Below, piece by piece: positions 1 to 55,922 of a DNA stretch of 55,922 nt (position 1 is the first letter of the stretch; each line of letters starts with the position of its first letter). The DNA is from Arcobacter sp. (lineage in GTDB: Bacteria > Campylobacterota > Campylobacteria > Campylobacterales > Arcobacteraceae): the NCBI GenBank assembly GCA_002869565.1, contig PKUJ01000008.1, positions 1 through 55,922 on the forward strand, read 5' to 3'. The notes under the pieces are model-generated. The model had not been told where the DNA came from. It made no database searches and worked only from the letters and a program-made list of their open reading frames with translations. A program made the translations under genes and the position numbers.

Positions 1-90
1 AGTTTTTTTACAGCCATTTGTAAATTAACCTTTGTTTACTACCAATATACCATAGTTTAAGAGCTATTTTATGCACCCGTTTTTACTATT
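1..90. other. Non-receptor sequence abutting a truncated MCP; possible mobile-element end
   Basis: This stretch does not continue the receptor reading frame that follows. In that frame a TAA lies at 58-60, and the intervening codons (ELFYAPVFTIK) are unlike any MCP. Read on the minus strand, an ATG at 17-15 opens a frame beginning MAVKK that runs off the window, preceded by an AT-rich leader. That arrangement would fit the start of a transposase gene near an element end, but too little is visible to name a family or find terminal repeats. A misassembly or an ordinary deletion would look the same. Confidence 0.25.
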
Positions 91-1182
91 AAGTCGCAAT
101 TGTCTGCTTCCGCTACACAACAAGCTGCATCTTTAGAAGAGACTGCTGCTGCAATTGAAGAAATTACAGCAACAATTACTCAAACTGATGAAAAAACTAA
201 AAAAATGCTTCAAATAGCAAAAGAATTAGAAAATACAAGTGTAAAAGATAATGAGTTGGCACATAAAACAGGTAAATCGATGCAAGATATTAACCAAGCT
301 ACAAATGACATAGTTGATGCAATTACAATTATTGATCAAATTGCATTTCAGACAAATATTTTATCACTTAATGCAGCAGTTGAAGCCGCAACTGCTGGAG
401 AAGCTGGAAAAGGTTTTGCCGTTGTTGCACAAGAAGTGAGAAATTTAGCTTCGCGTTCAGCAGAGGCGGCAAAAGAGATTAAAGATTTAGTTACTTATGC
501 ACAAGAAAAAACAAAAGAGGGTAATCAAACAGCGGATATGATGGTTGAAAGTTTTAATTTTCTAAATCAAAGGGTAAGTGAAGTTACTAATCTGGTAACA
601 GAAGTATCTGATTCATCAAATGAGCAAAAATTAGGAATACAACAAATAAATGATGTAATTAATCAATTAGATAGAGCAACACAAGAGAATGCTAATGCTT
701 CAGAAGTAGTATCTTCTAAAGCAATGTCTCTAAATGAGTTATCAGGTGAATTAGTATCAATTGTAAACAGAACATCATTTGATAAATCAAGAACAAATAG
801 TGTTTGTGATGTAAACTTAGTATTTGATACAACAAAATTAAAACTAGATCATATTTTATTTAAAGAAACAAATTTTGAAAAAATTGGAAATGGAAAAAAA
901 TGGCAAGTTAAGAATCATCATGAATGTGATTTAGGTAAGTGGATAGAGGCTCATTCATCAGAAGTTTTTGCCAAAGATTCAAATTGGCAAGATTTATTAA
1001 GTGTTCATGAATTAGTTCATAAAGGTGTACAGGATTATATTGATGTAGATTCAATTGATAAAAAAGATCAAAGACTATACTCAATTGCAAATGGTATTGA
1101 AAATAGTACAACTAAGGTATTTGAGTGTATTGATAGAATTAAAGTACAAAATTGTAAAAATTCAGAATTAAAAAGTTTTTAA
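91..1182 (+). pseudogene. 5'-truncated methyl-accepting chemotaxis protein with C-terminal CZB domain
   Basis: About 360 residues of a chemoreceptor remain: the last part of the cytoplasmic signalling domain and a CZB zinc-binding tail. The frame starts abruptly at QLSASATQQAASLEET, continues through the highly conserved hairpin tip ([18 protein letters not shown], near residues 80-97) and ends in a CZB domain near residues 240-320. That domain has the expected LDHILFK, HHECDLGKW and VHELVH elements that would bind zinc. The ligand-binding domain, membrane segments and HAMP are missing, and an in-frame stop lies 30 bases upstream, so it cannot be a normal receptor. A TTG at 100 could start translation of a soluble fragment, but I see no good ribosome binding site. 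The reading frame itself is intact to the stop, so truncation appears recent or the product is still made. The new 5' sequence may come from a mobile element. Confidence 0.7.
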
Positions 1183-1226
1183 ATTTTTTTAGTTTTTACA
1201 AATAAAGTTTCATAGGTTAATTATTT

Positions 1227-1270
1227 GTTAACTTTGTATTAGAGATTAGTTAATTGTGAACTAGTATAAT
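1227..1270 (+). promoter_or_regulatory. Promoter of small RNA copy A
   Basis: A perfect TATAAT lies at 1265-1270. Upstream, GTTAAC-TT-TATTAG and TTAGTTAATTGT match the region in front of the second RNA copy at identical spacing. The start of transcription is predicted near 1277. Sequence conservation falls off between -10 and the TTGT element, so the upstream blocks may be a regulator site and not just a -35 region. Confidence 0.6.
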
Positions 1271-1276
1271 TTTTAC

Positions 1277-1393
1277 ATGGATTAGGAAGAACTGCGAAAC
1301 TTCCTGATAAAATTTAAAAAAATGCGAATTTTTAAGTTTTCCAACTTTGTTTCCTTGTGTGTAAAAAAGCCCCTTTTTAAGGGGCTTTTTTTT
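1277..1393 (+). ncRNA. Structured small RNA, copy A
   Basis: About 117 nt with its own promoter and Rho-independent terminator and no open reading frame (the ATG near its 5' end is followed by a stop two codons later). Three stem-loops can be drawn. Hairpin 1 pairs TTAGGAAG (1282-1289) with CTTCCTGA (1300-1307). Hairpin 2 pairs TTTAAAAA (1313-1320) with TTTTTAAG (1329-1336). The third is the terminator. Both apical loops display TGCGAA. A second copy at 2273-2391 keeps the same folds, with base changes that preserve pairing in hairpin 1 and in the terminator, which is good evidence for a functional RNA. I do not recognise a named RNA family. It could be a trans-acting small RNA or a protein-binding decoy RNA. 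Confidence 0.7.
1363..1393 (+). terminator. Rho-independent terminator of small RNA A
   Basis: Stem GCCCC/GGGGC (1369-1373 with 1381-1385), loop TTTTTAA, followed by eight T. The stem can be extended by the A-tract before it pairing with the T-tract. Confidence 0.85.
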
Positions 1394-1459
1394 GCAAAAA
1401 ATTTAGAATATACCCCTTAAATTAAAATATTAAGCATAATCAGTTAAGTTTAAATAAAG

Positions 1460-1488
1460 ATTGCATATGCAATAATTGCATATGCAAC
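1460..1488 (+). promoter_or_regulatory. Tandem palindromic operator in front of the MarR gene
   Basis: TTGCATATGCAA occurs twice (1461-1472 and 1476-1487), centres 15 bp apart. The first copy is a perfect 14-bp palindrome, ATTGCATATGCAAT. The sites end 13 bases before the start codon of a MarR-type regulator and lie just downstream of a possible -10 (GCATAAT, ending 1440). MarR dimers bind such palindromes, so autorepression is likely (inference). Confidence 0.75.
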
Positions 1489-1500
1489 AAAAGGATAGCA

Positions 1501-1917
1501 ATGAATTATGCATTAAAAGACTCTATAGCTTATCGATTGATTCGTGGTGCGAATAGTGTTAATAAAACTCTAAATAAAAAACTATGTTCTTATGAAATCG
1601 CTATAGAACAAAGAGCAACTTTAGAGATTATTAAATATGAAGAGGATGTTAATCAAACAAGAATTGCTACTCTTTTAGGAAAAGATACTGCAACTATAAG
1701 CCGTTCTTTAGACTCTTTGGAAAAAAAAGGACTGGTTAGTAAATCTGAACAATCAGGTGATAGAAGAAGTAAAAAGGTAGAGATAACAAAAAAAGGTGAA
1801 TCCGTACTTGAAGAGACTTTATTAGAAGTTGGATCTTATAGGGAATCACTAAATTCAAAGTTAACTCAAGATGAGATTGAGGCGTTTTTTAAAATCATGA
1901 ATAAGTTAGAATTATAA
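1501..1917 (+). CDS. MarR family transcriptional regulator
   Basis: A 138-residue winged-helix DNA-binding protein, typical size for MarR. The recognition region is LLGKDTATISRSLDSLEKKGLVSKSEQ (residues about 58-84), followed by the wing GDRRSKKVEITKKG, the most conserved MarR signature. N- and C-terminal helices would form the dimer interface. The start is well placed behind AAAGGATAGCA. Two tandem palindromes just upstream suggest it represses itself. The next gene follows after 53 bases and may be co-transcribed; the pair is bracketed by the twin small RNA genes. No transporter or degradative enzyme sits beside it, so the inducer cannot be guessed. One cysteine (Cys29) is present, which leaves redox sensing possible but unsupported. 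Confidence 0.88.
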   Translation: MNYALKDSIAYRLIRGANSVNKTLNKKLCSYEIAIEQRATLEIIKYEEDVNQTRIATLLGKDTATISRSLDSLEKKGLVSKSEQSGDRRSKKVEITKKGESVLEETLLEVGSYRESLNSKLTQDEIEAFFKIMNKLEL

Positions 1918-1970
1918 TAATTTTACAATGGTAGAAAAACTTTTTTTAAAATAATTTAAAAGGACAAATA

Positions 1971-2216
1971 ATGAACGGTTATGTAAGAATTTCAAATGAA
2001 CTTTATCATGAGTTTGAAATGGCAGCAAAAAGAAAGCAAGAGTGCGAATTAACATTTGTAGATAATAAAGATGAAATAAATATAAAAACAAAAATCAAAA
2101 AATTTGATAATATTGATGGTACTGAGTATATGGATACTGAGGATGGAAATAGAATAAGATTAGATAGAATTGTATTATTTAATGGTGAAGAAACGAAAGA
2201 AATGAATCATTATTAA
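1971..2216 (+). CDS. Small protein resembling Rho-binding antiterminator (Rof/YaeO)
   Basis: An 81-residue acidic protein behind a clear AAAAGGAC ribosome binding site. Its layout resembles Rof (84 residues in E. coli): an N-terminal helix rich in charged residues (YHEFEMAAKRKQECEL), then a short beta-rich stretch ending in GNRIRLDRIVLF. This matches the family pattern of an acidic strand region closed by a conserved RLDKI-type motif. Rof binds Rho and blocks its RNA-binding site. No membrane segment or signal peptide is present. It sits between MarR and the second small RNA gene. The family call is by eye on weak similarity. If wrong, it is an uncharacterised small cytoplasmic protein. Confidence 0.45.
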   Translation: MNGYVRISNELYHEFEMAAKRKQECELTFVDNKDEINIKTKIKKFDNIDGTEYMDTEDGNRIRLDRIVLFNGEETKEMNHY

Positions 2217-2222
2217 TTTTCT

Positions 2223-2266
2223 ATTAACCTTTTATTAGGTTTTAGTTAATTGTATTCCCGTATAAT
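2223..2266 (+). promoter_or_regulatory. Promoter of small RNA copy B
   Basis: TATAAT at 2261-2266 with the same upstream blocks as copy A (ATTAAC-TT-TATTAG, then TTAGTTAATTGT) at identical spacing. Predicted transcription start is near 2273. The region starts seven bases after the stop of the preceding gene. Confidence 0.6.
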
Positions 2267-2272
2267 TTTTAA

Positions 2273-2391
2273 ATGGATTAGGAAGAACTGCGAAACTTTC
2301 TAATAAAATTTAAAAAAATGCGAATTTTTAAGTTTTCCAATTTTGTTTCCTTGTGTGTAAAAAAGGCTCCTTTTTAAGGAGCTTTTTTTTT
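2273..2391 (+). ncRNA. Structured small RNA, copy B
   Basis: About 119 nt, nearly identical to the RNA at 1277-1393. Hairpin 1 is TTAGGAAG (2278-2285) with CTTTCTAA (2296-2303). Relative to copy A, the G-C to G-U and G-U to A-U type changes all keep the pairing. The second hairpin, both TGCGAA loops and the linker GTTTCCTTGTGTGTAA are conserved. In the terminator the middle C-G pair becomes T-A, a compensatory change. The two copies lie about 1 kb apart in the same orientation, each with its own promoter, so they are separate genes and not a processed pair. Function is unknown. Confidence 0.7.
2361..2391 (+). terminator. Rho-independent terminator of small RNA B
   Basis: Stem GCTCC/GGAGC (2366-2370 with 2378-2382), loop TTTTTAA, followed by nine T. 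Confidence 0.85.
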
Positions 2392-2478
2392 GCCAAATTT
2401 TTTGAATAATTAATACCAAATCAAAAATCTTTATGCTAGTATTCGCCAATGAAAAAACTATCAAAGAATATTAACTAA

Positions 2479-4524
2479 ATGCCTCTATCAAATCTAAATG
2501 AAGAACAATTAAGTGCAGCAACGTGTGAACGAGGATATAACCTTATTATAGCAAGTGCTGGGACAGGTAAGACTTCAACTATTGTTGGAAGAATTGCAAA
2601 CTTAATTAATAATGGAACAAAACCAGAAGAACTACTCCTTTTAACTTTTACAAATAAAGCCGCTGCTGAAATGGTAGCACGTGTTGCCAAATTTTTTGGA
2701 AAAGACGTTGCTAAACAGATTATGGCAGGAACCTTTCATTCTGTTTCTTATAAACTTTTAAAACAGCTTGAAGTAAATATTACTTTAAAACAACCAAATG
2801 AATTAAAAACACTTTTTAAATCTTTGTATGAAAAAAGAGTATTTATGGATAGAGATGATGATGCAAATCCATATGATGGCGGATATTTGTATGATATGTA
2901 TTCTTTATACCTAAATTCAAATGAGGGTGAAGATTTTGGAGAATGGATTAAAGAAAAAAATCCTGCTCACGAACTCTATACGGCTATATATGAAGATGTT
3001 GTAATTGAATTTAATGAATTAAAAATAAAATATGGATATGCAAATTTTGATGACTTATTAACAATTATGTTGAAGACTCTAAAAGAACAAGATTTTGATT
3101 TCAAAGAAATTCTTGTAGATGAATATCAAGATACTAACCCCTTACAAGGGAGACTATTGGATGGATTTAAGCCAAAATCTCTTTTTTGTGTAGGTGATTA
3201 TGATCAAAGTATTTACGCATTTAATGGTTCAGATATAGGAATTATTTCTACATTTTCAACTAGATATAATAATGCAACAGTATTTACACTTAGAAAAAAT
3301 TATCGCTCAACTAGACCAATTTTAGAACTAGCTACAAAAGTGATTGAACACAATGAAAGAGTCTATGAAAAAAATCTTCAAGTTATGAGAACAGAAGATA
3401 CGTTTAGACCAAAACTTTTAGAATTTACTGAGTTATTTCAGCAATATCATCATATATCTGATCTTATTTCAAAAAGTTCAACTCCTCATAATGAAATGGC
3501 AATTATTTATAGAAACAATTCAAGTGCAGATGGGATTGAAGCAAATTTACGAGAATATGGGATTCCCGCAAAAAGAAAAGGTGGAATGTCTTTTTTTGAT
3601 TCAGTAGAAATAAAATTTGTTCTGGATGTTCTTGTAATGCAACTTTCTCATAATGATATGATGGCCTTTATTCACGTACTTGAACTTGGAAAAGGAATAG
3701 GAAAAGCTATTGCAAAAGATATCTTTGATGCTTTGATAAAATTAGGTCATGGAGATATGTTTAAAGGCTTATTTACTCCTGATTCAAGTATTAAAAATCC
3801 CTATGAATCTAATAAAATAAAAAATATCCAATTGGGTCTTTTTGATGATTTTATAGAATTAGGTTCTATCTCAAAATTTAAAGATTGCAATTTTGAGGAA
3901 GCTTTTCTTTCTAATCCTATTTTAAAACATCCAAAATTAAATGTCGATGGTGCAAAATATATTTATGATTTTTATTTACTTTTAAAACATTTAAGACGTA
4001 CAAAAAATCCCGATTCTTTAGTGACTAGTATAACTAGTTCAATGATGTATTCAAAAGTTAAAGAGTTCTTAGCAATTAAAAGAGCCACTCAAAAAGATGG
4101 AACAATTAATGCCGTTCATAAAGCAAAAGCTTTAGCTAAAATAAATAGAAAAGTCATGATTATTAAACAGCTTTCAAAAAACTTTCATGACCTTTCAAAG
4201 TTTGTAAACTCAATGATTTTGGGTGGAAGTGAGATGAGTGAAGGTGATGGAGTAAATTTACTTTCTGTTCATGCAAGTAAAGGTTTAGAGTTTAAAGAAG
4301 TTTATGTGATAGACCTTATGGATGGACGATTTCCTAATAGAAAGCTTATGAGTAAAGGTGGAAGTTTGGAAGAAGAGAGACGACTTTTTTATGTGGCCGT
4401 TACCAGAGCAAAAGATATTCTATATTTAAGTTTCGCAAAATATGACAAAGTAAAAAAGATGGACTTCATATATTCTCCTTTCTTAAAAGAAGCTGGGTTA
4501 GTAGGAAAAGATGAAAATACTTAA
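2479..4524 (+). CDS. UvrD/Rep/PcrA-family ATP-dependent DNA helicase
   Basis: A 681-residue superfamily 1A helicase, normal length for UvrD/Rep enzymes of this phylum. All motifs are present in order: Q-motif NEEQLSAA (8-15), Walker A ASAGTGKTS (25-33), motif II DEYQDT (214-219), motif III GDYDQSIYAFNG, motif IV RKNYRSTRPI, motif V NLLSVHASKGLEF, and motif VI ERRLFYVAVTRAKD near residue 635. It unwinds DNA 3' to 5' during repair or replication-fork restart. The C-terminal Tudor-like tail typical of PcrA is absent or short, so I do not choose between uvrD and rep. It is transcribed alone behind the terminator of small RNA B. Confidence 0.9.
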   Translation: MPLSNLNEEQLSAATCERGYNLIIASAGTGKTSTIVGRIANLINNGTKPEELLLLTFTNKAAAEMVARVAKFFGKDVAKQIMAGTFHSVSYKLLKQLEVNITLKQPNELKTLFKSLYEKRVFMDRDDDANPYDGGYLYDMYSLYLNSNEGEDFGEWIKEKNPAHELYTAIYEDVVIEFNELKIKYGYANFDDLLTIMLKTLKEQDFDFKEILVDEYQDTNPLQGRLLDGFKPKSLFCVGDYDQSIYAFNGSDIGIISTFSTRYNNATVFTLRKNYRSTRPILELATKVIEHNERVYEKNLQVMRTEDTFRPKLLEFTELFQQYHHISDLISKSSTPHNEMAIIYRNNSSADGIEANLREYGIPAKRKGGMSFFDSVEIKFVLDVLVMQLSHNDMMAFIHVLELGKGIGKAIAKDIFDALIKLGHGDMFKGLFTPDSSIKNPYESNKIKNIQLGLFDDFIELGSISKFKDCNFEEAFLSNPILKHPKLNVDGAKYIYDFYLLLKHLRRTKNPDSLVTSITSSMMYSKVKEFLAIKRATQKDGTINAVHKAKALAKINRKVMIIKQLSKNFHDLSKFVNSMILGGSEMSEGDGVNLLSVHASKGLEFKEVYVIDLMDGRFPNRKLMSKGGSLEEERRLFYVAVTRAKDILYLSFAKYDKVKKMDFIYSPFLKEAGLVGKDENT

Positions 4525-4604
4525 AATTTTTTAAGAATCTTAATTCTGTGACGAGACTGTGACAACTTTATGTTAACATTTTCTATTAGAATTAAGGATA
4601 GAAA

Positions 4605-4913
4605 ATGAGTAAAAACAATATCTCAAAAATAAGTGAACTGATAAAAGAGGATGATTACACAAAACTTATTGATAATGAAATTGATCATTCAATAGCTACA
4701 TTAGAAGAAATACTTAATAAAGAAAAAGTTAGAGAAACTTTAATTACAACAGAACTTTCAAATAAAAAAATTGCTCAAAATGTTTATACTTTTGATTTAT
4801 TAGATTATCTTGATAAAACAAGAGAAAATATTTTAAATCTAGAAAACTATTTAGAAAACTTAAGTACTAAAAAAAGACTACTCGGATCTAAAAAAAGACT
4901 TTCTTTTTCATAA
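4605..4913 (+). CDS. Uncharacterised small helical protein
   Basis: 102 residues, highly charged, predicted almost entirely helical with heptad-like leucine/isoleucine spacing (for example LLDYLDKTRENILNLENYLENL near residues 65-86) and a basic C-terminus (KKRLLGSKKRL). No signal peptide or membrane segment. It has a good ribosome binding site (AAGGATAG) and its own terminator at the stop codon, so it is probably a single-gene unit. I do not recognise a family. Confidence 0.65.
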   Translation: MSKNNISKISELIKEDDYTKLIDNEIDHSIATLEEILNKEKVRETLITTELSNKKIAQNVYTFDLLDYLDKTRENILNLENYLENLSTKKRLLGSKKRLSFS

Positions 4914-4936
4914 AAATCAATTCTGACTGATTTTTT
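4912..4936 (+). terminator. Rho-independent terminator after the small helical protein
   Basis: AAAAATCA (4912-4919) pairs with TGATTTTT (4928-4935) around an 8-base loop, followed by T. The stem overlaps the end of the stop codon. Confidence 0.65.
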
Positions 4937-5044
4937 AATTAAATATTATATATAATAAATATTTAGATTAATAATTAAAAAATGTAACTATAAAGTTATA
5001 TTTATCTGTTATTATAATCAATTAAAATTATAAAAAGGACAAAA

Positions 5045-5680
5045 ATGAATGAAAGTATAAGCTCTAGAGTTAGTAGATTAATTTCTGGAAGTATTAATGC
5101 AATTGTTGATAAAGCAGAATCAATATCTCCTGAACTTACAATGAAAGAGACTATTAGAGAAGTTGATTCAACAATTGATGAAGTTAAAGTTCTATTAGGC
5201 AAAGAGAGTGTTGAATTAAGAAAAACTAATCAACAGCTTGAAAATGAAAAAACAAAATATAAAAATTTAACAGATCAGATTGATGTTGCAATAAGTGAAC
5301 AAAGAGATGATTTAGCAAAATCTGCAATTTCAAGACAGTTAGATATTGAAGTTCAAATACCAATACTAGAAGATAGTAGCACTAAAATTAAAAATAATAT
5401 AGAAAAATTAGAAAACTATATTGATGCATTAAATGCCAAAAAAAGAGAAATGCAAAAAGATTTAGAAGAGTTCATAAAAATAAATAATGAACAAAAAACA
5501 TCTTCAAAAATTGAATCAAATATGGAAAAAGTAGATGCCGCATTTAATAGGGTAAATAATCTAGAAATTAAACCTAAATATGTAAATGAAGAGGATATGA
5601 AATTAGCTGAACTAGACAATCTTGTAAGAGATAATAGAATATCTGAAAGATTAGAGGCTTTAAAAGCTAATAAAAAATGA
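5045..5680 (+). CDS. PspA/IM30 family membrane-stress protein
   Basis: 211 residues, almost wholly coiled coil, close to the usual 220. The N-terminal helix SRVSRLISGSINAIVDKAES is amphipathic and typical of the membrane-binding helix of PspA/Vipp1. The following ISPELTMKETIREVDSTIDEVK matches the conserved start of the family's helical hairpin. Such proteins assemble on the inner membrane and counter leakage. It starts a three-gene operon. Its stop overlaps the start of the YqiJ-like gene (ATGA, 5677-5680), and a flotillin follows, a pairing known for YqiJ/YqiK-type membrane microdomain systems. No PspF, PspB or PspC is nearby, so control differs from the enterobacterial psp system. Confidence 0.88.
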   Translation: MNESISSRVSRLISGSINAIVDKAESISPELTMKETIREVDSTIDEVKVLLGKESVELRKTNQQLENEKTKYKNLTDQIDVAISEQRDDLAKSAISRQLDIEVQIPILEDSSTKIKNNIEKLENYIDALNAKKREMQKDLEEFIKINNEQKTSSKIESNMEKVDAAFNRVNNLEIKPKYVNEEDMKLAELDNLVRDNRISERLEALKANKK

Positions 5681-6342
5681 ATATTTTAGAATTTATATTT
5701 CATCAAGATAATATACTTTTTTCTTCTGCAATTATTTTGATGGTATTTATTGCATTACTTGAAGGAGTTTTAGCAGTACTTGGAGCAGGTTTATCTGATA
5801 TGCTAGATTCTTTTATCCCTGATTTTGAGCCTGATATGGATTTTAATATTGATACAGATTCAGCTTACTCTTTTACTAAATTTTTTGGATGGATTAGGCT
5901 AAAAGAAGTTCCAATATTAATGTTATTGATAGTTTTTCTGACATCTTTTGGATTAATTGGATTATCAATTCAGTTTGTATTATTAAAGATCCTTGGAATA
6001 TTATGGCTTCAATACCTTATTGCTATTCCAACGTTTATACTTTCGATTTTTTCATTAAGAATATTCGGTGGAATTATCAAAAAAATTCTTCCAAAAGATG
6101 AAAGTTCATCTATATCAAAAGATGAATTAATAGGTTATATAGCAACAATCACTTTAGGAAAAGCAAAAAAAGGTTTACCTGCAGAAGCAAAAACAAAAGA
6201 TAATCATGGCCAAACACATTATTTTATGATTGAACCAGAAAATGAATATGAAGTTTTTGAGCAAGGAGAAAAAGTTTTGATTTTAGGACAAAGTGAAACA
6301 TCTTTTTTTGCTACAAAAGAGATTCAAGAAAAAATAAAATAG
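5677..6342 (+). CDS. yqiJ: YqiJ-like inner-membrane protein with C-terminal OB-fold (DUF1449/NfeD-like)
   Basis: 221 residues: a hydrophobic segment near 15-37, a short acidic stretch (PDFEPDMDFNIDTDS), two further membrane segments around 85-105 and 110-130, and a soluble C-terminal part (about 150-220) of the size of the OB-fold found in NfeD/YqiJ proteins. In E. coli yqiJ lies next to the flotillin gene yqiK, and NfeD-type proteins generally partner SPFH-domain proteins. The same arrangement here, with the flotillin gene 17 bases downstream, supports the call. The start codon overlaps the pspA-like stop codon, indicating translational coupling. Confidence 0.75.
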   Translation: MNILEFIFHQDNILFSSAIILMVFIALLEGVLAVLGAGLSDMLDSFIPDFEPDMDFNIDTDSAYSFTKFFGWIRLKEVPILMLLIVFLTSFGLIGLSIQFVLLKILGILWLQYLIAIPTFILSIFSLRIFGGIIKKILPKDESSSISKDELIGYIATITLGKAKKGLPAEAKTKDNHGQTHYFMIEPENEYEVFEQGEKVLILGQSETSFFATKEIQEKIK

Positions 6343-6359
6343 ATATAAGGAAATAAAAA

Positions 6360-8060
6360 ATGGATATTGGGTTAGATTTTTCGTCTTTAGCAATAATGAT
6401 TCCTGTGATAATCATTATTTCATTGATTACACTAGGCTTAATTTTTACAAGATTATATAAAAGAGCTTCAAAAGAGATGTCTTTTGTAAGAACAGGTTTA
6501 GGTGGTGAAAAAGTTATTATGAATGGTGGTGCAATTGTTTTACCAATTATGCACGAAATTATTCCTGTAAATATGAATACATTAAGACTTGCAGTTCAAA
6601 GATCAAATGAACAAGCACTTATTACTAAAGATAGAATGAGGGTTGATGTTTTAGCTGAATTTTATGTAAGAGTTAAACCTATAAACGAATCAATTGCTTT
6701 CGCAGCTCAAACATTGGGTATACGAACTACACAACCTGATTTATTAAAAGAGCTTATAGAAGGAAAATTTGTAGATGCTCTAAGAGCCGTAGCCGCTGAA
6801 ATGCACATGGTTGAATTACATGAACAAAGGGTAGATTTTGTACAAAAAGTTCAACAAGTTGTATCTGAAGACTTACTAAAAAATGGTTTAGAATTAGAAT
6901 CAGTTTCTTTAACAGGACTTGATCAAACAAGTAAAGAGTACTTTAATCCAGATAATGCTTTTGATGCAGAGGGTCTTACAAGATTAACTCAAGAGATAGA
7001 AGCAAGAAGAAAAATAAGAAATGATATTGAAAGAGATACGGCAGTAGAAATAGAGAAAAAAGATTTAGAAACAAGAAGATTATCTTTAGAGATTAAAAAA
7101 GAAGAAGAGTATGCAGTTTTACAACAAGAAAGAGAAGTTGCTATAAGAAGAGCTTCCCAAGTTGCTGAGATTGCAAAAGAAGAATCAGAACAAAGAAAAG
7201 AAGCAGAAAATTCAAAAATTTTTGCTGATCAAGAGATTGAACAAAAGAGAATTGCCTCAGAAAAAGAGACTGAACAAGCAAGAATTCAAAAAGAACAATT
7301 ATTAGAAGAGAAAAATATTGAAAAAAATAAATCTATAGAATTATCAAATCAAGACAGAGAAATTGCAGTTGCTGAAAAATCAAAAATGCAATCTATTGCA
7401 AAAGCACAAGCCGATGAAGCAAGAGCAGAAGCAGTAAAAGCAGAAGAAAAAGTTAAAACTGTAAGGGAAACAGAAATTGCAGAAAGAACAAAATCGATTG
7501 AGTTAGTTGAAGCTTCACAAGAAGCAGAAAAAGCTGCTATTAGTATAAAAGTTGGAGCTGAAGCTGAGAAACAAGCTGCGGAAGATCAAGCAGAAGCACA
7601 AAGAATCTTAGCTCGAGGTTTAGCTGATAAAGTTATCATTTCTGCAAAAAGTGATAACGAAGCAGAAAAACTTAAAGCAGAAGCAAAAGCAATTGAGTAC
7701 AAAGTTGAAGCAGAAGGTAAAGAGGCTATTAATAATGCATCAAATACCTTATCATCAGATCAAATTGCAATGCAAATTAAACTAAAACTAATAGAACAAT
7801 TACCTGATATTATTGCTCAAAGTGTTAAACCAATGGAACAAATTGATAGTATTAAAATTCTTCAAGTAGATGGACTATCAAATGCACAAGGTGGTGAGTC
7901 AGGAACAACAGCAGGAACTTCAAGTGATTCATTACCTGATCAGTTAGTAAACAGTGCTCTTAAATATCGTGCACAATCTCCTATTGTCGATTCTTTACTT
8001 AAAGAACTTGATTTAGATGGATCAAGCTTAACTGGATTTACTAAAAATTTAGACAAATAG
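6360..8060 (+). CDS. yqiK: Flotillin-like SPFH-domain protein (YqiK family)
   Basis: 566 residues. There is one N-terminal membrane segment (about 11-31), an SPFH/band-7 domain (about 38-200, including ALITKDRMRVDVLAEFYVRV), then a very long charged coiled coil rich in Glu, Lys and Ala (about 205-460) with the EAEKLKAEAKA-type repeats of flotillins. The tail after residue 500 is Ser/Gly/Thr-rich, then a short conserved end. Flotillins form large oligomers that scaffold membrane microdomains. It is the last gene of the pspA-yqiJ-yqiK operon; a 12-bp terminator stem overlaps its stop codon. Confidence 0.9.
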   Translation: MDIGLDFSSLAIMIPVIIIISLITLGLIFTRLYKRASKEMSFVRTGLGGEKVIMNGGAIVLPIMHEIIPVNMNTLRLAVQRSNEQALITKDRMRVDVLAEFYVRVKPINESIAFAAQTLGIRTTQPDLLKELIEGKFVDALRAVAAEMHMVELHEQRVDFVQKVQQVVSEDLLKNGLELESVSLTGLDQTSKEYFNPDNAFDAEGLTRLTQEIEARRKIRNDIERDTAVEIEKKDLETRRLSLEIKKEEEYAVLQQEREVAIRRASQVAEIAKEESEQRKEAENSKIFADQEIEQKRIASEKETEQARIQKEQLLEEKNIEKNKSIELSNQDREIAVAEKSKMQSIAKAQADEARAEAVKAEEKVKTVRETEIAERTKSIELVEASQEAEKAAISIKVGAEAEKQAAEDQAEAQRILARGLADKVIISAKSDNEAEKLKAEAKAIEYKVEAEGKEAINNASNTLSSDQIAMQIKLKLIEQLPDIIAQSVKPMEQIDSIKILQVDGLSNAQGGESGTTAGTSSDSLPDQLVNSALKYRAQSPIVDSLLKELDLDGSSLTGFTKNLDK

Positions 8061-8086
8061 TATTAAAGCCTTTTGGCTTTAATACT
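8059..8086 (+). terminator. Terminator-like hairpin after yqiK
   Basis: AGTATTAAAGCC (8059-8070), loop TTTT, GGCTTTAATACT (8075-8086): a perfect 12-bp stem. The downstream T-run is poor, but the stem is strong. Confidence 0.6.
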
Positions 8087-8123
8087 CTTAAAAAGCTCCT
8101 TTGAAATAATAAAAAATTTTATC

Positions 8124-8173
8124 TTAATATTAAAGGTAATATAATTACATTAAGAAAACTTTAATATTAAAGG
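8124..8173 (+). promoter_or_regulatory. Promoter flanked by two copies of TTAATATTAAAGG
   Basis: A TATAAT -10 lies at 8140-8145. The 13-base sequence TTAATATTAAAGG, with a palindromic core, occurs at 8124-8136 and 8161-8173. The downstream copy includes the AAAGGAG ribosome binding site of the Hint lipoprotein gene. Flanking repeats around a promoter suggest an operator, but AT-rich chance repetition is possible. Confidence 0.4.
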
Positions 8174-8180
8174 AGAAATT

Positions 8181-9041
8181 ATGTTTAAGTTATTGTTAAC
8201 TTCAAGTATACTTGTTTTTTATTTGACAGCATGTATTGGTACAAGCAGATCGTATTCCCCTCCAACAAAAATAGATAAAGAAGATGTAAAAGAGAGTGCC
8301 TTACCTCTTAGTAAGAGGGCAGATTATAACAAATTGTTAAATGAAAAGGATAAAACGAAGAAATATATTGATGATCTAGAAGCTCAGAAATATGAGGCTC
8401 ATCAAAATATAATGAATATTGGCTCTGGAATGAATGCCTCTAGAGGTTCAATTGCAGGTGCTGTAAGTTCCTATGCCTCTCCTGAAAATAATATAAAGCA
8501 TAATCGACAAATTTATGATGTAACTGCGGTTGAACTTACTATTCAACGTAAAAAGCTAAGCAAAATATATGATGATCTTGCAACTATAGCTAATGAATCA
8601 AAAAAATCATGTTTTCCAAAAGATGTAAAGGTACTTGTATCTGAAAATGAATACAAAGATATTTCTGATATAAATATTGGGGATAATGTTCTTGTTTATG
8701 ATATTGGAAATGACAAAATAAGTAACTCTATCGTAAAAGAGAAATTTATTGATGTAAATAATCATTATTATAAATTAAATGATAGTATTGAAGCTACTGC
8801 ATTTGAAAGATTTCTTACTAAAGATGGTTGGAAAATAGTAAGAGAAATCAAAAAAGGAGATTATTTATTTAATGGAAATAGTTATGAAAAGATTGTTTCA
8901 ATTGAAAAAATTGTGAAAGATTTAGATGTATATAATCTTCATATTGATTCAAGTCATAATTTCTTTGTGTCAAAAGATGGAGAAAATTTTTTACTAATAC
9001 ATAACACTGGCGGTGGAAGTGGTGGAGGAGGTGGAAAATGA
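8181..9041 (+). CDS. Lipoprotein with C-terminal Hint (intein-like) domain
   Basis: 286 residues. A lipoprotein signal ends at LTAC (Cys18). Residues 40-140 are a helical charged region. Residues 144-275 form a Hint domain: Cys144 in SCFPKDVKVLV, then ISDINIGDNVLVYD, then the block-B-like region ATAFERFLTKDGWKIVREI with KKGDYL, then VYNLHIDSSHNFFV and the terminal LLIHN followed by Thr276. These are the blocks of bacterial intein-like and Hedgehog-type self-processing domains, with the N-terminal nucleophile, the His-Asn end and a Thr at +1. The usual block-B histidine appears replaced by Glu209, which may weaken the first acyl shift. After the domain only TGGGSGGGGGK remains. No homing endonuclease is inserted. 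The stop overlaps the next start codon (ATGA), so it is coupled to a peptidoglycan-binding lipoprotein. Self-cleavage, splicing or attachment to another molecule are all possible; none is shown. Confidence 0.8.
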   Translation: MFKLLLTSSILVFYLTACIGTSRSYSPPTKIDKEDVKESALPLSKRADYNKLLNEKDKTKKYIDDLEAQKYEAHQNIMNIGSGMNASRGSIAGAVSSYASPENNIKHNRQIYDVTAVELTIQRKKLSKIYDDLATIANESKKSCFPKDVKVLVSENEYKDISDINIGDNVLVYDIGNDKISNSIVKEKFIDVNNHYYKLNDSIEATAFERFLTKDGWKIVREIKKGDYLFNGNSYEKIVSIEKIVKDLDVYNLHIDSSHNFFVSKDGENFLLIHNTGGGSGGGGGK

Positions 9042-9766
9042 AAAATTTAAAATATATATTAGTATTCTTTTTTATCTCTTTTTTCTTCCTAGGTTGTGCA
9101 GATAGTTTGAAAAATGCTTTTTATAATCAAGAAGGAGATAGAAGTTATTATTCTGGAGAATATACAACATCTGTAGATTATTATAACAAAGCTGCAGCAA
9201 ACGGTGATGGTTATGCCTATTATAGGCTTTTTGAGATTTATAATTATGGAAAAACTGGAGTTCCTAAAAATAAGTTCTTAGCAGACAAAATGATAAAAAA
9301 AGCTGTTGAACTAGGTGAATATAGAGCAGAATATATATATGCATTAAAATTTTTATATTCTTCTAGACCTGATTATAAAAAAGCAATTGGACTTTTAGAA
9401 TCTGCATCTCGGAAGGAATATCCTTATGCATATTTAGAACTGGGTCATGTTTACTTATATGGATTAGGAGTTAAAAAAAATAAAGTAACTGCTGCTAGTT
9501 ATTATAGATTAGCAAATTCATTTGGTTTAAAAACACCAAATATCAATACTCGAACTAATTATAAAGTAAAGTCAAATAGAAGTGTTTTAGTGAGTGAAAT
9601 ACAATCTAATCTTAAAAAACTTGGTTTTTATAAATCAAGAGTTGATGGGATAAGTGGACCTATGACAAGAAATTCTATTTCATCTTTTCAAAAATACTAT
9701 GGATACGAGATTACTGGAAAAGTATCAAAAGAAGTTTTAGATCAGACTAAAGCTAAACTTCAATAA
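9038..9766 (+). CDS. Lipoprotein with Sel1-like repeats and peptidoglycan-binding domain
   Basis: 242 residues. The signal peptide ends at FFFLGC (Cys19). Residues 35-165 hold Sel1/TPR-like helical repeats, clearest in AYLELGHVYLYGLGVKKNK and AASYYRLA. Residues 185-242 are a PG_binding_1-like domain (VSEIQSNLKKLGFYKS, VDGISGPMTRNSISSFQ). It is predicted to be membrane-anchored in the periplasm and to touch murein. It overlaps the Hint lipoprotein gene by four bases, so the two proteins are made together and probably act together. No enzymatic domain is visible. Confidence 0.82.
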   Translation: MKNLKYILVFFFISFFFLGCADSLKNAFYNQEGDRSYYSGEYTTSVDYYNKAAANGDGYAYYRLFEIYNYGKTGVPKNKFLADKMIKKAVELGEYRAEYIYALKFLYSSRPDYKKAIGLLESASRKEYPYAYLELGHVYLYGLGVKKNKVTAASYYRLANSFGLKTPNINTRTNYKVKSNRSVLVSEIQSNLKKLGFYKSRVDGISGPMTRNSISSFQKYYGYEITGKVSKEVLDQTKAKLQ

Positions 9767-9775
9767 ATCCAAAAG

Positions 9776-9811
9776 AATCAGATTTTAGAATACTAAGATC
9801 TGGTTTTTTTT
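9776..9811 (+). terminator. Rho-independent terminator after the lipoprotein pair
   Basis: AATCAGAT (9776-9783) pairs with ATCTGGTT (9798-9805, one T-G pair), followed by a T-run. Confidence 0.75.
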
Positions 9812-9891
9812 CTAAAATCTAAAGATAAACATTTTTTCGATATAATCGCGGATAATTTTAAAAATAATACAATCAAAACATAGGAATTTAA

Positions 9892-12555
9892 ATGAGTGAT
9901 AAGTATGAACCATCAAAAGTTGAAGATAATTTTTATAAAATCTGGGAAGACAGAGGTTATTTTGAAATAGATGGAAATAAAGATATTCAAGATGCAGATG
10001 AAAATGGAAAACAAAAAACTTTTTCTATTATGATGCCACCTCCAAATGTAACGGGAAGCTTACATATTGGTCATGCACTTACATTTACTTTACAAGATAT
10101 TATTACAAGATATAAAAGAATGGATGGTTTCAAAACTCTTTGGCAACCAGGAACGGACCATGCAGGTATCGCAACTCAAAATGTTGTTGAGAAGCAACTT
10201 TTAGCTGAAGGTACTACAAAAGAAGAGATTGGTCGTGAAAAGTTTTTAGAGAGAGCATGGCTTCAAAAAGAGACTAGTGGTGGAAATATTGTTCATCAAA
10301 TGAGAAAGTTAGGAGTAACTCCTGCATGGAAACGTGAGAGATTTACTATGGATGAGGGACTTAAAGAAGCTGTTAAAGAGGCTTTTGTTTCTTTATACAA
10401 CGAAGGTCATATAAGCCAAAATAACTATATGGTAAATTGGTGTACTCATGATGGAGCACTTTCTGATATTGAAGTTGAACATGAAGAAATCAATGGTAAG
10501 TTTTATCATATGATTTATAAGTTTGCAGATGGCTCTGGTGAACTTCAAGTTGCAACAACCAGACCTGAAACATACTTTGGTGATACTGCTATTATGGTTC
10601 ATCCTGATGATGAAAGATATACAAGTATTGTAGGAAAAGAGGTTTTACTTCCACTTACAGACAGGGTTATCAAAGTTATTACAGATTCTCATGTTGATAT
10701 GGAGTTTGGAACAGGTGTAGTAAAAGTTACCCCTGCACATGATCAAAATGACTACGAAGTAGGAAAAAGACACGATTTAGAATTTATCAAAGTATTTGAT
10801 GAAAAAGGTATTTTAAATGATTATTGTGGAGAGTTTGCTGGACTTGAAAGATTAGAAGCTAGAAAACCTATTGTTGATAAACTACAAGAAGAGGGTTATA
10901 TTGTAAAAATTGAAGAGCATATTCATCAAGTAGGGCATTGTTATAGATGTAAAAATATTGTTGAGCCATTTATTTCTCAACAATGGTTTTTAAGTTCAGA
11001 AATGGCTCAAGAGTCTATTAGAAAAACAAAAGAGACTACAAAAGAAAGAGCAGCTTCTGGTGAGCACAATGGAACACTATTTCATCCTGCACATTGGATA
11101 AACTCATATACAGCTTGGATGGATGAGTTAAGACCTTGGTGTATCTCTAGACAATTATGGTGGGGACATAGAATTCCTGTGTTTACATGTGATGATTGTG
11201 GGCATCAATGGGCAGATAAAGCTGACGAACCAGAAGCTTGTCCAAAATGTTCAAGTAAAAAAATGACTCAAGATCCCGATGTACTTGATACTTGGTTCTC
11301 TTCTGCTTTATGGGCAATGTCACCATTAGGATGGGGAAACAACGGAAAATTAGAAGATTTATACACTCCAAGTGATGAAGCTGATTTTTATCCAAACTCA
11401 CTTCTTATTACTGGATTTGATATTATGTTTTTCTGGGTAGCTAGAATGATGATGATGGGTGAGCACTTTAAAAAAGAGTTACCTTTTGAAGATATTTATA
11501 TGCACGCTCTAGTAAGAGATGAGCATGGTGCAAAAATGTCTAAATCAAAAGGAAATGTAATCGATCCTCTTGATATGGTTGAAGAACATTCTGCTGATAT
11601 TATTAGATTTACTCTTGCATATCTTTGTGTTCAAGGAAGAGATATAAAATTAGGAGCTAAAAACTTAGAGCAATTTAGAAACTTCACAAATAAACTTTAC
11701 AATGCCTCAAACTTTTTACAAATGAATGTAGATACTTTCCCTGATTTAAAAGATATTGAAATCAAAACACCACTTGGTTTATATATGCAAAGTAGATTAA
11801 GTGATGCAATAGATGAATTACGAGCTAGTTTAGAAACTTATAAATTCAATGAATCTGCAAGTGTACTTTACAAATTTGTATGGAATGAATTTTGTGATTG
11901 GGGTATTGAGTACTCTAAAGCTTCAAAAGATTCTATTGTAGAATTAGGAGCAATTTTCAAAGAAACATTAAAAATGTGTTCACCCTTTATGCCTTTTATT
12001 TCAGATTATTTATATCACAAATTATCAGGAACAACTCTAGAAGAGGGTGATTCTTTAATGGTAACTAATTTTCCAAAAGATATTGTAAAGAATCAAGATA
12101 TGGAAGATATGTTTGCAGTTATTGAAGAATCAATTACTTCTGTTAGACGTGCAAAAGTTGTTATAGATATGGGGAACTCAAAAATTGCAAAAGCATATAT
12201 CAAATTAGATAAATCAATTGATACTGAATTAGCAAAACCATTTATTGAAAGACTTGCAAAAGTTGAGGATATAGAATTTGTAGATGCTAAAGTTGAAAAC
12301 TCAATTACAGATGTATCTGATAACTTAGAAGTATATTTACCAACTGGTGAAATAGATATGACTCCAATTATAAATAAACTAACAAAACAACAAGAGAAGT
12401 TAGAAAAAGAGATAGCCAAACTAAATGGTATGTTATCAAATGAGAGATTTGTAGCAAATGCACCTGCAAATGTTATTGAAGAGAACAGAGCTGGATTGTC
12501 ACAAGCGCAAGAAAAACTTGTAAAAGTTCAGGCTGAATTAAAAGTACTGAGTTAA
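9892..12555 (+). CDS. valS: Valyl-tRNA synthetase
   Basis: 887 residues, full length for a class I valine-tRNA ligase. The signature HIGH (in GSLHIGHAL, about residues 55-63) and KMSKS (about 548-552) are both present. The editing domain lies between them, with TTRPETYFGDTA and the conserved HPDDERY. A zinc-ribbon-like CDDCGHQW and CPKCSSKK pair sits near residues 435-460. The C-terminal coiled coil (last ~65 residues) is the ValS-specific tRNA-binding arm. It charges tRNA-Val and edits threonine. It is a single-gene unit between two terminators. Confidence 0.97.
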   Translation: MSDKYEPSKVEDNFYKIWEDRGYFEIDGNKDIQDADENGKQKTFSIMMPPPNVTGSLHIGHALTFTLQDIITRYKRMDGFKTLWQPGTDHAGIATQNVVEKQLLAEGTTKEEIGREKFLERAWLQKETSGGNIVHQMRKLGVTPAWKRERFTMDEGLKEAVKEAFVSLYNEGHISQNNYMVNWCTHDGALSDIEVEHEEINGKFYHMIYKFADGSGELQVATTRPETYFGDTAIMVHPDDERYTSIVGKEVLLPLTDRVIKVITDSHVDMEFGTGVVKVTPAHDQNDYEVGKRHDLEFIKVFDEKGILNDYCGEFAGLERLEARKPIVDKLQEEGYIVKIEEHIHQVGHCYRCKNIVEPFISQQWFLSSEMAQESIRKTKETTKERAASGEHNGTLFHPAHWINSYTAWMDELRPWCISRQLWWGHRIPVFTCDDCGHQWADKADEPEACPKCSSKKMTQDPDVLDTWFSSALWAMSPLGWGNNGKLEDLYTPSDEADFYPNSLLITGFDIMFFWVARMMMMGEHFKKELPFEDIYMHALVRDEHGAKMSKSKGNVIDPLDMVEEHSADIIRFTLAYLCVQGRDIKLGAKNLEQFRNFTNKLYNASNFLQMNVDTFPDLKDIEIKTPLGLYMQSRLSDAIDELRASLETYKFNESASVLYKFVWNEFCDWGIEYSKASKDSIVELGAIFKETLKMCSPFMPFISDYLYHKLSGTTLEEGDSLMVTNFPKDIVKNQDMEDMFAVIEESITSVRRAKVVIDMGNSKIAKAYIKLDKSIDTELAKPFIERLAKVEDIEFVDAKVENSITDVSDNLEVYLPTGEIDMTPIINKLTKQQEKLEKEIAKLNGMLSNERFVANAPANVIEENRAGLSQAQEKLVKVQAELKVLS

Positions 12556-12583
12556 GGGAAGATTTCTTTTAACTTATACTTTT

Positions 12584-12605
12584 ATGAAGACCTTCGGGTC
12601 TTCAT
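12584..12605 (+). terminator. UUCG-capped hairpin after valS
   Basis: ATGAAGACC, loop TTCG, GGTCTTCAT: a 9-bp stem with a stable tetraloop. No long T-run follows, so it may stabilise the mRNA end as much as terminate transcription. Confidence 0.6.
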
Positions 12606-12723
12606 GAAATTATATATATTAAGATAAATAAAACAACATTAATTATCTTATTAATTATGTAGATTTTAAGGTATTTTATATATAATATAACAATAATAAA
12701 GAGTTATACCAGAAGGAAAATTT

Positions 12724-13218
12724 ATGCCATTTACACCCTTTCATATGGGTCCTGGAATTTTAATTAAAGCTATATTACAAAGTAGTTTCAGTTTAATGGT
12801 TTTTGGTTGGTCTCAAATTATTATGGATATACAACCATTATTCGTTTTAATAAATGGTTCTGGTTATTTACATGGATTTTCTCATACTTATCTAGGATGT
12901 ACTTTACTTGCTATATTTTCTGCTTTGTCAGGAAAATATTTATCAGAGTTAGGATTAAAACTCATTGGTTTGTCAAAATCTCCACCCATAAAAATTTCGT
13001 GGCGTGTTGCATTTATTAGCGCATTTATTGGTTGTTTTAGTCATGTATTACTAGATAGTATCATGCATACTGATGTTCAGCCTTTTTCTCCATTTTTTTT
13101 AAATAATGACTTGTTTAGTATTTTAACTGTTAGTGAATTACATAAACTTTGTTTATATTCAGGTTTAGGTGGAGGTATGTTATTTTATATTATTCAATGG
13201 AAAAATAGAAGAACCTAA
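12724..13218 (+). CDS. Membrane protein of the YdjM/DUF457-like metal-dependent hydrolase type
   Basis: 164 residues with about four hydrophobic segments. Conserved-looking histidines and acids occur in FTPFHMGPG (4-12), IIMDIQPLF, YLHGFSHTYLG and FSHVLLDSIMHTDVQPFSPF. This PFTxxH ... HxxxH ... HxLLD pattern is that of the inner-membrane YdjM family, often called metal-dependent hydrolases without a proven reaction. The last residues are basic and cytoplasmic-like. It has a good AGAAGGAAAA ribosome binding site and stands alone. The substrate is unknown. Confidence 0.6.
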   Translation: MPFTPFHMGPGILIKAILQSSFSLMVFGWSQIIMDIQPLFVLINGSGYLHGFSHTYLGCTLLAIFSALSGKYLSELGLKLIGLSKSPPIKISWRVAFISAFIGCFSHVLLDSIMHTDVQPFSPFFLNNDLFSILTVSELHKLCLYSGLGGGMLFYIIQWKNRRT

Positions 13219-13300
13219 TAATTATATCAAGTCATTTTAAATTATTTAAAAGAATCAAGCAGTTAGAATCTTAAGAAAATAATACATTGGGAATAAAAAA

Positions 13301-13606
13301 ATGATTACATGTTACTTAAACTATATAATAGATACAAAAAAAATAAAAGAGTTTGAATATTATGCAAAACTATGGATACCATTAGTTAATAAATTTGGTG
13401 GAACACACCATGGATATTTTCTTCCATCAGAAGGTAAAAACAATGTGGCTTTAGCTCTATTTACATTTCCAAGTCTTGCAAGTTATGAAAAATATAGAAA
13501 TGAATCCTTTGAAGATAAAGAGTGTATAGAAGCCTTTAAATATGCAGAAGATACAGATTGTATTATTAGTTATGAGAGAAACTTTTTTAGACCAGTTTTC
13601 AGTTAA
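13301..13606 (+). CDS. NIPSNAP family protein
   Basis: 101 residues forming a single dimeric alpha/beta-barrel (ferredoxin-like) unit. Family hallmarks are the N-terminal strand ITCYLNYIID, the W-P-L-V-x-K-x-G-G-T-H-H-G-Y-F segment (residues about 27-40), and FPSLASYEKYR (about 57-67). Bacterial NIPSNAP proteins are small, cytoplasmic and of unknown substrate; some related dimeric alpha/beta barrels bind heme. It stands alone with a hairpin 13 bases downstream. Confidence 0.8.
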   Translation: MITCYLNYIIDTKKIKEFEYYAKLWIPLVNKFGGTHHGYFLPSEGKNNVALALFTFPSLASYEKYRNESFEDKECIEAFKYAEDTDCIISYERNFFRPVFS

Positions 13607-13619
13607 TAAGCGTAAGAAA

Positions 13620-13641
13620 GTGAAGACCTTTTGGTCTTTAC
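13620..13641 (+). terminator. Hairpin after the NIPSNAP gene
   Basis: TGAAGACC (13621-13628), loop TTTT, GGTCTTTA (13633-13640), one mismatch at the base. It resembles the hairpin after valS. The remaining ~260 bases up to the next gene are AT-rich with no convincing gene. Confidence 0.5.
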
Positions 13642-13902
13642 AAAAGAAAAACAGTCTCCTTCTTTAATTCAAAAAGTATCTCTTTAGAATAGACAAAATA
13701 ACTCAAAATTAGAAAATGTATTGCCAATCTATAGTAAATAATGAAAAGAAAGTAAAATAATAATTTTTTATGCTAAAATAAAATAATCAATATAAATAGA
13801 TTTTAAAAACAAGAAAGAATGAGAATTAAAAAAAAATGAAAATAAAACTAATTAGTTTATGCTCCTCTTATTTGAAGCTTTTTTTACTAAGAAAGATTAA
13901 AA

Positions 13903-15864
13903 ATGTTTAAAAAGAGTACAAGCTACAATCAAATTACTGCAAGAATGATAGTTGTTATTTTATTAATAACTCTAGCTTTTGCATTTGCGTATACTGAGTA
14001 TATAAAAAGAGATGTTATTGTAAATCTTGCAAAAGTAGATGCTAAAAAAACAAGCAGATTAGTATTTGAATCAATGTTTTCTGCTATGCAAAAAGGCTGG
14101 AATAAAGATGATATTCAAGAAATCATACATAGACTTAATAAAGTAGAAAAAAATCTTGAAATCTTTGTGTATAGAGGTGAAAAAGTTGCTAGTATTTTTG
14201 GAGATATTGAAAAGGATAGATTTGCAAGAACTACAGATAAGAGTGTTATAAATACTTTTAAGGGAGAAGAAACATTAGATATAGTCAACTCTGATATTAT
14301 TAAATATTATTTCCCTGTAGTTGCTAATGATAAGTGTAAATCTTGTCATACAAATACTTCTACTGGTGATACTTTAGGAGTTATAAATATAAATTACCCT
14401 ATAACAGATTTAAAAATATCCCTCAATGATATGATTAACATATTTTTAGTTTTAATTGTTTGTTTCACTATTATAATTTTTATACTACTATTTTTAAATT
14501 TTAATAGATATTTACTTGCACCAATTAATAACTTTATAAAAACTGCAAATATAATCAAAAAAAGTAGTGATATAAAACAAAGAGTAACTATAAATCATGA
14601 TATTAATGAAATCAAATCAATGCAAGTTATTTTTAATGAAATGCTTGATTCAATTGAGTATCAATTTTATTATGATCATTTAACAAAATTGAAAAATAGG
14701 AAAGCTTTATTAGAAGATTTGGATAATGCAAAAGATTTATTATTTATGATAATTAACATAGATAAATTTCAGCAAATAAACAACCTTTATGGTGATGAAG
14801 TTGGCGATAAAATACTTGTAGAATATAAAAATAAATTTCAAGAACTTCTTCCCCCAACTACAGTTTTATACAAAATGCATGCAGATGAATTTGGTGTAAT
14901 CTCATATGGTACCATTGATTTACTTGAGTTTGAAAATATTGCTTCATATATCATAAGTCATTTAGGAAAATATGAATTTAAAATATCTGAAGAAAAAACT
15001 ATTTTTATTAATCTTACAATTGGTATTTCTCACGGATCAACTCTTCTACTTCCAAATGCAGATATGGCGCTAAAACTTGCTAAAAAAGATAAAAAACATT
15101 ATCTTACCTACAATGATGAAATGAGAAGTTTAAAAGAGTATGAAAATAGATTAAGTTGGACAAAAAGGCTTATTAGAGCAATTGACGATGACAAGATTGT
15201 ACCGCTTTTTCAACCTATTATTGATTGTAATACAATGGAAATCGTTAAATATGAGGCTCTTATGAGAATTCAAAGTGGTGAAAATGATTATATTGTTCCT
15301 ATTCATTTTTTGAATATTTCAAAAGAGAATAAAATTTATTTTAAATTGACTTTGATAATGCTTCAAAAAACTTTTGCAATGTGTAAAAAAACAAAGTACA
15401 AGTTTTCTATAAATTTGACAAAAGATGATATGTCAAATAAAGAAATTATTAATTTTATAGAAGAAGAATTTCAGAAATCTGATTTTGCAAGTGATATTAC
15501 ATTTGAGATACTTGAATCGGAAGGCATTGAAAACTACAACGAAATAATAAACTTTATAGCAATCGTAAAAAAATATGGTGCAACAATATCTATAGATGAT
15601 TTTGGTACAGGGTATTCTAACTTTGAATATCTTATGAAACTTAATTTTGATTATCTAAAAATTGATGCAAGTATGATAAAAAATATTGATAAAGATGAAA
15701 AGTCTCAACTAGTAACAAAAACAATAGTTGATTTTGCACAAAAAATTGGTGTGAAAACAGTTGCTGAGTTTGTTTCTAGTAAAAATATTTTGTTGAAAGT
15801 TCAAGAATTAGATATAGACTATGCTCAAGGATATTATTTGGGGGAACCAACTGCTGTAATATAA
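13903..15864 (+). CDS. Heme-c sensing GGDEF/EAL protein, probable c-di-GMP phosphodiesterase
   Basis: 653 residues. Membrane segments at about 14-30 and 177-200 enclose a periplasmic sensor with a c-type heme motif CKSCH (145-149) in a DUF3365-like fold. HAMP follows (201-253). The GGDEF domain (about 258-400) has HADEF (326-330) in place of GGDEF, so cyclase activity is unlikely. The EAL domain (about 430-650) keeps EAL (451-453), Asn504 in SINLT, DDFGTGYS (565-572), KID (586-588) and the late Glu in VAEFVSS, so hydrolysis of c-di-GMP is expected. The heme suggests redox, oxygen or nitric oxide sensing (inference). It is monocistronic and converges with metA. No adjacent diguanylate cyclase. 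Confidence 0.88.
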   Translation: MFKKSTSYNQITARMIVVILLITLAFAFAYTEYIKRDVIVNLAKVDAKKTSRLVFESMFSAMQKGWNKDDIQEIIHRLNKVEKNLEIFVYRGEKVASIFGDIEKDRFARTTDKSVINTFKGEETLDIVNSDIIKYYFPVVANDKCKSCHTNTSTGDTLGVININYPITDLKISLNDMINIFLVLIVCFTIIIFILLFLNFNRYLLAPINNFIKTANIIKKSSDIKQRVTINHDINEIKSMQVIFNEMLDSIEYQFYYDHLTKLKNRKALLEDLDNAKDLLFMIINIDKFQQINNLYGDEVGDKILVEYKNKFQELLPPTTVLYKMHADEFGVISYGTIDLLEFENIASYIISHLGKYEFKISEEKTIFINLTIGISHGSTLLLPNADMALKLAKKDKKHYLTYNDEMRSLKEYENRLSWTKRLIRAIDDDKIVPLFQPIIDCNTMEIVKYEALMRIQSGENDYIVPIHFLNISKENKIYFKLTLIMLQKTFAMCKKTKYKFSINLTKDDMSNKEIINFIEEEFQKSDFASDITFEILESEGIENYNEIINFIAIVKKYGATISIDDFGTGYSNFEYLMKLNFDYLKIDASMIKNIDKDEKSQLVTKTIVDFAQKIGVKTVAEFVSSKNILLKVQELDIDYAQGYYLGEPTAVI

Positions 15865-15900
15865 AAAAAGTTATAGTCTAAGCAATAAAATTGCATCTTC

Positions 15901-16809
15901 TCATTTTAACTCAAAAGGCGTTTCTTGGTAAACAAAATAATTTAGCCAGTTAGCAAATAGTAAGTGTGCTGTTGAACGCCATTTTACTTTTGGCTCTTGT
16001 TTAGGGTCATTATTTTTAAAATAGTTTTTAGGTACTTCTATCTCAAGACCTTTTGCTACATCTCTGAAATACTCTTTTTGTAAAGAATCATAATCATACT
16101 CCACATGTCCACTCATATAGACATGTTTTCTATTTTTTGAAGCTACTAAACAAACACCAGAGTCTTCGGAATAGAGTAATAATTCCAATTCATCTACCTT
16201 ATCAATATCTTCTTTTAAAACAGTAGTATATCTTGAGTGAGGAATATAAGCTTCATCATCAAAGCCTCTTAGTAAAGGGTTTGTTTTATTAAATAAATCA
16301 TGCTCAAAAACACCAAAAGTTTTTTTACTTTGTTCATATTTTTCAATTCCATGATGATAATATAATCCTGCTTGTGAACCCCAACAGATATGCAGTGTTG
16401 AAGTGATATTTGTTTTTGAATATTCCATTATTTGAGTTAATTCATTCCAGTATGAGACCTCTTCAAAAGGCATTGTCTCTATTGGAGCACCAGTTATGAT
16501 TAATCCATCAAAAGTGTGCTCTTTTACTTCCTCGAAGGTTTTGTAAAAACTTTCTAAATGATCTTCAGAAGTATTTTTTGATTGATAAGTCGCAGTTTTT
16601 AAAAGCGTAATCTCTGTTTGTAAAGGAGTATTACCTAATAGTCTTAATAATTGTGTTTCGGTATCAACTTTATTTGGCATTAAATTAAGTATTAAAATTT
16701 TTAGAGGTCGAATGTCTTGTTTCATAGCTTTTTTATCATTCATGATAAAAATATTTTCTTTTTGCAAAATTTTAACTGCTGGTAATTTCTTTGGAATAAC
16801 AATAGGCAT
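15901..16809 (-). CDS. metA: Homoserine O-acetyltransferase (MetA family)
   Basis: 302 residues from the ATG at 16809, chosen because AAGAGG precedes it and the family begins MPI; an upstream in-frame ATG would add 20 residues with no homology. The enzyme acylates homoserine in methionine synthesis. The nucleophile Cys142 (HICWGSQAG) and the His-Glu pair in SGHVEYD match the catalytic triad. Position 111 is Glu ([10 protein letters not shown]). In Bacillus MetA this Glu specifies acetyl-CoA, whereas the E. coli succinyl enzyme has Gly, so acetyl transfer is predicted despite the usual succinyltransferase label. It is divergent from a lipoprotein gene. I see no SAM riboswitch in the leader. 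Confidence 0.93.
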
Positions 16810-16936
16810 ATTAACCTCTTTAATGATTTTTTGGATTATAACATTAAAGTATAAAAAATTAAGATTCAAATAGACTTTATGTATCTATATGTTAGAATAA
16901 AAACCAAATTTTATTATAAAACTAAAGAGATATTTA

Positions 16937-17704
16937 ATGACAAAAAACATACTAATTTTAAGCCTAGTTTTCACATTTTTTTTAAGTGGTTGTGTTCCTA
17001 AACAAGAAACATTAAAAGATGCACTTCAGACAAATTCTGCGAATATAATGAAAAAAGACTACAAGAATATACAAAAAGTACTTATAAGTTTTAAAGAGAA
17101 AATAGATAAACGAAACCCAAATGCATATAGTAAAAATTTATCAAAAAGAATTTATAGACTTATACATGAATTAAACAATAATTTCTTATTAAAATATAAG
17201 AATACAACATTAGAAAATTATAAGGATTATCTGCATATCGCATTTAGTAAAGACGAAATAAATAAAAGAAATGATTACTTGATTTTAGGTCTTTATTATT
17301 TAGTACATTATTCTTACGAGATAGATAAGGGACATAGAATTATTGCTTTAGAATATGATAAAGAAAAACTTCATAATCTTTATAAAAATCTTCAAATTAT
17401 AAAATGGAAGATAAAAGTTGATAAGGATGTTCATGGAAATTATTTATTTTTAACTTGGCAAAATAACTGGCAAATTGAACTTGAAAAGAGATTAAAAAAT
17501 AAAGAAGAAATATCTTTAAATACTTTTTTAGATTTAAATCATATAAAAAATAAACAAGAGACTTTTTTAGATCATTCAAATTTTTCTTTTGAAGTGCAAT
17601 TGACTCAAATGATTGATAGTGTTAAAAATTCATTAGAAGCTTTATGTGAAGAACCTACAGACCTAAGTGTAATGGCTCTTAAGTCTGTATTTATGTTCTT
17701 ATAA
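16937..17704 (+). CDS. Uncharacterised lipoprotein
   Basis: 255 residues. The signal peptide ends at LSGC (Cys19). The rest is predicted mostly helical and basic, with many Lys, Asn and Tyr residues (for example ILGLYYLVHYSYEIDKG near residues 115-131) and no enzymatic motif I can name. It is transcribed divergently from metA and converges on the RND pump gene with four bases between stops. Gene is real by codon use, signal peptide and AAAGAGAT ribosome binding site; function unknown. Confidence 0.75.
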   Translation: MTKNILILSLVFTFFLSGCVPKQETLKDALQTNSANIMKKDYKNIQKVLISFKEKIDKRNPNAYSKNLSKRIYRLIHELNNNFLLKYKNTTLENYKDYLHIAFSKDEINKRNDYLILGLYYLVHYSYEIDKGHRIIALEYDKEKLHNLYKNLQIIKWKIKVDKDVHGNYLFLTWQNNWQIELEKRLKNKEEISLNTFLDLNHIKNKQETFLDHSNFSFEVQLTQMIDSVKNSLEALCEEPTDLSVMALKSVFMFL

Positions 17705-17708
17705 CAGT

Positions 17709-20700
17709 TTAGTTATTACCTTTTAATTTATGAGAAATTGAATATAAAACTGGTAGGTAAATAAGATTTAAGATAGTTCCCCAAAGTAATCCAAACCCTA
17801 ATCCAATTGCTATTGGCTGGAAAATAACAGCTTGACCTGTTGGGAAGAAAATCAATGAACTCATACCAATTAGTGTTGTAATAGTTGTTAATACAATAGG
17901 TCTAAATCTTTTTGTTGCTCTCATAAATACATCATCTAAGGTTTTTGCTTTTTTAAGATAGGTCATCATAATAATTCCATCATTTATTACAACTCCAGCA
18001 AGTCCTAGTGCTCCAATAAGTGAAGGCATAGATAAGTTCAGTCCCATTATTTTATGACCTATTAAAACACCCAAAATAGAAAAAGGGATTACACTCATTA
18101 ATATAAATGTTTCTCTAAATGAATTAAATAGATAAAGCATTGAAAGCATAATCAAAATTATTGCAAGCGCAGAAGCTAACATCATATCATTTCTTAGATT
18201 TTTTTGTTTTTCTGCTTCCCCTTTAAAGATTAACTTAATTCCACTTTTTTTAACTTTATCAAGAGTTGGCTGTAATTTTTCAAGAGCTTCAGAGGCTGTT
18301 ACTATATCAGGATTAACATTCGCAAAAATATAAAAGTTTTTCTCAGCATTATCTTTTATTAACTGTTCAAAACCTTTTATTACTTTAAAATCAACTACTT
18401 GATTAAGGGCAATAAATGTTCCATCTTTTAATGGTATTTCAAGATTTTTAAAAGTTTCAAAATCATCTTTATTTATACTTTCAATTTTGATATCAAGCAT
18501 ATCTGTTGCATCAAAAGTAACACCTTTTTTCTTTGAAAGATACATATTTGAAAGGTATGTACCTATAAATGATTCATCAATTCCAAGTTGCTCCCCATAT
18601 GAATTTACTTTTAATTTAATTTCATCAATACCAAATTTAAGTGAATTAGATGAAGATTTAATACCTTCTATTTTTTCTAATTCTTTTTGAATAAGTCTAA
18701 TTCCTGAAATAATCTTTTCATTATCATTTGATACTAGGCCTATTTTTATATCTGCTTTTACTGGGCCTACTTTTTTCTCAAGCACAGTTATCTCTGCTAA
18801 TTGGAATTTGTCTTTGTAGTTTTTCTTTTCTAGGAATTTTTTTATTTTACTTGCTATTTTTATCGATTTTTCTGTTCTTGTTCTTCCTTCATTGTCATAA
18901 TAAAAACTCAAATAAGGAGTTACATATTTATCTAAAAAGTTTGCAGCTTTTAATTTTTGTAATTCTACAGTCATATACATAACATATGGGTATCTTTCTG
19001 TATTTCCACCTGTATCTCTTCTATATCCCGCAACAGAATCAATACTTCTGATAAAAAAATCATCTTTTTTATTCATCATATCAGCTTCTATTGATTGAAC
19101 GATTTTAAAAGCATCTTCAAGTTTTGTATTTTCGTTTGCTTTAATAGATATTTTTACATCTGTTGCATCAAACTTTGGAAACATTTGAAATTTTGATGTT
19201 TTTGCTGCCGTATAAGTTGCAATTGGAACTAAAATTATAAATATAGTAAGAAAAGTTTTTTTCCAGTTCATAAAAAAGTGAATTATAGAACTGTAAACTT
19301 TATTTGCTTTTTCCCATGATGTAACTTTTGCATTAGCCTTAAGAGTATGTGCTGCATGGATTGGTAAGAATACAAATGATTCAATTAGTCAAGCTACGAC
19401 AAGTGCACTTAAGGCAATAGGGATCAGTTTCATAACCTCACCCATAGTTCCACTTATCATTAATATAGGTAAAAATGAGAAAAGTGTAGTAATAGAAGCA
19501 ACAGTAACAGGTTTAACCATCTCTTTAGCCCCAATAATGGCAGCTTCTTTAGGTTCATATCCTTCTTCGATATGCTGTTGTATATTTTCACTTACAACAA
19601 TTGCATCATCAACAACAATACCAATTGCAATTAGAACACCTACAAGTGAAATCATATTTATTGTATATCCAGAAAAATAGATATAAATAGCTGCAATTAC
19701 AAATGAAGTTGGAATACCAATTGCTATAATAAATGACATTCTAAAGTTAATCAAAATCATTACAAGTATAGTAATAAGAATAATTCCAAGTAAAATATTT
19801 GAGACAACAATATTTAGTCGGTCTAAAATTCTTTCACTATTGTCATCGGCAATAGTAAGAGTTATATCTTTGTTTATTTTATTTATTTCTGGGAGTATTT
19901 TAGTTATTTCTTTAGCAACTTTTATTGCATCTGCAGTATCACTTTGTTCAACAGCTAAGGATAATGCATTTTTTCCATTAAATGAATATAGTGTTGAAGA
20001 ATCTTCATATTTTTTTGAGATAAAAGCAATATCTTTTAAGTATAAATTTGTATCACCTATTTTTATAAGAGTATTTGCAAAATCTTGGGCATTTTTTGCG
20101 CCATTAAAAGTTGATAGGTAATAATGCTTATCTCCTCCTTCAATTTTACCAATAGGAAAAATATAGGAAAGAGTTGAAATAGCTGAAAATACCTCATTTT
20201 TATTTAAATTCATAGCTTCGATTTTTTTATCATCTAATAAAACTTCAAAGTATTTATCAGAATCTCCAAAAATTGTAATATCATTTATTCCACTGATGCC
20301 AAGAAGTCTACTTTTTAATTTATCTGCAAAGGGTTTAAGTTCATCAGTTGTGTATTTTTCAGAGGTTAATGAAACATCAATAAGTGATCTTGATCGTTCC
20401 ATTGCATTTACTGTTGGTTCATCCATATCAGATGGGAGATTTCCTTTTACAAGGGCAATAGCATCTTTTATTTTATTTGCTTCGTTATATTTGTCTTTAC
20501 CTTTTTTTAGTTCTAATATAATAGAAAAACTTCCTGGGCTTATTACGGTTGTAATAGTATCAACACTATCGATATTCTTTACATTGTCTTCAATTTCATT
20601 TACAGCCATTTTATCTAAAATATCAACAGAAGCCCCTCTATATGAGCCTTTTATTGAAATCATATCAAGTTCAAAACTAGGAAATATCTCTTTTGGAGTA

Positions 20701-20798
20701 TTATTGTATGACCATATACCAATAGCGAAAACTAATACAAATAAGGTATAGTTCATCCTTGAATTTTCAACAAAAAATCTTAAAAATTTTTCAAACAT
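17709..20798 (-). pseudogene. RND-family efflux transporter interrupted by one in-frame stop
   Basis: The frame spans 1,029 codons, the normal size of an AcrB/HAE-type inner-membrane pump. It begins with the typical start (FFVENSRMNYTLFVLVFAI) and ends with the last membrane helices. Conserved features include GVLIAIGIVVDDAIVVSE in the first half and GALGLAGVVINDGIIMM in the second. Codon 470 is TGA (19391-19389), inside IALSALVVA-stop-LIESFVFLP, where relatives have an ordinary residue in helix-adjacent sequence. Codons on both sides are in the same frame and uninterrupted, so there is no frameshift. Residues 1-469 and a part restarting at an ATG at 19271 could be made separately. No membrane fusion protein or TolC-like gene is adjacent. 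It lies 81 bases downstream of lapD in the same direction. A sequencing error or a recent nonsense mutation is most likely. Confidence 0.85.
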
Positions 20799-20879
20799 TA
20801 GTTTCCTTCATAAATAAAAAAAGAATTATATTACAGCATTATTAATCAAGTATTAATATATCGATTATGAGGTAGTATA

Positions 20880-23108
20880 TTATCTACTTACTCCATAGAG
20901 TTTATATTTTTTAACGACTTCAAAGTCTCTATCATCTTTTACACTTTCTGCAATAACTTTTATATTTAGAAGATTAGCAAGTTCTGTAATTGATTCAATA
21001 AACTCTTTTTTAGCTTTGTCATCACAAATAAGAGAAGTATAATCTCTCGCTAATCTTATATAATCAAGATTAAAGTCTCTTAAACTCTCAGGTGAAATAA
21101 ATTTAGTCTCAAATCTTTTCACAATAGTTTTTGCTCCTGAACTATGAATGTAATCACAGAATTTTTTAAATGAATGAATATCTTTTGCAACAGAATAAGC
21201 AGTAATTGAAAATACTAATTGATTTGCAATTGTTTTATTTTTTAAGATTTCTTTTTGTACCCAAATTATAAAGTTATCATTTGAAATAGAATCCAAAGAT
21301 AAGTTAATACATATATCATGAGATACACTATTTATTACTATATGGCTAATTACTTTTGATATAACAGCTTTATCAAAATCAATAATTTTTTCGTATTTTT
21401 CTGCAATTGAAACAAATGTACCAATAGGTATACTATTATTTTCTTTGTCATAAGCTTTTGTAAATGCTTCTTGCATAACAATCCTATTATCATCTATTGA
21501 GTACGCATCATTTATGAAATCAACTTCAAAATTTGAATAGTGAATAATATCAAATACTAAATCTCTCCATGCGTCCATATCTCTTGATAAGTCTTCATAA
21601 TCTCTTATAAAAAATTCGTTAGGTCCAATTAATTTAGCTTTTTCATAAGCTTCATTTGCTGCTTGCAGCATTTCTGGGATGCTACTTATTTGATTAAAAG
21701 GAGTTGCTCCAATATGTACTACTTCTGTTAGTTCATATTCGCTAGATAAATTTTCAAAAGCTAGTTTTAATTTATTACAAATACCTTTTGCTTCATTATA
21801 ATCACATTTCTTTGCAATAACAACAAACTCTGAACCAAAGAATCTATAAGCTTTTGTTTCAAAATTTGTTTTTGCATCTAGTCCTTTATTTAAAGAAATA
21901 TTTTTTAAGATATCTGCAAAACTAAGGATAAATTTATTAATTTCATTATTTGTATGTATTTTTGCATATTTTGCAAGATTATGAATTTTTATATTAAATA
22001 TATAACCAGTATCTTTATGCATAAACATATCTTTCATATCTGTTTCAAGTGTAGGTTTTAGACTAAGTCCTGTTAATTCATCTTCTGATAGTTTTTTGGA
22101 TAAAGATTCAAGATTTTTATTAAGTTTATTTATAATTGCCTCAATTTTTCTTGACATATCATTCATAGCAATTGCAACATTTTTAATTTCTGTAGTCCAC
22201 GGTAATTCTTCAATTACTCCAAATTTACCTTTTGCAATATCTTTAGCAAGATACTCTATCTTTTTTAATGGTTTTAATAAAAATCGTACAAAGATTAGCA
22301 AAATTATCATCGAAATAATAAATGCTATAACTGCATATACAATAGAATTTCTAGCTTGTTCATATAGTTTGGCATAAGCCTCACCAGGATTCGGGCTTAC
22401 ATAAATTATTGCTGTAGTATTCCAGCCATTTGATATTTCACTAAATTTTTCTTCTAAATTTATTGGAATCATTTTAATAAACCATGTAGGTACATATTCA
22501 AATTTGATGTCTCTTTGTTCTTGAACCAACACTTTATTTATAGTAATATTTGCAAATGTATTTACTTTTCCATTTGAATTATTTGCCGTAAAATTAAAAG
22601 TTATATTTCCACCATTTTTATATGCTTGAGTTGGAATGTATCTATAAAGATTCATTTTTTTCTCTTCAATAAAACCTAAATCTGCTTCTTCATTCTCGAG
22701 TTTTAAAAGTTGTTCATTAATAGCATCATCAGATTCAACTTTTTCGATACGTCCATATTTAGACTCAACTGATATTGTGTCTATTTTCCAATTTGAATCA
22801 TCTAATTCTGTTGATGCTCCAATTAATTCTTTTTCAGTTAATGTAAAATCAGCATCTTCAAGTCTAATTTCTTTATAAAAACCACTATTTGAAATAGCTT
22901 TTATGATTGATTCTATTTCTGAATCATATTTATCTTTTATAAGTGGTCTTAGACTCATTCCTAGTGATGTTGCAGTATCCTGTGCTTTTGTTGAAGACTC
23001 TACTTCTAAATACTCTTTAGTATTTTTAACACTAATTATAAAGTTACCACTGAAGATTATAAAAAATATAAATGCAATGATGATATACAGTTGTTTTGAT
23101 AAAGACAT
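20880..23108 (-). CDS. lapD: LapD-like c-di-GMP receptor with degenerate GGDEF and EAL domains
   Basis: 742 residues. An N-terminal membrane segment (7-27), a periplasmic LapD/MoxY-type domain (about 28-250), a second segment (about 253-275), HAMP, a degenerate GGDEF (GSEF in place of GGDEF) and a degenerate EAL domain. In the latter the EAL signature reads QEAF and the DDFGTG metal site is replaced by KRFETKF, so catalysis is not expected and c-di-GMP binding is. LapD sequesters the periplasmic protease LapG when c-di-GMP is high, keeping large surface adhesins attached. The lapG-like gene ends 11 bases upstream, which strongly supports this role. No adhesin or type I secretion gene lies in the window. 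Confidence 0.88.
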   Translation of the reverse strand: MSLSKQLYIIIAFIFFIIFSGNFIISVKNTKEYLEVESSTKAQDTATSLGMSLRPLIKDKYDSEIESIIKAISNSGFYKEIRLEDADFTLTEKELIGASTELDDSNWKIDTISVESKYGRIEKVESDDAINEQLLKLENEEADLGFIEEKKMNLYRYIPTQAYKNGGNITFNFTANNSNGKVNTFANITINKVLVQEQRDIKFEYVPTWFIKMIPINLEEKFSEISNGWNTTAIIYVSPNPGEAYAKLYEQARNSIVYAVIAFIISMIILLIFVRFLLKPLKKIEYLAKDIAKGKFGVIEELPWTTEIKNVAIAMNDMSRKIEAIINKLNKNLESLSKKLSEDELTGLSLKPTLETDMKDMFMHKDTGYIFNIKIHNLAKYAKIHTNNEINKFILSFADILKNISLNKGLDAKTNFETKAYRFFGSEFVVIAKKCDYNEAKGICNKLKLAFENLSSEYELTEVVHIGATPFNQISSIPEMLQAANEAYEKAKLIGPNEFFIRDYEDLSRDMDAWRDLVFDIIHYSNFEVDFINDAYSIDDNRIVMQEAFTKAYDKENNSIPIGTFVSIAEKYEKIIDFDKAVISKVISHIVINSVSHDICINLSLDSISNDNFIIWVQKEILKNKTIANQLVFSITAYSVAKDIHSFKKFCDYIHSSGAKTIVKRFETKFISPESLRDFNLDYIRLARDYTSLICDDKAKKEFIESITELANLLNIKVIAESVKDDRDFEVVKKYKLYGVSR

Positions 23109-23119
23109 TTTTCTTCCTT

Positions 23120-23767
23120 TTAAATTCTACTCATTAAAGATTTCCAGTTTTTAAGATTATTGCTTCCTACTCGTAAAGATGTTTTACCTTTATTTTTAGC
23201 TTGCCACAATCCTCCCGCATTAAAACTATATATAGGTCTTAAATCTGTTCTTTTTGATGCTAGTTTTAGTTTTTTATTAATATTATCTAGTACAATTGGC
23301 GTCGCACCTGGTTTGTGATAATAAGTTAATACCATATGAGCTTCTTCAAATTTTGTTTTTCTTCTTTTCAATTTTACATATGTAATTCTTAATTTTTTTT
23401 CAGGAATACCAAGTTTTCTTAAAGAAAAGTATTTTGCGATTGCATAATCTTCACAATCTCCTGCTCCTGTTCCTAAAAATTCAAAAGGTGCAGCCCAGTA
23501 ATCATTCTTTCCCCAATGTTTACTATCTCTACTATATCTAATTTTATTCCAAAAATCGTTTACATCTTTTAATTTATTTAAGATATCTTTATTTTTTGCA
23601 TTTTGAATGATATTGTCCCAAATTTCGACTCTTCTTTTAGCTTTTTCTCCATATTTTGCATTTATGGCATTGAGCTCTGATTGTGATATATTGAAAAGTT
23701 TTGTTGCTGTTGTATTTGTGAGAATAAGAGAAATAGTGAAAAAAGATATGATTAGTATTTTTTTCAA
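23120..23767 (-). CDS. lapG: LapG-like periplasmic cysteine protease
   Basis: 215 residues with a signal peptide (cleavage probably after about residue 21). It is a bacterial transglutaminase-like cysteine protease: Cys105 in GAGDCEDYAIAKYF, His144 in EEAHMVLTYY and Asp161 in IVLDNI form the triad, and DCED carries acidic residues used for calcium binding in LapG. It cleaves the N-terminus of LapA-type adhesins and releases cells from surfaces. It is 11 bases upstream of lapD and 33 bases downstream of an MFS transporter gene on the same strand. Confidence 0.9.
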   Translation of the reverse strand: MKKILIISFFTISLILTNTTATKLFNISQSELNAINAKYGEKAKRRVEIWDNIIQNAKNKDILNKLKDVNDFWNKIRYSRDSKHWGKNDYWAAPFEFLGTGAGDCEDYAIAKYFSLRKLGIPEKKLRITYVKLKRRKTKFEEAHMVLTYYHKPGATPIVLDNINKKLKLASKRTDLRPIYSFNAGGLWQAKNKGKTSLRVGSNNLKNWKSLMSRI

Positions 23768-23800
23768 AATTTCTCCTTTTTAAAAATATAGTTTAATATA

Positions 23801-25114
23801 TTATTTTAGAGTATTTAGTATAGTATCTTCCTGAAGTTTATCACTATCATATTTTACAATAATAATGTTTTCTGTGTCATTAATATACCACTCATCAATA
23901 TCTTTAATTGTATCTAATTTATGTGTGTGTTTAGTAGATTCTTCTGTTAATGGAATATAAGAAAGTTTTTTCTTTGCTGGATTTGGCATTGTTAAAATTA
24001 AAATAATCCATAGTATACAGATAACTGCAATAACAATTACAAGTGAAGATAATGAAACTTTTTCAAAAAATAGACCACCAAGTAAACCACCAATAAATGT
24101 ACCAAAATATCCAAATGAATTGAATATTCCTAGAACTAAACCTCTTTGGTGAACTTTTGCAAATTTTGTTGCTAAAGATTGCATAATTGGTTCATGCATA
24201 TTAAATCCAATAAAGAAAATTACAACACCAATTACAAACATAGTAGAACCAGAACTAAGTCCTATTATTAGATAAGAAACTGCAAAGAAAACGATACCTA
24301 TTGCAAGTATCTCTTTAAATTTCCCTTTTTTCTCTGCAAAAATAGCTGCGGGAGCCATAGCAAGAAAACCAAAAATCATTGCTGGAAGATAAACTTTCCA
24401 TAATTCACTCATTTCCCATTGGAAGTTTTTGATTAAAACCATTGGAATAATCATAAATGCAAAAGTCATTAAACCTTTTTGTAAAAAGTTTGTAATATTC
24501 ATTTTAATTAAATTTGCATTTCCTAAAACTTGAGCTAATTGAGCTTTTCCATTATAAGAGTGTCTAATCTTTGGAGGGTTTGGAACAGCTTTTAAAAGTA
24601 CAACAATAGAACCTAAAGCAATAAAAGCAGTTAAATAAAATAGTGCTGGAACTCCAGCTGCTGCACCAATAGTAGGACCTGCAATCATTGAAGCTGCAAA
24701 TGCAATACCAATAGACATACCCATAACAGCCATAGCCTTTGGTCTTTGTTCTTCTTTTACTAAGTCACTAATAGTAGCAGTTACAACAGCTCCAATAGCT
24801 CCTGCACCTTGTAAAAATCTTCCTAATAAAAGCATTAAAATATCATCTGCTATAGCACAAAAAATTGAACCTATTGCAAATAATAAAAGTCCTGTAATAA
24901 TAGTACCTTTTCGTCCGAGTTTATCACTCATAACACCAAAAGGAATTTGAAATATCATTTGAGTTAAAGCATAACCACCTACAACAACACCAACTAAAGT
25001 AGTACTAGCACCGTGAAGGTTTATTGCATAAACAGATAAAACTGGTAAAACTAAAAAAAGTCCGAAAAATCTTAGTGCGATAATCAAACTAAGAGGTAAA
25101 ATAGATTTAATCAT
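23801..25114 (-). CDS. YajR-like MFS transporter with C-terminal YAM domain
   Basis: About 437 residues from the ATG at 25114, preceded by GATGGG; TTG or ATG codons at 25132-25126 are alternatives. Twelve membrane segments; MFS motif A reads GVMSDKLGRKG, preceded by FQIPFG. After the last helix (about residue 375) there is a soluble tail with DIDEWYINDTENIIIVKYD, matching the ferredoxin-like YAM domain that marks E. coli YajR. YajR-type proteins are drug/proton antiporters of uncertain substrate. It precedes lapG by 33 bases and might share its transcript. Confidence 0.85.
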   Translation of the reverse strand: MIKSILPLSLIIALRFFGLFLVLPVLSVYAINLHGASTTLVGVVVGGYALTQMIFQIPFGVMSDKLGRKGTIITGLLLFAIGSIFCAIADDILMLLLGRFLQGAGAIGAVVTATISDLVKEEQRPKAMAVMGMSIGIAFAASMIAGPTIGAAAGVPALFYLTAFIALGSIVVLLKAVPNPPKIRHSYNGKAQLAQVLGNANLIKMNITNFLQKGLMTFAFMIIPMVLIKNFQWEMSELWKVYLPAMIFGFLAMAPAAIFAEKKGKFKEILAIGIVFFAVSYLIIGLSSGSTMFVIGVVIFFIGFNMHEPIMQSLATKFAKVHQRGLVLGIFNSFGYFGTFIGGLLGGLFFEKVSLSSLVIVIAVICILWIILILTMPNPAKKKLSYIPLTEESTKHTHKLDTIKDIDEWYINDTENIIIVKYDSDKLQEDTILNTLK

Positions 25115-25249
25115 ATATAATCCCATCATCAATAAAATAAAGCAAGATTATATAACTTTAAGATTAATAATACGTTAATATATTGATATACTTATATCTA
25201 TTAATTAATATAATTTATTCTAATTGTATTAATGGTAAAAGGAAGTTTA

Positions 25250-25840
25250 ATGAAAATAGTTTTAGCCTCGGGAAATAAGGGGAAAATTGCAGAATTTAAA
25301 AAACTTATGCCCCACGATGAAGTTATTGCCTTTAAAGATTTAATAGGTGATTTTGAAGTTGAAGAAGACAAAGATACTTTTCAAGGAAATGCAGTAAAAA
25401 AAGCAGAAGAAATTTATGCAAAAATAGCAGATGAAAATATTCTTGTAATTTCTGATGATAGTGGTATTACGGTTCCAGCAATTAATAATGAACCAGGAAT
25501 TTATTCTGCAAGATATGCAGGTGAAAATGCAAGTGATAAAGAAAATAATACAAAATTAATCTCAAAGTTGGAAGAAAAAGGTTTAGAAAAAACAGCAGCT
25601 TATTATACAGCTTGTATAGCTATTGTCTACAAAAATGAAACTTATACCGTGCATGGTTGGATGCATGGAGATGTTATTTCTAAGGAGATGGGAGATGGTG
25701 GTTTCGGATATGATCCTATGTTTATACCTAAAGATTTTGATAAAACTTTAGGAGAATTACCTCATGAAGTTAAAAAAGAAATTTCCCATAGAAGTAAAGC
25801 TTTAAAATTAGCAAAAAAAGTCTTAGAAGTTATTTTGTAA
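25250..25840 (+). CDS. rdgB: dITP/XTP pyrophosphatase (RdgB/HAM1)
   Basis: 196 residues from the ATG at 25250, chosen because AAAGGAAG precedes it at good distance and the protein then begins [16 protein letters not shown], the family signature with the substrate-binding SGNxxK. Other hallmarks are [23 protein letters not shown] (about 66-88), [11 protein letters not shown] and SHRSKAL. It hydrolyses non-canonical purine triphosphates to monophosphates and so prevents mutagenic incorporation. The gene ends tail-to-tail over the last 11 bases of a pseudopilin gene. Confidence 0.95.
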
Positions 25841-25855
25841 CTTCTATGCTTTTTT
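25824..25855. terminator. Bidirectional terminator inside the rdgB/pseudopilin overlap
   Basis: TAGAAGTTA (25824-25832), loop TTTTG, TAACTTCTA (25838-25846), followed by TGCTTTTTT. The stem encodes the last residues of both convergent genes. Confidence 0.7.
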
Positions 25856-26162
25856 GTAATCTTACATCAAAATCAACAGCTTTTACAATTAGTTCTACTT
25901 CATATTTTGCATTTACTTTTTTAATTAAGGCAAATATATCATAGTTTTTATTTTCTATTTGAATTTTATCAAGTGTTTTTAAATCATCTAAGGAATTAAT
26001 ATACTCTTCTAAAAAATTTAAATGATTTGTTGCTTGAATATATTTGTATTGATTTGTTATATTTATGGAACTTATGCTTTTAACTTCAAATATTTTTATT
26101 ACAAGAATTGAAAAAATAAATACTAAAATTAGAGTTGAAAATAGGGTAAATGATTTTTTCAT
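25830..26162 (-). CDS. Pseudopilin-like protein (third of three)
   Basis: 110 residues. The N-terminus [22 protein letters not shown] is a type IV prepilin-like signal: short basic leader, cleavage expected before FTL, then a hydrophobic helix. Position 5 of the mature form is Ser, not the usual Glu, and -1 is Ser, not Gly, so it is an atypical minor pseudopilin. The rest is a small mixed domain of unknown fold. It ends an operon with two other pseudopilin-like genes and proC. A DNA-uptake role fits this locus in Campylobacterota. Confidence 0.65.
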
Positions 26163-26169
26163 AATATTC

Positions 26170-26532
26170 TCATAATTTAAATTTCCAAGTTTGCGAAATC
26201 TTATTTTCTAAAGTGATGTTTATATCTAAAATATTTGAAGAGTTTTGCATAGTAAAAGAAGTGACATTTTTAAGTAAAATATTTGCACCGTAAAAGAGTG
26301 TATTCCCATCATAATTGAGCTTATTCTTCGAATCTGGAAGATTTTTTCCTATGATTATCTTTGTTGAATTTAAATCTATTTTTAAGCTGGCAATTTTTTC
26401 ATTGTTTATTTGTGTTTCATATAACTCTTTTGTAAAAACAAAAGTATAAATTAAAACAATAGAACTGACAAAAATTACTAAAATCAGTTCAAATAAAGAT
26501 GAAGCTTTTTTTTGTTTTCTTTTACATTTCAT
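26170..26532 (-). CDS. Pseudopilin-like protein (second of three)
   Basis: 120 residues. A basic leader (MKCKRKQKKA) is followed by SSLFELILVIFVSSIVLIY, a prepilin-type helix with Glu at mature position 5 and Ala at -1. The remainder contains beta-prone stretches (DGNTLFYGANILLKNVTSF). It overlaps the upstream pseudopilin gene by 11 bases and lies 7 bases before the next. The cluster is consistent with minor pseudopilins of a competence or type II-like assembly system. Confidence 0.65.
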   Translation of the reverse strand: MKCKRKQKKASSLFELILVIFVSSIVLIYTFVFTKELYETQINNEKIASLKIDLNSTKIIIGKNLPDSKNKLNYDGNTLFYGANILLKNVTSFTMQNSSNILDINITLENKISQTWKFKL

Positions 26533-26809
26533 ATTTTATAAGCTTTATTTTTTTATCTTCATAGGAGATTATTTTTACTGAGATGCTTTCTTCTTGAGTA
26601 TTGTTTTTTATGATTTTTATATTTTGAAAAGAATTTGTGAAATTTTTATCGTAAGATTTTATTGTAAAAGCATTTTCTATTTTATTTAAAAGCATATACT
26701 CTTCATCAAAATTATCATAGTAAGAGTTTTGAGAAAACCCTACTATGATGATTGATAATAAAAATATACTTATTAAAGTTTCAAAAAGTGTAAAACTATT
26801 TTTTCCCAA
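26522..26809 (-). CDS. Competence-type pseudopilin (CtsT-like position)
   Basis: 95 residues. The N-terminus MGKNSFTLFETLISIFLLSIIIVGF has a canonical FTLFE prepilin sequence with Glu5, though Ser and not Gly at -1. The gene starts within the last 14 bases of proC. As I recall, in Campylobacter jejuni the competence gene ctsT lies directly next to proC, close to the BamD and Lon genes, and the same order is seen here. That supports a role in DNA uptake. The sequence beyond the helix is short and not diagnostic. Confidence 0.65.
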   Translation of the reverse strand: MGKNSFTLFETLISIFLLSIIIVGFSQNSYYDNFDEEYMLLNKIENAFTIKSYDKNFTNSFQNIKIIKNNTQEESISVKIISYEDKKIKLIKYEM

Positions 26810-27560
26810 TTTCTATAGCTTTATTATGTGCAGCTTCAATAGCTTTAATCATTGCGTCTCTAACAGCACATTCTTCTAATTTTGCCATTCCCGCGGCCGT
26901 TGTTCCTCCCGGACTCATTACTGAATCTTTTATTAAAGCAGGATGTTGTTTATCAAGTAGCTGAGCAAATCCTTCAAAAAGTCCTTGTACAAGTTCATTA
27001 CTAATACTTCTTTCTAATCCAGCTTTAACAGCACCATCACTTAAGCTTTCAGCTATTAAGCTTAAAAATGCAGGACCACTTCCAGCAACTGCTGTAGCAA
27101 TATCTAATTGAGCCTCAGTATTTACCCATACTGCTTTTCCTATATGATTAAATAAATCAACAGCAAGATTTTTAGCCTCGTTATCTCCTGTGATTGTTGT
27201 AGTAGATTTTGATACTGATGCTGCAACATTAGGCATTGTTCTTATATAGTATTTAGATTTTATTTGTTTTTTTAAGTTATCTAGTGTAGTTCCCGCTAAA
27301 ATAGAAAAAAGAATATTTGCTTGACCATGTAGTCTTACTGCTACACTTTGAAGTGCGTAAGGTTTTACACAGAATATGATATTTTTTCCATTTATATCTT
27401 CAGAATCAGATATTACTTTTATTTCAATTTGTGGTAATTCTTCTTTAATTTTTTTTAATTTTTTTTCATCTCTACCAATAATTTCAATTTCAAAATTGTT
27501 TACAAGACCACGTGCTAACGCTTGAGCCATGAATCCATTTCCAATTAGTGTCAATTTCAT
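26796..27560 (-). CDS. proC: Pyrroline-5-carboxylate reductase
   Basis: 254 residues, slightly shorter than the usual 270. The NAD(P)-binding motif is LIGNGFMAQALARGL (4-18). Later signatures are RTMPNVAASVSKSTTTI, AVAGSGPAFLSLIAESLSDGAVKAG and the C-terminal SPGGTTAAGMAKLE. It carries out the last step of proline synthesis. It is the first gene of a unit continuing into three pseudopilin genes with overlaps, so proline synthesis and DNA-uptake genes are translated together. Transcribed away from bamD. Confidence 0.95.
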   Translation of the reverse strand: MKLTLIGNGFMAQALARGLVNNFEIEIIGRDEKKLKKIKEELPQIEIKVISDSEDINGKNIIFCVKPYALQSVAVRLHGQANILFSILAGTTLDNLKKQIKSKYYIRTMPNVAASVSKSTTTITGDNEAKNLAVDLFNHIGKAVWVNTEAQLDIATAVAGSGPAFLSLIAESLSDGAVKAGLERSISNELVQGLFEGFAQLLDKQHPALIKDSVMSPGGTTAAGMAKLEECAVRDAMIKAIEAAHNKAIEIGKK

Positions 27561-27693
27561 GTATACCCTTTATATAATTTATTTTGATTATTATATCTAA
27601 TTATTTATAATAGAAAAATAGCCAAAAAAAAGTAAGAAAATAGCAAGGATAAAAAGGATAAAATACTTCTTTTATGAAAAAAGGACTATTAAA

Positions 27694-28353
27694 ATGATTA
27701 ACAATTTAAAATTTAGAAATTTACTTTTAGTAATATCTCTAGGATTCTTGCTAGCTTCTTGTTCTTCAAAAAAAGAGAGTATTCAAGAGTATGATAAGCC
27801 TGCTTTATATTGGTATAATAAAATGCTTACACAAATTAGTACATCTTTTTTAGAGGATGCAGATGATACTTATTCTTCTTTAGAGAGTGAACATAGAAAC
27901 TCACCTTTAGTCCCTACTGCACTTCTTATTTTGGCTAATGCCCATATTGATGAAGAAGAGTATGCCCTTGCAAATTTTTATTTAGATGAATATATTAAAA
28001 GATTTGCACTTAGTAAAAATATTGATTATGTTAGATACTTAAAGATTAAAGCTAATTTTCAAGGTTTTTCATATGATTTAAGAGAGCAACAACTTATTGA
28101 GGATACTATTAAAGGGATTGAAGAGTTTAAAGCAGAGTTTTCAAGATCTCCATATATGCCTTTAGTAAATACTATGAATGCAAGACTTTTTATGGCGAAA
28201 GCTTCTTTAGACAAAGAGATTGCTGATTTATATAAAAGAATTGGTAAGCCAAAAGCTGCAGAATTCTATGATGAAAAAGTTAAAAAAACTTGGGTTGAAC
28301 CTGAGGAAATTGAACCAGTAGAGGTTCCATTTTACAGATATATTTTCGAGTAA
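27694..28353 (+). CDS. bamD: Outer-membrane assembly lipoprotein BamD
   Basis: 219 residues. Lipoprotein signal ends at LLASC (Cys23). The body is made of TPR-like helical pairs (ALYWYNKMLTQI, APTALLILANAHIDEEEYALANFYLDEYIKRF type repeats), as in BamD/YfiO. BamD is the essential lipoprotein of the beta-barrel assembly complex and binds BamA in the periplasm. It lies 49 bases upstream of lon on the same strand; bamD next to lon is familiar in Campylobacterota. The start overlaps the stop of a 7-codon reading frame, probably by chance. Confidence 0.88.
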   Translation: MINNLKFRNLLLVISLGFLLASCSSKKESIQEYDKPALYWYNKMLTQISTSFLEDADDTYSSLESEHRNSPLVPTALLILANAHIDEEEYALANFYLDEYIKRFALSKNIDYVRYLKIKANFQGFSYDLREQQLIEDTIKGIEEFKAEFSRSPYMPLVNTMNARLFMAKASLDKEIADLYKRIGKPKAAEFYDEKVKKTWVEPEEIEPVEVPFYRYIFE

Positions 28354-28402
28354 GACCTATTTGAAAAAATAAAATTTAATATATTTTTAGGAGTTTATAT
28401 TT

Positions 28403-30820
28403 ATGGAATTAGAAAATTATGAATCATTTCCACAAGAAATACCATTAGTAATAGAAGATGATGTATTTTTATACCCTTTTATGATTGCTCCATTATTTTT
28501 AAGTAATGAAGAGAATATCAAAGCAGTTGAACATGCAATTGAAGAAAATAAATTAGTTATTGTAAGTGTTAGTAAACCTGGCTCTGAGGGGAAAAGAGAA
28601 AATGATAGCTTTTACAATGTAGGGGTTATCGGTAATATTATGAGAAAAGTAAGTTTACCTGATGGTAAAATAAAAGTACTTTTTCAAGGTTTAGCAAAAG
28701 GTAAAATAGTTAGTTTTAATAAAGAAAACCCTTCTTTTGCATTTGTTGATAAGTTAGAGGATGAAGAATATGTACAAGAAAATGTAGATTCTATTATTAA
28801 TGTTTTAAGGGAGCAAGTAAAAAAGCTTTCAAGAATTAATTCAAAATTTCCAGCTGATTTAATTAAAACAATTGAAGAAAATGATGATGCTACAAGAATT
28901 GCAGATTTAATTTCATCAGTATTAAGAGTAAAAAAAGATGAAGCCTTTATACTTTTCTCTCAAACTAATATTGAAAAAAGATTATTAGAAATTATTGAAA
29001 CAATTAAAAAAGAGATTGAATCTTTTAAAATTCAAAAAGAGATTACCCAAAAAGTAAATTCTAAGATTGAAAAAACACATAAAGATTACTTCTTAAAAGA
29101 GCAAATAAAAGCTATTCAAACGGAGCTTGGTGGAGATAATCAAAAAGATGTTGAAATCAAAGGTTATAAAAAGAAATTAAAACAGATAAAAAAGCACATG
29201 CCTGCAGATGGTTATAAAGATACTAAAAAACAAATTGAAAAACTCTCTAGAATGCATCAAGATTCTCCTGACAGTGCACTTTTACAAACATATATTGAAA
29301 ATGTATTAGAAGTTCCTTTTGGAAAGTATTCTAATGAAAAAATTTCTGTTTCTAATGTTGAAGATCAGTTAGATAGTGATCACTACTCTTTAGAAAAACC
29401 AAAAGAGAGAATTTCTGAATATTTTGCTGTAAAAGAGATGTTAGAGCAAAGAAAAATAGAAAATCAAAAATCTAAAGGGACTGTTTTATGTTTTGTAGGA
29501 CCTCCTGGTGTTGGTAAAACTTCTTTAGCTAACTCTATTTCAAAAGCACTTAAAAGACCACTTATAAGAATAGCTTTAGGTGGGATGGAAGATGTAAATG
29601 AACTAAGAGGTCATAGAAGAACTTACGTAGGAGCAATGCCAGGAAGAATCATCAAAGGTTTAGTGGATGCTAAACAAATGAATCCTGTTATTGTTCTTGA
29701 TGAAATTGATAAATTGGGGGCTAATAACAGAGGTGATCCAACTGCTGTTATGCTTGAAGTATTAGATCCTGAACAAAATAATGAATTTAGAGATTTATAT
29801 TTAAATTTTGCAATTGATTTATCACAATGTATTTTCGTAGCAACTGCAAATGATGCACGAAGAATTCCTCCTGCTTTAAGAGATAGAATGGAATTTATAG
29901 AGATGTCATCATATACTCCAAATGAAAAATATCATATTGCAAAAGATTATTTGATTCCGAAAGAGTTAGAAAAACATGGTCTAAAGAAAAGTGAAATTTC
30001 TTTATCTAAAATAACTATTGAAACAATAATTGCTAAATACACTAGAGAAGCAGGGGTTAGAAACTTAAGACGAGTATTTGCTAAACTATTTAGAAAAGCA
30101 GTTAAAAAGATTTTAAAAGATGAAGAGTTAAAAACAGTTTCTATAAATACAAAAAATATTCAAGAGTATTTAGATAATCCTATTTTTGAAATTGACCCAG
30201 CAGATAAGAAAAATTCTATTGGATTAACAAATGGTCTAGCGTGGACTGCAGTTGGTGGAGATGTTCTAAAAATTGAGGCTGTTAAACTAAAAGGAAAAGG
30301 TTTACTTTCTGTTACTGGAAACTTAGGTGACGTAATGAAAGAGTCATCAAAAATTTCATACTCAATAGTAAAACTTTTAATTGATAATAAAAAAATAAAA
30401 ATAGATGATACTATCATTCCAAAAACGGCTAAAGAGCAAGAAGAAAAAATGAAAGTTGATTCTAGTGAAGTTTATAAAAGATTTGATATTCATTTACACA
30501 TTCCAGAAGGTGCAACTCCAAAAGATGGACCAAGTGCTGGTATTACAATGGCAGTTACTTTAGCTTCTATTCTAAGTGAAAAAGCAGTTCGTTCTGATGT
30601 TGCTATGACAGGAGAGCTTACACTTACTGGAAAAGTATTACCTATTGGTGGATTAAAAGAAAAGTTAATTGCTGCGTTTAAAGCAAAAATGAAACTTGCT
30701 TTAATTCCTAGAAAAAACTTCCAAAGAGACTTAGATGAAATTCCAGATGAAGTGAAAGAAGCAATGGAGATTAAAGCAGTTGATACTATTGAAGATGTAT
30801 TAAAAGAGGCTTTAGTTTAA
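28403..30820 (+). CDS. lon: ATP-dependent protease Lon
   Basis: 805 residues, full length. An N-terminal substrate-recognition domain (to about 200), a coiled coil, then the AAA+ module with Walker A GPPGVGKTS (about 366-374) and Walker B VIVLDEIDK. The sensor and arginine regions follow, then the C-terminal serine protease domain with the catalytic Ser in KDGPSAGITM (near 711) and the Lys in the following helix (KLIAAFKAK). It degrades misfolded and regulatory proteins. Preceded by AGGAGT at good distance. Confidence 0.97.
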   Translation: MELENYESFPQEIPLVIEDDVFLYPFMIAPLFLSNEENIKAVEHAIEENKLVIVSVSKPGSEGKRENDSFYNVGVIGNIMRKVSLPDGKIKVLFQGLAKGKIVSFNKENPSFAFVDKLEDEEYVQENVDSIINVLREQVKKLSRINSKFPADLIKTIEENDDATRIADLISSVLRVKKDEAFILFSQTNIEKRLLEIIETIKKEIESFKIQKEITQKVNSKIEKTHKDYFLKEQIKAIQTELGGDNQKDVEIKGYKKKLKQIKKHMPADGYKDTKKQIEKLSRMHQDSPDSALLQTYIENVLEVPFGKYSNEKISVSNVEDQLDSDHYSLEKPKERISEYFAVKEMLEQRKIENQKSKGTVLCFVGPPGVGKTSLANSISKALKRPLIRIALGGMEDVNELRGHRRTYVGAMPGRIIKGLVDAKQMNPVIVLDEIDKLGANNRGDPTAVMLEVLDPEQNNEFRDLYLNFAIDLSQCIFVATANDARRIPPALRDRMEFIEMSSYTPNEKYHIAKDYLIPKELEKHGLKKSEISLSKITIETIIAKYTREAGVRNLRRVFAKLFRKAVKKILKDEELKTVSINTKNIQEYLDNPIFEIDPADKKNSIGLTNGLAWTAVGGDVLKIEAVKLKGKGLLSVTGNLGDVMKESSKISYSIVKLLIDNKKIKIDDTIIPKTAKEQEEKMKVDSSEVYKRFDIHLHIPEGATPKDGPSAGITMAVTLASILSEKAVRSDVAMTGELTLTGKVLPIGGLKEKLIAAFKAKMKLALIPRKNFQRDLDEIPDEVKEAMEIKAVDTIEDVLKEALV

Positions 30821-30826
30821 TAAAAA

Positions 30827-31414
30827 ATGAGAAGAGGAGCAAGAGATAGTCAAGTTATAAATAACTTCTTCTCTTTTGCTACAATTATTATAATTGCAGT
30901 TGTCCTTACTTTATATACAAAGTATATTGTACAAGATAAAGAGAAAAATCCTAAAAAACAGATTGTTAAGTTAGAGTGTGAAAAAGAGGCATATACTTAT
31001 ATAAAAGTTTTCAATCAAAAAGTATTAAATAAATCCATAAAAGCTTTAGATAAGGGTTATTATAAACTTGATGGTGGATTTATAGAATCTGAATACATGA
31101 AATCAAATATAAAAAATATTGTAACTTTAGATGAGGTTGATAAGTTTTATATTGATTCAATAGGGACTCTTCCTAAACAAAATATAGAAAACTTTTTAAA
31201 AATCCAATATGAAGTTATTGAAAATGACAAGAAAAAACCTAATAAAAAAGATGCTGATATTAAGTTAAATTCTGGTTCAATTAAGACATCATTTAGAATA
31301 AATTCAAAAGAGATATTTAGAGTTTACACAGATTTTGCATTTATGTATAAAAATGCAATAAAACAAAGAGTAGAATGCTCAATAAAGGTATTTAAAAATC
31401 ATGTTCAAAAGTAA
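30827..31414 (+). CDS. Uncharacterised membrane-anchored protein
   Basis: 195 residues. A single hydrophobic segment (about 17-37: ATIIIIAVVLTLYTKYI) anchors a soluble, lysine-rich domain probably facing the periplasm. Two cysteines (in LECEKEA and VECSIKV) could form a disulfide. The start codon lies six bases after the lon stop and has a weak ribosome binding site, so it may rely on coupling to lon. Its end overlaps the rhomboid gene by 14 bases. No family recognised; a substrate or partner of the rhomboid protease is possible but unproven. Confidence 0.65.
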   Translation: MRRGARDSQVINNFFSFATIIIIAVVLTLYTKYIVQDKEKNPKKQIVKLECEKEAYTYIKVFNQKVLNKSIKALDKGYYKLDGGFIESEYMKSNIKNIVTLDEVDKFYIDSIGTLPKQNIENFLKIQYEVIENDKKKPNKKDADIKLNSGSIKTSFRINSKEIFRVYTDFAFMYKNAIKQRVECSIKVFKNHVQK

Positions 31415-31931
31415 AGATTTTACACTAACAAATATCACGATTGGTATAGCTGTTATTATGTATTTAGTTCAAACTAATATTGCTTATGGAAGCCTTTATT
31501 TAGGACTTAATATGTATTTCACAGAAGCTGGGTTCTTTTGGCAACCTTTATCTTCTATGTTTGCTCATGGCGGATTAGGGCATTTGGGTATGAATATGTT
31601 TGTTCTTTATCAGTTTGGTAATCCAATAGAAAGATATAGAGGGAAAAAAGAGTTCTTTATAGTTTATTTTATAGGTGGGCTCTTAACATCTCTTTTAAGT
31701 TTTGCATATATTTATTTTCTAGATTCTCAAGTAAATCTTGTAGGAGCATCAGGAGCAATTTGTGTACTTATGGGATATATTGCTTATTTTGATAAGTTTC
31801 AAAGAAAGGGAATAATTACTTGGGTATTAATAATCTCAGTAGCACCGCTACTTATTGGACTTCCAATTGCTTGGTATGCACACTTTATAGGTTTAGCAAT
31901 AGGTTTTTTAATTGGAGTTATAAAAAAATAG
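31401..31931 (+). CDS. Rhomboid family intramembrane serine protease
   Basis: 176 residues with about six membrane segments, the minimal bacterial rhomboid core. The catalytic serine is Ser117 in GASGA and the partner histidine is His161 in AHFIGLAIG. HGGLGHLGMNMFVL (56-69) supplies the conserved His and Asn of the second helix. It cleaves single-pass membrane proteins within the bilayer. It overlaps the preceding membrane-anchored protein gene, whose single helix would make it a natural candidate substrate (inference). Confidence 0.9.
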   Translation: MFKSKDFTLTNITIGIAVIMYLVQTNIAYGSLYLGLNMYFTEAGFFWQPLSSMFAHGGLGHLGMNMFVLYQFGNPIERYRGKKEFFIVYFIGGLLTSLLSFAYIYFLDSQVNLVGASGAICVLMGYIAYFDKFQRKGIITWVLIISVAPLLIGLPIAWYAHFIGLAIGFLIGVIKK

Positions 31932-31940
31932 ATTTTAAAT

Positions 31941-32108
31941 TTATTGTGGCATAAAATATGTCACAATAGACATTACTATAAGTACACCTGCAATTCCTAT
32001 AAATATCTCTTTTAGTTTTATTGTTGGGTTTAGTGTTCCACAATAAGGACATCGTCTAATTTTTGGTGTGATTTCTGCTTTACACATTCTACATGGTTCT
32101 AGTTTTAT
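31941..32108 (-). CDS. Small zinc-ribbon membrane peptide with a non-standard start
   Basis: About 55 residues: two CxxC pairs (CRMCK and CPYCG) form a zinc ribbon, followed by KLKEIF and a hydrophobic helix (IGIAGVLIVMSIVTYF) at the C-terminus. The frame is open back to a TAA at 32114-32112, and no ATG, GTG or TTG precedes the first cysteine. AAAAGGA lies just upstream of in-frame ATC and ATA codons (32111 and 32108), as if an ATG had become ATA. An internal ATG after the first cysteine would spoil the zinc site. Coding is supported by the paired cysteines and the helix. It converges on the rhomboid gene. Confidence 0.55.
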   Translation of the reverse strand: MKLEPCRMCKAEITPKIRRCPYCGTLNPTIKLKEIFIGIAGVLIVMSIVTYFMPQ

Positions 32109-32215
32109 GATTTATCCTTTTAAAATAGAATAGTATCAATTAAAAGCTATACTTATTCTTTATTACATAATGTAATTTTATTGCATTTTGATATATAAAA
32201 GAGTAGAATACTTTT

Positions 32216-33496
32216 ATGTTTATTCATCTTGATTTAGATTGTTTTTTTGTATCTGCTCATAGAACTATTGATAAAAGTTTAGAAGATATTCCTGTTGCTG
32301 TTGGAGGGCGAAGCAATTTAAATATCTTTTCATCTAAAAAAGAGGTTCGAAAAATTAGCGAGAATAGTGGTGCTTTTGTAAGTACTATATTAACTAATGA
32401 GGGTGAAAAAAGTTTTAAGGATTATTTTGTAGATGAAAATGGAAGAATAAGAGGAATTATTACAACATCTTCTTATGAAGCTAGAGCTTATGGTGTAAAG
32501 ACAGCGATGAGTGTAAATGAAGCACTTAAATTGTGCCCAAACTTAAAAATGGTACCACCAAATTATCCTTTGTATCATGATTTATCCCAAAAACTTTTAA
32601 AGCTTTTAGAACTTGAGATTCCTTTAGTGGAACAGTTTTCAATAGACGAATTTTTTGGAGATTTAAGTGGATATATAGAAGAAGATGAGGTAGTAGAGTT
32701 TGCTTATAATTTAAAACAAAAAATAGCAGATGAACTTAATCTTCCTATCTCTATTGGAATAGCAAATACAAAGTTTTTATCAAAACTTATAACAGAGTAT
32801 GCAAAACCTGATGGTGTTAAATATGTAAAAAAAGAGCATATGAAAAACTTTGTAAAAGATATCCCAATTGCAGAATTTCCTGGTATTGGAAAAGGTTATC
32901 AAGAGCGTCTTAGAGGTTATGGAATAAAAACTTTAGGAGATATTGAAAAAAAGAAAGCACTGTTTTATTCTTGGAAGAAACCTGGTATTGAGTTATATAA
33001 CAGAGTGTGTGGAATAAATGACAATCAAATAATAAAACACCGAGATAAAAAGTCCATTGGAATAGGGCGGACTTTTGACATGATATATGATAGAAATGAA
33101 TTAATTAGAAGAGTGATTATTTTAAGTAGGTATTTGTGTTTTTTAGTTAAAAAAGCAGATGTAAATCCCTTAACTTATGCAATAAAAATAAAATATGAAT
33201 CAAATACAAAATCAAAAAACTATGTAAATGTAAATAGAATCTTCAATGAAGAAGATTTTAAATTTAATATGAAAAAACTATTTATTCAAAATGATATTCA
33301 TCCTAGTCATGGAGTAATTCAATTAAATCTTACAGTTTCAAATTTCACAAAACCAAAAGAGTTTACCTATAATATTTTTGAATATGAAGGTGATATAAAA
33401 AAAAGAGAACTTAGTAATAAACTTCAAAAACTAAGAGATAAATTTGGAATTGATATTATAAAAAGTGCTTCTGAACTTGAGCAAAAAAAGCATTAA
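32216..33496 (+). CDS. dinB: Y-family DNA polymerase (DNA polymerase IV-like)
   Basis: 426 residues. The N-terminal HLDLDCFFVSAHR gives the first catalytic aspartates, and FSIDEFFGDLSG (near 140-151) gives the Asp-Glu pair. ISIGIANTKFLSKL and FPGIGKGYQERL (the helix-hairpin-helix) follow, then the little finger domain. It copies past damaged bases with low fidelity. An insertion between residues 35 and 80 (KEVRKISENSG to NGRIRGIITTSSYEARAYGV) is somewhat longer than in E. coli DinB. No beta-clamp motif is obvious at the C-terminus. No LexA-type box is visible; this phylum lacks a classical SOS response. Confidence 0.9.
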   Translation: MFIHLDLDCFFVSAHRTIDKSLEDIPVAVGGRSNLNIFSSKKEVRKISENSGAFVSTILTNEGEKSFKDYFVDENGRIRGIITTSSYEARAYGVKTAMSVNEALKLCPNLKMVPPNYPLYHDLSQKLLKLLELEIPLVEQFSIDEFFGDLSGYIEEDEVVEFAYNLKQKIADELNLPISIGIANTKFLSKLITEYAKPDGVKYVKKEHMKNFVKDIPIAEFPGIGKGYQERLRGYGIKTLGDIEKKKALFYSWKKPGIELYNRVCGINDNQIIKHRDKKSIGIGRTFDMIYDRNELIRRVIILSRYLCFLVKKADVNPLTYAIKIKYESNTKSKNYVNVNRIFNEEDFKFNMKKLFIQNDIHPSHGVIQLNLTVSNFTKPKEFTYNIFEYEGDIKKRELSNKLQKLRDKFGIDIIKSASELEQKKH

Positions 33497-33538
33497 TAAA
33501 ATAATGGTATAATAGTTAAAATAATAATTGGACGATAA

Positions 33539-33853
33539 ATGGGTATAAAAGATAGAATAAAAGAAAACTCAAATAAACTTATTAATATAGCTTCAGAAAA
33601 TGTAACTAAAACTTTTAATTATCCTGCAATTAAAAGTAAAGAGTTAAAAGATAGTATAAAAAGAAAAATAAGAGAAAAAGCAATTCTAAGCACAAAAGCA
33701 AGACTTGCAGAACATCATAAAACTTTTGATGATTATACAGATGATGAGCTTGAAATAATAATTTCAGATGAAGAGCGAAAAATAAAAGATGATTTAAAGA
33801 CTAAATCATTGGTGGCTGCTTTAGCAATACTTGGTTTAGATTTTTTTATATAA
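33539..33853 (+). CDS. Uncharacterised small basic protein
   Basis: 104 residues, helical and lysine-rich, with KLINIASENVTKTFNYPAIKSKELKDSIKRK in the middle-N region, an acidic patch (FDDYTDDELEIIISDEER) and a short hydrophobic tail (SLVAALAILGLDFFI) that could insert into the membrane. It is first in a three-gene unit with a membrane protein and a PAS histidine kinase (gaps of 9 and 2 bases). No known family recognised. Confidence 0.6.
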   Translation: MGIKDRIKENSNKLINIASENVTKTFNYPAIKSKELKDSIKRKIREKAILSTKARLAEHHKTFDDYTDDELEIIISDEERKIKDDLKTKSLVAALAILGLDFFI

Positions 33854-33862
33854 AGATAGAAT

Positions 33863-34273
33863 ATGTTTAAACAAGTAAAATCAGCTTTTTTTTGGTACTA
33901 TTTATATAAATTTAGAAAAAAAGTTTTAATAATTGCCTTTTTAATATTAATTGCACTTTTCGCAAATGCGATTTATGGTGATGTTGTTCAGTATTTGACT
34001 TTAAAAGAAAAATTAGAGTATTTAGAAATAGCTCTCTTGACAAAATGGATAATAATAATTTTTAATTTATTGTTTTCTATTTATCTTATACTTACAATTT
34101 TTAGAATAGATAAAGAAAAAGATTTTTCTGAAAATACTGATAAAAATAAAAAAAACAATGATATAGTAAATCCTAAGAAAAAAAATAATTCTCCAAAGTT
34201 CACTAAAAGAGAAGAAGAGTTTCTTAATAAAGATTTATTAAAAAATAGAGCAGATAGCTTAGTGGAAAGATAG
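33863..34273 (+). CDS. Uncharacterised two-helix membrane protein
   Basis: 136 residues with two membrane segments (about 20-38 and 60-82) and a long charged C-terminal tail rich in Lys, Asn and Glu that is probably cytoplasmic. It ends two bases before the start of the PAS histidine kinase gene, so it may be translated with it and could act as the membrane partner of that otherwise soluble kinase (inference). No family recognised. Confidence 0.6.
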   Translation: MFKQVKSAFFWYYLYKFRKKVLIIAFLILIALFANAIYGDVVQYLTLKEKLEYLEIALLTKWIIIIFNLLFSIYLILTIFRIDKEKDFSENTDKNKKNNDIVNPKKKNNSPKFTKREEEFLNKDLLKNRADSLVER

Positions 34274-34275
34274 AA

Positions 34276-35841
34276 ATGACTGGTAATATAAAAGAGCTTC
34301 AAACTATTGTTAAAGAACAAAAACAATTAATTGATAAATTGACTAAACAAAATGTATCTCTCTTTGAACATTCAAAAGTTGGTGTAGTATATGTTGATAA
34401 TAAAGGCTATTTTTTTGAAGTAAATAAAAAATTCTGTGAAATTGTTGGTTATGATGAAAATGAACTTTTAACTTTGAATTTTAGAGATATAACATATGAA
34501 GAAGATATTGAAAAAGATTTAATGCAACATGAGTCTTCAAAAAGTGATGGAACAAATAGTTTCACTCTTGAAAAGAGATATTTAAGAAAAAATGGAAAAA
34601 TTGTTTGGTGTGAAATATTTATAAATCATATAAAAGATGAAAAAGGAAAGATACTTTTTACAATAGGATTGATAAGTGATATCTCAAAAAGAAAAAAAAT
34701 ACAAGACACCATTTTAGAACAAACTAAAACAATGCAATTATATCTTGATATTGTAGATGTAATGATTGTTGCTATGAATAAACAAGGAAATGTAACCCTT
34801 GTAAATAGAAAAACATGTGAAACCTTAGGTTATGAAGAAGAAGGACTATTAGGTAGAAATTGGTTTAATAACTATATAGCAGAAGAAGATAGAGCTGAGA
34901 ATATAAATAAATATTTGAAGATAATCAATAAAGAAACAGATATAGTTGAAAAAGTTCAAAATCACATATTATGTAAAAACGGCAAGAAAAGAGTAATCTT
35001 ATGGCGAAGAGCTTATTTATATGATGATAAGAAGAATATAATTGGTTTGATCTCTTCTGGTGATGATATTACAGATATTTTAAAACTTGAAAAAGAGAAT
35101 AAAAAAAGAGAACAAGTGCTTTTTAATCAATCCAAAATGGCTTCTATGGGTGAGATGTTGAGAAATATTGCTCATCAGTGGAGACAGCCCTTAAGTACAA
35201 TTTCTACTGCTGCTTCAGGGGTAAAGATACAAAAAGAGTTGAATATTCTTAAAGATGAAGATTTTTATAATAGTATGGATGCTATTGTTGGAACTACTAA
35301 ATATTTATCTCAAACAATTGATGATTTCCAAAACTTCTTTAAAATTGATAATTCATTAAAAGAGTTTCCCTGTAGTCATCTATTAGAGAATATAAAAAAT
35401 TTGATAAATACGAGTTATAAAGCAAATGATATAGAGTTCATCGTCGAATCTTGTGAAAGTGGTTTAATTCATGGCTATTTCAATGAAATCATACAAATAG
35501 TAATAAATATCTTAAATAATGCGAAAGATGCGTTTACTGATACAAAACTTGAAAATAAAGTTGTGATAATAAATACAAAAATAAAAAATAAAAAATTAGT
35601 GCTTACTATCAAAGATAATGCAGGAGGAATTCCAAGAAATATAATTGATAAAATTTTTGAACCATATTTTACAACAAAACACCAATCTTTAGGTACTGGA
35701 ATAGGTTTATATATGACAAAAAATATTATTGAAAATAGATTACATGGAAGTATTGAAGTTAAAAATGAAAATGTTATTTATAATAATATTACAAGGAAAG
35801 GTGCAGTTTTTAAGTTGACGATTCCTTGTTCTACTGATTAA
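34276..35841 (+). CDS. PAS-PAS sensor histidine kinase, soluble
   Basis: 521 residues without membrane segments. A short N-terminal coiled coil is followed by two PAS domains with PAC tails (about 25-145 and 150-270). Then come the phosphoacceptor helix MASMGEMLRNIAHQWRQPLS (His near 299) and an ATPase domain with the N-box NILNNAKDAF, G1 DNAGGIP and G2 GTGIGLYM. The IAHQWRQPLS H-box is typical of a kinase group expanded in Arcobacter-like bacteria. No response regulator is adjacent, so its partner is elsewhere. It belongs to a unit with the two preceding small genes. Confidence 0.9.
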   Translation: MTGNIKELQTIVKEQKQLIDKLTKQNVSLFEHSKVGVVYVDNKGYFFEVNKKFCEIVGYDENELLTLNFRDITYEEDIEKDLMQHESSKSDGTNSFTLEKRYLRKNGKIVWCEIFINHIKDEKGKILFTIGLISDISKRKKIQDTILEQTKTMQLYLDIVDVMIVAMNKQGNVTLVNRKTCETLGYEEEGLLGRNWFNNYIAEEDRAENINKYLKIINKETDIVEKVQNHILCKNGKKRVILWRRAYLYDDKKNIIGLISSGDDITDILKLEKENKKREQVLFNQSKMASMGEMLRNIAHQWRQPLSTISTAASGVKIQKELNILKDEDFYNSMDAIVGTTKYLSQTIDDFQNFFKIDNSLKEFPCSHLLENIKNLINTSYKANDIEFIVESCESGLIHGYFNEIIQIVINILNNAKDAFTDTKLENKVVIINTKIKNKKLVLTIKDNAGGIPRNIIDKIFEPYFTTKHQSLGTGIGLYMTKNIIENRLHGSIEVKNENVIYNNITRKGAVFKLTIPCSTD

Positions 35842-35848
35842 TATTTTT

Positions 35849-36238
35849 TTAGTGCATGGTCTTATATAATTCAGAATATTTTTGAACATCTTCTCGCGAG
35901 GGCTTTCTTCGTATTGACATATAACATTGTTCACCATCTATATTTTTATATGGATATACTGTTGCAAAAACCCAATAGTATCCATTAGATGCAGTTCTAT
36001 TTTTTACAAATCCTTGCCAAGTTCTTCCTTCTTTTACCGTATCCCATAAATCTTTGAATGCAGCTTTTGGCATATCATTATGTCTTACAATATTGTGTGC
36101 TTGATTTATTAACTCTTCTAAGTTATATTCTGCAATATTACAAAATTGTTGATTTGCAAATATAATAGTTCCCTTTGCATTTGTTTCACTTACTAAAAAA
36201 GCATCTTCTTTTAATATTGTTTCAACTCCGCTTGCCAT
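35849..36238 (-). CDS. Aer/CetB-like PAS protein for energy taxis
   Basis: 129 residues, a single PAS domain. TNAKGTIIFANQQFCNIAEYNLEEL starts the fold. The conserved NIVRHNDMPKAAFKDLWDTVKEGRTWQGFVKNR, followed by NGYYWVFATVYP, is the signature of FAD-binding Aer/CetB PAS domains. It is coupled to the MCP gene upstream (TAA-TC-ATG) and is likely to report redox state to that receptor, like the split CetA/CetB system of Campylobacter jejuni. Contains no kinase or output domain. Confidence 0.85.
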   Translation of the reverse strand: MASGVETILKEDAFLVSETNAKGTIIFANQQFCNIAEYNLEELINQAHNIVRHNDMPKAAFKDLWDTVKEGRTWQGFVKNRTASNGYYWVFATVYPYKNIDGEQCYMSIRRKPSREDVQKYSELYKTMH

Positions 36239-36240
36239 GA

Positions 36241-38793
36241 TTATGCTCCTCTTTTTTTAAATTGTAAATCACAGTTATGTTCTTTTAATGCATCTAATAG
36301 CTTAAATACATGAGATATTTGAACTTCAAGATTCTCTGTTACAGATATAATTTGTTCATTCTCATACTCTTCTGCATATAAATCAACTGTATCTTGAACT
36401 ATATGATGGACTAATTTATGTGCAGCTTTTAACTCTGTCCAAAGTTCAGTTTGTGCAAAACTTGAATTTTCATTTGCAATAAGCCATTTCCCCATATCAC
36501 ATTGTGTGTGGTCTTTTACATTAAATTTATTTCCTGCTTTACATGCACAAAAGTTTGTATTTTTGAAGTTGATGTGATCTGATTTTAATTTGTTTAAGTC
36601 AAAAATCATATTTGAATCACACACTTTTCTTTTTGCTTCTTTTGAAAAACTTGTTCTATCAACAGCATTTTGTAACTGTATTGCTAAATTTTTAGTTTCT
36701 TTTGCCATATCGCTAATACTTGAAGCATGTGCAGCATTTTTTTGCGTTTCTTGATCTAGTGAATTTACAGTATGGTTGATTTGTTCCATGGCTTCTTGTT
36801 GCTCTTTTGTAGCATTTGCTACATCATCAATAAGAGAGATAGTTGTAGTAATATTTTCATTAAGTTCATTAAATCCATGAATCATTTGAGCAGAGACTTC
36901 TTTACCTTCTTTAGCTTTTGAAGTGGCACTTTCTACTAAAGCTTTTATTTCATTAGCAGCTTCAGCACTCCTTGAAGCAAGGTTTCTAACTTCTTGTGCA
37001 ACAACGGCAAATCCTTTTCCTGCTTCACCTGCAGTAGCAGCTTCAACAGCAGCATTAAGTGAAAGAATATTTGTCTGGAAAGCAATTTGATCGATTACAG
37101 TGATCGCATCATTAATTGTATTAACTTCAGCACTTAATTGATCCATTGATATTGAAGTTTTAGAGGCTAAGCTTACTCCTAATTTAGATGATTTAGTAAC
37201 ATTTTGTGCATATTGTGCCATTTTAGCAGCATTAAGAGTTGTTGCCTCTATAGTTGAAGTTACTTCTTCAATTGCTGCCGCTGTTTCTTCTAAAGCTGCT
37301 GCTTGTTCATTTGCAGAAGTGCTTAAGGATGCTGAAGCAGTTGATAAATCATCTGCTGAGAAAGTTAATCTTCTATTCGAATTATCAATTAATGCCATAA
37401 CTTCATTAATTGTTGATTGTGTAACTCTTGTACCATCAATTAATGATGACATTAATCCTGTAACACCTTCAATTCTTGGTATTTCATAATCATACTTTGC
37501 ATTTGAAAGGGCAATTAAAATATCTGAAATAATAGTAAGATTTTTTTGACTAGTATTAATCATTTGGTTTATTGCTGTAATTAAGTTATCAACTTCATTT
37601 GAAGATGCTTTTAATGTAATTCTATCATTAAATAATCCAGCATTTACTTTTCCCATAATTTTTCTTGCTTGATCAATTACTGCTCTATCTTGAATAAGAC
37701 TTTTTTCTAAATTATCTAAGTATAGATTAAAGTTTTTAGATATATTCCCAATTTCGTCATTTGCAGATATTTCAACTTTCGATGCTTTTTCTGGATCAAG
37801 AAGATTTTCTACACCAGCATCGAGTTTTTGTATATTTGATAAAATTCCTTTAATTGTTATTATAAGATATACAACAGCAATTAAAAATAGAATAGTAAGT
37901 ATTATTAATATTTTTTCTGCAACTGAAATTATTTTCAGATCTTCTTTGATTGTTTTTGATAAAGTTTCTTCTTGAATTTTAACTATGTTTTCAAGGTTTT
38001 TTTCTATAACCTTATATTCATTATCAACCATTTCCATTGTTTTACTTGTAAGTTCTATCAAATCTTTAAATTCTTTACCTTTTTTTGCCATTGTTTTTCC
38101 AGCTTCAATTAGGGCTAAAATATTTGTTCTAATTTTATCAACTTGAAATTTTAACGATGAAGACTCTTTTACCATAGTATTTAAATCTTCAAAAAGATTT
38201 TTTTGAATTTCATCTACTTCTGTAAAACCACTTATATCTCCAACGGCTAAGGCATCAGTTAATATTTCTTGAATTGAAACAATTTGGTATCTAACTTTTA
38301 ATAATAGATATTCATCTGCATATAAGTTATCTACTGATTCCTCTACATTTGAAACAGTCTTATCAAATATTTCCATATCTTTCAAAGAAGTTAGTCTTGC
38401 ATTAACTCTATTTATACCTGCTTGAGCCATTTTTTCTAATGATTCTGAGTATTTATCAAAATGTAGGTCAATATCTTTTAACTTTTCTTTATTTGATTGA
38501 TTGACTTTTAGTTTATCTATTTTTTTATGTATGGAATAATAGTTAGCTTTAACTTCTTCTACTTCACTTATGCCATCTTTATCACCCATTAAAGCAACAT
38601 CAGTAGAAACTTCTTGAAGATTTTTTAAAACATATTTAAAGTCTAAAAAATCTTTTGTAATATCTGACTCTTCTATCAAATGTTTATTTGCATCTTTTAT
38701 TTTATTAAGGGAAAAGAAAATCCCTAGTCCATTTAACACTAATAATATAATAAATGTACCTACTAATAAATTAGATTTATTTTTAATACTCAT
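36241..38793 (-). CDS. Methyl-accepting chemotaxis protein with CZB domain
   Basis: 850 residues from the ATG at 38793, chosen because GGGAG sits just upstream; an in-frame TTG at 38805 is the alternative. Membrane segments at about 8-28 and 300-320 bound a long helical periplasmic domain. HAMP-like repeats follow (about 320-480), then the signalling hairpin with the tip [18 protein letters not shown], and a C-terminal CZB zinc domain ([28 protein letters not shown]). CZB domains bind zinc and in some receptors sense zinc or hypochlorous acid. The Aer/CetB-like PAS gene follows after two bases, so it may serve in energy taxis. Upstream of it are about 165 AT-rich bases with no gene. Confidence 0.92.
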
Positions 38794-38959
38794 TTTTTCT
38801 CCCAATTAATAATCAGATAATTATATCAATATAAAATATAAATTATTTTAAATACTTATATTTTTTAGATAAAAATGTAAAATAATTGTAAAAAAAATGT
38901 AAGATAAATGTAAGATAAATACATAATGAATTTAAAAAATTATATTAGAGCTATTTTTA

Positions 38960-40801
38960 TTATTTTTTTAAAAATAATGTTTGAGATGGATATGCAAATT
39001 CACAATTATTCTTTTTAACTAACTCATTAATTTTTATTAAAACATCTTCTTTTACTCCAAGCCAATCTTCCCATTTTGGACTTCTTGCAAAACAATAAAC
39101 AAGAATATTTATTGAACTATGATCATATTCATCTATAAATACTAAAAGTGTTCTTTTAACACCTTGTAAATCTTCTCTTTTAATTGCTTCAAATTTTTTA
39201 CTTCTACTTGAAATAACATTTGTTTCAGAAGCTATATCTTCATGATTGTCGAGCATTTCATAGATTTCATTTTTTAAATTAACAATATCATTCATAGCAC
39301 TTTCATAAGTAATACTTAATTTCATTTTTATTCTTCTTCCAATTCTTCTTTTGGAATAGTTTTTTATATGAGTGTTTGCTAATTCTGAGTTGGGAATAGT
39401 AATCATTGCATTATCAAATGTTCTGATTCTTGTAGTTCTCATTCTAATGTCAACAACTGTACCTTCTACTTCATTTGCAACTATCCAATCACCCTGAGAA
39501 AATGAGTTATCAGTCATAATATTTAGTGAACCAAAAAAGTTTGCAAGGGTATCTTTTGAAGCCAAGGCTATGGCTATACCCCCAACTCCCACAGATGCAG
39601 CAATTGCCTTAATATCTATTCCTAGTTGGGCAAATAGAAATAAAACTACAAGTAAAATTAGAGTGATTTTTAGAATTCTTAAAATGAATACAATCATCTC
39701 TTTTCTAACATTTGGATATTTAGATATTAAGTGCTGTGCAAAATTTGAAATACTATTTGAAAGTAGTGAATATACTCCCCAGGTAAATAGACCCATATAA
39801 ACTGTATTTATCCATGGTACAATTTCATTTATAAGTTCAGTATCTTTTATTAGGATGTATATTGAAATATGAATAGATAAAAGATATAAAGCAAATATTA
39901 GAGGTTTTTCTATTGATTCTTTTATATATAATTGATTTATAAACTCTTCATTTGAGTCATCATTATCTTCACTATTTTTATTAGAGTTTTTAGTAAATAT
40001 TTTATTTAAAAAAGTTGTTAAAATTGTAATAATTTTAGTATTTAAAAGTCTAAAAAATACCATTATTAATAGAACAAGAATAATCTCACCAATTGAAAAT
40101 TTAAAATGATAGCTAGAAAATTGTGAAATTGGAGATATAATAGGAAGAGAATCTATTTGTTTGACAATATATTGTAAGTTGAATTCATCGATAAAAAAAT
40201 TAGTTTTTCTATAAAGACTAATATTTTCTAAGAGGTATTTTAGTGTAAAAAGTTGTTGATCATTTTCCTCTTCAAGTTTTTCATAATTTTTTACAAATTC
40301 TTTTGATATTTTATTCTCTTTTGTTAGTTCATCTGTATAAAAATCTTTATATTTAGAATATGAATTTTTTTCTAAAAGCTGGATGTTATTGCTTAATATA
40401 TTTATAAAAAATTTTTTATCTTTAAAAGATTCTTTTGCATAAATTATATCAATCAAAGTATTTTCAAACATTCTTTTATTTTGCAATAGAAGAAGTTTGA
40501 TTTCATCTCTTTTTACAGCAGATTTATTATTCTGTCTTTGGTTTATATTTATTCTATTAAGTAAATAATTAATTTTTTTATCATAATTCTTCTCATCAAA
40601 GCCATCTTTATATATTTCATCATTTATATTTTTTATAACTTCTAAAGCTATTTCTTCTTGCTTATTTAATTTCTCATCTATACTTTTATCATCTTGTGTT
40701 TCTATTAAATTTGTGCCTTTTAAGGGCTTAATTTCAATAGAAAAAAGAAAAGTAGGAATAAAAAAAATTAATAAAATTATCTTGAAAAATGAGGATTTCA
40801 T
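38960..40801 (-). CDS. Mechanosensitive ion channel of the MscS family
   Basis: 613 residues. A signal peptide (cleaved near 20-22), a long helical periplasmic region to about 230, then several membrane helices. The pore-lining helix lies within AAIAASVGVGGIAIALASKDTLANFFGS (about 395-425), and the beta domain has DWIVANEVEGTVVDIRMRTTRIRTFDNAMITIPNSEL. The C-terminal domain ends with YPSQTLFL, a common MscS ending. It releases solutes on hypo-osmotic shock. The large periplasmic region resembles MscM/YbdG-like channels more than small MscS. Confidence 0.92.
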   Translation of the reverse strand: MKSSFFKIILLIFFIPTFLFSIEIKPLKGTNLIETQDDKSIDEKLNKQEEIALEVIKNINDEIYKDGFDEKNYDKKINYLLNRININQRQNNKSAVKRDEIKLLLLQNKRMFENTLIDIIYAKESFKDKKFFINILSNNIQLLEKNSYSKYKDFYTDELTKENKISKEFVKNYEKLEEENDQQLFTLKYLLENISLYRKTNFFIDEFNLQYIVKQIDSLPIISPISQFSSYHFKFSIGEIILVLLIMVFFRLLNTKIITILTTFLNKIFTKNSNKNSEDNDDSNEEFINQLYIKESIEKPLIFALYLLSIHISIYILIKDTELINEIVPWINTVYMGLFTWGVYSLLSNSISNFAQHLISKYPNVRKEMIVFILRILKITLILLVVLFLFAQLGIDIKAIAASVGVGGIAIALASKDTLANFFGSLNIMTDNSFSQGDWIVANEVEGTVVDIRMRTTRIRTFDNAMITIPNSELANTHIKNYSKRRIGRRIKMKLSITYESAMNDIVNLKNEIYEMLDNHEDIASETNVISSRSKKFEAIKREDLQGVKRTLLVFIDEYDHSSINILVYCFARSPKWEDWLGVKEDVLIKINELVKKNNCEFAYPSQTLFLKK

Positions 40802-40863
40802 AAAAACTCCATGCTTAAATATTAATTGATATTATATTAGAAAAAAACTTATTTGTAGTTTTA

Positions 40864-40931
40864 TGATAACAATTATCAAAATTATAAAACTTTAAGTTTT
40901 CTATTGTTACAATACTGAGATTCATTATCAT
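40864..40931 (+). promoter_or_regulatory. Fur-like boxes in front of the DUF2325-flavodoxin operon
   Basis: TGATAACAATTATCA (40864-40878) is a perfect 6-3-6 inverted repeat of the Fur type. A second, weaker site, TTCATTATCAT (40921-40931), overlaps the leader just before the start codon. A near-identical box precedes the imelysin operon at the other end of the region. Iron-repressed transcription is likely (inference). Confidence 0.7.
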
Positions 40932-40943
40932 AAAGGATTTTAA

Positions 40944-41246
40944 ATGTCAGTTCTTATTATTGGTGGAGATAAAATCGATACCATAAAATCAATTTTAGCC
41001 GAGTTTGGAGATTTTTCAATTACTCATTGGGATACAAGAAAAAAGTCAAGTGCCTGTAGGAAGGATATACCTCAGAATACAGATTATGTATTAATGGTAA
41101 CGGATTTTATAAATCACAATGCTATGTACAAATATAGAAAAGAGGCAAAAAAGAAAAATATACCTTTGATTTGTACAAAAAGAAGCGCGAGTTCTGTTTA
41201 TTGTGAAATGTGTAAATTTTTAAAAATGAATAATTGTGAAGGATAA
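40944..41246 (+). CDS. DUF2325 domain protein
   Basis: 100 residues with the DUF2325 layout: SVLIIGGDKIDTIKSILAEFG at the start, HWDTRKKSSACRKDIPQNTDYVLMVTDFINHNAM in the middle, and IPLICTKRSASSVYCEMCKFL at the end. Four cysteines (Cys48, then the last three near 83-96) might bind a metal or a redox centre. The fold is Rossmann-like; biochemical function is unknown. It is first in an operon preceded by Fur-like boxes. Confidence 0.8.
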   Translation: MSVLIIGGDKIDTIKSILAEFGDFSITHWDTRKKSSACRKDIPQNTDYVLMVTDFINHNAMYKYRKEAKKKNIPLICTKRSASSVYCEMCKFLKMNNCEG

Positions 41247-41249
41247 AAA

Positions 41250-41450
41250 ATGAGTGAAATGATTGTAAGTGAACTAAATAGTTTTAATAACTATAGATAT
41301 GAATCAAATACAAAAAGAATAGTCAATTTAAAAGGTGCATCAAATGCTGATATGGACGAATTTTTAGCAATTGCACATATATTAGATTCAAACTATATTA
41401 AGTATAAATTCACAACAAATATTGATATTAGAATTCTTGGAAAGATATAG
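41250..41450 (+). CDS. Uncharacterised 66-residue protein
   Basis: Small soluble protein, no signal peptide or membrane helix. It starts three bases after the preceding stop codon with AAGGATAAAA upstream, and another small gene follows after 11 bases. The central part (NADMDEFLAIAHILDSNYIKYKFTTN) looks helix-strand. No family recognised. Its place between DUF2325 and flavodoxin genes under Fur-like boxes suggests an iron-limitation role. Confidence 0.6.
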   Translation: MSEMIVSELNSFNNYRYESNTKRIVNLKGASNADMDEFLAIAHILDSNYIKYKFTTNIDIRILGKI

Positions 41451-41461
41451 AAAGGTTAAAT

Positions 41462-41638
41462 ATGTCAAATATGCTAATTAAAAAAGAACTAAGACAGGTT
41501 ATAAGAAATTCAGGGCATGAAGTAAATTCAAATATGATTTGTTCTCTTGTAAGGATTATAAATATGAAATATTCCAATATTGACAATGGAAGAATTACTT
41601 TACTTGCAAATGAAATAATAAATGAGAGAAGATTATGA
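41462..41638 (+). CDS. Uncharacterised 58-residue protein
   Basis: Small basic protein beginning MSNMLIKKELRQVIRNSG and ending NEIINERRL, without membrane segments. AAAGGTTAA precedes the ATG, and the stop overlaps the next start codon by four bases (ATGA, 41635-41638), so it is translationally coupled. It has the look of a small helix-turn-helix or adaptor protein but no motif allows a call. Confidence 0.6.
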   Translation: MSNMLIKKELRQVIRNSGHEVNSNMICSLVRIINMKYSNIDNGRITLLANEIINERRL

Positions 41639-42387
41639 AAAAAATAGGGTTTGATATAAAGAATGAGTTTTTCCCTTCTTTTGATAAATTTAAGTCAAAT
41701 ACCAACCAAAGACTTATGTTTATGAAGTTTTTTAATCAAGGTGTGTGTTCTAATATGAGATTTACAAAATATGAATTAAAAGAGTGTAAAACAGAGACTC
41801 TTTTTAATATTTTTATAAAAAAAATTAGAAAAAATTTGCAATTAGATTCTTATATATATTCACCCATAGTTAAAATTGATATTGAAAAATCTAATAAGGT
41901 AAACAACTTTAAGAAAAGAGTAAGAATTAAGTTAGATATGAATTTTTCTATTTTAAATAGTTTAAATGAGTCTAATATTGATGTTGCAGTTAATTTGATT
42001 GATGTTTTAGATGAGTGTAATTATTCACTCTTTTTAGATGGAGAAAAGAATTTTAAAAAATTTGTCTCGGATAAGATTCTAAAATCTAGTGAAAAAAGAA
42101 AAGTTAATATTAATAGTGAATCAATAGATATTATTTCAGAAGAAAATAATTTTTATACAAAAATATTTACGTTTTGGCAACTTTTAGACTCTGATAATTT
42201 ACAAATAGATAGTCATGTACAAAAAGCGATTGATTGTATTAAGACAAGTGAATTTAAGCAAGTTTATCTTGTATATCCTAAAAATGACAAATTTAATAAA
42301 CATATACAAGTAAAAACAAGAAATATTATTGAAGATGAATATGCAATAAAATTAATTCCATATTCATTACGTTCGACATTAAGATAA
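41635..42387 (+). CDS. Uncharacterised 250-residue cytoplasmic protein
   Basis: No signal peptide or membrane helix. It begins MKKIGFDIKNEFFPSFDKFKSN and contains several strand-like basic and acidic stretches (KKRVRIKLDMNF, YKQVYLVYPKNDKF-like near 215-225) and three cysteines scattered without a motif. Its start overlaps the preceding gene; the flavodoxin gene follows after 13 bases. I recognise no family. The context points to a role during iron limitation, perhaps in handling redox proteins or metals. Confidence 0.6.
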   Translation: MKKIGFDIKNEFFPSFDKFKSNTNQRLMFMKFFNQGVCSNMRFTKYELKECKTETLFNIFIKKIRKNLQLDSYIYSPIVKIDIEKSNKVNNFKKRVRIKLDMNFSILNSLNESNIDVAVNLIDVLDECNYSLFLDGEKNFKKFVSDKILKSSEKRKVNINSESIDIISEENNFYTKIFTFWQLLDSDNLQIDSHVQKAIDCIKTSEFKQVYLVYPKNDKFNKHIQVKTRNIIEDEYAIKLIPYSLRSTLR

Positions 42388-42400
42388 ATAAAGGAAAAAA

Positions 42401-42892
42401 ATGAAGGCAATTTTTTATGCAACTAGTACAGGAAATACTGAAGAAGTTGCAAATAAAATATTAGAAAGGTTAGATGATTTTGAGTTAATAGATATTTCTC
42501 GAGATGGTATAGATAAAATGAAAGAGTGTGACTCTATGATTATTGGTGTTTCAACTTGGGGAGAAGGTGATTTACAGGATGATTGGGAAGATTGTTTAGG
42601 GGATTTACAAGCAATTGATTTTTCAAATAAAACAGTTGCTTTATTTGGATTAGGAGATCAAGATGGATATCCTGATGAATTTTCAAACGCATTAGGAATC
42701 ATATATGAAGAAGTATCATCTCAAGGTGCAAATATAGTTGGGCAAACTTCTACAGAAGGCTATGATTATGATGAATCAAAAGCAGAAGTTAATGGTGAAT
42801 TTGTAGGTTTAGTAATTGATGAAGACAATCAATCTATCTTGACTGATGAAAGAATAAATAATTGGTGTATATCAATAAAAGAAAAATTATAA
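42401..42892 (+). CDS. fldA: Flavodoxin
   Basis: 163 residues, a long-chain flavodoxin. The FMN phosphate loop is ATSTGNTEEVA (7-17). The isoalloxazine-binding loops are STWGEGDLQDDWEDC (about 51-65) and FGLGDQDGYPDEF (about 86-98). The protein is very acidic, as usual. It carries single electrons in place of ferredoxin, and in Campylobacterota it is an acceptor for pyruvate oxidoreductase. Position at the end of a Fur-boxed operon fits the classical swap from iron-sulfur ferredoxin to flavodoxin when iron is scarce. Confidence 0.94.
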   Translation: MKAIFYATSTGNTEEVANKILERLDDFELIDISRDGIDKMKECDSMIIGVSTWGEGDLQDDWEDCLGDLQAIDFSNKTVALFGLGDQDGYPDEFSNALGIIYEEVSSQGANIVGQTSTEGYDYDESKAEVNGEFVGLVIDEDNQSILTDERINNWCISIKEKL

Positions 42893-42914
42893 AAATATTT
42901 ACAAGGATAATTTA

Positions 42915-43994
42915 ATGAATAAATTTAGTTTAATAGCCACTTCCCTAATTTTTGCAGGTAATTTAGTGGCAGCAGACAGTAGTTTTGATGAGGCCATCAA
43001 ATCAGGAATAGTAAGTGCTGATGTAACATTATATGGAGAAAGACAGTCAAATAGCGGAGTAACTCCTGACGCAGGTTTTACTTCAGGTTCAATAGGATTA
43101 TCTTATGAAACAGGAGTATATTATGGTATTAAAGCAGATGTTGGATTTCGAGCAAATCATGATTTTTCTGAAGTAGAAAATGGTGATTACGGTGAAGATA
43201 TTAAATCTATATTACACACAGCAAATATTTCATACACAAATAAATATTTTAATTTAACAGTAGGTAGACAAGAAATTGATTTAGAATGGATGGGAGACTT
43301 TCATGAAGCTGTTGTTTTAGGTACTAATGTAATTCCTGATACTTCAGTTGTTTTAGGATATTCAAATAGAATTGCAGTTGCTGATGTCGATGCTGCATTA
43401 GAAGATTTTACAAAATTCAATAATGATGATGGGGCATATGTATTTGATGTAAAATATGAAGGTATTAAAGGACTAGTAATAAATCCATATTATTATAATG
43501 CAGACAATATCGCATCTTGGTATGGACTAAAAGTTGATTATGATAATGATATATTTGGAATTACCCTTCATGGTGCAAAAAGTAATGAAGATGTATTGTT
43601 AAATGATGCAGATATATACCATCTTGAAGGTAGAACGAATATTGCTGGTTTAAATTTATCTTTAGGATATATTTCTACTGACAATAATTCTGGAGCAGGA
43701 AGCATGACTTCTATTGGAGATAATATAAATCCTTTTGAAGATGGAAATCAAGTTTATGAAGCGGATGCTGATACAACATATTTGAATTTGTCTTATGATT
43801 TAAATGGCTTTGAATTAGGAGCTTTATATGGTAAAACAGATTACTCTACGAACAAAGAAAAAGAGTTAAATCTTACTGTAGATTATTCTTTAACGGATAA
43901 TCTAACACTTGGAGCATTATATGTGGATGTAGATGCAGAAAATAGTGCTGATGATTATAATAGAGTTGCATTAACTCTGCAATATTCTTTTTAG
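42915..43994 (+). CDS. Outer-membrane porin-like beta-barrel protein
   Basis: 359 residues. A signal peptide cleaved after VAA (about residue 20), then alternating amphipathic strands throughout (for example FTSGSIGLSYETGVYYGIKADVGFRA, YFNLTVGRQEIDLEWMG, LTLGALYVDVDAEN) and a terminal strand ending in Phe (VALTLQYSF), the BamA recognition signal. It resembles Opr/Hop-type porins of this phylum. It lies 22 bases after the flavodoxin gene and might be co-transcribed; if iron-regulated it could admit an iron complex, but that is speculation. A strong terminator follows. Confidence 0.82.
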   Translation: MNKFSLIATSLIFAGNLVAADSSFDEAIKSGIVSADVTLYGERQSNSGVTPDAGFTSGSIGLSYETGVYYGIKADVGFRANHDFSEVENGDYGEDIKSILHTANISYTNKYFNLTVGRQEIDLEWMGDFHEAVVLGTNVIPDTSVVLGYSNRIAVADVDAALEDFTKFNNDDGAYVFDVKYEGIKGLVINPYYYNADNIASWYGLKVDYDNDIFGITLHGAKSNEDVLLNDADIYHLEGRTNIAGLNLSLGYISTDNNSGAGSMTSIGDNINPFEDGNQVYEADADTTYLNLSYDLNGFELGALYGKTDYSTNKEKELNLTVDYSLTDNLTLGALYVDVDAENSADDYNRVALTLQYSF

Positions 43995-44009
43995 AATATA
44001 TTTACAAAT

Positions 44010-44045
44010 CTAAGGGAGAATTTATATTTTTTAGTTCTCCCTTAG
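44010..44045 (+). terminator. Terminator after the porin gene
   Basis: CTAAGGGAGAA (44010-44020) pairs perfectly with TTCTCCCTTAG (44035-44045), an 11-bp stem with a 14-base loop, followed after a few bases by T-rich sequence. Confidence 0.75.
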
Positions 44046-44111
44046 CTAAAACTTTCTTTTTTTCTTAAATTTTGCTAAAATTCAGGTTTTATTCATATAC
44101 ACAGGGAAATA

Positions 44112-45509
44112 ATGCAAATAATAAAATATACACTTACCATAATAATAATTACTTTTTTTGCTGCTTGTACAAAACAAATACCAGTAGAAAAACAAGTTAC
44201 TATAGAGCAAAAAAAAACTATTGTTGAAAAAACTTCTCTTGATAATCAGTTTAATAATGTCAGTAAATACTTGCTTAGTAAAAATGAGAAAGAGTTTTTA
44301 GAAATTTTAAAAACAGATAAGTATGCTTCCTTATGTAGTAGTCAAGATAAATATTTAGAACTTAAGAATATGCCAAATAGTTTTGAAAAATCAGAACAAA
44401 TAAAAGCGTTACTTCTTGAATATACAAATAATCTAGTAAACTCATGTATTGATCAGTTAAGTTTTCAAACTTTATTAAAACAAGAAAAATACAAAAAAAG
44501 AAAACAGTACTACGAAATATACAATGAAAAAATTGATAAAGATAAATTATTAGAAGAGTTTAATTCTGGCAAAATTACTGTTGATATGATTTTATCAGAG
44601 TATACTCCAACACATCCAGACTTTTTTAAACTTATTGAAAAATTGGATATAAACAAGCTTTCAAGTGAAAATTACAATAAGTTAAGACTAAATATCGAAA
44701 GATTAAAATTAATAAAAGAGTATAAAAATGATAATTTTATTCAATTAAATATTCCTTCTTATAATTTTGCTTTATATGAAAATGGTGAAGTAGAAAGAAA
44801 ATTTGGTACAGTAGTTGGTGAAAAAGATAGTCAAACTCCAATTTTATCAAGCAAACTTTCGTATTTTATTATAAATCCTGCTTGGAATATTCCTGATTCA
44901 ATTGCAAAAAGTACAATTATTCCAAGAGCTTTAAAAGATAAAAACTATTTAAAAAGAAAAAATATAGTAATACGAAAAAATTATAATCTTGATTCAAAAA
45001 AATATAGATTCAAAGATATCAAGTGGAAAAAGTATCTTAACAAACAAGTTAAATATATTCCTTATAAATTTATTCAACTACCATCAAGAACAAATGGGAT
45101 GGGAAGAGTTAAATTTATGTTTCCAAATGATTATGCGGTATATATGCATGATACGATTGGAACTTGGCGATTTAAAAGTAATAAAGAAAAAATTAGATTT
45201 ACAAGTCATGGCTGTGTTAGACTTGAACATCCAATTGCTTTTATGAGACATGTAACTAAAAATTATACTCCTAAAACATATAAAAGTATTAGAAAAACAT
45301 ATTTAAGCAATGAAATGAGAACAGTAGGGCTTTCTAAAAAGTTACCTTTACATATCACTTATTTAACTTCATATATAAAAAATGGAAAACTTGGATTTTA
45401 TAAAGATGTTTATGAATATGACAAAATTCAAAAATTAAATTTCATTCCATATCAAAATGCAGTAACTTTTGCCCAAGCAAATAAAGATAGTTTGATAAAA
45501 AACTTTTAA
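44112..45509 (+). CDS. L,D-transpeptidase of the YcbB type, lipoprotein
   Basis: 465 residues. Lipoprotein signal ends at FFAAC (Cys19). The N-terminal half is helical; the YkuD-type catalytic domain spans about 205-400. The active-site motif is TSHGCVRLEH (Cys near 377), with the preceding conserved YAVYMHDT. Such enzymes make 3-3 cross-links in peptidoglycan or attach proteins to it. The length and domain order match YcbB/LdtD enzymes without an obvious peptidoglycan-binding domain. It converges on the MauG-like gene with a shared terminator. Confidence 0.88.
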   Translation: MQIIKYTLTIIIITFFAACTKQIPVEKQVTIEQKKTIVEKTSLDNQFNNVSKYLLSKNEKEFLEILKTDKYASLCSSQDKYLELKNMPNSFEKSEQIKALLLEYTNNLVNSCIDQLSFQTLLKQEKYKKRKQYYEIYNEKIDKDKLLEEFNSGKITVDMILSEYTPTHPDFFKLIEKLDINKLSSENYNKLRLNIERLKLIKEYKNDNFIQLNIPSYNFALYENGEVERKFGTVVGEKDSQTPILSSKLSYFIINPAWNIPDSIAKSTIIPRALKDKNYLKRKNIVIRKNYNLDSKKYRFKDIKWKKYLNKQVKYIPYKFIQLPSRTNGMGRVKFMFPNDYAVYMHDTIGTWRFKSNKEKIRFTSHGCVRLEHPIAFMRHVTKNYTPKTYKSIRKTYLSNEMRTVGLSKKLPLHITYLTSYIKNGKLGFYKDVYEYDKIQKLNFIPYQNAVTFAQANKDSLIKNF

Positions 45510-45539
45510 CTAAAAGGAGCTTTTCTACTCCTTTTAGTT
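45508..45539. terminator. Bidirectional terminator overlapping two stop codons
   Basis: AACTAAAAGGAG (45508-45519) pairs perfectly with CTCCTTTTAGTT (45528-45539). The arms touch the stop codons of both convergent genes. Confidence 0.85.
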
Positions 45540-46696
45540 TATTTATTTTCTAATAGATGTTCATATCTCTTATCTGTTAGAAGTTTCATAAATGCCACAA
45601 GTGCATCTACTTTTCTATCACTTTGTTTTTTAGCTTTAAGTTTTTCTAGGTCTATTGTCTCTTTTACTTCTGGCTCATCCCAAGCTTTTTTAGTCTCTGG
45701 ATTTATTGTTCTTTCTTTATTATTATATTTATCGTAAAATTCAACTACTGTTCTTAAATCTTTAAATACTCCATTGTGCATATATGGAGCTGTAACTGCA
45801 ACATTTCTAAGAGTTGGAACTTTATATTTTCCAAGTTCTTTTTTATCAATAATAGCTGGGTTATTTAAAAGTCCAACATCTATATCTTTAACACCATTTT
45901 TAGCTCTAAGTTTATGATTTATTGGTGTTCCAATATTATGATATTCGTAACTTGTAAATGTTTCGCCAGCTTTATCTTCACCTTTTAATACGTGACAAGT
46001 AGCACAAGAATTATTGTTGTTTGAAAAGAAAAGTGATTTACCTAAATCTTCAAGTGGAGTTAAATCATATTCTCCTTTTAAAAATCTATCATATTTTGAA
46101 TCAAAAGGTGCAAACTCTTTTGTCATTTCAAATTTTTCAATTGAGTTTGTCATAGCTTTATATGTTTTTTCATTTGAAGAAAAAATATCGTCTCCATAAA
46201 TTGTTTTAAATGATTCTATATAGTATGGGTTTTCTTTTAATCTATCTACAACTGTTTCTTTTGATTCCATCCCCATCTCTGCTGGATTTGTTGGAGGACC
46301 GCCAGCTTGCCCAGCTAAGGTATGCTCTCTTCCATCCCAAAACTGTCCACCTTTGAAAACTTTATTCTTTTTATCATAGTGGAATTCTGGACTAAACATG
46401 GCATATGCTGCACTAGGAGCTTGTCTATCTCCAATAGATTTTCCATCATCTCCAAGTGAAGCCATACTTTCTATACCATTGTCCCTGTTATCAACAAATC
46501 CAGCCTCTGGATTATGACAAGTTGCACAAGCTTGGGTTCTATTTTTTGATAAATTTTTATCAAAATATAAAGCTCTTCCTAATTCCTCTTTCATTTTTGT
46601 TTTTTTTGTAATCTCTTCTTTTGTAAGTGTTGTATTTGTACACGCACTTAAAAGTAAAACACTAGCAGCCAAACTAGCTAATTTTATATATTTCAT
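45539..46696 (-). CDS. MauG-like di-heme cytochrome c peroxidase family lipoprotein
   Basis: 385 residues. Lipoprotein signal ends at LLSAC (Cys19). Two heme-binding motifs, CATCH at 57-61 and again in SCATCH near 230, and the downstream conserved FKVPTLRNVAVTAPYMHNGVF-like segment (APYMHNG supplies a heme-ligand Met/His region) mark the CcpA/MauG superfamily. Last gene of a tight five-gene cluster with imelysin-type proteins; in that setting such proteins are thought to help iron uptake by periplasmic redox chemistry, not peroxide removal. Membrane anchoring by a lipid is consistent with a partner role. Confidence 0.87.
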   Translation of the reverse strand: MKYIKLASLAASVLLLSACTNTTLTKEEITKKTKMKEELGRALYFDKNLSKNRTQACATCHNPEAGFVDNRDNGIESMASLGDDGKSIGDRQAPSAAYAMFSPEFHYDKKNKVFKGGQFWDGREHTLAGQAGGPPTNPAEMGMESKETVVDRLKENPYYIESFKTIYGDDIFSSNEKTYKAMTNSIEKFEMTKEFAPFDSKYDRFLKGEYDLTPLEDLGKSLFFSNNNNSCATCHVLKGEDKAGETFTSYEYHNIGTPINHKLRAKNGVKDIDVGLLNNPAIIDKKELGKYKVPTLRNVAVTAPYMHNGVFKDLRTVVEFYDKYNNKERTINPETKKAWDEPEVKETIDLEKLKAKKQSDRKVDALVAFMKLLTDKRYEHLLENK

Positions 46697-47599
46697 TTAA
46701 TTTCTCCTTCTTAAAATATTTGTAAATGGGTACACGATTAAATTTTTTATTGATTTGTAGTTATTCATTTGATTTCGTTTTAATCCAAACTTTAGAACTT
46801 TTACTTCATTTGATACTTTTAAAGTTCCAAAAACTCTATCCCAAATGGCTAAATATCCACCAAAATTCTTATCAAAATGTTTTTTACTGTGATGTATTTG
46901 ATGTTGTTTTGGAGAAATAATCCATCTCTCTATACTTTCAAAGTATTCTAAAGGAATATGCGAATGTCTCAAGTTTGAACCTAAAAGTGAAAAAATAAAT
47001 ATAAAAATATTTGCTCCTAATACTTCATAAAGACCAATTTTTGAACCAAAAAAGTATATAAATAGTCCCGTAACAAAACCAACACTAAGTGAATATCTAA
47101 ATCCAAACAGAATATTTTCAATAGGATGAACCCTATAAAATGTTAGAGGATTTAATACTTTTGCACTATGGTGAACTTTATGAAATTCCCAAAGAAAAGG
47201 AATAGTATGTAAAAATCTATGGAGCCAATATCTTGTAAAATCACTTACAATAAATAGTGTTAATGTATATAAAATAACAGTTATTTCATATGAAATAGTT
47301 TGAATTTGATTAAAACCATATTCAAGATATAAAAATTTATTTATAGAAAAAGCAACAGTTTTTGCACTAATTATTATTGGAATAATCATTACTATTTTAA
47401 TAAAATATGAAAGAACAAAATAATAGTAATCCAACTTGGCACTAGGGTGTAACAATAGTTTTGAAGATAGATTTATTTTCATCTGTTTTCTATTAAAATA
47501 GAGATAAATCATTGCAATAGCAATTGAAGAAAATATATAAACCCAGTAAGTTCTTTTACTAGGGTTTATAAGGTATTCAAAGATTAATAAATCATCCAA
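46697..47599 (-). CDS. Fatty-acid-hydroxylase / sterol-desaturase superfamily diiron membrane protein
   Basis: 300 residues, four or so membrane segments. The eight-histidine pattern that binds two irons is present: HRFLH, HKVHH (in FHKVHHSAKVLNPL), and HQIHHSKKH, plus the HPIE His in the middle. The superfamily hydroxylates or desaturates lipids using oxygen. The gene starts three bases after the second imelysin gene ends and ends one base before the MauG-like gene, so it belongs to the iron operon. Its lipid substrate is unknown; bacterial members act on fatty acids, carotenoids or ether lipids. Confidence 0.87.
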   Translation of the reverse strand: MDDLLIFEYLINPSKRTYWVYIFSSIAIAMIYLYFNRKQMKINLSSKLLLHPSAKLDYYYFVLSYFIKIVMIIPIIISAKTVAFSINKFLYLEYGFNQIQTISYEITVILYTLTLFIVSDFTRYWLHRFLHTIPFLWEFHKVHHSAKVLNPLTFYRVHPIENILFGFRYSLSVGFVTGLFIYFFGSKIGLYEVLGANIFIFIFSLLGSNLRHSHIPLEYFESIERWIISPKQHQIHHSKKHFDKNFGGYLAIWDRVFGTLKVSNEVKVLKFGLKRNQMNNYKSIKNLIVYPFTNILRRRN

Positions 47600-47601
47600 G
47601 A

Positions 47602-48618
47602 TTAATCACCATCTGAGTCTAAGATTTTTGCATTGATTGCTAAATCTTCTACCATTTCAACAAAAAGTATTACATGGATTTCATTTATTTCTTCATATAA
47701 TTCTTTGGCATTTGAAAAATCATCATTTTTAATCTCTTTTATAAGTTTTAAACTTTTGTGTAAAGAAGTTCTTAATTTTTTTATATCTTTCCCGTCAGTT
47801 AGAGAAATAAGATAATCTCCAAAATCTTCATAAGAATCATTGTCTAAAACATTTTTATATGTTTGAAGAATTGCTTCAATGGCAATTGCACTTGATTTAC
47901 TTAAGTAGTATTCTGCTCTTGCATTATCCGCTTTGTTTTCATATTTCTTTGTTAGGCCAATAACATCTCCAACTCTCCACTCTTTTAGCTTATAAGAGCT
48001 TTGAATAATTGCATTTATAATAACTGCATTAGATTTCTTTTTATCTGCAAGAAACATCTTTTTATTATCTAAATATGCACTGAAGATATCTTCTAAATGA
48101 GACGTAAGTCTTTTAGTAATTGCTAAAGCAATATCATTTACTCTTTTTTCTTTTATATTTTTTTTATATAAGATATATTCTAAAGCATTTATAGATTTCA
48201 AAGAGTTTTTAAATAGGGAAACTCTAATTTCATCTTTACTTTTGATTGCTCTATCTAACTGTTTTGTAATATCTTCATTTCCATTATGAAAAATATCCAT
48301 ATATCTTGGGGTATCAATAAAGTCTTCATTTATATCCCCTAAAATATAAAATGCTTGTACACTTTTCCAGGATTTTACAAAAGTTTTAAAATCTTCATTT
48401 ACTTTTTTTAACTCTTTTGCTTTTATTGCATTTGATAGATTTTTTATATCTTCAAGTGCTTTTTGCGAATTTTTTAATGCTACAAAATCATAAAGATTTG
48501 TATTGATTTTTTTATTTATTTCATTATCGTTTGCATAAACAAATAGTGATAAAAAAGTTACTATAAAAATAGCTTTGATTAATTTACCTATAAACGGGAT
48601 TCCACTTTGTTTTATCAT
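47602..48618 (-). CDS. Imelysin (M75) family protein, second copy, degenerate motif
   Basis: 338 residues with a signal anchor or signal peptide (hydrophobic 12-28, ending near VYA). The helical-bundle layout of imelysin is present. In the position of the GxHxxE motif the sequence reads SINALEYILY, so the Gly and His are replaced while Glu is kept. That argues for a structural or binding role over metal catalysis. It starts just before the DUF1111 stop and sits between two redox genes in the operon. Confidence 0.75.
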   Translation of the reverse strand: MIKQSGIPFIGKLIKAIFIVTFLSLFVYANDNEINKKINTNLYDFVALKNSQKALEDIKNLSNAIKAKELKKVNEDFKTFVKSWKSVQAFYILGDINEDFIDTPRYMDIFHNGNEDITKQLDRAIKSKDEIRVSLFKNSLKSINALEYILYKKNIKEKRVNDIALAITKRLTSHLEDIFSAYLDNKKMFLADKKKSNAVIINAIIQSSYKLKEWRVGDVIGLTKKYENKADNARAEYYLSKSSAIAIEAILQTYKNVLDNDSYEDFGDYLISLTDGKDIKKLRTSLHKSLKLIKEIKNDDFSNAKELYEEINEIHVILFVEMVEDLAINAKILDSDGD

Positions 48619-48619
48619 T

Positions 48620-49999
48620 TTATACCTCTTTTAAAAACTCTAATAGTTTTTTTCTTTCTTCTTTTTTTAAATTTTTGTAAAGCTCTCTTGATTTATCAGC
48701 TTCACCTGCATGCCATAAGATAGCTTCTTGAAAATCTTTAGCCCTTCCATCATGTAGCAGTCTTGGGCTTTTTTTATTGATTTTTTGATGAAGAGATAAT
48801 CCCCATAAAGGTGCAGTTCTCCACTCTTTTCCTGAAGCTTCAAATTCTCTTCTTCCGTCAGTTAATCCTTCTCCCATATCATGAAGAAGAATATCCGTAA
48901 AGGGGGCAATTTTAATTCCACTTTTTGTAGTGAAATTATCAATATGACACTTTGCACAATCAATTGATTTAAATATTTTTAAACCTTCTTGATATTTTTT
49001 TGTTTTTTTAGCACTATATGTTTTTATTTTTTTAATATAAAAATCCATAGCGTCAAGTCTTAAATCTGTAATATCAATTGGATCTCTAGCTTTGTCTGCA
49101 TTGTTGCATGCAATTTGTGATTTTGTGCAATTTTCATTTGGAAAAATTGTTGTAGTAAGTCCCATGTCATTGTTAGCTGCATTTGCAGTTTGATGTTTAA
49201 TACTTACTGTATTTGCTTTCCAACTATAACGTCCTAGTTCTGTTTTTTTTGATATATGTGAATATACAAAATTTGCACGGCCAGAGATTCCATCACTATT
49301 TTTATCATCTTCATCTACATTTTTTAAAATATCTTCATCTGAGATATTTTCAATTAGTCCAAGACCATTTAAACTTGGAGCTAATCTAAATGTTAGTATT
49401 GAATCTTTATGCAGTTTTCCATACTGTAAATCTGTCAAAGAATAAATCGGTTTATAAATAGTATCAATCTCTCCATCAGGAAATTTTACTTCAATAGTTT
49501 TATACTCAATATGTGGTTTTGCTTCAAATTTTACACCATGAATTGCATTTATTGCAATTTGTCCACCATAAGTAGGTTCTGGAACTAAACCATTGTATTT
49601 TATATTTTTGAGATGTTCTTTTGTACCATTGCTTTTTATAGAAATTTTAGGAATAAGGCTTCGCGAAATTTGATTTGAATTATTATATAAGTTTCCTCTA
49701 CCATTTCTTGGATGACAACTATTACAGGTATTTGCGTTAAAAAGTGGACCTAATCCATCTCTTGCAGTTGTTGCACTAGGTGCTTCAACCCAAGGGATTT
49801 TTATAAAACTTCTTCCTAAAATAAATTTATCATAATCTTCATCACTTAAATTCTTAATTGGATTTAAAAGTACTGATTTATTTTTTTCAGATGTTATAAA
49901 ATCGCTTTCTTTTTGAACGCCAAAAAGCCCTGTAGTAAAAAATACTACAAGGCTAAATGATAATAAAAAGTTTTCTAAGAGATTAAAGTTTAGTTTCAT
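48620..49999 (-). CDS. DUF1111 di-heme oxidoreductase family protein
   Basis: 459 residues. A signal peptide (about 1-28). Two CxxCH motifs: TCNSCHPRNGRG near residue 92 and DCAKCHIDNF near 350. Conserved DUF1111 segments include SGRANFVYS, DMGEGLTDGR and EWRTAPLWGL. Members are periplasmic, related to cytochrome c peroxidases, and commonly encoded beside imelysins in Fur-controlled clusters. It overlaps the upstream lipoprotein imelysin gene by 17 bases. Confidence 0.9.
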   Translation of the reverse strand: MKLNFNLLENFLLSFSLVVFFTTGLFGVQKESDFITSEKNKSVLLNPIKNLSDEDYDKFILGRSFIKIPWVEAPSATTARDGLGPLFNANTCNSCHPRNGRGNLYNNSNQISRSLIPKISIKSNGTKEHLKNIKYNGLVPEPTYGGQIAINAIHGVKFEAKPHIEYKTIEVKFPDGEIDTIYKPIYSLTDLQYGKLHKDSILTFRLAPSLNGLGLIENISDEDILKNVDEDDKNSDGISGRANFVYSHISKKTELGRYSWKANTVSIKHQTANAANNDMGLTTTIFPNENCTKSQIACNNADKARDPIDITDLRLDAMDFYIKKIKTYSAKKTKKYQEGLKIFKSIDCAKCHIDNFTTKSGIKIAPFTDILLHDMGEGLTDGRREFEASGKEWRTAPLWGLSLHQKINKKSPRLLHDGRAKDFQEAILWHAGEADKSRELYKNLKKEERKKLLEFLKEV

Positions 50000-51320
50000 C
50001 TGCGTCTGTTACGTCTTCTGTTGTTAAAGAAATTCCGTTTGCATTTGCAACATGTACCATTTCATCACCAAGTTTTCTCATTTGGTTTTTAAGTTTTACA
50101 ATAATTTTTGCTTGAGGATTATCTGGCTGAATTTGATAATCAAAGTGTGCAGTTGTTGTTGCAACTTTATTAATACTTTTGATTTTTGATTCAATTGAAG
50201 CCATTAAACTTATAATTCTAGTTTTGTCTTCTTTTGATACTTTGTCTAATAAAGATGCCCCATATGATTTACCTTTATATGTAGAAGTTAAAATATTTCT
50301 AAATCCTAAATAGTTTGTAGTAATGTCTCTGTGTGTATTATCAGAAAAACAAGAATGCTCATCTTCTTCACTTGGAGTTAAAACTGCAACTGCAATTCTT
50401 TCGTTTGCAAGTTCTGATTTTATAAATACACCCATTCCTGCTAATATTTGTTTTAAAGCAGTATTTGTTGCTATGTTTTTTGATGCATTATCCCCTGATA
50501 GTTTTCCTTGAATTGCTTTTTGGTATAAACCATTATCACCCCAAGCACTTGCGACAGTCTCTAAATCAGAAACAATTTTTGACGAAGCAGCTTTTAAATA
50601 AGCCAATCTTCTTGGAGCATTTTTATCACTAGTAAAATCAGAAAGAGGTCTTTGTCCAGCTGTCATAGCACCATTTGTAATAGAGTCTTTTACAAAGTTT
50701 GAATAATCTTGATCTTGTCCACAAAGAATAAACTCTACTGCATGATATCCTGTACTTACATTTGCATCTCCACCATTTTCATTTAACTGAGCTAGTGCAT
50801 CAGGTGTAATTGTAGATACGTTTATTGCTTTTGAATCTTCTCCTCCGGGATTAAAAGAACCGATTGTATCAATAATATTTCCGGAAGTTCTCTTTCCCTC
50901 TGCATCAATTGTATAATCAATCATATTTTCATCTAGTGGCCAAGCATTAAGTTGTCCTTCTAACGCACCATAAGTGTCTGCTACCCAACCTTCTTCTGCA
51001 TCAATAGGTCCATTTGATAGTCTGAAGATTTCTGTTTGTCCATATGACTCTCTTGATTTAAGCCAAGCATTTTTGGCATTTGCTAAAGTTGTTTGTGTTG
51101 GATTAGTTGCAAATTTGTTTATAGCAAGTTCTAATGCTTTTGCATCATTTAAAGCATCATTATAATTTGTTTGTGCAATCTTTACATATGCACTTAAGAT
51201 TGGAGATGTTTTCATTTCCATTTTTGAAGTACTTTCCATATTTTGTGAAGGTACACAACCTGAGAATGCAAGTGCAACTGCTAAACTCATACTTGCCGTT
51301 ATTAATTTTGTTTTTGTCAT
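49983..51320 (-). CDS. irpA: Imelysin (M75) lipoprotein, IrpA/ICMP-like
   Basis: 445 residues from the ATG at 51320, preceded by AAGGAAGAG; an upstream in-frame ATG at 51377 would place the signal peptide internally and lies in the Fur-like box. Lipoprotein signal ends at FSGC (Cys22). The motif GYHAVEF (191-197) is the GxHxxE signature of imelysins, and GPIDAEEGWVADTYGALEGQLNAWPLD is the usual preceding region. IrpA-type proteins are needed for growth under iron limitation in other bacteria; direct proteolysis is doubtful. It is the first gene of the five-gene operon with Fur-like boxes upstream. Confidence 0.88.
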   Translation of the reverse strand: MTKTKLITASMSLAVALAFSGCVPSQNMESTSKMEMKTSPILSAYVKIAQTNYNDALNDAKALELAINKFATNPTQTTLANAKNAWLKSRESYGQTEIFRLSNGPIDAEEGWVADTYGALEGQLNAWPLDENMIDYTIDAEGKRTSGNIIDTIGSFNPGGEDSKAINVSTITPDALAQLNENGGDANVSTGYHAVEFILCGQDQDYSNFVKDSITNGAMTAGQRPLSDFTSDKNAPRRLAYLKAASSKIVSDLETVASAWGDNGLYQKAIQGKLSGDNASKNIATNTALKQILAGMGVFIKSELANERIAVAVLTPSEEDEHSCFSDNTHRDITTNYLGFRNILTSTYKGKSYGASLLDKVSKEDKTRIISLMASIESKIKSINKVATTTAHFDYQIQPDNPQAKIIVKLKNQMRKLGDEMVHVANANGISLTTEDVTDADETKL

Positions 51321-51361
51321 ATTTCTCTTCCTTTTATCTTTTAACATTTTAATTCTTATAT

Positions 51362-51441
51362 TAATAATTGTTATCAAAACTGATTTTGGAATTATAAGGG
51401 GATTTTTCTTAATTGTTACTTAATACCGATAATAATTATCA
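51362..51441. promoter_or_regulatory. Two Fur-like boxes between divergent genes
   Basis: TAATAATTGTTATCA (51362-51376) and CGATAATAATTATCA (51427-51441) each match the TGATAA-3-TTATCA pattern with one mismatch; the first is the reverse complement of the box at 40864-40878 save one base. They lie upstream of irpA and 120-200 bases before the divergent 37-residue gene, so both directions may be iron-repressed. Confidence 0.72.
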
Positions 51442-51564
51442 ATATGGTAAGATGTATATTAATTAATCATGTTAAACTTGCAAAATTTGATTTTTTATGT
51501 TATTATACTTTTAATCTATAATATATAGATATCTACTACATAAAATATATAATAAGGAGAAAAT

Positions 51565-51678
51565 ATGACAAATAATATAAATATTAAAAATGAAAGTATT
51601 TCAGAAGATTTATTTAGAACTGCCGTAATGGTTGCAACATTGGTAATAATTGGTGTGAGTGTATTCTTTTTAGCTTAG
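51565..51678 (+). CDS. 37-residue single-helix membrane peptide
   Basis: Starts MTNNINIKNESISEDLF and ends in one hydrophobic helix (TAVMVATLVIIGVSVFFLA). An optimal AAGGAGAAAAT ribosome binding site lies at the correct distance, and the frame ends exactly at the end of the helix. It is divergent from the iron operon and converges on lemA. A small inner-membrane regulatory or stabilising peptide is likely; no family recognised. Confidence 0.65.
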   Translation: MTNNINIKNESISEDLFRTAVMVATLVIIGVSVFFLA

Positions 51679-51687
51679 TTTTTCTTT

Positions 51688-52206
51688 TTAAGTCTTATCA
51701 ATATTAAATAAAACTTTTTTTTTGTAACTCATAATTTTAGCCATATAATTTATTGGAATAATATCTATTGCAAGGTTATACTTTGTAACAGCTTGATTAT
51801 AAGTTTCTCTTGCTGCTTGTATTTGCTCTTCGATTTGATTTAGAGAAGCTTGAATTTTTAATAAGTTTTCATTTGCTTTTATTTCTGGATATGTATCAAA
51901 TGCAATCATTAATGAACTTAAAGCTGAAACCATTTTTTTATCTAAGGATATTACTTCAGTATCTTCAAGATTATGTTTAATTGCCTTTGAGCGAATTGAA
52001 GTAACACTTTCTAAAAGTGTTTTTTCTTGTTGCATGTATTCACTAACACTAGATATTAAATTCGGAATTAGATCATATCGTTTTTTTAATTGTGTATTTA
52101 CTAATCCAAAAATATCTTCAACATGATTTTTCTTACTTGTAAGTGAGTTATACATTAATCCTAGTATTAAAATTATAATTGCAACTACTACTAAAGTTGT
52201 AAACAT
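51688..52206 (-). CDS. LemA family protein
   Basis: 172 residues. One N-terminal membrane helix (about 4-20), then a helical bundle with the family signatures VEDIFGLVNTQLKKRYDLIPNLI (33-55) and ETYNQAVTKYNLAIDIIP (about 137-154). LemA proteins are widespread envelope proteins with cytoplasmic or periplasmic helical domains and no settled function. It is alone; the usual TPM or HtpX-type partners are not adjacent. The 180 bases upstream hold no gene I can support. Confidence 0.9.
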   Translation of the reverse strand: MFTTLVVVAIIILILGLMYNSLTSKKNHVEDIFGLVNTQLKKRYDLIPNLISSVSEYMQQEKTLLESVTSIRSKAIKHNLEDTEVISLDKKMVSALSSLMIAFDTYPEIKANENLLKIQASLNQIEEQIQAARETYNQAVTKYNLAIDIIPINYMAKIMSYKKKVLFNIDKT

Positions 52207-52386
52207 GTATTTCCTTTTAAATTATTATTTAATTATATACATAATATCTTAAAAATTCAAATGGTTAAATTAAAATTTATTATTTATCTTGCTTAAGTAA
52301 TGAAATAAGTCAAAAATTAAACCCCTGTTAGTACGTAAAAGATAGCTTTAGATAACTACGGCAGAATGAGTGATCATAATAACTTA

Positions 52387-53349
52387 TTATTTCCCTTTCT
52401 TAATCAACAAAATAAGTCCAGAAATTGTAACAAAAATTCCAATAATTCCTATTTCATTTGGAAATAGAGCATCTAAAAATATAATTTCACCTAATAGTGC
52501 AAAAAATACTTCGCCGGATTGAGAAGCATCTACTGCAATAAGTTTTGATGAGCTATTTGCTAGACTTCTTGCATATAAAAATAGTGAGGTAGCAATTACT
52601 CCTGATAATAAAGCTATAAGTGCAACACTTAAATATTGTCCTTGTGAAGGTAGTTTTGCATCAGTAATAAAATATAAAACAATCCATAAAGGAAAACTTC
52701 CAAGGGTTAATAAAAAGACTTTTACAAATGCATTTTTTAGTATGTAAAGGTTTTTGTCATTTTTCTCTCTTCTTCTCTTTTTCTCTTCCCAGACTAATTG
52801 ATTTCCAAGTGGGTAACTTATTGCTGCTATTAAAACAGGAATAAAACCTAATAGTAGAGAATCAAGATTTGAAGTATCAAAATGGCTTAGATTTACAAGA
52901 GTGATACCAATAAAAATTATAAAGGTAAAAAACCAGATTTTTTTTGATAGTTTTTGTCCAAAAAAATGTAAAACAAAAAGTGAAGCTAAAATAGTAAGTT
53001 GCCAAGTAGTAGCAACTACCCATCCCGGAGAAAAATCAGCTGCAAAACAAATCAATGAATAAAAAAAACCAAAACCAATAGTTCCCGATATTGTCCAAAA
53101 TTTAAAATGACTAAAATACTCTTTTATGACTACTTTAAAATAGTTAATTCCTTTAAAAAATATAAAACCTAATCCTAAAAAAAGTATAGTATAAAAAAAT
53201 CTAAGAGTTGCAGACCAGTACCAGTGTCCACCATCAAGTGATATTGCACGATTTATTAAAAAAGTTGCACTAAAAAAAAGTGCTGCTAAAAGTCCTATGA
53301 TAAGTAAAAAAGATGAGCTATTTTCATATTTTTGTATAAGAGATTTCAT
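52387..53349 (-). CDS. DMT superfamily transporter (EmrE-like multidrug efflux, ten helices)
   Basis: 320 residues with about ten membrane segments in two repeats, the usual EamA/DMT layout. The conserved region SNSSKLIAVDASQSGEVFFALLGEIIFLDALFPNEIG near 260-300 and FFYSLICFAADFSPGWVVATTWQLTI near 105-130 match the putative multidrug resistance efflux group (PF13536). It ends in a lysine tail. The substrate is unknown. It is followed (in its own direction) by intergenic DNA and preceded by tRNA-Leu on the same strand. Confidence 0.82.
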   Translation of the reverse strand: MKSLIQKYENSSSFLLIIGLLAALFFSATFLINRAISLDGGHWYWSATLRFFYTILFLGLGFIFFKGINYFKVVIKEYFSHFKFWTISGTIGFGFFYSLICFAADFSPGWVVATTWQLTILASLFVLHFFGQKLSKKIWFFTFIIFIGITLVNLSHFDTSNLDSLLLGFIPVLIAAISYPLGNQLVWEEKKRRREKNDKNLYILKNAFVKVFLLTLGSFPLWIVLYFITDAKLPSQGQYLSVALIALLSGVIATSLFLYARSLANSSSKLIAVDASQSGEVFFALLGEIIFLDALFPNEIGIIGIFVTISGLILLIKKGK

Positions 53350-53376
53350 ATTTAATCTTTTAAAGAGTTATTTTAA

Positions 53377-53460
53377 TGGTGCAGCTGGAGGGATTTGAAC
53401 CCTCACGCCGTTAAGCACGAGCCCCTCAAGCCCGCGTGTCTACCGTTCCACCACAGCTGC
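53377..53460 (-). tRNA. tRNA-Leu (anticodon GAG)
   Basis: On the minus strand the acceptor stem GCAGCTG pairs with CAGCTGC, D-arm GTGGAACGGTAGACAC, anticodon stem CGGGC/GCTCG with loop TTGAGGG (anticodon GAG), a variable arm typical of class II tRNA, T-arm GAGGGTTCAAATCCCTC, and an encoded CCA end. Confidence 0.97.
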
Positions 53461-53605
53461 AATTATTAATAGTAGTCGCGAATTTTACAACTAATATGCA
53501 TAAAATGTGCTTAACATTAGATTTCTTTTTATTATAAATTTTATATATATAAATATTATAAGTTTAAAATAGTAGTATAATAGATAATAAATTTATAGGT
53601 AAAAT

Positions 53606-54733
53606 ATGAGTAATTCAGATGAAAATAAGTTTGTAGAACTTATTAGTAAAATACCAAATGTAGCTGTTCAAGGATATGATAAAGAACGGAATGTAATTTA
53701 TTGGAACAAAGCGAGTGAAGTTGTATATGGATATTCAAAGGAAGAGGCTTTAGGAAAAAAACTTGAAGACTTAATAATTCCAGCTTTTATGAAAAATAAT
53801 GTTATTAAAGCACACAAAAATTGGTGTGAAAATGGTATTTCAATTCCTTCTGCAGAACTTCCTTTAAAACATAAAAATGGCTCTACAGTATATGTTTTCT
53901 CTTCTCATGTAATGTTAAATGAAGATAGTGGTAGTCCAGAGATGTTTTGCATTGATGTTGATTTAACAAAACAAGTTGAAAAAGATAAAGAGTTAAAAGA
54001 AAAAGATAAAATTTTAGCTCATCAATCTAAAATGGCTTCAATGGGTGAGATGCTAGATAATATTGCACACCAATGGAGACAGCCTCTATCTATAATTTCA
54101 AGTGCAGCAGGTGGAATTCATGTTAAAAATGAGTTAGATTCTTTAACAACTGAGTACTTAAATGATTCGATAAATTCTATTGTAGATACTACTAAATACC
54201 TTTCTCAGACTATTGATGATTTTAGAGATTTTATTAGAGGTACACATGAAAAAGTAGTTTTTAATCTTTTTGATAATTTAAAATATTCTCTTAAACTTTT
54301 AGATGGAGTAATCAAAAAATATGATATTAAAGTTATATTATCTACTTCTTTAGATGAGATAGAAATATATGGATATCCTAATGAATTAGTTCAAGTTGTA
54401 ATAAATCTTGTAAGTAATTCTAAAGATGCTTTTAAAGATAAGAATATTAAAAATAGATATATCTTCATTGATATAGAAAAAGATAAAAATAGTATTATTT
54501 TATCTATTAAAGATAATGCAAATGGCATAGAAGAAAATATTATTGATAGAATTTTTGAAGCAAACTTTAGTACAAAAGATGCTCCTCTTGGAAGCGGAAT
54601 TGGATTATATATGTCTCAAAGACTAATTAGTGAAAGTATGAGGGGTTCAATAAAAGCTACTAATGTGAAATATAAATATAAAGATAATATTTTTACAGGA
54701 GTTTTATTTAAAATCTCTTTTCCATCTTCGTAG
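53606..54733 (+). CDS. PAS sensor histidine kinase, soluble
   Basis: 375 residues, no membrane segment. One PAS domain with PAC tail (about 10-125, including GYDKERNVIYWNKASEVVYGYS), a short coiled coil, the phosphoacceptor helix MASMGEMLDNIAHQWRQPLS (His near 153), then an ATPase domain with the N-box INLVSNSKDAF, DNANGIEENIIDRIF and GSGIGLYMSQRL. It is close in its kinase core to the protein at 34276-35841. No receiver gene is nearby; it converges on an MCP gene. Confidence 0.9.
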   Translation: MSNSDENKFVELISKIPNVAVQGYDKERNVIYWNKASEVVYGYSKEEALGKKLEDLIIPAFMKNNVIKAHKNWCENGISIPSAELPLKHKNGSTVYVFSSHVMLNEDSGSPEMFCIDVDLTKQVEKDKELKEKDKILAHQSKMASMGEMLDNIAHQWRQPLSIISSAAGGIHVKNELDSLTTEYLNDSINSIVDTTKYLSQTIDDFRDFIRGTHEKVVFNLFDNLKYSLKLLDGVIKKYDIKVILSTSLDEIEIYGYPNELVQVVINLVSNSKDAFKDKNIKNRYIFIDIEKDKNSIILSIKDNANGIEENIIDRIFEANFSTKDAPLGSGIGLYMSQRLISESMRGSIKATNVKYKYKDNIFTGVLFKISFPSS

Positions 54734-54739
54734 ATAAAA

Positions 54740-54770
54740 GAATAATCAAGAGAAAATCTCCTGATTATTC
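54740..54770. terminator. Bidirectional terminator between kinase and MCP genes
   Basis: GAATAATCA (54740-54748) pairs with TGATTATTC (54762-54770); an inner GAG/CTC pairing continues the stem after one mismatch. The 42-base gap separates convergent genes. Confidence 0.65.
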
Positions 54771-54775
54771 AAAAA

Positions 54776-55922
54776 TTAAGAATCTCTAAATTTTTTTTCA
54801 TTTACAGTTTCTAAAATTCTTTTAGCAATGTTAGAAGTATTAATAGCGATGTCGTGGGTTTGGGTAGCAACAGAAGCATTATTTTGAGTCTGTCTATCTA
54901 ATCTTGTAACAACATCATTGATTTGTTCAATACCAGTTCTTTGCTCTTTTGATGAAGAACTAATATCTGCAATTAGATTTGTTGTTTTTGTAATGTTTTC
55001 TTGTAATTTTACATATCCATTAATCATGTCATCTGCAATTTTTTTACCACTGTTTGTTTTATCTGTAGCATTTTCAACTAACTCTTTTATCTCTTTTGCA
55101 GCTTCAGCAGAACGAGAAGCTAAGTTTCTTACTTCTTGTGCAACAACAGCAAAACCTTTTCCAGCTTCTCCAGCAGTTGCTGCTTCAACGGCCGCATTAA
55201 GTGATAGAATGTTTGTTTGAAATGCAATTTGGTCAATAATAGTAATAGCATCCGCAATAGATTGTGTTTGTTCATTTATTGAATCCATTGATTCAACTGT
55301 ATAAGTAGCAAGCTTTTGACCCTCTTCAATTGAATGAGAAAGTTCATCTGAATGACCGGACATAGTTGCTATTCTTTCTGTATTATTAACTACAGTACTT
55401 GTAATTTCTTCTAAAGCAGCAGCAGTTTCTTCCAATGATAAAGCTGTTTCATTAGAAGCTTTATTTAAAATATCTACATTTTCTAATAAAATTTTTGAAC
55501 TCTCACCTAGATTCATTCCATTTGCTTTATTTTCTTGTAGCATTTCATTAATAATGTTAGCTAAATCATTTAAACCTTTTGCAATATTTCCATTTGCATC
55601 AGGAATATTATTTACAAAGTTTAATTGTGAATACTCTTTAAGTTGAGCTAAAATAGGATTAATATCTTTATTTACATTATGATTAATTGTTTCAATCATA
55701 TCGTTTAAAATATATTTTAATTCATTAAGTGATTTATTAGAAGTGGTTTTTTCAACACTTACATCAAGTTTACCTTGGTTTACTTGTGAAACAACATCTT
55801 TTACATTATCAATTAAAACTTTATCTTCTTCAAGATGAGAGGCAATAACTTGCATCTCTTTATTGATAACTTTTGCCATATTCCCAAATTCATCATTTGT
55901 TTTAATATCGATGTTTTTAATA
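54776..55922 (-). CDS. Methyl-accepting chemotaxis protein, partial at window end
   Basis: At least 381 C-terminal residues are visible; the frame continues past the right edge. It begins in a HAMP-type region ([16 protein letters not shown]) followed by a second HAMP-like repeat, then the signalling hairpin ([18 protein letters not shown], tip [18 protein letters not shown]) and ends in NEKKFRDS. No CZB domain follows, unlike the other two receptors here. The sensory domain lies outside the window. The tip sequence is almost identical to the other two receptors. Confidence 0.93.

Follow-up and report, generated by a model that had tools for sequence, protein, structure and literature searches.

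The window analysed here, a 55,922-nucleotide stretch of DNA corresponding to contig G000:C20 of a 3.49-Mb Arcobacter sp. assembly, carries two nearly identical small RNA (sRNA) genes that genuinely belong to a new sRNA family, so far confined to the Arcobacteraceae. The family and its structure, a regulatory box that it shares with htrA, the regulator genes linked to htrA and an enrichment of complementary sites at the starts of genes for exported proteins were all shown computationally. As the sRNA combines an htrA-type control box with an exposed stretch that matches the start signals of outer-membrane protein genes, it probably switches those genes off, and this duplicated sRNA of marine Arcobacter relatives would probably do so when the envelope is damaged.

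Twin sRNA genes and their family

A sequence-only reading of the window had placed two transcripts of about 118 nt here, and both genes were found on the forward strand, at positions 1277–1394 (copy 1) and 2273–2391 (copy 2), with 95% identity over 131 bases. The TATAAT promoter element, two hairpins and intrinsic terminator that it described are present in each copy, with GCGAA in both hairpin loops and an unpaired linker ahead of the terminator. In copy 1, whose 5′ end was inferred from the −10 box, hairpin 1 (1282–1307, GCGAA at 1294–1298) and hairpin 2 (1309–1340, GCGAA at 1324–1328) are supported by both the predicted fold and covariation. They are followed by the linker TTTGTTTCCTTGTGTGT (1346–1362), which is proposed to be a Shine–Dalgarno (SD)-masking seed on the basis of its conservation, its unpaired state in the minimum free energy (MFE) structure and the enrichment of its targets, and by the terminator (1363–1393), which was assigned from the fold. 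Copy 2 was delimited by its fold and its homologues; folding places hairpin 1 at 2278–2303 (GCGAA at 2290–2294), hairpin 2 at 2305–2336 and the terminator at 2359–2390, while sequence comparison shows that its linker (2342–2358) is identical to that of copy 1. The MFE z-scores were −3.8 for copy 1 and −2.5 for copy 2 (200 shuffles each), with no shuffled sequence folding as well as native copy 1 and two folding as well as native copy 2.

Differences between the two copies had been put forward as compensatory changes. This stands for the terminator, where a C-G pair is replaced by U-A with both sides changed, but not for hairpin 1, where the changes (G-C to G-U and U-G to U-A) keep pairing and are one-sided, and hence are not compensatory. 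Copy 2 also has an extra G in its terminator. Selection on RNA structure, which had been claimed from this comparison, is a weak conclusion from two copies alone and a strong one with 47 homologues. A small coding ORF was considered and rejected, as copies of the C34 type do not retain the ATG-GAT-TAG/TAA found at the 5′ end.

Covariance-model searches, which had been suggested as a check, were run, and the stems covary across the 47 copies. Standard pairs fill 94.6% of paired cells, and 29 of 32 pairs have changes on both sides. Shuffled alignments average 43.3 double-sided changes, compared with 190 here. The covariation score reaches 0.426, versus 0.168 after shuffling and at most 0.161 when pairing partners are slid. 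These counts lean towards the structure, as a model had fitted the 47-copy alignment to it. An 11-sequence MAFFT alignment gave a covariation score of 0.190 versus 0.137, while its count of further pair types was below that of nearly all shuffles (498 of 500 were at least as high). A model built from a plain MAFFT alignment kept the terminator only; a hand-set structure took its place, followed by a realigned model.

Across 60 genomes, blastn detected the family in 19, including all 16 congeneric ones (that of the window among them); the three from outside the genus (G018, G027 and G034) are weak matches. Model R2 identified the family in 34 of 104 Arcobacteraceae genomes. Model R3, which was based on the 47 copies, raised this at E ≤ 0.01 to 68 of 104 genomes, spread over 10 of 20 genera, a count that includes weak matches with E above 1e-3, as scored. 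Among 298 genomes sampled across the class, 16 matched; 15 of these belong to the Arcobacteraceae and one is a borderline match outside it (E = 0.003). One search returned 18 matches of which nine were outside the Campylobacterota and were taken as chance, and a scan of viral contigs for the sRNA gave no match. Close tandem twins, about 0.2–1 kb apart, occur in eight genomes (G000, G002, G004, G007, G013, G027, G110 and G111), with a spacing of only about 0.2 kb in G002, G004 and G013.

No Rfam family matched the twins at the gathering score or came near its threshold, in agreement with the earlier view that no named family fits them. At E-values of up to 5, there were 43 Rfam matches in positions 1200–2450 and none was near its curated score; the best at E ≤ 5, RsaE, reached 31 of 79 bits and was taken as chance. 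Titles and abstract openings in the open literature revealed no paper describing the family. A screen of intergenic regions in Arcobacter sp. L left several Arcobacter-only motifs unnamed in the accessible part of that study (PMC6429828), and the sRNA family may be among them. The accessible part of a paper that covers C. jejuni RNAs (PMC3847290) makes no mention of the family.

The window genome encodes a third close copy (C34:46288–46417, 75% identity) and, in addition, two divergent relatives. A UvrD-type helicase gene (2479–4524; Pfam) lies 3′ of the twins, and the start of the same helicase is found near 28 of 45 sRNA loci compared, or at 25 of 41 distinct sites once the overlap of four pairs of loci is taken into account. 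The helicase-flanked position looks like the ancestral site, with the remaining loci representing further copies or non-matching loci. The twins are separated by a MarR-family regulator gene (1501–1917, forward strand; Pfam) and, between this gene and copy 2, an 81-aa ORF with no Pfam match (1971–2216, forward strand). Homologues of either were not found in 12 sRNA loci that were searched, including that of G007, where the twins have a similar 1-kb spacing.

The promoter box and the htrA-linked regulator

Beyond what the sequence-only reading had described, each twin features four repeats at 11-bp steps upstream of TATAAT. This box of TTAAY-type repeats and the −10 element spans positions 1217–1270 in copy 1 and 2213–2266 in copy 2 (both forward strand, exact pattern matches), and recurs in most homologues and upstream of htrA. 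Five exact matches were found in the window genome, four of which are sRNA-type genes: both twins, the C21 relative and a gene at C25:201490, the fifth being a TonB-dependent receptor gene at C16:306942 (L137; Pfam) that has the box in its own promoter. In this stricter form, the box has two mismatches at htrA of the same genome and at the C34 copy. The C25:201490 gene (L141) features two GCGAA motifs, three predicted hairpins and the linker TTCTCC, and is located about 4 kb from mlaA; the covariance model gave no match to it at E ≤ 0.001, and it was found via its promoter.

When the repeats were relaxed to TTWAY, a form chosen after the htrA promoters had been seen, the box was present with at most one mismatch in 43 of the 47 sRNA copies. 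The misses are L003 (two mismatches), L085 (three), L091 (six) and L093, where the contig is too short. The same form was present upstream of htrA in 27 of 28 loci, a count that leaves out L171 at a contig end, and the single miss (L195 in G016) encodes a 50%-identical protein; no htrA match at 1e-80 was found in G026. In comparison, none of 92 background genes had a box with fewer than three mismatches, and evenly spaced stretches from four relatives, 400 kb in total, contained none with zero or one mismatch and five with two. If up to three mismatches are allowed, the stricter form occurs about as often as its reversed control (27+17 versus 18+17), so only matches with zero to two mismatches were read.

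In all 28 loci checked (L167–L194), the gene immediately after htrA encodes a response regulator, and these proteins are 75–100% identical to that of the window genome. The latter is an OmpR-family protein (Response_reg and Trans_reg_C domains) and its gene is followed by one for a HAMP/HisKA kinase, which NCBIfam assigns to the ArsS family (388 bits versus a cut-off of 250). The sRNAs therefore share a regulatory box with htrA and its linked two-component genes.

The linker, the loops and translation starts

Conservation of the sRNA across genera is highest in the unpaired linker UUUCCUUGUGU, the complement of which includes a Shine–Dalgarno sequence, and TTTCCTTGTGT is present in 38 of 47 copies. 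Two GCGAA motifs are present in 30 copies, one in eight and none in nine. The sequence-only reading had suggested that these loops (as TGCGAA) either contact targets or bind a protein. Target contact is not supported as their main role, as the linker is retained in every one of the nine copies that lack GCGAA (five of eight in g11, two of six in g13, and those of g3 and g19) and matches the ribosome binding sites (RBSs) of envelope genes. Divergent paralogues in the genus of the window (L079 and L081–L084) show the reverse, as they keep at least one GCGAA and have another linker, which features CTCC in four of the five. Loops that are lost while the linker is kept, and linkers that change while GCGAA is kept, indicate that the two behave as separate modules, and the loops may bind a protein. 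L086 and L087 (in G060 and G077) have the same hairpins with the linker TTGTTCTCCTTA or similar, which is apparently a changed seed.

In 34 genomes, the 11-nt linker complement ACACAAGGAAA occurs at 139 places, with the sRNA genes themselves counted, and the reversed control at 67; except for eight in G016, G020, G023 and G029, all 139 places either were read or are sRNA genes. Of the 32 genes with this sequence at the RBS, 20 encode exported proteins, compared with 27 among 198 background genes (Fisher p = 1.5e-8) and 3 among the 20 background genes that have a plain AAGGAAA (p = 8e-4). No two of the 32 genes share the same first 60 residues, but orthologues count separately, and those of related genomes are not independent. 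Counting by protein family gave 12 exported of 17 (p = 8e-7). Export was called by a simple home-made signal-peptide rule, which scored one MlaA protein (L245) as not exported. An upstream-stop filter had dropped L243 (a TonB receptor) and L295 (MlaA), both exported, along with prs of G002, and prs of G004 (L204) lay outside the range counted in the 32 genes; with four dropped rows restored, 22 of 36 are exported (p = 7e-9). Pfam names among the exported proteins are MlaA, TonB-dependent receptor (four), OmpA, HP_OMP_2, DUF3373 and SBP_bac_3 (two), while two have no family. The non-exported exceptions are prs (nine genomes), a phosphopantetheine-site protein and three others. Computationally, the sRNA thus has what defines an SD-masking sRNA: a conserved unpaired seed that is complementary to the starts of a coherent set of genes.

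A 9-mer target pattern was not enriched across 10 genomes (98 versus 113 for the control) and fell at mixed genes, and most 11-mer sites in g11 are inside coding sequence. Only prs has the 11-mer at its RBS in the window genome, where the match extends to 12 nt at prs, covers 10 nt at mlaA and is interrupted at ompA. The prs gene (L230, G000:C5:26899) encodes a cytoplasmic nucleotide-synthesis enzyme that is outside the envelope theme; its 11-mer is kept in nine genomes of two genera, and it is directly upstream of ompA.

The mlaA gene was followed as one orthologue across 29 genomes, of which 22 are in the genus of the window and g13. At 10 of these 22 mlaA starts and at none of 198 background starts, the sequence agrees exactly with the linker complement over 10 nt or more, the longest match being 14 nt, and nine of the 10 cover the SD sequence, the exception being G014. 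For 17 of the 22, the predicted duplex with the linker of the window ranks among the best 2.5% of background energies, and it is unremarkable for the other five (G002, G004, G007, G009 and G011). It is also unremarkable in the seven genomes from other genera, five of which carry an sRNA with this linker and yet have no match at mlaA (G062, G071, G085, G017 and G033). The set of targets seems to vary from genus to genus, as the mlaA link is seen in two genera and was not seen in g11, g3 or g19. Several mlaA genes keep CACACAAGG in otherwise diverged surroundings.

The linker core UUUCCUU complements the generic SD sequence AAGGA(AA), and AAGGA is present in 101 of 198 background start regions, which would fit a general anti-SD decoy that affects any AAGGA-bearing mRNA and has no specific targets. 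We consider such a decoy very improbable, given the extension of the core to UUUCCUUGUGU in 38 of 47 copies, the preference of the 11-mer for exported-protein genes over genes with plain AAGGAAA, and the retention of CACACAAGG by mlaA genes. The loops could instead dock an RNA-binding protein that the sRNA titrates, in the manner of CsrB/RsmZ and CsrA and with no mRNA pairing. The 38 copies with at least one GCGAA and the persistence of this motif in paralogues with changed linkers favour this reading, as does the result for Hfq (PF17209), which was not found in the window genome by a search whose control was positive in five of 14 known genomes. Titration is nevertheless quite unlikely, as it does not explain why nine copies without GCGAA retain the linker, nor why the linker matches envelope RBSs. 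CsrA sites feature a GGA core, and RNAs of the CsrB/RsmZ type carry multiple GGA motifs in hairpin loops; here the loops carry GCGAA and no GGA, and titration of CsrA was set aside.

A further alternative concerns the signal. Direct repeats of 11 bp are typical of the whole OmpR/PhoB family, and the NCBIfam profiles shown for the response regulator were all below their cut-offs, so its signal is not readable from sequence. A different OmpR-family regulator, such as that of a phosphate or acid/osmotic system, could therefore control htrA and the sRNAs in response to something other than envelope damage. We regard this as unlikely on balance, since the regulator gene is directly behind a box-bearing htrA, an arrangement expected of an autoregulated operon, and the candidate targets are envelope proteins.

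A proposed envelope-stress circuit

We favour, with reasonable confidence, a reading of the twins as trans-acting base-pairing sRNAs of an envelope-stress regulon that are made without Hfq, where transcription, regulator binding and activation, pairing and repression are the steps that we infer. The four 11-bp repeats beside the −10 element would be bound by a response regulator of the OmpR family, most likely that whose gene follows htrA, which would thereby raise the sRNAs together with htrA. Each RNA of about 118 nt is predicted to form two hairpins and a terminator that leave the linker UUUGUUUCCUUGUGUGU unpaired, and this linker would pair with CACACAAGGAAA-type RBSs in mRNAs for outer-membrane and periplasmic proteins (MlaA, TonB-dependent receptors, OmpA, porin-like and solute-binding proteins), and also with prs. 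Such pairing would block ribosome entry and ease the burden on a damaged envelope, in which HtrA would clear misfolded protein. Pairing may proceed with no chaperone, or may be helped by another protein, perhaps via the GCGAA loops.

The best reading is that the twins work like OmrA/OmrB or MicA/RybB, to which they are unrelated in sequence. OmrA and OmrB of the Enterobacteriaceae are twin sRNAs under an OmpR-family regulator and act on TonB receptors and other outer-membrane proteins. Near-identical adjacent twins are likewise found here in eight genomes, and an equivalent regulator and targets are proposed. However, the OmrA/OmrB seed is at the 5′ end and these sRNAs are Hfq-dependent, whereas the seed proposed here is in the linker before the terminator of an sRNA whose genome yielded no Hfq. 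The OmrA/OmrB Rfam model had no match at the gathering score, nor was it among the 43 matches at E-values of up to 5 in positions 1200–2450. MicA, RybB and CpxQ, which belong to the sigma-E and Cpx responses, shut off outer-membrane protein synthesis alongside induction of a periplasmic protease. The logic proposed for the twins is comparable, in that a stress regulator would raise sRNAs that shut off this synthesis, but the regulator would be a two-component response regulator. The MicA Rfam model scored 24.2 bits on this region of the window against a gathering score of 41.

In C. jejuni, htrA adjoins cprRS. CprRS is an OmpR-like system that is tied to the cell envelope (PMC9449129, PMC7887314), and the regulator proposed here is comparable as an OmpR-family protein with a putative link to the envelope. 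The accessible parts of these two papers do not mention an sRNA in the CprRS regulon. H. pylori, which belongs to the same phylum, has neither Hfq nor ProQ, and its sRNA NikS targets outer-membrane proteins, according to the accessible part of PMC8322730. NikS and RepG are therefore comparable to the twins in their phylum and in the lack of Hfq (as searched in the window genome), but the twins have no Rfam sRNA match and their paired GCGAA hairpins are not mentioned in that part of the paper.

More tentatively, the paired GCGAA-loop hairpins could be a modular docking platform for an RNA-binding protein that replaces Hfq. Paralogues would share this platform and the stress-box promoter but exchange one linker seed for another (UUUCCUUGUGU or UCUCC type), such that one stress regulator would control sRNAs with different target lists; this is possible, though we lean against it. 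Post-transcriptional envelope control is best known from bacteria with Hfq. If the favoured reading of the twins as envelope-stress sRNAs is correct, the Arcobacteraceae would have independently evolved the same circuit, built from a two-component stress regulator, a protease and a duplicated sRNA that reduces the synthesis of outer-membrane proteins. This reading would also provide testable regulators, targets and base pairs, and the GCGAA loops would be a lead towards an Hfq substitute in the Campylobacterota.
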